Shown here piece by piece: positions 1 through 21,862 of a DNA stretch of 21,862 nt (within the stretch, counting starts at the first letter, position 1; every line of letters starts with the position of its first letter). The position numbers and the translations under genes are program-made. The DNA is from a virus. The stretch is taken from IMG/VR virus record IMGVR_UViG_3300020129_000743, positions 1-21,862 of that record. One strand, written 5' to 3'. The notes under the pieces are model-generated. The model saw only the letters and a program-made list of their open reading frames with translations, was not told the DNA's origin and made no database searches.

Positions 1-70
1 CGGGGTGCAGATGATGACGCGGGAGGCGCGTGGCTCAGAACGCGCCTGCACCGTCATCGTCTGCACCCCG
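1..70. repeat. 70-nt near-palindrome at the window edge
   Basis: Bases 1-19 are the reverse complement of bases 52-70 with one mismatch (position 12 against 59). Bases 24-31 (AGGCGCGT) pair perfectly with 40-47 (ACGCGCCT) around an 8-nt loop at 32-39. Only the four bases 20-23 against 48-51 pair poorly. About 27 of 31 positions pair, which is far more than expected in coding sequence. It lies inside the truncated tail gene. Confidence 0.8.
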
Positions 71-525
71 TCCTGGCGGCTCATGTCGAGCACGCCACCG
101 AAGAAGCCCGACCAGATCAAGATCTGGGACGAGCTCGACGCGTTCCACTGATAGATCGAGCACGCGACATCACGGATCACGGTCTTCTGGAAGAGCTCGT
201 ACACGTGGAAGCGGAGGTTCGCGGCGTTGCTCGGATGGACGATCGCGTTCGCCACGAACTCAATCGAGATGTCGCTCACGGAGTTTCCGTCGAGGAGCGA
301 CGCCCGGATCGCGCCCCAATTCGAGATCGCCGGATAGACGGGAGGACCGCCCTGGACGTTCGTCGCGATCAGGCGCTGGTCGCCGATGTAGAACGTGAGG
401 AGCCCATAGACCGGGTCCGTGAAGGAGCAGTAGAGGTAGAGGGCGCCCTTCGTGCTCGGGAGGGCCATCGCGTCACGGATCTCGAGCTCATCGATCCCCA
501 TGACGACATCGAGAATGACCGGCAC
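1..525 (-). CDS. Phage tail protein, C-terminus cut by window edge
   Basis: An open frame of 175 codons starts at GTG 525 and runs off the left edge, so the protein is partial. The GTG lies one base after the TAG of the upstream appendage gene, which suggests translational coupling; ATG 501 is an alternative start. Neither has a good Shine-Dalgarno. Seen: a start reading VPVILDVVMGIDELEIRD, then mixed beta-rich sequence with YLYCSFTDPVYGLLTFYIGD and, near the edge, a glycine-containing hydrophobic stretch (ILIWSGFFGGVLDMS). Its place after the tape measure and appendage genes, and a loose resemblance to BR0599/DUF2163-type distal tail proteins, suggest a tail-tip or baseplate component. That family name is inference from pattern only. 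The last 70 bases form a long hairpin that could be an assembly artefact, so the final 23 codons should be treated with caution. Confidence 0.6.
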   Translation of the reverse strand, partial: MPVILDVVMGIDELEIRDAMALPSTKGALYLYCSFTDPVYGLLTFYIGDQRLIATNVQGGPPVYPAISNWGAIRASLLDGNSVSDISIEFVANAIVHPSNAANLRFHVYELFQKTVIRDVACSIYQWNASSSSQILIWSGFFGGVLDMSRQDGVQTMTVQARSEPRASRVIICTP

Positions 526-526
526 G

Positions 527-1768
527 CTAGGGGATCGCCACGACGGCCGCGCACTGCCACCAGTTCGTGCCGTCGCTCACGTACTGGACGATGTCGTTCG
601 CCGTCATCGCCAGGTTCGTACCGCCGGTGTTTCGGATGTTGCCCGGGCCGTTGTGGTTGATCGTGAGCGACCCCGTCGTCTGGAGCATGATGACGCGCCC
701 CGCATCGGCCGAACTCGTCGAGATGTTGTTGATCGTCGTGGTCCCGCTCACGAGATAGAAGAAGCCGTACGCGTCGGGCGAGATCGTGCTCGCCGAGGAC
801 ATCGTTGTCCCCTGCGCCTGGCGCTGCCACGACTGGATCCCCGGCCCGATCGGGAACCAGCGATTGTTCGAGTGGTCGCGGAGGTAGCTCGTCTCGCCAT
901 TCGCGTTGTCGAACACGAACGCCATGAAGTCCTTGTTCCCCGAGCCGTTCGTGAAGGTCTCGTTATAGATCGTGTTGGTCCAGGTAAAGGCACCATTCAC
1001 GACGATGTAGATGTATTGCTGATTGCTGACGCCAGACTTCTCCACGATCAGGTTGTTCGTGAGATTGGCGTCGAGCGTGATGTCCGTGTGGAGGAAGAGA
1101 TTCCGCGACGCCTCCACATACATGAGCGCCTTGCTCGGCGTCGTGCCGGCGCGTTCGAGATGCGTATGGACGAAGGTGTTCCACGCGCTCGTGACATCGA
1201 GGTTCGTCTGGGAGCACGCCTCGGCCCACGTGCCGTCGTAGTGGCAGCTCCCGCCACCCGTCTGCATTCCGATGAGACACGCGACGACCCAGATGTCCGA
1301 ATTGCGGATTGAGTTCGCGTTGAGAATAATGCCCGTGCCGCTCGGGAAGTCGCGCGCCAGAACGCGATGAAGGCCAGCGTTGCTCGTGAAGGTCGCGCCG
1401 CCCTGGTTCCCGAGGTTCAACCCGTCTCCGGCGCTCCCATTCCCACGGAACGAGATGTCCTGGATAATGATTCCCGACGCCCCGTTCGCGTTCCCTTCGC
1501 CGGCCGTCTTCTCCCGGAGCATCGTGCCCGTCGCGGCAGCGTCCCGCTGGAGCACGGTCTGCTGCGGACCGCACCCTTGCAGCATGCACTTCCCGTACAT
1601 CGTGAGGTTCGTGATGCCGGTGATCGTGACGCCGCCCACGAAGACCTTCCCGCCAGGGCCCGCGAAGTCGAATGCGGACTGGAGGCCTGCTTGCGTGCTC
1701 GCGAAGTTGTCCGCGCGCTTTTGCGCGTTCGTCATCGCCCAGATCGAGCCAACGTCAGCGAATGACAC
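527..1768 (-). CDS. Beta-helix tail appendage (tail fibre/spike-like)
   Basis: 413 aa, GTG start. A GAGGGGGG Shine-Dalgarno overlaps the stop of the preceding gene and sits just before the GTG, which supports this start over the in-frame ATG at codon 12. The body is rich in short strands with N, G, T and S turns (for example SGIIIQDISFRGNGSAGDGL and NNLIVEKSGVSNQQYIYIVV), the pattern of right-handed parallel beta-helices of the pectate-lyase fold. The last 70 or so residues (TTTINNISTSSADAG, LTINHNGPGNIRNTGG, DIVQYVSDGTNWWQC) match a terminal module common in phage and bacterial appendages. Such proteins bind or cleave surface glycans. I see no identifiable catalytic residues, so enzyme activity is not claimed. 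Its place between tape-measure-proximal tail genes and another tail gene supports a receptor-binding or decoration role at the tail tip. Confidence 0.75.
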   Translation of the reverse strand: MSFADVGSIWAMTNAQKRADNFASTQAGLQSAFDFAGPGGKVFVGGVTITGITNLTMYGKCMLQGCGPQQTVLQRDAAATGTMLREKTAGEGNANGASGIIIQDISFRGNGSAGDGLNLGNQGGATFTSNAGLHRVLARDFPSGTGIILNANSIRNSDIWVVACLIGMQTGGGSCHYDGTWAEACSQTNLDVTSAWNTFVHTHLERAGTTPSKALMYVEASRNLFLHTDITLDANLTNNLIVEKSGVSNQQYIYIVVNGAFTWTNTIYNETFTNGSGNKDFMAFVFDNANGETSYLRDHSNNRWFPIGPGIQSWQRQAQGTTMSSASTISPDAYGFFYLVSGTTTINNISTSSADAGRVIMLQTTGSLTINHNGPGNIRNTGGTNLAMTANDIVQYVSDGTNWWQCAAVVAIP

Positions 1769-1777
1769 GGTCCCCCC

Positions 1778-2656
1778 TCATACGTAGGGCTCGCTCTCGA
1801 ACGTGAACGTCAGTTGGTTATAGAGATCCTTGTTCTCGATCACGCCCTGGTATTCGAGCGAAGCCATCCGGCAAAGAAAGAACCCAGGGCGCGCGATGTT
1901 GTAGAGGCCTTGGAGCGTGCAGAAGACGGCCTGCTGCGGCGTCTCGGCGTTGGAATTGGTATCCCAGTCCGAGCGCCACCGATCCCAGAAGGCCTGCGTC
2001 GCGTGGTCGAACGTGAGTTGGACCGAGGTCGCGCGCTTCGCGTACTGGTTCAGGAGCGGCACGTTCCCCGCCGTCCGCGCGACGCCGCTTTGCTCGATGT
2101 CCGAGATCTTGTATTGGCTGATCGTGTCGGACGTGAAGTCCTGGCCGATCCCGAAGAAGATGCAGGTCGAACGTGGGAAAAGCCCCCAGTAGAGGATCGT
2201 CGCGACCTTCGTCCCGCCGCCCCGGTCCGAGTTCTTCTGCATGATCCGGTAGTAGCGCTTCGCCGGCGTCGGGACGGAGAAGGAGAGGAGATCGCAGTTC
2301 ACGAGCGACGTGGACGCAGTCTGGAGCGTGAGGTTGTTCACGTCGACGGGAGACGAGAACGCGGGATTGTCGGCCGAGTCGTACTGGAGCGTGAACTTGG
2401 TCTGGTCGCATCCGCGCGCGTCGTAGGCGACGGCGAAATAGGCGGCGCCGGCCGCGGAGCCGAGCTGCGTCGTGTCCCCGAGATCGGCCTGGAGCCACTG
2501 GTCGGACGTGCCGTTGATGGGCTTCCATCCGGCGCCGAGACCGTCCTCGCGCGAGTTGTCGATCGCGTAGCCCACGTCCGTGCTGCTCGCCGTGAGCACG
2601 GTCGCGGTGCGGGAGATGTGGACTTTGTTCCGGTGATAGAACTGGGGATCGATCAC
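1778..2656 (-). CDS. Distal tail protein with discoidin-like N-terminal half
   Basis: 292 aa, GTG start. The start overlaps the tape-measure stop by the four bases GTGA, so translation is probably coupled. Residues about 20-150 show a pattern typical of F5/8 type C (discoidin) carbohydrate-binding folds: AIDNSREDG, then W, then DQWLQADLGDTTQLG, later KFTLQYDSADNPAFSS and a YYRIM segment. The C-terminal half (DIEQSGVARTAGNVPLLNQY, VQLTFDHATQAFWDRWRSDW, LTFTFESEPYV) looks like a phage tail-tip domain. By position, directly after the tape measure, it matches the distal tail or baseplate slot of siphoviruses. The discoidin reading is by eye and would place a sugar-binding domain on the tail tip. 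The exact family is not recognised. Confidence 0.65.
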   Translation of the reverse strand: MIDPQFYHRNKVHISRTATVLTASSTDVGYAIDNSREDGLGAGWKPINGTSDQWLQADLGDTTQLGSAAGAAYFAVAYDARGCDQTKFTLQYDSADNPAFSSPVDVNNLTLQTASTSLVNCDLLSFSVPTPAKRYYRIMQKNSDRGGGTKVATILYWGLFPRSTCIFFGIGQDFTSDTISQYKISDIEQSGVARTAGNVPLLNQYAKRATSVQLTFDHATQAFWDRWRSDWDTNSNAETPQQAVFCTLQGLYNIARPGFFLCRMASLEYQGVIENKDLYNQLTFTFESEPYV

Positions 2657-4803
2657 CGATAGGCCCCCGTCGAAAGAACCTCACGGAGCATCGGCCAGAT
2701 CTCATTTCCCATCTCGGTACGGAAGTCGGCGCGCGAGGGGCCGCGCGTTCCGAGCCGCGGGGTCGGAGACCGGAACCCGTCGAGCCGAAGCGCGCCGCTG
2801 CGCGATCCCGACGCGGACGGCGTCGCCACGCGATCGATGAACTTGTCGAGCTTCATCAGGACGCGGGACCAGGAGTCCGTCTCGTTGTGGCGAAGAATCG
2901 CCTCGTCCCGGCCGAGCATTGCGTGGACCCCGTCGAGCCCGCGCACACCGTTCGTAATCAAGCCGCTCTGGGCGAAGTAGGGATTTGCGAAGGATCCGCG
3001 TGGGGCAGCCATGCCGCCCTGCTGGGCGAAGACGGCGCCCGATGCGATCGTCGAGCCCGCGCCGCCGATGAGCGACCCGATGAAGCCCCCGATCGTTCCC
3101 ACGATCGAGGACTTGATGAGCTGCGCCACGAATTCGAGGATCGCGCTCGCGATCGTCTTCATGAAGGTCTCGAACCGGTTCGCGCCCTGCGTGAGCCCGA
3201 TGATCGCGCTTCCGATCCCGGACCCGAGGGCCGAGATCGCGGAGCTCAATAGTTTGAGCTGCTTCGTTCCCGTCTCCGCGGCTGCGGCAACGGCAAGCGC
3301 GGGCCGATAGGCCGAGTCCCCGTAGGCTGGGATCACCCGGAACTGGGGCGGCCCGCCGTTCACCCCTTCCTGGCGCTCGGGGCGCGCCATGTATTCCGTG
3401 GAACGCTCGTTCAGGAGCTTCGTCCACTCCTCGTCCGAGAGCGTCGGCCCATAGGGACGCCCTTTCGTGAGGTTGTAGAGCTCCTTCGAGATGATCGCGA
3501 TCTCCTGCACCGTGAGGGCCTGCTGGCGCAGCGCTTCGAGCTTCTTGATCTCCTGGTCCAGCGTGATCGCGCCGATCGAGCGCTGGTACTCCAGGAGCGG
3601 GATCGTGATCTTCGTCTGCTCGTACTGATCCCGCGCCTGTTTCACGAGATCCTTCATCGCCTGGTTCGGTCCGGGCGAGACCGTCTTGATCGTTCCGAAG
3701 TCGACGATCCCCGGGGGCGGCGTCGCCTTCCCCTGGTCCTGCGTCTCCTTCCGGAACTGGTCCAGATCGTCGAGCCATCCGAGCATGTGCTCGTGGAACC
3801 AGGTCCCGAACTTATCGAAGGACGCGATCGCACCGTTCGCCCAGTTCAAGATCGCGGTCCCGGCCGGCGCGAGTGCAGCCGTAAACTTGTTCAACTCGCC
3901 CAGCATCGAGAGCTTGAACTCAAGCCCCGCCTTCCGCGCCGCTTCCGCCGTCTTCTCCATCGACGGCGTGAGCGTGATGCCGAGCTGTTCCGCCAGGGCC
4001 TGCGCCTCGGTCTGGTTTTGCTCGAGCACGGGGAGGATCGTTCGGGCACCCCGGCCGAAGAGCTCGAACGCCTCGGACGCGCGCCGCGCGGGGTCGGGGA
4101 TGTTGAAGAGCGCCGCCTTCACGTCCTCGAGCACGGTGCCCGTACTCTTCGCGAAGCCGTTCGAATCCGTGAGCGAGACCCCGAGCGTCTGGAAGGCCTT
4201 CTGCGCCTCCTTCGACCCGTCTCGCGCTTCGCCCAAATGGCGGACGAACATGAAAAGGGGCGCCTGGACGTCTTCGAAGGTCTCGCCGGCGCGGGCCGCG
4301 GCAACCCGGAGCCCACCGATCTCCTTCGAGCTGAGACCGGTCGTGTCCCGCATGATGTCGACCTGGTGCTGGAACTCGCCGATCCGCCCCGCCGCCGAGA
4401 TCGCCACGGTCCCGAAGAGCGTGAGACCGGCGATAACCGCGCTCACAGCGATACCCACGGGCCCCATCGAAGCCGCCACGCGAGAGATCGCCGCGACCTG
4501 CTGTCCGAGACCCGAAGTCACGCTCTGCATCGCGCCCTGGAGCTCCGCCTGCGCCGCCTGGAGCGCCGTGGTGCCCTGCGTGACCTTCGCCATCTCGGTA
4601 TGGAGCGCGCGCTGCGCCGCGGCCTGATTCAGCACCGCCTGGCCGAGCCGGAGATTGCTCTGGTAGGAGCCGTCGGCCGCGGCCCTGGCCCGGGTCACCT
4701 CGTCGCTCCAGCGCTTCACATCGGCGATCGACTGCCCCAAAGCCGACGCGGCACGGTTCTGGGCTTCGATCGAGATTTCTACGCTGGTCTTCTCAGTCCC
4801 CAC
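2653..4803 (-). CDS. Tail tape measure protein
   Basis: 716 aa, GTG start immediately after the TGA (4806-4804) of the frameshifted chaperone frame. It is the longest tail gene and follows the tail assembly chaperone, the usual place of the tape measure. Seen: an N-terminal helical, Ala/Gln-rich region (residues about 1-110), a hydrophobic segment at about 112-137 (MGPVGIAVSAVIAGLTLFGT), a conserved-looking stretch at about 155-255 (GLSSKEIGGLRVAAARAG, then ASEAFELFGRGARTILPVLE) typical of TP901-type tape measures, and a second hydrophobic Gly/Ile-rich region near residues 560-600. The C-terminus has a phage-typical GLDGVHAMLGRDEAILRH motif. The protein sets tail length and is ejected with the DNA. 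With the usual rule of about 0.15 nm per residue, a tail near 100 nm would be expected (inference). Confidence 0.9.
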   Translation of the reverse strand: MGTEKTSVEISIEAQNRAASALGQSIADVKRWSDEVTRARAAADGSYQSNLRLGQAVLNQAAAQRALHTEMAKVTQGTTALQAAQAELQGAMQSVTSGLGQQVAAISRVAASMGPVGIAVSAVIAGLTLFGTVAISAAGRIGEFQHQVDIMRDTTGLSSKEIGGLRVAAARAGETFEDVQAPLFMFVRHLGEARDGSKEAQKAFQTLGVSLTDSNGFAKSTGTVLEDVKAALFNIPDPARRASEAFELFGRGARTILPVLEQNQTEAQALAEQLGITLTPSMEKTAEAARKAGLEFKLSMLGELNKFTAALAPAGTAILNWANGAIASFDKFGTWFHEHMLGWLDDLDQFRKETQDQGKATPPPGIVDFGTIKTVSPGPNQAMKDLVKQARDQYEQTKITIPLLEYQRSIGAITLDQEIKKLEALRQQALTVQEIAIISKELYNLTKGRPYGPTLSDEEWTKLLNERSTEYMARPERQEGVNGGPPQFRVIPAYGDSAYRPALAVAAAAETGTKQLKLLSSAISALGSGIGSAIIGLTQGANRFETFMKTIASAILEFVAQLIKSSIVGTIGGFIGSLIGGAGSTIASGAVFAQQGGMAAPRGSFANPYFAQSGLITNGVRGLDGVHAMLGRDEAILRHNETDSWSRVLMKLDKFIDRVATPSASGSRSGALRLDGFRSPTPRLGTRGPSRADFRTEMGNEIWPMLREVLSTGAYR

Positions 4804-5470
4804 TCACCGCCCCATGCTCTTCGCCATCGCGGCCCGTAGTTCCGAGCCCTCCGGCAAGGTGTCGAGCCAATCCGCCCACGCCTCCCGCGACTTCCCCAGG
4901 ATTTCCTCTTTCCCCTCCGCCTCCCCGTTCGGCGTCTGCTTCTGCTCCCACTCGCGCGCGCGCCTCAGGACGTCCAGGTCGAACGCAAGGTCATCGAGAT
5001 CGAGGTGTCGCAGCTCGGACGGGAGCCGCCCGAAGGCCTCCCCGATCGCGTAGAGGGAGAGGAGGTACGGCAGGTGTTCAAAGCGCCCTCCGTGCGGTCT
5101 CGGTCTTCACGGGCGCGAGCGCGCTCAGGATCTGGGATCCCAACCAGTTGAGATCCGTCCAGAGAACGGCCGAGATCGGAAGCCACTCCACGTCCTCGCC
5201 CGGCTCCGTGAAATCTTTCGCCGTGTCGTCGAGGAGCTTCGGCGAGTCGACGCACTGGAGCGCGAGCGCGCGGTTCAATGCGTTCTGCTGCTCGACGCTC
5301 TCCTTCGAGACCACGACCTCGCCGTCGTCCTTGTAGGTGAGTGGCGGGAGGTTCCCGAAGACGGCCCCGTACTCGTCCGCCGTGGGCCGGTGCCACTGGT
5401 AGAGTTGCCCCGAGGGGCCCACACCCTCTCCTCGAGCGCGGGCCCCGTACTGCTTCGCGAGATTTCCCAT
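4804..5470 (-). CDS. Tail assembly chaperone, long frameshift product (gpGT-like)
   Basis: Predicted fusion of 221 aa made by a +1 shift at CTT-TGA: codons 1-130 are read from 5470 to 5081, base 5080 is skipped, and 91 further codons are read from 5079 to 4807, ending at TGA 4806-4804. The second frame (EHLPYLLSLYAIGEAFGRLP at its start, AAMAKSMGR at its end) has no ATG, GTG or TTG for its first 74 codons, so it can hardly be translated on its own. Its content is helical and charged (DLDVLRRAREWEQ, REAWADWLDTLPEG), as in gpT-like extensions that bind the tape measure. Long-tailed phages commonly make two chaperone forms by frameshifting between the tail tube and tape measure genes; this is that position. 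The shift itself is inferred from the sequence. Confidence 0.8.
5078..5094 (-). promoter_or_regulatory. +1 ribosomal frameshift site CGG AGG GCG CTT TGA
   Basis: On the coding strand the last codons of the short chaperone read CGG AGG GCG CTT TGA, followed by ACA. The Leu codon CTT can slip +1 onto TTT, after which GAA CAC CTG continues the 91-codon open frame. GGAGG lies exactly 3 nt before CTT, the arrangement of the bacterial prfB (RF2) frameshift site. The base after the stop is A here, not the C found in prfB. Shift direction is fixed by the frames: +1 (or -2) joins them, and -1 does not. Confidence 0.8.
5078..5470 (-). CDS. Tail assembly chaperone, short product (gpG-like)
   Basis: 130 aa from ATG 5470, with an AAGGGGGAG Shine-Dalgarno just upstream, ending at the in-frame TGA that is also the frameshift stop. 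Function is by synteny: it sits between the major tail protein (5501-6562) and the tape measure (2653-4803), where lambda-type gpG chaperones lie. Seen: KQYGARARGEGVGPSGQLYQW near the N-terminus, a middle with KDDGEVVVSKESVEQQNALN and a C-terminal WLPISAVLWTDLNWLGSQIL segment. The short form would coat the tape measure during tail assembly and be absent from the virion. Sequence similarity to a named family is not recognised. The frameshift architecture downstream is the strongest support. Confidence 0.8.
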   Translation of the reverse strand: MGNLAKQYGARARGEGVGPSGQLYQWHRPTADEYGAVFGNLPPLTYKDDGEVVVSKESVEQQNALNRALALQCVDSPKLLDDTAKDFTEPGEDVEWLPISAVLWTDLNWLGSQILSALAPVKTETARRAL

Positions 5471-5500
5471 CTCTCCCCCTTGGTGCCCTTCGGCACCCGC

Positions 5501-6562
5501 TTACGTACCGGTCGTCTGGATCACCCGGAAGTCGTCCGTGCCCGTCCCGGCCATCGTGTCCGGATACATGAGGCCGTTGAACGTGAAGCCCACGACGCCC
5601 TCGCCCTGGTAGACGGGCTTCGGATCGTCGATCACGACCGGCTTCACCGCGCCCGAGCACTGGATCGTGAGCGAGTCGTTCGCATCGACGTAGTACTTGA
5701 GCTGCAGGTTCTCGCGCGTCGGCGAGAAGAAGTCGGTGAAGAGCGTCACCGCGTCCGCGGTCGAGATGTCGTCGAAGTCCATCTCGAACGCCGCAGACAG
5801 GGTCGGGAACCCTGCACGCGTCGGAAGCGCCAGCTCCTGGCCCGACGCGGCACCCAGGAAGGGCTCGTAGCGGAGATTGTTGTCGAGCGTGAAGACGATC
5901 CGCTTCGCCTTGAAGTCCGTGGTCGGAGGGTTCGCGGCGCCGATATAGAGGCCCGAGTTCGCGGACTGGATCGCGTGCTGCCACGCGAGCGTCGTCCCCG
6001 TGATATCGGCGAATCCCGGCGCCGAGCTCGACGCGTACTTCTGCCCCGTCCCCGTGAGCTGGAAGCGAAGCTGCGCGTTCGCCTCCATCGTCATGATGAA
6101 GCGGTTGATGCACACGTCCTGGACGACCCGCGGCGAGAGCGCGTTCGTCCCGTCGTGCGGGATCTCCCGGATCGTGAGTGAGCGGTTGTAGAAGCTGCCG
6201 CCACCGTCCGCCGTGCTCGGATCGACCGGAGGATCGTTCAGCACGTACGTGTGCGTGAACGGAGCCGACGCGCCCGTCTTGATCCGCTTCGAGAACGCGG
6301 ACGTGAGAAGCGGGAGGAGCGCCGTGTCGTTCGCGACATATTCCAGCGTCACCTCGAAGTCGGTGAGCGAGATCGTCTGCCAGAGCTGGGACGCGCGCGG
6401 CATGATCTGCCCCGTCGTCACACGCGGCTGATTCGTCTGGCGCGTCGAGAAGATCGAGCCCGTCCGGATGAAGGCGGCCGTGGTGAGCGAGCTCTGCACC
6501 GTTCCGAACGCGGACTGCATTCCGAAGCCGATATAACTTGCCCGCCCAATCGCCTTCCCCAT
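5501..6562 (-). CDS. Major tail tube protein
   Basis: 353 aa, ATG start two bases or fewer from the preceding stop TAG (6565-6563). It starts MGKAIGRASYIGFGMQSAFG, a common opening of phage major tail proteins (glycine-rich start with a G-x-Q-S/T-x-x-G motif). The rest is beta-rich: LTDFEVTLEYVANDTALLPL, RFQLTGTGQKYA, RIVFTLDNNLRYEP, ending with VVGFTFNGLMYP and a short Thr/Asp-rich tail. This fits the tail-tube fold of siphoviruses, where hexameric rings stack to make the tube. It lies directly upstream of the tail assembly chaperone and tape measure, the normal order. The size is at the larger end for tube proteins and leaves room for an extra surface domain, but I cannot delimit one. No tail sheath gene is present, which supports a non-contractile tail. 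Confidence 0.8.
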   Translation of the reverse strand: MGKAIGRASYIGFGMQSAFGTVQSSLTTAAFIRTGSIFSTRQTNQPRVTTGQIMPRASQLWQTISLTDFEVTLEYVANDTALLPLLTSAFSKRIKTGASAPFTHTYVLNDPPVDPSTADGGGSFYNRSLTIREIPHDGTNALSPRVVQDVCINRFIMTMEANAQLRFQLTGTGQKYASSSAPGFADITGTTLAWQHAIQSANSGLYIGAANPPTTDFKAKRIVFTLDNNLRYEPFLGAASGQELALPTRAGFPTLSAAFEMDFDDISTADAVTLFTDFFSPTRENLQLKYYVDANDSLTIQCSGAVKPVVIDDPKPVYQGEGVVGFTFNGLMYPDTMAGTGTDDFRVIQTTGT

Positions 6563-6784
6563 CTACTCCCCACCTCCTTCGGTCACGAGCTCGAACACCT
6601 CAGCTTGGCGCGAGGTATTCATCCCGAGGGCCCACTCGACGACTGGGCGCGGAACCGTGCGCGCCTGCCCCTTGAAAAACGTGATCGCTTCGGTGACGTG
6701 CAGCGGATCGCCGCAAATGATGAATTCGCCGGGGCCGAGGAAGCGGACCGTCGCCTCATCATCCGACAGGGGGAGCGTAGACAT
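6563..6784 (-). CDS. Small hypothetical protein before the tail tube gene
   Basis: 73 aa, starting MSTLPLSDDEATVRFLGPGE. The frame is open upstream, but ATG 6784 is chosen because a GGAGG Shine-Dalgarno lies 7 nt before it; this makes it overlap the end of the preceding tail-terminator gene by 26 bases. The stop TAG directly abuts the ATG of the tail tube gene. Middle motif FIICGDPLHVTEAITFFKGQ, then a basic, Val/Pro-rich segment and an acidic, Gly-rich C-terminus (ELVTEGGGE). No family is recognised. By position it may help tail completion or tail tube synthesis through translational coupling. The tight packing and strong ribosome site make it a real gene. Confidence 0.65.
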   Translation of the reverse strand: MSTLPLSDDEATVRFLGPGEFIICGDPLHVTEAITFFKGQARTVPRPVVEWALGMNTSRQAEVFELVTEGGGE

Positions 6785-7256
6785 ACTCAATCCTCCACTT
6801 GCTGAGGAACCATCCCTCGCCGAGCACGCCGTCGCGCACCTGCGTCGCGAAGGATGTTCCGTCTGCGTCCTCGATCGTGGTGACGCCCCACGTATTCGCA
6901 CCCGCGTAGGTCGGGAAGTTCCGCGCCGGATTCAGGAGCATCACCGCGCGCACACACTCGGCGAACTCGATCAAATTCTCCTGAAGATCCTGGTCCGTCT
7001 TGAGCACCCCGCCGATCCAGAGTCCGAGCACGCGGCGAATCTCTCCCATGAGCGAATCCCCAAGGCCGATCTGCATTGCCCAGAGGTGAAGCGAGGGCGC
7101 GTCAGCTTCGAGCATGCGCACGTGTCCCGGGGGATAGCCCGGCACGATCACCCTGGCGACGTCCGTCCAGTAGCCCGCCTTCCGCGAGATCCCCTCGAGC
7201 TCGACTTTGACGCTCTCGACGAGGTAGCGCGCGTTGGGCATCCCCGCGACCGACAT
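6759..7256 (-). CDS. Probable tail terminator (tail completion) protein
   Basis: 165 aa, ATG start directly after the TAG of the neck gene. The layout resembles tail terminators: an early GYWTDVARVIVPGYPPGHVR stretch, then a hydrophobic APSLHLWAMQIG, RRVLGLWIGGVLKTDQDLQE followed by a helix NLIEFAECVRAVML, and a late beta strand FLSKWRIEYVYAPPVG. Terminator proteins cap the tail tube, stop its growth and join the tail to the head. The gene sits between the gpG-like morphogenesis protein and the tail tube gene, where terminators usually lie. The assignment rests on this pattern and on synteny. A different neck role is possible. Confidence 0.6.
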   Translation of the reverse strand: MSVAGMPNARYLVESVKVELEGISRKAGYWTDVARVIVPGYPPGHVRMLEADAPSLHLWAMQIGLGDSLMGEIRRVLGLWIGGVLKTDQDLQENLIEFAECVRAVMLLNPARNFPTYAGANTWGVTTIEDADGTSFATQVRDGVLGEGWFLSKWRIEYVYAPPVG

Positions 7257-7772
7257 CTACGCCCCCACCAAGGCGCGCTGCACGCTCACGCGCCGGCCGC
7301 CCAAGCCGCGGCGGATCGTCGCGAGGAAGTAGCGTTGCAGGATCGCCTGGAACATCGCGGCCTGCTGGTCCGTGAGCGAGATCATTGGACGGAAGCGACG
7401 TCCGAGCCCTTCGATCTGATGGAATGCGGCATAGGGAATGGAGGTGCCGATCGTGAGGCTGTGCGGTGAGGTTGAGACGTAACTGCCTGGACCGCGCCCA
7501 ACGAGCGACCGCATGAGGGCGCCCGTGCGCTGGAGGATCGGCTTCCCAGGGAAATGCCGCGCCTTCCAGGCGGCGTACACTTCGGAGAGCGCCGGCCACG
7601 CGCCTTCTTGTCCCGACGCCCCTTCGCTTTGAAATTGCGAGATCTCGATCGAGCGAAAGGCCCGCTCCATCTCGGGAAACGTGGGCGAGATGTCATCGAC
7701 GGCCACGGCGAGCCCGCCCAGCATCGTGCGGAGTTCTTCCGCGCCGGTCTGGTGGATCGTGAGTCGGAACAC
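7257..7772 (-). CDS. Phage virion morphogenesis protein (Mu gpG-like)
   Basis: 171 aa, GTG start overlapping the preceding TAG by one base (TAGTG). Motifs typical of the virion morphogenesis family of Mu gpG (a tail-completion/neck protein) are visible in order: EGAWPALSEVYAAWKARHFP (the W-x-x-L-S/T motif), PILQRTGALMRSLVG (the I-L-x-x-T-G-x-L-x-x-S motif), then TIGTSIPYAAFHQIEGLG (T-S-x-x-Y-A-x-x-H-Q-x-G) and a C-terminal helix (QAAMFQAILQRYFLATIRRG). These proteins act in head-tail joining or tail completion. Neighbours are small connector genes upstream and the tail terminator downstream, consistent with that role. Here it is within an apparently siphovirus-type module, which is common for this family. 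Confidence 0.8.
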   Translation of the reverse strand: MFRLTIHQTGAEELRTMLGGLAVAVDDISPTFPEMERAFRSIEISQFQSEGASGQEGAWPALSEVYAAWKARHFPGKPILQRTGALMRSLVGRGPGSYVSTSPHSLTIGTSIPYAAFHQIEGLGRRFRPMISLTDQQAAMFQAILQRYFLATIRRGLGGRRVSVQRALVGA

Positions 7773-8077
7773 TATCCCCGCACCTCGAGAAGCCCCGGAT
7801 CCCAGCGCTTACAAACCTTGAGCGAGAATTCGAGCGCCGTCTTCGCACCCTGGAGCGCGACGTAGGCGAGTGCGCGATGCTGGGGCGGCTTCGCGTCCTG
7901 CTCCCGATTGAGCCGCGCCACGTCGATAAAGATCCGGCGCGCACACTCCGCATTCGCCTGCTGCGCGACTTCGAGCGGCTGGCGGATCGAGCCGTAGGGA
8001 TCCCGGAAATACGGCCGGCCCGTTCCGGGATCTCCCCAGAGCGACCACCCGTTGCTCAATTTACCGACCAGGGTCAT
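7772..8077 (-). CDS. Hypothetical neck-region protein
   Basis: 101 aa, starting MTLVGKLSNGWSLWGDPGTG. The frame is open further upstream, but ATG 8077 overlaps the preceding TGA as ATGA, so this start is preferred over a long overlap with the connector gene. The N-terminal 35 residues are Gly/Trp/Pro-rich (SLWGDPGTGRPYFRDPYGSI), and the rest is helical (EVAQQANAECARRIFIDVAR, ALAYVALQGAKTALEF). The N-terminal piece reads like a sequence that describes or binds a small turn structure, but no family is recognised. Its position between the gp6-like connector and the gpG-like protein suggests a head-closure or neck role, which is inference only. Confidence 0.6.
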   Translation of the reverse strand: MTLVGKLSNGWSLWGDPGTGRPYFRDPYGSIRQPLEVAQQANAECARRIFIDVARLNREQDAKPPQHRALAYVALQGAKTALEFSLKVCKRWDPGLLEVRG

Positions 8078-8517
8078 GGCTCGTAGTCCTTCGTGAACGT
8101 GGGATTCTTCGAGTCGCTCGAGTCGTCGGGATTTGCATCCTGCGTGTAGCTCCAGGGGTCGTCCACGACGAGCGTCGCCGAGTACTCGCCCTTTCGCATG
8201 AGATCGAGCGCTTTCAAGAAGTCGTCGTGCCATGTCTTCCACATCGGCGGCACCCTGGAATCGTCCACGGCGCCGCGCGTGAGCATGATTTGGTAGGCGA
8301 CTTCGTGGGAGCAGAGGAGCTTCAACGCCCCCAAAAGATCGGCGTCCGTCACCGGAAGCGAGACGCCCCCCGAAGAGAGCGCCGCGTTCACGGTGTTCGA
8401 AACCTGCGTGATCCAGAGCGCGACCGTCGCCAGGTCAGGACGCGTGAGGTAGGAGTCGATCTTCACTCCCCCCGGCATCACACCCCGGACCGAGTCGAGG
8501 TCGGTGTAGTCGGCCAC
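8074..8517 (-). CDS. Head-tail connector (gp6-like head completion protein)
   Basis: 147 aa, GTG start. The sequence begins MADYTDLDSVRGVMPGGVKI, then DLATVALWITQVSNTVNAAL, ADLLGALKLLCSHEVAYQIM and MWKTWHDDFLKALDLMRKGE. The helix-rich layout, with an early D-Y-x-D/S-x-x-x-V start and a late W-x-x-x-x-x-x-x-L-x-x-L-x-x-G motif, is typical of phage head-tail adaptors that dock below the portal (HK97 gp6 type). Length is in the normal range. The C-terminal 25 or so residues are Asp/Ser/Asn-rich and probably flexible. Position downstream of the capsid gene fits this role. The call is by pattern and synteny. Confidence 0.65.
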   Translation of the reverse strand: MADYTDLDSVRGVMPGGVKIDSYLTRPDLATVALWITQVSNTVNAALSSGGVSLPVTDADLLGALKLLCSHEVAYQIMLTRGAVDDSRVPPMWKTWHDDFLKALDLMRKGEYSATLVVDDPWSYTQDANPDDSSDSKNPTFTKDYEP

Positions 8518-8523
8518 GCGCTC

Positions 8524-8883
8524 TTACTTCTTCGACGGAGGCTGGAAGTCGCCGAGCGGCGCGACCTGCGATCCCGGAAGGATCGTCGGCTGGGCCGGCT
8601 TCTTGGGATCGAGCGCGGGATCCGGAGTCTTCATCCCCTCCTGCTGCGCGATCCCCTTCGCGAGCTCGTAGTCCTGCTTCTGGATCGCGACATCGAGCCG
8701 GTCGTACTCGCGCTGCGCACCCTCGACGGCCGGCGTGTCATCAGGCACGTACTCGGCAGTCCCGTCCTTCACCGCTTCCGCCGCGTGCCATCCCTTGAGA
8801 TGGGCTACCTCGCCGCGCTTCCAGATCCGGTGCGCTGTGAGCTGATTGCAGATGATCCGAACCTTCTTCATCACGCCGGGCAT
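8524..8883 (-). CDS. Hypothetical protein, proline-rich tail
   Basis: 119 aa, starting MPGVMKKVRIICNQLTAHRI. ATG 8883 is chosen because an AGGGGGAG Shine-Dalgarno precedes it, although the frame stays open far upstream through the previous gene. Residues 5-50 look like a small beta domain: KKVRIICNQL, RIWKRGEVAHL, AEAVKDGTAEYVPDD. This arrangement (hydrophobic strand, G-x-V, then A-x-x-x-x-x-x-G-x-A-x-x-V) is often seen in small phage proteins encoded next to the capsid gene. The last 40 residues are Pro/Lys/Asp-rich and probably disordered. No function is assigned. A minor capsid or head-completion role is possible from position. Confidence 0.65.
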   Translation of the reverse strand: MPGVMKKVRIICNQLTAHRIWKRGEVAHLKGWHAAEAVKDGTAEYVPDDTPAVEGAQREYDRLDVAIQKQDYELAKGIAQQEGMKTPDPALDPKKPAQPTILPGSQVAPLGDFQPPSKK

Positions 8884-8894
8884 CGCTCCCCCTC

Positions 8895-9251
8895 TCAGTT
8901 CCAGAGCTCTCGCCTCTCGCGCTGCTCGCGCAGAAGCGCCTGCTCCACTTCCCGGTTCAAGATCTCGTCGCTCCCCGCGTCGCCGTTTATTTTCCGGTTC
9001 ATGAAGTCCCCGATCACAACGCGGGCCGCGAAGATCGTCGGCCACCAGTCCGTCTGTTCGCCGCCTTTGGACATCCCGCGCGCGTCCTCCTCGAGCTTCA
9101 ACGCGCGATAGACGTCCTTCGCATCGAGTTGCTCGGCGAACTGCTTGGGTTCGAGGTGCCGGCCGTCGGCATGGACAAGCCACGGCCGGCCCTCTTCGTC
9201 CGCGTGGAGCTCCCACTGTCCCGGGAGCTCCACGATCTTGTGCGACGCCAC
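8895..9251 (-). CDS. Hypothetical protein after the capsid gene
   Basis: 118 aa, GTG start three bases beyond the TAG of the capsid gene, with no clear Shine-Dalgarno, so it probably depends on coupling to capsid translation. N-terminal segment KIVELPGQWELHADEEGRPW followed by LVHADGRHLEPKQFAEQLDA reads like a short beta hairpin plus helix. A middle stretch (SKGGEQTDWWPTIFAARVVI) is followed by a strongly charged C-terminal helix (VEQALLREQRERRELWN). No family is recognised. The compact spacing and codon use in step with neighbours support a real gene. Confidence 0.6.
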   Translation of the reverse strand: MASHKIVELPGQWELHADEEGRPWLVHADGRHLEPKQFAEQLDAKDVYRALKLEEDARGMSKGGEQTDWWPTIFAARVVIGDFMNRKINGDAGSDEILNREVEQALLREQRERRELWN

Positions 9252-9254
9252 GGT

Positions 9255-10232
9255 CTAGAGGACCGTGCCGATCACGTACATCGACTTCGCTTCCGCCTGG
9301 AACTCGATCAGCGCCTGGAAGCACTGCACCCAGACGCCGCGTCCCCACGGGTCCTGCACCTGCCGCGCGCCGTAGTACATCGGGCCCGGAGAAATCCCGT
9401 AGTTCGAGGTCTCGGGCGATGGCGTGTCGGCGTAGAAGATGTAGGCCTGGTCGCCCGTGCCGATGTAGCTGCCCTGAACGCCCAGCGCCGACTCCACAGT
9501 GGGGGCCGGGAAGTCACCAGACGCGCTACGGACACCTTTCCAGAAGGTGACCGACTCGACGTCGAAGTAGGCCGCGATCAGGGGCTCGTTGATCTGGCGC
9601 CCCGTGGCCTGCATGACGTACTGAATCGCCGTCTTGACGCTCAAGCCGGCCGATCCAGCCGACTCGCGCGTAATGAGATCGTCCGTCACCGTGCCGGTGA
9701 GAACGATCTTGTTGGGCTCGCGCCCCGTGTACTGGAGCACGGTGCGCTTCCCCGTCATCACGTCCGTGCGCGGCACCGCGGCCGTGCTCGACCACTTGGC
9801 CGTGCCCGAGAGCGACGTGTTCGGGGAGATCGCAGAGACGAGCGTGTTCGTGCGCACTTCGCGCGCGAGCCACAACCGCTCGGTCAAGCCGCGGGTGCGG
9901 CGGACCTCGATGCTCGAGCCCGGCACCTGCGAGCTCATGCGCTGCTTCGGCGTGATGAGGGACTGGAAGCCCCAGTCCTCCGCCATGAACGGGATACCCT
10001 TCCCGCGGAACGAGATCGTCGGATACCCGATTTCGTCTCCGGCCCGCGCGTCGTCGGCCTGGAGGGTGGTCCGGGCCTCATCGACGTACACCGTGCCGTT
10101 GTAGCCGGTGTATTCGACAAACGGGAAGAATTGGTCCGCGGCGAAGTAGCGGGCTCGGTTCTGCATGTACATGAGCCCGAACGTCGTGAGGATTTGATCG
10201 ACGGGCGCTACAAACCTGACATCAAGCGGCAT
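9255..10232 (-). CDS. Major capsid protein (HK97-fold)
   Basis: 325 aa, ATG start with GAGGGGG about 10 nt upstream. Seen: an N-terminal QNRARYFAADQFFPFVEYTG, the segment typical of capsid proteins that describe the E-loop and N-arm (NGTVYVDEARTTLQADDARA), then RRTRGLTERLWLAREVRTNT (spine helix type), LSGTAKWSSTAAVPRTDVMT and the characteristic PNKIVLTGTVTDDLI. A glycine- and aromatic-rich end (YGISPGPMYYGARQVQDPWG) is followed by QALIEFQAEAKSMYVIGTVL. These features match a common capsid family of tailed phages with the HK97 fold. It lies after the protease/scaffold and decoration genes, the normal order. The N-terminal scaffold-like delta domain is absent, consistent with a separate scaffold upstream. 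Confidence 0.85.
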   Translation of the reverse strand: MPLDVRFVAPVDQILTTFGLMYMQNRARYFAADQFFPFVEYTGYNGTVYVDEARTTLQADDARAGDEIGYPTISFRGKGIPFMAEDWGFQSLITPKQRMSSQVPGSSIEVRRTRGLTERLWLAREVRTNTLVSAISPNTSLSGTAKWSSTAAVPRTDVMTGKRTVLQYTGREPNKIVLTGTVTDDLITRESAGSAGLSVKTAIQYVMQATGRQINEPLIAAYFDVESVTFWKGVRSASGDFPAPTVESALGVQGSYIGTGDQAYIFYADTPSPETSNYGISPGPMYYGARQVQDPWGRGVWVQCFQALIEFQAEAKSMYVIGTVL

Positions 10233-10273
10233 TTGCCACTAACCCCCTCTCGTCACACTGCCCCAACTGCATT

Positions 10274-10288
10274 GCCGATGATGTCGGC
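10274..10288. repeat. Short hairpin between decoration and capsid genes
   Basis: GCCGA-TGATG-TCGGC forms a 5-bp stem with a 5-nt loop directly after the stop of the decoration gene (10292-10290). There is no U-tract, so it is not a convincing terminator. It could affect RNA processing or the relative yield of the two proteins. Confidence 0.35.
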
Positions 10289-10289
10289 C

Positions 10290-10703
10290 TTAGGCGTACT
10301 GGCCCTCGACGATGTTGATTCGCACCGGAATGAGCGCGTCGCTCGCCGTCGACCACGCTTCCATCGCGTTGCCGACCACGTAGGCGACGGTGGTGATGTA
10401 CGCGCCCGCGACCGCGGCCTTGACGCCGCGGCCCGTCGCGTTCGTTTTGATGAGATCGCCGAACGTGATCGCCGACGTGCCGTTCAGAAGCACGAGACAG
10501 ATCGGTCCCGCGACGTCGTCGCCAGGCATGGCGACCTGAGCCGACTCGTTCTGCTTCGGCTGGTTCAACAGGAAGCCGATCGGTACGTCCGTGATCGCCG
10601 TGCAGAAGTCCACGACGCCCGAGGCCGTTAACTTCACGATCTGGCCTTGCACGCCCTGCGTCGCGTTATTCCACTTGAACCCTCTAATCCCACTCGTCGG
10701 CAT
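10290..10703 (-). CDS. Head decoration / capsid cement protein
   Basis: 137 aa, ATG start with GGAGGAGGA 8 nt upstream, one of the strongest ribosome sites in the window, as expected for an abundant virion protein. Sequence has the layout of DUF2190-like or lambda gpD-like capsid stabilisers: an early QGQIVKLTASGVVDFCTAIT, then DVPIGFLLNQPKQNESAQVA, followed by GPICLVLLNGTSAITFGDLI, KTNATGRGVKAAVAGAYITT and VVGNAMEAWSTASDALIPVR. The repeated pattern of short strands around G-D-x-V/I and G-x-G motifs is typical of these small beta-barrels, which sit on capsid three-fold axes. It lies between the protease/scaffold gene and the capsid gene, the usual place. The family is inferred from pattern. 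Confidence 0.75.
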   Translation of the reverse strand: MPTSGIRGFKWNNATQGVQGQIVKLTASGVVDFCTAITDVPIGFLLNQPKQNESAQVAMPGDDVAGPICLVLLNGTSAITFGDLIKTNATGRGVKAAVAGAYITTVAYVVGNAMEAWSTASDALIPVRINIVEGQYA

Positions 10704-10790
10704 CTAGCCGGTCCTCCTCCTCCGTCCCAAGTGCCCACCGCACGCGAGCGGCTTCCTAATGGCCGCCCGCCCGACTCGTTGCCGATGCTG

Positions 10791-11402
10791 CTAGAGGAGC
10801 CCGCCCGTGCCGTTCCCCATCACGAGCCGGGGCGAGCACTTCGCGAGCGTCTCGTTCGTCCGCGCTTCCCAGAGCTCAGGGTGCTTCCTGAACACCTGGT
10901 CGACGGCGCGCTGCCAGGCGGTCGGGTAGTCGCACTTGTCCATCGCGACGATCTCCTTCGCCTTCTCGTCGACGAGCGACTGGAACTTCTCGTCCGCACT
11001 GTCGTCGTCGCCGTCCGCGCCGACTCCGACCCGCTCGCCCATTGGCACGACCGCGGCCATGCTCTTGAGCACGCGCTCGACCATGCCGGGGTTCGTGTCG
11101 TAGTCCTTCTCCCACTGCTTCCGCTCGTTCGCGCGGAACTTGCCCGCAGCGCAGGCCAGATCTAGGATCTGCTTCCTCTTCGCGAGCTTCCCGTCCGTCT
11201 CGATCTTCGAGAGTCGGGCGTTCGCCTCTTCGAGCGCGCGCTGGAGCTCGAGCTCGCTCGCCGTCTTCGCCTCGCCCTTGTCGTCGTCGGGCTTGGGATC
11301 GGGGTCCTTCTTCCCCTTCGCCACGACGTCGACGACCTTCGTGAGCGCGGCTTCGAGCCGAGCGAATCCCGCCTCGATCTTCTCCAAAGCCTCCTTCTCC
11401 AT
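10791..11402 (-). CDS. Probable nested scaffold protein (in-frame, internal start)
   Basis: Inside the protease gene, in the same frame, ATG 11402 (residue 245) is preceded by a perfect AAGGAGG at 11414-11408 with a 5-nt spacer. It would yield a 203-aa protein that holds only the helical, charged C-terminal part. This is the arrangement of lambda nu3 inside C and of the Mu scaffold inside gpI, where a separate scaffold is translated from inside the protease gene. The product starts MEKEALEKIEAGFARLEAAL and ends RLVMGNGTGGLL. The nested start is inferred from the ribosome site and the domain boundary. Confidence 0.65.
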   Translation of the reverse strand: MEKEALEKIEAGFARLEAALTKVVDVVAKGKKDPDPKPDDDKGEAKTASELELQRALEEANARLSKIETDGKLAKRKQILDLACAAGKFRANERKQWEKDYDTNPGMVERVLKSMAAVVPMGERVGVGADGDDDSADEKFQSLVDEKAKEIVAMDKCDYPTAWQRAVDQVFRKHPELWEARTNETLAKCSPRLVMGNGTGGLL

Positions 11403-12134
11403 CGCTTCCTCCTTCGCGAAGCACTTCACCACGTCGAAAACCGCTGATGGATTCGCGGGCCTGTCCACGAGGGAAATTTCCGACAGGATCAGGCCCGTTA
11501 CTCGGCTCCTGTCGCTCGGATCTCGCTTCGTAACCCTGCCGCCGATTGAGAAACCGGAGAGCACACCTTCCTGACACTTCTCCCACGCATCGCGGTCGAT
11601 CACCTTGACGCCGATATAGAGTCCGTCGTCCGTGACCGTTGCTTCCTTCGTCTTCCCAACGGCGCGGCGCTCGTGCATCTCGCGCACGTTCCCGAACTTC
11701 ATGTAGGCCGGGAGCGCCGCCCGGATGGCTTCCGTCTCGACACGATCGCCCTGGGAATCGAGTTCGGGCGTCGACGCGTAGCCCCAGACCATCCGCTGCG
11801 AATCGTCTCGCTTCTCGAACGCGACGTAGAGATGGACATCGCTGTCCTGATCGTCTGTCTTCGAGACCTGCCCGATCCCGAGCTCCTTCGCCGCCGCTTC
11901 GAGCTTCGACTTCGCACTCGCCTTCGCCGCATCCGGGATTTGCGTCTGGTCGAGCCGTGAGAGCGCGTCCCGCACGTGCGCCGCGTCGGGCTTTCCGTCC
12001 GCGCTCTTGTAGGGGAGATGGCGCTTCGTTCGAGGCTCCGTCTTTCCGCTGTCGTCTTTCTGGCCGCCCGGCTCGATGTAGGCGAAGGACGAGTCGGGCA
12101 GGTTATTCACGAACGCCGTGGTCCAAAGTCCCAT
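10791..12134 (-). CDS. Prohead protease fused to scaffold (S78-type, XkdF/Mu gpI-like)
   Basis: 447 aa. ATG 12134 is chosen because AGGAGGGG lies just before it and overlaps the stop of the portal gene; an earlier in-frame ATG has no such site. Residues 1-90 form a separate N-terminal module (WTTAFVNNLPDSSFAYIEPG, RHLPYKSADGKPDAAHVRDA), a type I have seen in other phage proteases. Residues about 100-240 are the protease: DVHLYVAFEKRD, MVWGYASTPELDSQGDRVE, catalytic-type His154 in REMHERRAVGK, Ser196 in GFSIGG, and LSEISLVDRPANPSA. Residues 245-447 are charged and coiled-coil-like, with a late scaffold motif (CAAGKFRANERKQWEKDYDT). This layout matches phage prohead serine proteases that cleave the scaffold. 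A strong internal start at 11402 suggests the scaffold is also made separately. Confidence 0.85.
   Translation of the reverse strand: MGLWTTAFVNNLPDSSFAYIEPGGQKDDSGKTEPRTKRHLPYKSADGKPDAAHVRDALSRLDQTQIPDAAKASAKSKLEAAAKELGIGQVSKTDDQDSDVHLYVAFEKRDDSQRMVWGYASTPELDSQGDRVETEAIRAALPAYMKFGNVREMHERRAVGKTKEATVTDDGLYIGVKVIDRDAWEKCQEGVLSGFSIGGRVTKRDPSDRSRVTGLILSEISLVDRPANPSAVFDVVKCFAKEEAMEKEALEKIEAGFARLEAALTKVVDVVAKGKKDPDPKPDDDKGEAKTASELELQRALEEANARLSKIETDGKLAKRKQILDLACAAGKFRANERKQWEKDYDTNPGMVERVLKSMAAVVPMGERVGVGADGDDDSADEKFQSLVDEKAKEIVAMDKCDYPTAWQRAVDQVFRKHPELWEARTNETLAKCSPRLVMGNGTGGLL
11402..11414 (-). promoter_or_regulatory. Internal Shine-Dalgarno and ATG for the scaffold
   Basis: AAGGAGG is at 11414-11408 and ATG at 11402-11400, with spacer AAGCG. 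The site falls exactly between the protease domain and the coiled-coil part, so it decides a second start. Confidence 0.7.
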
Positions 12135-12142
12135 GTCCCCTC

Positions 12143-14353
12143 CTACGCCGCTTGCTGCTGCTCTTGGTCGCGCCAGACAAAGACGGGCGCACAACGGCAG
12201 TTGTCGCCGTCCGCGCCGTCGCAATTCGGATTCGGGACCTGCGATCCCCAGTCCTCGGGATCGAGCTCTTCTCCGTCCATCGCTTCACACGCGGGACAGG
12301 TCGCGCCGTCCATCATCGCGGAGTAAAAGACCGTGGCGATTTCGTCCTGCATCGCCTGTCCCTGCTCGACGCGCCCCGTCGTGTAGGCCTGGGTCATCTT
12401 CCCCGCGACGAGGCTTTGCACCTTCGGGATCGAGAGCGCTTCGAGCGCGCTCCGCACGGCCGCGGTGACTTCTTCCGCGGGAAGCTCCTGGTCCTGCGCC
12501 TGCTGCCCCGCGCGCACTGCTTCCTGGAGCATCGGGAGCGTCATGCCCAACGCGAGCCCCTGCGCGAGCCGTTTGATCCAGGTCTGCTGCTTCGACGTGG
12601 GTTCCGCGGGGTACTGCGACGCGAGATCTCCGCTCGCTCCGCTCGCCGCCTTCTTCACACGCGCGCGCTGCGCTTCCTCGAGCACGTGCCTACGCCCTGT
12701 GCGATAGGAATCGGTCAATCCCGCGGTGAGCGCGTTCGTGAGTTCGGGAAGGAGCGGCTTCGGAAGCTGACCCTGCGCGAGCTGCGCTTCGCTCGCCGAT
12801 CCCGCCGCCGCGGCGAGCGCTTTCACCTGCTCCTGGCGAATCGGGAGCACGTCCCGGTACCAGAGCTTGCTCGGCGAGTGATCGAGGTGATCACGCATCG
12901 CCGACCAGTCCACACCCTGCTCATGCGCGAGCGGTGGCCGGCGCATCGGATAGGCTGGACTCACGCCGACGGCGCCGGCGCGCTTTCGCATCTTCTTCGT
13001 GTCGGACGTACCGGCCTTGGCGGGCGACGCGGCCGGAGGCCGTTCTCCGCGGGCGTTTGGCTCCTGCGCGGTGGCGGCCGCCGCATCGCCCCCACCAAAG
13101 CCGGTCTGCTGCTGCGGAATCGGTTCGAGCGTCGCGGGATCCTCGTCCGGAAAGGCGAGCTTCTGGCGGAAGTACTGGCGCAAGGGCTGATCGACCCGGA
13201 TCACGCCCCACTGGACGAGTGGGCCCATGAGCTGCGCGAGCCGATCCGGTTTCGCCTGCAGGAAGTTCTCACACACGAGCCGCGGATACCGCTCGCGCTC
13301 GCCGTAGTTGAGATCGACCAGGTCCTTGATCGCCTGCGCACCAAAGTCGTCCGAGACCTGATTAGCGACGCCCTGGTAGGCGTAGAGCATGAACTCGCTT
13401 TGGATCTCACCAACGGCGCGCGCTCCCTTCTCGCCCTGGCCCAAGGACTGCCATTCGGAAAGCATGCAGCTTTCGATCTGCTGGTCGTGGTAGTGCGCGC
13501 TCTCGAGGCAGTTCGCGTTATTGCCCTGGGGGAACACGGCGTGGAGTTCGAACACGCTCGGGATGTACATGGCCTGGTTCTGGTGGATCCGAAACTGCGA
13601 GATCGCGCTCTTCGCCTTCTCGATCTGCTCGGGCGACGGGGTCTGGTTCTCTTTTGACTGCACCCAGAAGACGCCGCCGGCGCGCTCTTTCTGGATCGCA
13701 TCGAAGCCCAAGATCGAGCGCTTCCAACGCCAGTGTGGGTGCGCGGGACGAAGGATCGACTCGCCCCACCAGTTGTCACCTTCGCGGTTGAAGGAGAGAA
13801 CGACGAGGTTCGCGGCGGGCATCGTCTTCAAGCCCTTACGCTGTGTCCACTGGGTGACGCTATCGAGGCCCGAGGGACCGGAGTCCGTGAGATTGAAATG
13901 CCAGATCGTCTTTGCGGGCCGCGGCTCGAACGCCGCGATCACCTGCTTCCCGTCAGAGGGGCGATAGCCGTAGATCTTCTCGAGCACGCTGTATCCGTGC
14001 ACGGTCATGAGGAGTGCGGAGCGAAGCGTCTGATACCACGTCCCGTACCCGGCGTATCCGTATGCTTCGCCCGGCATCAGGACCGAGCGAACGAACTCCG
14101 CGATCTCGTCCTCTTCTGGATTCCCCTTCTCGACGGAGTCGACGCGCCACTCGGCCGCGAGAAGGCAATAGAGAAGCCGGTTGATGCAGCTCCGCACCTT
14201 ACCGTCGCTCTTTCGCATCTTCTCGTAGGTCTGGACCGCGTTCTGCGGGGTGTTGAGATCGACGTTGTACTCTTCGGGCGTCCAGAGCTCGTTCCCGTAG
14301 GTAAAGGCGCCGGCGTCGCCAATCCCTGTTCCCACGCGCTCAAGCAAAGGCAT
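12143..14353 (-). CDS. Portal protein fused to a MuF-type C-terminal domain
   Basis: 736 aa, ATG start overlapping the terminase stop by 14 bases; GGAGGG lies about 12 nt upstream. Residues about 1-400 match DUF935/Mu gp29-type portals: NTPQNAVQTYEKMRKSDGKV, SCINRLLYCLLAAEWRVDSV, YGTWYQTLRSALLMTVHGYS, MPAANLVVLSFNREGDNWWG, RPAHPHWRWKRSILGFDAIQ. Residues about 415-500 are Ala/Pro/Gly-rich and probably a linker. The rest is helical, and residues 680-722 carry the MuF motif: SAMMDGATCPACEAMDGEEL followed by NPNCDG and NCRC, with cysteines at 686, 689, 711, 719 and 721. In Mu these are two genes (portal gp29 and head protein gp30/F). Portal rings are the DNA entry gate and dock the terminase. MuF domains are minor head proteins that help assembly or carry ejected effectors. 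No toxin domain is seen after the MuF motif. Confidence 0.85.
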   Translation of the reverse strand: MPLLERVGTGIGDAGAFTYGNELWTPEEYNVDLNTPQNAVQTYEKMRKSDGKVRSCINRLLYCLLAAEWRVDSVEKGNPEEDEIAEFVRSVLMPGEAYGYAGYGTWYQTLRSALLMTVHGYSVLEKIYGYRPSDGKQVIAAFEPRPAKTIWHFNLTDSGPSGLDSVTQWTQRKGLKTMPAANLVVLSFNREGDNWWGESILRPAHPHWRWKRSILGFDAIQKERAGGVFWVQSKENQTPSPEQIEKAKSAISQFRIHQNQAMYIPSVFELHAVFPQGNNANCLESAHYHDQQIESCMLSEWQSLGQGEKGARAVGEIQSEFMLYAYQGVANQVSDDFGAQAIKDLVDLNYGERERYPRLVCENFLQAKPDRLAQLMGPLVQWGVIRVDQPLRQYFRQKLAFPDEDPATLEPIPQQQTGFGGGDAAAATAQEPNARGERPPAASPAKAGTSDTKKMRKRAGAVGVSPAYPMRRPPLAHEQGVDWSAMRDHLDHSPSKLWYRDVLPIRQEQVKALAAAAGSASEAQLAQGQLPKPLLPELTNALTAGLTDSYRTGRRHVLEEAQRARVKKAASGASGDLASQYPAEPTSKQQTWIKRLAQGLALGMTLPMLQEAVRAGQQAQDQELPAEEVTAAVRSALEALSIPKVQSLVAGKMTQAYTTGRVEQGQAMQDEIATVFYSAMMDGATCPACEAMDGEELDPEDWGSQVPNPNCDGADGDNCRCAPVFVWRDQEQQQAA

Positions 14354-15980
14354 CGACGCGAGCCCTCCATCCCGTCAGAAGCCCACGTCCCCGCGGGACC
14401 GCACCGTCGTCTTCCGTCTCCTGCTCGAAGCGGTCGGGCACCGCGGTCACAACCGGGAGCTCGAAATTGTCGCGCGCATCGAAGGCGTCTTCCTGCGGCA
14501 AGGCTTCACACGCGAGATAGCCGAAGCCGTCCGCGATGTGAGAACTCGCGTCGTGAACCGGGGAGACCGACTTCGAGGGGCGCACATCGCCCGTCGCGCG
14601 TTCCGTGGGCCAGCGATATTCGAGGAGCCGCGCGGTCAGGATGTCGCACGTGGGCGAGATCACGACCCGGTTCCAGCGGAAGGCGCTATCAACGACCGCG
14701 ATCCGGCGCGACTCGGATCCGGGACCGCGCACGGCGCACTGGCGGATCCGATGAAACCCCGCGGCGCGGAAGTAGCCCGCGATGCTCTGCCCGCTTCCTG
14801 TCGTCTGGTCGGTGTCGGGCCCGCCCACCATCACCACGTCCCCGAAATCCCCTTCGAACCCGACACCTCGAATCTTCTCCGCGATATTGAGCGCGTGGGC
14901 GCGCGCCCCACCGGCGCCCTCGATCTCGTAGTCGAAGATCACGCGGAGAATCTTGTCGTGCTTTCCGACTTGCCCTCCCGCCGCGGCGCCGAACCCAGTC
15001 GAGCCATAGTCGACGCCCACAAAGAGCGGAAGCTGAGGGTCGTACGGAATCGGGAGCTCCGCGACGTGGCGGCGGACGTGGAAGGTCTTCCACACGAGCC
15101 CGCGCATCGATCTCTCGATCGAGTGGTTATATTCCTGCGCAATGTCTTCGTCACGGAGCGAGGACGTGATGCGTCGGAACGCGGGTGAAACGACGGGGCC
15201 GAAGCGCTCGACCTCGTTCTCGGGCGTCGATGCTAGCCCCTGGTTGAGATCGGGATGCTGGGGCCAGTCGAGCACATGGACACGCCAACCCTCGGGCTTC
15301 CGGAGCACGATCCGCGCCGCGACCGTGCGACGGCCGTTGTGCGTCGTGATGTAGACGCGGCCGCGACGGCACGCGGGATCGAGCGCGCGATTCAGCTCTT
15401 CCGAATGCGGAGCGAACGCCGCTTCATCGACCAGCGCCGCGACGTAGCCGCCCGACCGCCCGCCCTGCTCGTTCGGCGCCTCACCCGAGATATAGGCGTC
15501 CGTCTCCTCGCAGGTGACGCGCTTGAAGGCGAAGTCGGTGGGTTTCTTCGCTTCATCCCAAGGGATGCGGTCCCACATAAAGCGAAGCCGACCGAACACA
15601 CTCTTGGGCGTCGAGTTCTCGCCACCGTCGTCGACGTAGTCGCCGCCCTTCCCAGTCGTCAAGAACGCGGGGAAACCCTTGATCCATTGGGAGCGCCAGA
15701 GGAACCACGCGCACGCGGTCCAGGTCCCGAGCATCCGGCGCGATTTGTCGACCAGGCCATTGAAGCGGTCGGTGCGGCAGCCTTCTAGGAAATCGATCAG
15801 CTCGAGCACGAAGGGCCAGTCCGCGATCGGCGCGATCTTGCCAGCGCGCTCAGGATCCTCGTCGATCGTCTTGCAGCAGCGCGTGATGAACCAGGCGGCG
15901 GCAAGATGGTTCTGCGCGGGATCGCAGAGCATGCGCACGGTCTGGCCGATATGGCTCGACCCCTTGACCATGTCGTCCAT
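14340..15980 (-). CDS. terL: Terminase large subunit
   Basis: 546 aa from ATG 15980 (MDDMVKGSSHIGQTV). The frame is open far upstream across the small-terminase gene; TTG 16010, which overlaps its TGA, is the other plausible start. ATPase part: a Walker-A-like KSRRMLGTW at about residue 79, Walker B ALVDEAAF (Asp185, Glu186) and a coupling-type motif YITTHNG near 210. Nuclease part (RNase H fold): LFVGVDYGSTGFG with Asp324, VMVGGPDTDQ with Asp389, and SHIADGFGYL with Asp484. The Walker A lacks a simple G-x-x-x-x-G-K-T and uses the S-R-R form common in terminases. The enzyme drives DNA into the prohead at the portal and cuts it. It is followed by the portal gene and preceded by a small subunit gene, as in most tailed phages. 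Confidence 0.88.
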   Translation of the reverse strand: MDDMVKGSSHIGQTVRMLCDPAQNHLAAAWFITRCCKTIDEDPERAGKIAPIADWPFVLELIDFLEGCRTDRFNGLVDKSRRMLGTWTACAWFLWRSQWIKGFPAFLTTGKGGDYVDDGGENSTPKSVFGRLRFMWDRIPWDEAKKPTDFAFKRVTCEETDAYISGEAPNEQGGRSGGYVAALVDEAAFAPHSEELNRALDPACRRGRVYITTHNGRRTVAARIVLRKPEGWRVHVLDWPQHPDLNQGLASTPENEVERFGPVVSPAFRRITSSLRDEDIAQEYNHSIERSMRGLVWKTFHVRRHVAELPIPYDPQLPLFVGVDYGSTGFGAAAGGQVGKHDKILRVIFDYEIEGAGGARAHALNIAEKIRGVGFEGDFGDVVMVGGPDTDQTTGSGQSIAGYFRAAGFHRIRQCAVRGPGSESRRIAVVDSAFRWNRVVISPTCDILTARLLEYRWPTERATGDVRPSKSVSPVHDASSHIADGFGYLACEALPQEDAFDARDNFELPVVTAVPDRFEQETEDDGAVPRGRGLLTGWRARVDAFA

Positions 15981-16006
15981 CTCGCGAAGATCCCGCTGGG
16001 TCGCGA

Positions 16007-16423
16007 TCAATGGACGGGTCCGCCGTTCGCTTGCGACTGGGCGCGCTCGCGCATCTGACGCAAGGCTTCCGCGACCGCCGCGGCCTCGATGGGCGCCGGT
16101 ATCGAGTTTTGATCCTGCTTCGGCTGCTCGGAATCGGAGCGCGGGAGGACCGCGGCCTGCTGACGCACGTCGATCCGATGGACGGCCGCGATCGTACGGT
16201 CGATGAACGTCTCTTTGATGATTCGGTGCGCGAGCGCCCAAGCGCGGAGCTTGATCTGGTTCTGACACTTCTTCCGGCCCGCGAGCTCCATCGCCGAACG
16301 CGCGATCGTAATGTCCATGTCGATCGCGCCGGGTGTGAGTTCCCAGATCCGCTGCTGCTCGCGCTTCGCGAGGAGCCGGTCCATGTCAGACCGCGCGACC
16401 AGGAGCTCTTTCTTCGCGCTCAC
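16007..16423 (-). CDS. terS: Probable terminase small subunit
   Basis: 138 aa from GTG 16423 (VSAKKELLVARSDMDRLLAK). An ATG at 16483 in the same frame would lie inside a stem of the folded leader and has no ribosome site, so GTG 16423, with GGGG 7 nt upstream, is preferred. ATG 16384 (MDRLLAKREQQRIWELTPGA) is a shorter option. The middle is helical and basic (IARSAMELAGRKKCQNQIKL, WALAHRIIKETFIDRT), fitting DNA binding and ring formation, and the C-terminus is Gln/Ala-rich. The function is mainly by position, directly before the large subunit. Small terminases diverge strongly, so lack of a recognised motif is not strong evidence against it. Confidence 0.6.
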   Translation of the reverse strand: MSAKKELLVARSDMDRLLAKREQQRIWELTPGAIDMDITIARSAMELAGRKKCQNQIKLRAWALAHRIIKETFIDRTIAAVHRIDVRQQAAVLPRSDSEQPKQDQNSIPAPIEAAAVAEALRQMRERAQSQANGGPVH

Positions 16424-16437
16424 GCCCGCACCCCAAC

Positions 16438-16509
16438 AAAAAAGGCGACGGACCGGTCCAGCCCCTGGCCGCAGGAAGGCCATCGTGGGGCCGGCTGTCG
16501 ATCGTCGCC
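16438..16509 (-). terminator. Terminator-like nested hairpin with U6 before terS
   Basis: On the minus-strand RNA, GGCGAC (16509-16504) pairs with GUCGCC (16449-16444), CCGGCCCC (16494-16487) with GGGGCUGG (16465-16458, one G-U pair), and UGGCC (16482-16478) with GGCCA (16470-16466). UUUUUU (16443-16438) follows the outer arm directly. This resembles an intrinsic terminator or a folded leader separating the small-gene block from the packaging and head genes. It is only 15 bases before the preferred start of terS, so no promoter fits between them. Confidence 0.5.
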
Positions 16510-16529
16510 GAAGCGATACCGCGCTTGGT

Positions 16530-16760
16530 CTAGGCTACGGATCTTGCATGACGGTCCTCAACACTCGCTTCACGTGGAGCGAGCAGAGTAGTCGCTTGGC
16601 AGCCACGATGCCTGCCGTTGAACTCGTAGAGATCGCGACGAACAGCAGGGAAACAGTTGATCCGGATCTTCTTCGACTGCCCACACGCGCCACAGAACGC
16701 GATGATCGCGTTCTCGCCCTCGAGCGTCCGAAGCGACATGTGCTGGTACTGGTGACTCAT
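16530..16760 (-). CDS. Small cysteine-containing protein
   Basis: 76 aa, ATG overlapping the preceding stop as ATGA. Seen: an N-terminal MSHQYQHMSLRTLEGENAII, then AFCGACGQSKKIRINCFPAV with Cys23, Cys26 and Cys36, and HRGCQATT with Cys54. The CxxC pair followed by a spaced Cys and another Cys is a likely zinc-binding arrangement. The C-terminus is basic. The frame ends with TAG just upstream of the terminator-like leader of terS. No family is recognised. It may be a small DNA- or protein-binding factor. Confidence 0.6.
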   Translation of the reverse strand: MSHQYQHMSLRTLEGENAIIAFCGACGQSKKIRINCFPAVRRDLYEFNGRHRGCQATTLLAPREASVEDRHARSVA

Positions 16761-16984
16761 GCGTTCGCGTCGATGTAGCTCGCCTTGAACGCGCCCAGAT
16801 TGTCGAGCGCCGCCTGCACGTCGTGCACTGCACCCTTCACGAGCGACACGTCCGACCCGCTCGGAGCGGGCGTCACGTCAGGCGCCTCGATCGCGTCGAG
16901 CAGGCTCTGGAGCATGTGGCGCGTTGAACCGAGTGCTGCGATCTGGTTCGTCGTGACGTTGAAGATTGGGGCCGAGACTGTCAT
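16757..16984 (-). CDS. Small hypothetical protein
   Basis: 75 aa, starting MTVSAPIFNVTTNQIAALGS. ATG 16984 overlaps the preceding stop as ATGA and has GGGGGA a few bases upstream; an ATG four codons earlier is in frame but lies within that ribosome site. It is helical (STRHMLQSLLDAIEA, VKGAVHDVQAALDNLGAF) around a Pro/Ser/Asp-rich middle. The heptad-like spacing of hydrophobic residues suggests a coiled coil or oligomer. No family or function is recognised. Confidence 0.6.
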   Translation of the reverse strand: MTVSAPIFNVTTNQIAALGSTRHMLQSLLDAIEAPDVTPAPSGSDVSLVKGAVHDVQAALDNLGAFKASYIDANA

Positions 16985-17202
16985 TCCATCCCCCAAGCGT
17001 TGGGCCGCTTCTCACTGCCGTCGGTGAGCGACGGCGTTGTGCGTTCGATCCGGTTCATCTCGCGGTGCATCGGGCAGTGCATGAGATCCTCGATCGAGAG
17101 CTTTTCGATCTCGTCCATCGTGAGCGAGAAGAGCATCGTCGGCCGGCACTCCACGCACGTGCGCCAGTGCTTCTCGTCATGACCCTTCGCGCGCTTCGCC
17201 AC
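16981..17202 (-). CDS. Small zinc-knuckle-like protein
   Basis: 73 aa from GTG 17202 (VAKRAKGHDEKHWRTCVECR), chosen because GGGAGGG lies just upstream and the preceding TGA is one base away; a longer TTG start would overlap the neighbour. Cys16, Cys19, Cys43 and His46 (TCVEC and HCPMHRE) form a CxxC plus CxxH pattern consistent with one zinc site. The helix between them (SLTMDEIEKLSIEDLM) is acidic. The N-terminus is basic. It overlaps the next gene by ATGA. No family is recognised. Confidence 0.6.
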   Translation of the reverse strand: MAKRAKGHDEKHWRTCVECRPTMLFSLTMDEIEKLSIEDLMHCPMHREMNRIERTTPSLTDGSEKRPNAWGME

Positions 17203-17203
17203 G

Positions 17204-17614
17204 TCACCCTCCCTCGTCCGATCCTTCGCGGAGAGTTGTACCGGAATCGACGGGGATATTGCCAAGCGAAACCTGAGTAGCGTTACTCAGATTTTCCCGA
17301 TGCCGCTCCGACGCCTCTTCCCGGTCGCGCTGGGCAAGGAGCGCCGCGGGGCTCAGCCGCGCGAACCGCGCGCGTAAGGTCAGGAGCTCGCGGATCAGAT
17401 CCGAGCGTGTCGTCGCCTGGCGATCCCAAAGCGATGTCCCGCCGTGGTAGAGCGTCCTCGCCGCAATCACGTCGAGCCGGAGCGTGTGCATTGACTGGCG
17501 CAAGAGCCGCGGCAAGTCTGACTTCGGATGGATCGCGCGAAGTGCTCGAACCTCTTCGGATTCAATCTCCTGCGGCTCTCCCAAAGCCCGCCCCTCCGTG
17601 AGTGTCAAGATCAC
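17204..17614 (-). CDS. Hypothetical helical protein
   Basis: 136 aa from GTG 17614, overlapping the preceding stop as GTGA. Starts VILTLTEGRALGEPQEIESE, then a helical stretch EEVRALRAIHPKSDLPRLLR, QSMHTLRLDVIAARTLYHGG, RSDLIRELLTLRARFARLSP and AALLAQRDREEASERHREN. The C-terminus is Ser/Gly/Asp-rich and probably disordered. The frame stays open for about 140 codons further upstream, but that part overlaps another gene and is a shadow. The helical, Arg/Leu-rich middle could bind DNA or another helical partner. No family is recognised. Confidence 0.6.
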   Translation of the reverse strand: MILTLTEGRALGEPQEIESEEVRALRAIHPKSDLPRLLRQSMHTLRLDVIAARTLYHGGTSLWDRQATTRSDLIRELLTLRARFARLSPAALLAQRDREEASERHRENLSNATQVSLGNIPVDSGTTLREGSDEGG

Positions 17615-17961
17615 GCGCCCACCCGCTTTTCCAAGAGCGCGATCAGCGTATTGAGATCGTCCCGCTCCTGAAGCGCCGCGGCCAGGGCGCCCGTCCCGCC
17701 GGCGCGCACGGGGGCTACCGGCTTCTTGGTGGGCGAGCTTTTCGCCGTCTTCCCACCCTTCGCGCACGTGCACGCCGACACCTCGAGGTTGCAGCCCGAG
17801 CACGCCCACTTCCACACGCCGCCCCTGTTGAGCCGTCGCCGACCGTGGCCGCAGGAACACTTCCCCCGACCCCCGCTCGGGATCTTCGCCCGACGCTTCA
17901 TCTCGTCCGGGTCCGTCCCGCTCACCCCGCTTCCCAACTTCACGACCTCGGGCTCCGCCAT
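17611..17961 (-). CDS. Cysteine-rich zinc-ribbon-like protein
   Basis: 116 aa from ATG 17961, with GGGAGGG about 5 nt upstream; a GTG two codons earlier would leave almost no spacing to that site. Residues 30-70 hold CSC at 35 and 37, His39, CSGC at 54 and 57 and CTC at 64 and 66, embedded in basic and Gly-rich sequence (GRRRLNRGGVWKWACSGCNL). This suggests two metal sites in a zinc-ribbon-like fold. A Lys/Pro/Thr-rich linker follows, then a short helix (GALAAALQERDDLNTLIALL) that may form a coiled coil. It is the first gene after the repeat-rich region and may be made early. Role unknown: a transcription-related or DNA-binding factor is possible. Confidence 0.65.
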   Translation of the reverse strand: MAEPEVVKLGSGVSGTDPDEMKRRAKIPSGGRGKCSCGHGRRRLNRGGVWKWACSGCNLEVSACTCAKGGKTAKSSPTKKPVAPVRAGGTGALAAALQERDDLNTLIALLEKRVGA

Positions 17962-17977
17962 CCGCACCCTCCCGATT

Positions 17978-17990
17978 TGTAGTTCCTACA
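17978..17990. repeat. Small inverted repeat TGTAG-TTC-CTACA
   Basis: A perfect 5-bp inverted repeat with a 3-nt spacer lies 17 bases before the ATG of the zinc-ribbon gene. It could be an operator or part of a folded leader; it is too short to call. Confidence 0.35.
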
Positions 17991-18003
17991 CGTCGCCTAG
18001 CCG

Positions 18004-18069
18004 TCTGACTGACAGACAGACAAGATGTGTCCCGTAGGGACACACCTTTGTCCGTGTCCGTCAGTCAGA
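18004..18069. repeat. 66-nt nested inverted repeat before the small-gene block
   Basis: TCTGACTGAC (18004-18013) pairs with GTCAGTCAGA (18060-18069), and TGTGTCCC (18026-18033) with GGGACACA (18037-18044) around GTA. The arms between them also pair in part, giving an imperfect stem of about 30 bp. It sits in the 167-bp gap between the primase-helicase and the zinc-ribbon gene, where a promoter or operator would be expected. No U-tract follows on either strand. Confidence 0.75.
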
Positions 18070-18207
18070 AAACCGGCATAGGAGCGTCCCTGACCACCAC
18101 TCGCGTTGTCGTTCAGTAAGTAGAGCATCTAAATATCGAGATCGCTTGATGTTGTCTCGCGTGAGACTGACGGACAATCGCCGCTTTGTCCGTCAGTGTC
18201 CGCCAGT
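18008..18207. repeat. Iteron-like cluster of TGTCCGTCAGT
   Basis: Five copies of the 11-mer TGTCCGTCAGT lie in 200 bp: 18055-18065 and 18187-18197 exact; 18166-18176 exact and inverted; 18197-18207 with one mismatch (TGTCCGCCAGT); 18008-18018 inverted with one mismatch. Further TGTCCGT heptamers are at 18049-18055 and 18235-18241. The inverted pair 18166-18176 and 18187-18197 makes an 11-bp stem with a 10-nt loop inside the end of the primase-helicase gene. The set resembles iterons of an origin or a multi-site operator. Confidence 0.7.
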
Positions 18208-20027
18208 CGGTAGCGATAGACCCACTTTCTGGCCTGTCCGTCTCCTTGGGCCACCCGTTCGCTGGTTCGGACCGTTCCGATTTCCTCGCGGCGGCGTTTC
18301 ACGGTCTTCTCGGAGAGCCCTGATTTGATCGCCGCCTCCCGATCTGTGAGTCCGACCAGGCCGGCATGGAAGTAGGCGTCCCGGATCTTGTCGACGTTCT
18401 CCGCCTTCCGTTTTTCGGGGCTGTAGTCAGTGACCTCGAACCCGGAGTGCTCGGGTCGAGTCAGGTAGATCGGTGCGATCGGGGGCGCGTTGTTCGTCTT
18501 GGGGAACCGGAGCGAGAAGAGCTCGTCCTTCTTGATCTGTGTGAGGCGAATCAGGGCCTTGCAGTCGGTGATCATCCGGCTCGTGCCGCGCACGGCGTCG
18601 AGATCGTCCAGTTCCTTTCCCGAGCTCGGGCTCTTGGGCTCGTGGTGGACGAGCTCGATCGCGGTCCCGGTCTCTTCGCTCACCTCGTCGAAGCGCCGGA
18701 GCACCTGGCCGAACTCGACCGCTTTGTTCTCGTCGGTCGAGTGGGCGCGGGAGAGGGCGTCGATGATCACGAGATCGAGCGCCTGATGCTTGCACCATTG
18801 GGCGAGCGCCTTGTAGTCGTCCGTCAGCATGTCGACCGCGCCGCGGAGATCGGGGCGGGAGATCACGCGCACGCGGGAGAGATCGGCGTCGGGCGACTTC
18901 TCGAGGATCCATCCGAGCCGCTTCTGGAAGAACCCGGCGTGCATTTCGAGCTCGAGGATACCGACCCGGAGCGGACCCTTCGCCGGCGGAGCGAGACCGT
19001 AGAGCCCGCGGCCCTGGGAGAGCTCGATCGCTTGCTGGAGGATCGCCCAGGTTTTCCCGAGTCCGGGCTTCCCGTAGAAGATCACGAGATCGCCAGCGGA
19101 GATGAGTCCGTTCCCGAGAATGGACGGGGGCTCGGTATAGGGGCGCGCCATGAACTCGCCGAGCTCAAAGTCGGCGGCGACGAAGCGCTGGGAGGGTGTG
19201 ACGAAGGGTATCGCCGCGGTCGCGAGCTCTTCCAGCTTCTCCTTCGTCCCGCCGATCGCGAGCCAGTCGGACACGTCCTGCTTCCCTTCGAGATCGGGGA
19301 GCGCGAGCACCTTGACGCACGAGACCCACTCCGCAATCGCGTCGCGTACCTTCTCGGCGTGTTTCTTTCCTGGGTCGTCGTTGTCGGGAAGAATCACGAC
19401 TTCCGCAGCGCCGGCGAGTTGGTCTGTGTACTGTGGCAACCAGGCTGCGGCGGCGCCTTGCGGCGCGGTCGTCGCGGTCAATCCCATCGCCGCGAGATTG
19501 TCCGCGTCCTTCTCCCCTTCGACGATGTAGATCCGATGCCCATAGTGACGCGCGGCGCTGAGTTCCACCGCGCGGTAGAGCACACGGCGCACGCCGTCCA
19601 AATTGTCGATCCACATCGGGGCGGGAGGTTCGAGGTTTGAGGGCCGGCGCTGCTTAAAATTCTTGTGCTCGTCGCGGACGACTTGGTAGAGGAGCGTGCC
19701 GCGATCGTCGTGGTAGTCGTAGCTCGCGGTGATTTTCCCGAACGGAGGCCGTCCCTGGCCTTTTATCCCATCGTGGGATCCGTTCGGTTTAGCCGAGCTC
19801 CACGTCGACTCGAAGAGATCTCGCTTCTCGATCCCTTTGGCCGAGAGGATCGCTTCGAGCGTGCAGCCGGCGCGACACGTGAGAAGGACCTTCTGTCCAT
19901 CGTCGCTTTGCTGAATTCGTAAGGACGGGGCGTGATCGTCGTGCGCGGGGCAAAGGACGAGGTAGCCCTTCCCCTCGGGGCGTGGTGAATCGAAGCGGCT
20001 CAGTACGCGATCGAGTGCTGCCCCCAA
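18129..20027 (-). CDS. Primase-helicase with C-terminal HTH
   Basis: 632 aa from TTG 20027, preceded by AAGGGGAGG; no other usual start codon is in frame before an ATG at 20273 that lies upstream of a terminator-like hairpin. Domains in order: a zinc-finger primase part with Cys26, His29, Cys51, Cys55 (VLCPAH and TCRAGC); a Toprim-like part with VEGEKDADNL (Glu170) and PDNDDPG (Asp215, Asp217); a RecA-like RepA/AAA_25 helicase with Walker A GKPGLGKT (about 319-326), Walker B VIIDAL (Asp423) and ELVHHEPKS at about 460; and a C-terminal winged-helix-like segment (GLTDREAAIKSGLSEKTVKR). It would unwind DNA and prime lagging-strand synthesis for phage replication. It fuses primase and hexameric helicase functions. 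The final 25 codons overlap the iteron-like repeats. Confidence 0.85.
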   Translation of the reverse strand: MGAALDRVLSRFDSPRPEGKGYLVLCPAHDDHAPSLRIQQSDDGQKVLLTCRAGCTLEAILSAKGIEKRDLFESTWSSAKPNGSHDGIKGQGRPPFGKITASYDYHDDRGTLLYQVVRDEHKNFKQRRPSNLEPPAPMWIDNLDGVRRVLYRAVELSAARHYGHRIYIVEGEKDADNLAAMGLTATTAPQGAAAAWLPQYTDQLAGAAEVVILPDNDDPGKKHAEKVRDAIAEWVSCVKVLALPDLEGKQDVSDWLAIGGTKEKLEELATAAIPFVTPSQRFVAADFELGEFMARPYTEPPSILGNGLISAGDLVIFYGKPGLGKTWAILQQAIELSQGRGLYGLAPPAKGPLRVGILELEMHAGFFQKRLGWILEKSPDADLSRVRVISRPDLRGAVDMLTDDYKALAQWCKHQALDLVIIDALSRAHSTDENKAVEFGQVLRRFDEVSEETGTAIELVHHEPKSPSSGKELDDLDAVRGTSRMITDCKALIRLTQIKKDELFSLRFPKTNNAPPIAPIYLTRPEHSGFEVTDYSPEKRKAENVDKIRDAYFHAGLVGLTDREAAIKSGLSEKTVKRRREEIGTVRTSERVAQGDGQARKWVYRYRLADTDGQSGDCPSVSRETTSSDLDI

Positions 20028-20071
20028 ACCTCCCCTTGCCCGAGCCTGTTGGATGGCTCGCCCGTTCCCGG

Positions 20072-20110
20072 AAAAAGCAAAACGCTCCCCGGTGTGAGAA
20101 CCGGAGAGCG
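20072..20110 (-). terminator. Terminator-like hairpin upstream of the primase-helicase
   Basis: On the minus strand CGCTCTCCGG (20110-20101), loop TTCTCACA, and CCGGGGAGCG (20092-20083) form a 10-bp stem with one mismatch, followed by TTTTGCTTTTT (20082-20072). This is a standard intrinsic-terminator layout. It lies 45 bases upstream of the TTG start, so it would act on RNA entering from the divergent region, or as an attenuator. Confidence 0.6.
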
Positions 20111-20227
20111 CCCGACTCTTGAGATCGAGCTCCCTCGCTGCCGTGATCGTGGCAGGGGCAAGGATGTCTGGAAGAACGGCGCGAAAGTACGTAGGATCGC
20201 GGACGGCGGTCAAGCGGAATTTTCGCT

Positions 20228-20258
20228 GTTTCGTTTTGGCGCGTCCGTATGCTATAAT
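20228..20258 (+). promoter_or_regulatory. Extended -10 promoter for the lipoprotein gene
   Basis: TGCTATAAT at 20250-20258 is a perfect TATAAT with the extended TGn motif. The -35 region (about 20228-20235) is poor, as is usual for extended -10 promoters. Transcription would begin near 20265, giving a leader of about 47 nt. The perfect TATAAT stands out in this GC-rich sequence. Confidence 0.7.
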
Positions 20259-20311
20259 TCCCTTCCCGCGCATGGGACACGGACGTCCGCCACGTCCATT
20301 CTGGAGGTCCC

Positions 20312-20974
20312 ATGTTGAGCCGTACCGCACTCGTGTACCTGCTCCTGGTTCTCACTGGATGCGCCTCGGTGCTCGCTTCGAAAGAGAAGACGATCCCCTT
20401 CACGTCGACGCCGTCCGGGGCCGAGGTCCTGATCGACGGGAAGAGTTATGGCCCCACGCCGGCGAAGATCCGTCTCCAGCAAGGGAAGGACTACCAGGTC
20501 GCGTTCCGGATGGACGGCCATCCCGACCAGACCCACGTGCTGCGGAATAGCGTGGGCGGCGGGTGGGTCGTGCTCGACGTTGTGTGTGGACTCCTGCCGG
20601 TCGCGGTCGACGCCGGGACTGGGGCCTGGCATGCCCTCAAAGCAAGCGCGGTCGTCGCGGACATGGACAGGGGCACGGTATCGGAGCTCAACTGGAGCGG
20701 GAAGGATGTGGGCCCGGCTGTCGTGGGGCGCGTGAAGGACCTTCCGGACAGTGGGGTCGCGACTGCACCCCTCGTCGTCACGTTGACCACTGGGCGCACG
20801 ATCGAGGCGTTGCGGATCGCGGCTAAGAGCCGGGACACGCTTCGGATCGACTGCACGGACGGGCGGACCGAGTACGTCTACACGAGTATGGTCAAGTCGA
20901 TCGTGAGCTTGAACGAGATCGACATGACGAAGCGCGTCGTGCGTGGTCTCGAAACGGTGCCGGCCGAGCCGTAG
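20312..20974 (+). CDS. PEGA-type lipoprotein, probable lysogenic-conversion gene
   Basis: 220 aa from ATG 20312 with GGAGG just upstream. The start MLSRTALVYLLLVLTGCASV is a lipoprotein signal: a short basic start, hydrophobic core and lipobox LTGC, with Cys17 the lipidated residue. Residues about 28-75 fit a PEGA surface domain (PFTSTPSGAEVLIDGKSYGP, then TPAKIRL, YQVAFRMDGH). Next comes a glycine- and hydrophobic-rich GGGWVVLDVVCGLLPVAVDA typical of small PEGA lipoproteins that carry such a hairpin. The C-terminal half is a second beta-rich domain (APLVVTLTTGRTIEALRIAA, TEYVYTSMVKSIVSLN). The protein would be anchored in a membrane. It has its own promoter, points away from the phage operon and precedes the integrase, so a prophage-expressed moron role such as surface change or superinfection exclusion is plausible, but unproven. 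Confidence 0.75.
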   Translation: MLSRTALVYLLLVLTGCASVLASKEKTIPFTSTPSGAEVLIDGKSYGPTPAKIRLQQGKDYQVAFRMDGHPDQTHVLRNSVGGGWVVLDVVCGLLPVAVDAGTGAWHALKASAVVADMDRGTVSELNWSGKDVGPAVVGRVKDLPDSGVATAPLVVTLTTGRTIEALRIAAKSRDTLRIDCTDGRTEYVYTSMVKSIVSLNEIDMTKRVVRGLETVPAEP

Positions 20975-20980
20975 CCGATC

Positions 20981-21862
20981 GTGGGCCGAGAACCTGTCGG
21001 CCCAAGGATGGGCGAACTGAGAGACCTGGTCCTACGGGACTATCGGATCAACGAGCGCCGAAGCATTGGCCGCGCGCGGGCCGCGTTCGCGCACCTGTCC
21101 CAGCTCGAGGTCGTGCCGCTACGTGGCGCCCACGACGTGACGTCCCGCTACGCCGCGCGCCGCACTCGAGCGGGGGCCGCAGCCGCGACGGTGCGCTACG
21201 AGCTCGCGATGCTACGCCGCGGGCTCACCCTGGCGCATCGCGCCGGGAGGATCGAGGCGAGGCCCGCGCTCCCCACGATCCGGGTCCAGAACGCGCGGCA
21301 GGGCTTCTTCACGGATCAGGAACTCGAGCTCCTGATCGCGGCGCTTCCCGACCCAGTGGACGACATGGCGCGGTTCGCGTCGATCACGGGCTGGCGGATC
21401 TCGGAGATCCGGTCCCTTACGTGGGACCAGGTCGACCGGCGCGCGGGCTTGATCCGGCTCGGTCCCGGGACGACAAAGAACGGCGAGGGTCGCGTCTTCC
21501 CATACGGGGCCCATCCCGAGCTCGCGCACCTCTTCCGTTGGCTCTATTCCCGCCGGATGGGCGAGCACGTCTTTCACCGAAGCGGGCGGCGCGTGAAGCA
21601 CGTCGCGGGGAGTTGGAATCTTGCTTGCCGAAAGCTCAAGCTCGGGCGTAGGGTGTTCCACGACTTGAGACGGACGGCCGTTCGCAATATGGAGCGCGCC
21701 GGCGTCCCGCGATCGGTACAGATGAAACTCATTGGGCTCAAGACGGAGTCGATTCATCACCGCTATGCCATCACCAACGAAGAAGACCTCGCGCGCGGCG
21801 TCGCGCTCCTCGCGGCGAAAGAAAGACCCGGCGGCAGTCGCACTTGGGAAGCGTCGAGCTAA
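20981..21862 (+). CDS. int: Tyrosine recombinase / integrase
   Basis: 293 aa from GTG 20981, six bases after the lipoprotein stop; ATG 21008 is an alternative start, and neither has a clear ribosome site. Core-binding part at the N-terminus (DLVLRDYRINERRSIGRARA, VRYELAMLRRGLTLAHRAGR). Catalytic part: Arg139 in ITGWRISEIRSLTW, Lys166 in GTTKNGEGRVF, His227 and Arg230 in VFHDLRRTAVRNM, and Tyr262 in SIHHRYAI. The usual GHK motif before the tyrosine is IGLK here, so Leu253 replaces the conserved His/Trp. The enzyme would integrate and excise the phage at an attachment site. The stop TAA is at the last bases of the window, so the att site is not visible. It is probably co-transcribed with the lipoprotein gene. 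Confidence 0.85.
   Translation: MGREPVGPRMGELRDLVLRDYRINERRSIGRARAAFAHLSQLEVVPLRGAHDVTSRYAARRTRAGAAAATVRYELAMLRRGLTLAHRAGRIEARPALPTIRVQNARQGFFTDQELELLIAALPDPVDDMARFASITGWRISEIRSLTWDQVDRRAGLIRLGPGTTKNGEGRVFPYGAHPELAHLFRWLYSRRMGEHVFHRSGRRVKHVAGSWNLACRKLKLGRRVFHDLRRTAVRNMERAGVPRSVQMKLIGLKTESIHHRYAITNEEDLARGVALLAAKERPGGSRTWEASS

Follow-up and report, generated by a model that had tools for sequence, protein, structure and literature searches.

In the virus record analyzed here (the window, 21,862 nt), the gene between the tail tube and tape measure genes is very likely expressed by programmed +1 frameshifting, in which a single start codon would give a short product and, after a slip deduced from the reading frames, a minor form with a 91-residue C-terminal extension. 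The textbook case of +1 frameshifting in bacteria is a CUU-UGA site preceded, at a distance of three bases, by a Shine-Dalgarno sequence; this arrangement has hitherto been treated as private to prfB, the gene for release factor 2 (RF2). We propose that the phage site is probably a real signal of this RF2 style, which would produce the long form of the gene in the tail chaperone position.

The late genes of the window lie on the minus strand, in the order terminase, portal, prohead protease, major capsid, neck, tail tube, the two-frame gene, tape measure and tail tip/spike. The features relevant to the frameshift are as follows:

5501 to 6562, minus strand: tail tube protein gene; its homologue in the related contig L001, about 75-76% identical, matches PF18906 (Phage_tube_2) above the cut-off.
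5078 to 5470, minus strand: zero-frame short product of 130 aa, a putative tail assembly chaperone (gpG-like by position); open reading frame with relatives in L001 and L007.
5087 to 5091, minus strand: Shine-Dalgarno-like GGAGG, ending 3 nt before CTT; identical in L001.
5078 to 5083, minus strand: putative shift site CTT TGA (slippery CTTT, T5080 skipped); identical in L001.
5078 to 5092, minus strand: 15-nt block CGGAGGGCGCTTTGA, invariant between two diverged phages.
4804 to 5079, minus strand: +1-frame extension of 91 codons plus TGA; codon usage, and 44% amino acid identity with L001.
2653 to 4803, minus strand: tape measure protein gene; matches PHROG tape measure families (best 5.4e-16).

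Judged by these matches, the identities of the two neighbors, tail tube and tape measure, are secure. The zero frame runs from the ATG at 5470 to the TGA at 5080-5078 and ends CGG AGG GCG CTT TGA, with the spacer GCG at 5086-5084 and CTT at 5083-5081. This ending, and GGAGG 3 nt before CTT, had been described in a preceding sequence-only reading, and the minus strand matches that description at every base. When T5080 is skipped, leucine 130 is joined to glutamate and reading continues GAA CAC CTG CCG TAC. The +1 frame has no ATG, GTG or TTG in its first 74 codons (the first TTG is codon 75), and its TGA at 4806-4804 is directly followed by the tape-measure GTG start (4803); the open reading frame coordinates thus bear out the earlier description of a 91-codon frame that lacks a start for 74 codons and extends up to this GTG. 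The two frames overlap by about 10 codons in the window, the upstream limit being a +1-frame TGA at GTGAAG. The base after the stop codon is A in the window, as the same reading had stated in comparison with the C of prfB, and G in L001.

An open +1 frame is by itself weak evidence in DNA of 65% GC. Codon-usage log-odds for the +1 frame were +34.2 bits in the window and +28.6 bits in L001. The other sense frames of the window scored -62 and -58, and across both phages all of them scored -43.7 or lower (about -44 to -69 bits). The substitution pattern of the extension gave a BLOSUM sum of 190 in the +1 frame vs. 48 and 55 off-frame, and the 44% identity of the extension between the window and L001 was lost in the other frames. 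We conclude that, in both phages, the +1 frame encodes protein and the other sense frames do not. These scores also bear on a start at the UUG within CUUUGA (5 nt downstream of GGAGG), which could open a small -1-frame peptide and leave the +1 frame a mere shadow. Such a TTG stands at a workable ribosome-binding-site spacing, and its frame stays open over some 38 codons in each phage; yet codon usage marks both non-+1 sense frames as non-coding in the two phages, and their conservation does not exceed shadow level, which makes this peptide highly improbable.

With the tail tube as bait, we found one independent relative that contains the whole region. It is represented by two contigs from two metagenomes, L001 and L002 (3300044712_000525 and 3300045051_000644), which show 3 differences in a 3,596-nt overlap and have the same site. 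The short frame of L001 has 127 codons and ends CAG CGG AGG GCG CTT TGA G; its +1 continuation comprises 87 codons, and the end of it overlaps the GTG of the tape measure gene. The fused proteins of the window and L001 are 44% identical, while CGGAGGGCGCTTTGA is identical and the RRAL-E junction is the same. The short product alone shares 43% identity with L001 and 37% with a third relative, L007 (partial), which ends inside the short frame and therefore allows comparison of this frame only. The viral-contig scans yielded in all this one full-site relative, seen in two contigs, and the one partial relative. Further searches did not return homologues of the chaperone or the tail tube by tblastn against 50,697 phage records, of the tail tube by tblastn against plasmids, or of either protein by profile in the genome collection, and contigs reached via the neck protein (L050-L061) had no detectable homologous tail tube or chaperone. 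From the alignment, we infer that the same two-frame gene is kept by two heavily diverged phages.

The homologue comparison proposed in the sequence-only reading was favorable to it: CTT-TGA and GGAGG are kept in L001 among diverged flanking codons, and L001 joins its frames at the same site without sharing a start codon for the +1 frame. The reading of an RF2-layout +1 frameshift is thereby supported, with n = 1 independent relative for the whole region. A miscalled base at the T-run, a concern raised earlier, is excluded by the same site in L001/L002 from two metagenomes. That the frame change stems from gene decay, or from an error in sequencing or assembly, is in general barely conceivable: TTT is a short homopolymer within the site, but the phage that carries the identical site is only 44% identical and both frames are under coding constraint.

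The window and L001 have no ATG, GTG, TTG, CTG or ATC in common around the beginning of the extension, so independent initiation does not explain it. This matters for termination-reinitiation, in which GGAGG would be the ribosome-binding site of a separate downstream gene that begins at a non-AUG start (CTG, codon 3) after the UGA. The window does have a CTG as the third codon of its extension, 13 nt downstream of GGAGG and not listed in the sequence-only reading, and in two other contigs (L025 and L036) the same 15-mer appears to be a normal ribosome-binding site for an overlapping TGATG start. However, ATG, GTG and TTG do not occur in the L001 +1 frame before codon 49, nor CTG and ATC before codon 18, and conserved residues occur from the junction glutamate and over codons 9-15 of the extension. 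Additionally, CTT is conserved, although a ribosome-binding site does not need it. We therefore regard reinitiation as unlikely.

Since the overlap comprises only about 10 codons, a shift must fall there, and the sole conserved part of the overlap is the motif: its final 15 nt, CGGAGGGCGCTTTGA, are the only block in which the two phages agree. A net +1 change could be real and yet come about differently or elsewhere in the overlap, for example by a -2 slip, which is equivalent to net +1, or on another codon. A -2 shift is known for the phage Mu chaperone. In our case, the overlap outside the 15-nt motif is not conserved and has no obvious slippery run, and we consider a different route very unlikely.

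We return to the +1 shift at CTT-TGA and to how often its layout would arise by chance. Given the codon usage of the phage, an in-register GGAGG followed by CTT-TGA is expected at about 1.5e-6 per gene end. In-register GGAGG occurs twice in the 5,425 codons of the phage; AGG accounts for 16 of 396 arginine codons (4%) and CTT for 48 of 460 leucine codons (10%). The 15-nt block is the longest identical run in the alignment of the window with L001. An identical run of at least 15 nt appeared somewhere in the alignment in 24% of codon shuffles, and 15-nt identity at exactly this place has a chance of about 0.005 (by arithmetic, 0.27^4). Taken alone, the identity of this block would thus be moderate evidence, yet it coincides with a layout that prfB had specified in advance. 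The predicted duplex with the anti-Shine-Dalgarno is -10.0 kcal/mol for GGAGG vs. -10.3 kcal/mol for AGGGGG of Escherichia coli prfB, in the same register, although the anti-Shine-Dalgarno of the host may differ. We did not detect a 3' stem-loop stimulator or RNA structure at the site above the shuffled level, as expected for a prfB-type site.

The exact 15-mer CGGAGGGCGCTTTGA was found in 34 viral stretches. Leaving L031 aside, only the chaperone relatives among them look like two coding frames joined at this point. In L025 (5980-5994) and L036 (3734-3748) the 15-mer ends head-tail connector genes (PF05135) and is followed by TG; its GGAGG there looks like an ordinary ribosome-binding site for the overlapping TGATG start, and would provide a natural contrast to the chaperone site. 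In L031, a 178-kb viral contig, a 644-aa frame (3290-5224, minus strand) with no Pfam match ends with CGGAGGGCGCTTTGA, which is followed by an open 60-codon +1 frame; this may be a further RF2-like site or a chance match.

The slip of tRNA-Leu from CUU to UUU in prfB is made possible by a slow UGA together with an SD-like AGGGGG that lies three bases ahead of CTTT, and the spacer codon and the base after the stop modulate the efficiency (PMC12421855, PMC13245932). By analogy, we propose that the ribosome would halt in the phage gene while CUU occupies the P site and UGA the A site. Behind it, GGAGG would pair with the 16S anti-Shine-Dalgarno, and the tight 3-nt spacing would strain the P-site codon. 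While the UGA awaits RF2, tRNA-Leu could re-pair from CUU to UUU, and translation would resume at GAA.

The likeness to prfB comprises the CTT TGA site, present in both phages, the SD-like purine block exactly 3 nt before CTT with anti-Shine-Dalgarno pairing of similar strength in the same register, the UGA stop (read by RF2) and the lack of a 3' structure signal. In contrast, the gene is a different one, and the site ends a 130-codon frame, whereas that of prfB lies at codon ~25. The phage has CGGAGG vs. AGGGGG, the spacer GCG vs. UAU/UCU, and A or G vs. C after the stop; additionally, both the short and the long phage product are presumably functional and an autoregulatory loop is lacking. 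As far as the sequence can tell, the phage signal has the core features of prfB and not its two modulators. Both departures, the strongly pairing GCG before CUU (UAU/UCU in prfB) and the A or G that follows UGA (C in prfB), are expected to keep the shift at a low level. A low rate suits a tail chaperone that needs little fusion product: phage lambda makes about 30 gpG per gpGT (PMC5009743), and chaperone shifts reported for another family were 6-7% (PMC3711429). The site may therefore be viewed as a "de-tuned prfB signal", and what is known of RF2 suggests that the chaperone ratio could depend on the efficiency of RF2/UGA termination. We give an even chance to the broader proposal that this phage lineage has placed its chaperone ratio under the RF2-UGA termination clock of the host through a de-tuned copy of the prfB signal, which would be the first outside prfB.

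All CUU-stop +1 entries in the RECODE set of one study are reported to be prfB (PMC10885494). In the openly searchable literature, which defines the scope of our search, we did not find a CUU-stop +1 site outside prfB or such a signal in chaperone-type genes. Phages are known to use +1 "shifty stops" at CCC-UAA (SPP1 gene 17.1) and CCC-UAG (mtp-tpeX of lactococcal 936 phages) (PMC6316719, PMC4759559). As far as the available text of these reports goes, they resemble our site in a +1 shift on the codon preceding the stop of a phage tail gene; they differ in the proline codon, in UAA/UAG and in extending the tail-tube protein rather than the gene before the tape measure, and that text does not report a prfB-like layout. 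For the haloarchaeal myovirus HSTV-2, a +1 shift is very likely in the tail chaperone (PMC5009743), which makes it similar in gene and probable shift direction and different in its archaeal host.

The assignment of the gene as a putative G/GT-type tail assembly chaperone follows from position alone (tail tube before, tape measure after). Two overlapping frames lie between these genes, as is characteristic of the G/GT type, and long-tailed phages generally have a chaperone frameshift at this place in the map (PMC5009743). The gene shares with lambda G/GT this position and a short and a C-terminally extended product from overlapping frames. In contrast, its shift would be +1 at CTT-TGA, driven by the Shine-Dalgarno and the stop, whereas that of lambda is -1 on a slippery heptamer; a heptamer shift is usual, though not obligatory, for the G/GT type. 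Sequence similarity to known chaperones was not detected: searches of Pfam, PHROGs and PDB sequences with both products gave no match, and hhalign against chaperone-position proteins of distant phages was negative. An AlphaFold model of the product (pLDDT 44) was too poor for a fold search. In three distantly related annotated phages that we inspected, the chaperone frames appear to be joined by -1 shifts. Separately, the chaperone-position gene of Synechococcus phage S-LBS1 (L063, 2588-3309) is annotated as "ATPase component of ABC-type cobalamin transport"; it ends AAAAAAC TGA with a -1 frame open up to the tape measure, and is probably a misannotated -1 frameshift chaperone.

If our reading is true, a prfB-type signal is portable into a structural phage gene and tunable to a low fixed ratio via the stop context and the E-site codon. 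The site would also provide a readily testable link between termination efficiency and tail assembly; under the broader proposal above, the chaperone ratio would track the RF2 autoregulation of the host or be buffered by it. Annotation tools, whose current searches mostly address -1 heptamers, should look for stop-assisted +1 sites before the tape measure.

Other genes of the window were also noted. The portal protein (Portal_Mu, 12143-14353, minus strand) has a C-terminal Phage_Mu_F domain in a single 736-aa frame, and the tail spike (527-1768, minus strand) carries a Phage_depo_C domain and is a probable depolymerase. Opposite to the late genes, a PEGA-domain lipoprotein-like protein (PF08308; 20312-20974, plus strand) adjoins a tyrosine-type integrase (20981-21862, plus strand), and is possibly a lysogeny-side or host-derived gene.

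Follow-up and report, generated by a model that had tools for sequence, protein, structure and literature searches.

A probable phage replication origin of mirrored iterons behind its own primase–helicase gene

Short repeated and mirrored motifs at the end of a replication gene raise the question of whether they mark a replication origin or an operator, and of which protein would read them. Such repeats occur around the 3′ end of a primase–helicase gene in a virus contig of 21,862 bp (IMG/VR record IMGVR_UViG_3300020129_000743), which was analysed at its whole length and is referred to here as the window. The original prediction had proposed an origin bound by an initiator or an operator bound by a regulator, perhaps one of the small zinc-binding proteins encoded downstream. 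The comparisons made in this study render it very probable that the repeats are iterons of a phage replication origin, i.e., a rep-ori module, read by the adjacent primase–helicase.

The 11-mer TGTCCGTCAGT occurs in three exact copies (plus strand at 18055 and 18187, minus strand at 18166), and two further copies have one mismatch (minus strand at 18008, plus strand at 18197); TGTCCGT heptamers additional to the 11-mers lie at 18049 and 18235. These counts are the same as originally predicted, and both the inverted pair described within the coding region (18163–18200, inside the primase–helicase CDS) and the 66-nt nested inverted repeat described in the gap (18004–18069) are real. All exact copies in the 21,862-bp record fall inside 143 bp, a count that covers a possibly partial genome, since ORFs extend beyond either end of the record and it may be a fragment. 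When the whole window was shuffled 200 times with its dinucleotide composition kept, three exact copies of an 11-mer in 240 bp were reached once, so that the signal from the window alone is modest; no second place in the window matches this density. Positions of all features are collected in Table 1, in which the iterons are given relative to the coding strand.

Table 1. Features of the repeat array and its neighbourhood in the window, and displaced arrays in three related loci
Feature	Record	Position	Strand	Remarks
Primase–helicase gene, 733 aa	window	18129..20330	-	Pfam Toprim_2 + AAA_25; PHROG primase/helicase; model matches T7 gp4 and RSF1010 RepA
Predicted winged-helix coding region, residues 638–709	window	18204..18419	-	H-H-H-wing in AlphaFold; winged-helix structure matches; lower identity than primase/helicase among close relatives
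Outlying half-copy TGTCCGT	window	18235..18241	+	within CDS
Left-cluster iteron ACTGGCGGACA, one mismatch	window	18197..18207	-	forward on coding strand
Left-cluster iteron ACTGACGGACA, exact	window	18187..18197	-	forward on coding strand
Left-cluster iteron, exact	window	18166..18176	+	inverted relative to coding strand
Candidate unwinding element, lowest-GC 50-mer	window	18106..18155		GC 38% vs 65%; spans stop codon between clusters
Right-cluster iteron ACTGACGGACA, exact	window	18055..18065	-	forward on coding strand; followed by half-copy ACGGACA, 18049–18055
Inner hairpin TGTGTCCC-TAC-GGGACACA	window	18026..18044	- (coding strand)	C-rich 5′ arm; TGTGTCCC-GTA-GGGACACA on +; perfect 8-bp stem
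Right-cluster iteron, one mismatch, inverted	window	18008..18018	+	outer arm of nested inverted repeat 18004–18069
Displaced array and hairpin	L206	~7841–8030
Displaced array and hairpin	L207	~6050–6240
Displaced array and hairpin	L208	~8955–9150

The array covers the stop codon of the primase–helicase gene (about −78 to +125), and its left and right clusters flank the 50-mer of lowest GC content in the record. This AT-rich centre fits an unwinding element, and GC minima, or nearly so, were found in the same region of the two closest relatives (loci L004 and L099). GC skew was considered as origin evidence and rejected as inconsistent: the cumulative minimum of the window is at 18,409, and none of four complete replicons bearing such arrays has a skew extreme at its array.

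Folded as single-stranded DNA, the nested inverted repeat reaches −25.7 kcal/mol (z −7.9). Its inner hairpin, an element that the original prediction had not singled out, has counterparts of different sequence but the same C-loop-G form at the same place in relatives. Among 15 hand-picked primase loci, nearly all of them array-bearing, 10 carry a hairpin with its C-rich arm first no farther than 230 bp from the stop codon, while the expectation from the rest of those contigs is 0.02 per 230 bp. T7-like GTC priming sites beside the hairpin were also considered and set aside, as no conserved copies were seen by eye in the Rhizobium-phage group described below.

The primase–helicase gene encodes in a single 733-aa ORF a TOPRIM domain (residues ~267–355), a RepA/RecA-fold helicase of the AAA_25 family (~399–567), and a predicted C-terminal winged helix (~638–709). 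In an AlphaFold model, which was built from a 27-sequence alignment and has a core pLDDT of about 90, the primase and helicase parts together match T7 gp4, and the helicase matches RSF1010 RepA (1g8y) with a TM-score of 0.78 by target length and an rmsd of 3.1, a match that concerns the fold only and not the hexamer state. When residues 638–709 were predicted alone, winged-helix DNA-binding proteins filled the structure matches (Z about 8). The winged helix is a common fold, so that these matches present a plausible reader and do not indicate function; on the predicted structure, this domain is the probable reader of the repeats. Elsewhere in the window, a gene for a PEGA-domain protein (20312–20974, +) lies directly upstream of a tyrosine integrase gene (20981–21862, +), and this pair faces away from the primase–helicase gene. 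The last ~80 residues of the portal ORF (12143–14353, −; 736 aa) match a PHROG head-maturation-protease family, perhaps representing a fusion.

Exact searches of viral contigs with the words of the window identified no other phage with this word: the matches for TGTCCGTCAGTGTCCG were all unrelated, and the inverted pair had no match. The two closest relatives, whose records share the sample number of the window, encode primase–helicases that are 56% (L004) and 53% (L099) identical to that of the window, and the repeat words behind their genes are GAGGTTTGGACAA and ACAGATGTCGG, respectively. Whether the repeat is conserved in related phages therefore has a divided answer, since these relatives retain the layout but not the word. 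Counted from the stop codon, the window has iterons at −68, −47 (inverted), +64, and +111 (inverted) with the hairpin at +85; L004 has them at −49 (inverted), +60, and +107 (inverted) with the hairpin at +80; and L099 at −62, −41 (inverted), +46, and +95 (inverted) with the hairpin at +69. The hairpin of the window (Table 1) corresponds to CCCCCCC-TAAA-GGGGGGG in L004 and to CTCCCCCC-TAC-GGGGGGAG in L099. At up to two mismatches, the words of the window, L004, and L099 occur at three, zero, and one other places in the sequence examined, respectively. The three origins align poorly as plain DNA and are comparable by register only. Genome contigs yielded six distant relatives, of which the 3′ ends of three (L093, L094, and L098) were read; no obvious array was found at those of L093 and L094. 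In L099, an ORF (3426–3941) opens right behind the primase stop codon and reads through iterons and hairpin; by eye only, its end resembles that of the 118-aa protein encoded downstream of the array in the window.

Within this trio, the helix-turn-helix core is 41% identical between the window and L004, 14% between the window and L099, and 23% between L004 and L099, whereas the primase and helicase parts are 54–68% identical, i.e., the winged helix is more diverged. The window and L004, the more similar pair, have the half-word GGACAA in common. These sequence comparisons suggest that reader domain and repeat word change together, a wording chosen short of proof because the trio is a single one; the whole comparison of winged helix with word comprises this close trio and one conserved group, the Rhizobium-phage group, in which a constant word was observed alongside a conserved winged helix.

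A wider survey covered 75 primase loci and asked how the most repeated 8-mer of a 320-bp segment surrounding the primase stop codon compares with the remainder of each contig. At 21 loci, compared with 1.5 expected, repeat clustering at the primase 3′ end was among the highest 2% of the contig, although these are not fully independent cases because some of the loci are related; at 17 of the 21, no other place in the contig equals the primase end. The array words are mutually unrelated (ATTACAGT, ACGGCGGGT, AAGGTCCA, CCAACTAG, GGTACGCA, and others), and the helicases of array loci include both AAA_25 and D5-type proteins. Named replicons with arrays are Rhizobium phage RHph_Y3_1, the Salinibacter plasmids pSR11 and pSR14, and a Roseomonas plasmid. 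By the same measure no array was detected at the primase end in Arthrobacter phage Tank, Microcystis phage Mae-JY30, and a Streptomyces plasmid; with many relatives lacking one at this place, the arrays are common and not universal. Four loci (L062, L051, L033, and L047) have GGGACA repeats and a well-conserved GGACACTCTCTAGAGTCC hairpin just past the primase stop codon, and this group probably represents a further form of this type of origin. In pSR11 (L184/L188) and pSR14 (L186/L189), a terminase-family gene lies beside primase and array, which indicates that these Salinibacter "plasmids" may be phage-plasmids or satellites.

The Rhizobium-phage group, which provided a test by DISPLACEMENT, comprises 19 loci encoding relatives (70–88%) of the RHph_Y3_1 primase. 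An array of CGTTCCCA or CATTCCCA stands behind the stop codon in 16 of them. The other three (L206, L207, and L208) have no such array there; a closely similar word, with its parts in the same order, is located 2.6–3.7 kb downstream, with other ORFs intervening. At these displaced sites the iterons are still accompanied by the C-loop-G hairpin, whereas the hairpin found after the rep stop codon is a different one. In its C-terminal part, the L206 protein shares 68–73% identity with members whose array adjoins the gene. An array that keeps its word apart from the gene is what a cis-acting site would show if the protein reading it is encoded at another place, and the displaced arrays speak against two other causes, namely coding constraint and a rep terminator. 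Across 15 distinct hairpin sequences of this group, 100% of cells are paired and both sides have changed in three of seven pairs; the covariation score was reached by none of 500 shuffles, although the sequences are related.

These data bear on two rival explanations. Repeats might have arisen by chance or by neutral growth in the coding tail and the gap, as the occurrence of an exact 11-mer triple in one of 200 shuffles would allow, but relatives with other words keep the same register, positional enrichment is strong over the 75 loci, and the hairpin has compensatory base changes; this explanation is already contradicted by the comparative data and its probability is negligible. Alternatively, the nested hairpin might end the primase transcript as a terminator or other RNA element, with the repeats as by-products. 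A stable 66-nt stem-loop shortly behind a stop codon would suit that role, and in the archaeal plasmid pRN1 the rep gene is followed by a terminator as well as by an origin stem-loop (PMC4234260). Yet Rfam, tRNA, promoter, and terminator scans gave no match at the array site, the terminator scan of both strands of 18004–18069 found no GC stem with a T-run, the left cluster lies inside the CDS, and in L206–L208 the hairpin travels with the displaced iterons while another one follows the rep stop codon, all of which make termination a very improbable function.

Somewhat more weight, though still little, is due to an operator, at which the repeats would bind a regulator, either a small downstream protein or an autoregulating primase–helicase, and control the operon from 17967. 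Just upstream of the next gene, the array is suitably placed; winged helices are typical regulator folds, and iteron-binding Rep proteins can also regulate transcription. Nevertheless, no promoter was found at the array by a scan that covered sigma-70-like promoters, the array and hairpin can be kilobases from the gene in the Rhizobium-phage group, and neither a GC minimum nor a nested hairpin is expected of an operator. The downstream gene also differs by inspection between the window and L004 while the layout is kept. We consider an operator unlikely, in particular that of the small zinc-binding protein originally suggested, as the downstream 118-aa protein has no family match and the array is retained in L004 beside a dissimilar downstream gene. 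The origin half of that prediction is favored by the conserved architecture, the local GC minimum, the predicted winged helix, and the same arrangement in many relatives. Short palindromes are present between the origin and the next gene, both in the window (17982–17996, GTAGGAACTAC) and in L004 (~5360–5376, TTGTAGAACGTACAA), and represent a possible promoter or operator.

A centromere-like partition site or a packaging site, bound by a winged-helix or another DNA-binding protein, would be compatible with those structure matches that are plasmid centromere-binding winged helices (AspA and pNOB8), and repeats of such size occur in parS-like sites. This function is quite improbable considering that no ParA-like gene was noticed among the ORFs of the window, that the candidate reader is fused to a primase–helicase, and that arrays follow the primase gene in a wide variety of phages and plasmids.

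As a replication origin, the locus has its nearest counterparts in phage satellites. The C-terminal domain of SaPI Rep reportedly recognises iterons directly downstream of its own gene (PMC7581432), and PICI origins consist of two iteron sets around an AT-rich region just behind rep, such rep-ori regions driving plasmid replication (PMC6092414). Similar to these, the origin of the window is immediately 3′ of rep with two iteron sets flanking an AT-rich stretch, and the C-terminal domain of its Rep is the proposed, structure-predicted reader. Unlike the SaPI Rep kinds (D5/Primase_Cterm or DUF927), the helicase of the window is of the AAA_25/RecA fold (RepA-like), its C-loop-G hairpin is nested between inverted iterons, and the element is not a satellite, since its genes include ones with PHROG matches to a portal and a head protease and, with a weak match, a probable terminase. 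Satellite origins are a known kind of origin, and the window would represent a variant of it, carried by a phage that encodes capsid genes and having a helicase of another class; most likely, a satellite-like layout is here read by a different kind of primase–helicase through its own C-terminal domain.

Other systems share single components with the window. In the P4 alpha protein, a TOPRIM primase, a helicase, and a winged helix that binds repeats form one polypeptide (PMC4234260). Likewise, the protein of the window combines a TOPRIM primase and a predicted C-terminal winged helix in one chain. The P4 helicase belongs to SF3, whereas that of the window is AAA_25 only, with no SF3 domain; the repeat words are unrelated, and P4 has ori and crr whereas one cluster was seen in the window, possibly a partial contig. 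RSF1010 has iterons, RepA helicase, ssi hairpins, and three separate proteins (PMC4234260). The window resembles this IncQ system (RepA-RepB′-RepC and oriV) in its helicase fold (1g8y) and in having iterons plus a hairpin as a candidate priming site, and differs in that its primase is TOPRIM/T7-like and its putative reader is fused to the helicase, in place of a separate RepC initiator and RepB′ primase. In pRN1, the origin downstream of rep needs a stem-loop of poorly conserved sequence, and Rep has a C-terminal winged helix (PMC4234260); the window likewise has a stem-loop behind rep and a predicted C-terminal winged helix, whereas pRN1 lacks iterons and has a prim-pol primase and an SF3 helicase. 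In the RepA/ori of Vibrio cholerae PLE, reader domain and origin swap together, and a phage nuclease mimicking the reader cuts the origin (PMC8263062). As in PLE, reader domain and origin in the window and its relatives would co-vary as a swappable module, and an origin-cutting nuclease can select for other modules; the PLE initiator is a RepA_N protein without helicase or primase, and its iterons are ~30 bp. The window would work like these systems and is a formal member of none.

For the replication origin favored here, we infer the following course from the observed sites and the predicted fold. The C-terminal winged helix of the primase–helicase would bind the 11-bp sites, arranged as two mirrored clusters around the AT-rich stretch at the stop codon, and replication would start here. 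The RepA-like helicase ring would load onto the opened DNA, and the TOPRIM domain would lay primers. Within the right cluster, the nested hairpin may become accessible in single-stranded form, as a structure for priming or loading.

Tentatively, and with slightly less than even confidence, we suggest that these loci represent a widespread, undescribed origin class of phages and phage-like plasmids, in which a T7-like primase, a RepA-type helicase, and a C-terminal winged helix are joined, the origin (mirrored iterons, AT-rich spacer, and C-loop-G hairpin) lies behind its own gene, and the reader domain changes in step with its repeat word, a process that competing elements or nucleases cutting at origins may be driving. 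That word turnover is driven here by pressure like that of the origin-cutting nuclease acting on Vibrio satellites is speculation by analogy. If such a class exists, the layout would not be unique to satellites, contrary to one paper, and the loci described here look like counter-examples to a satellite-only layout. If this reading is right, the origins of many uncultured phages would be findable from sequence through a local repeat word behind the primase–helicase gene, and the pairs of reader domain and repeat word would form a natural data set from which the DNA preferences of winged helices could be learned, as well as a source of independent replicons.
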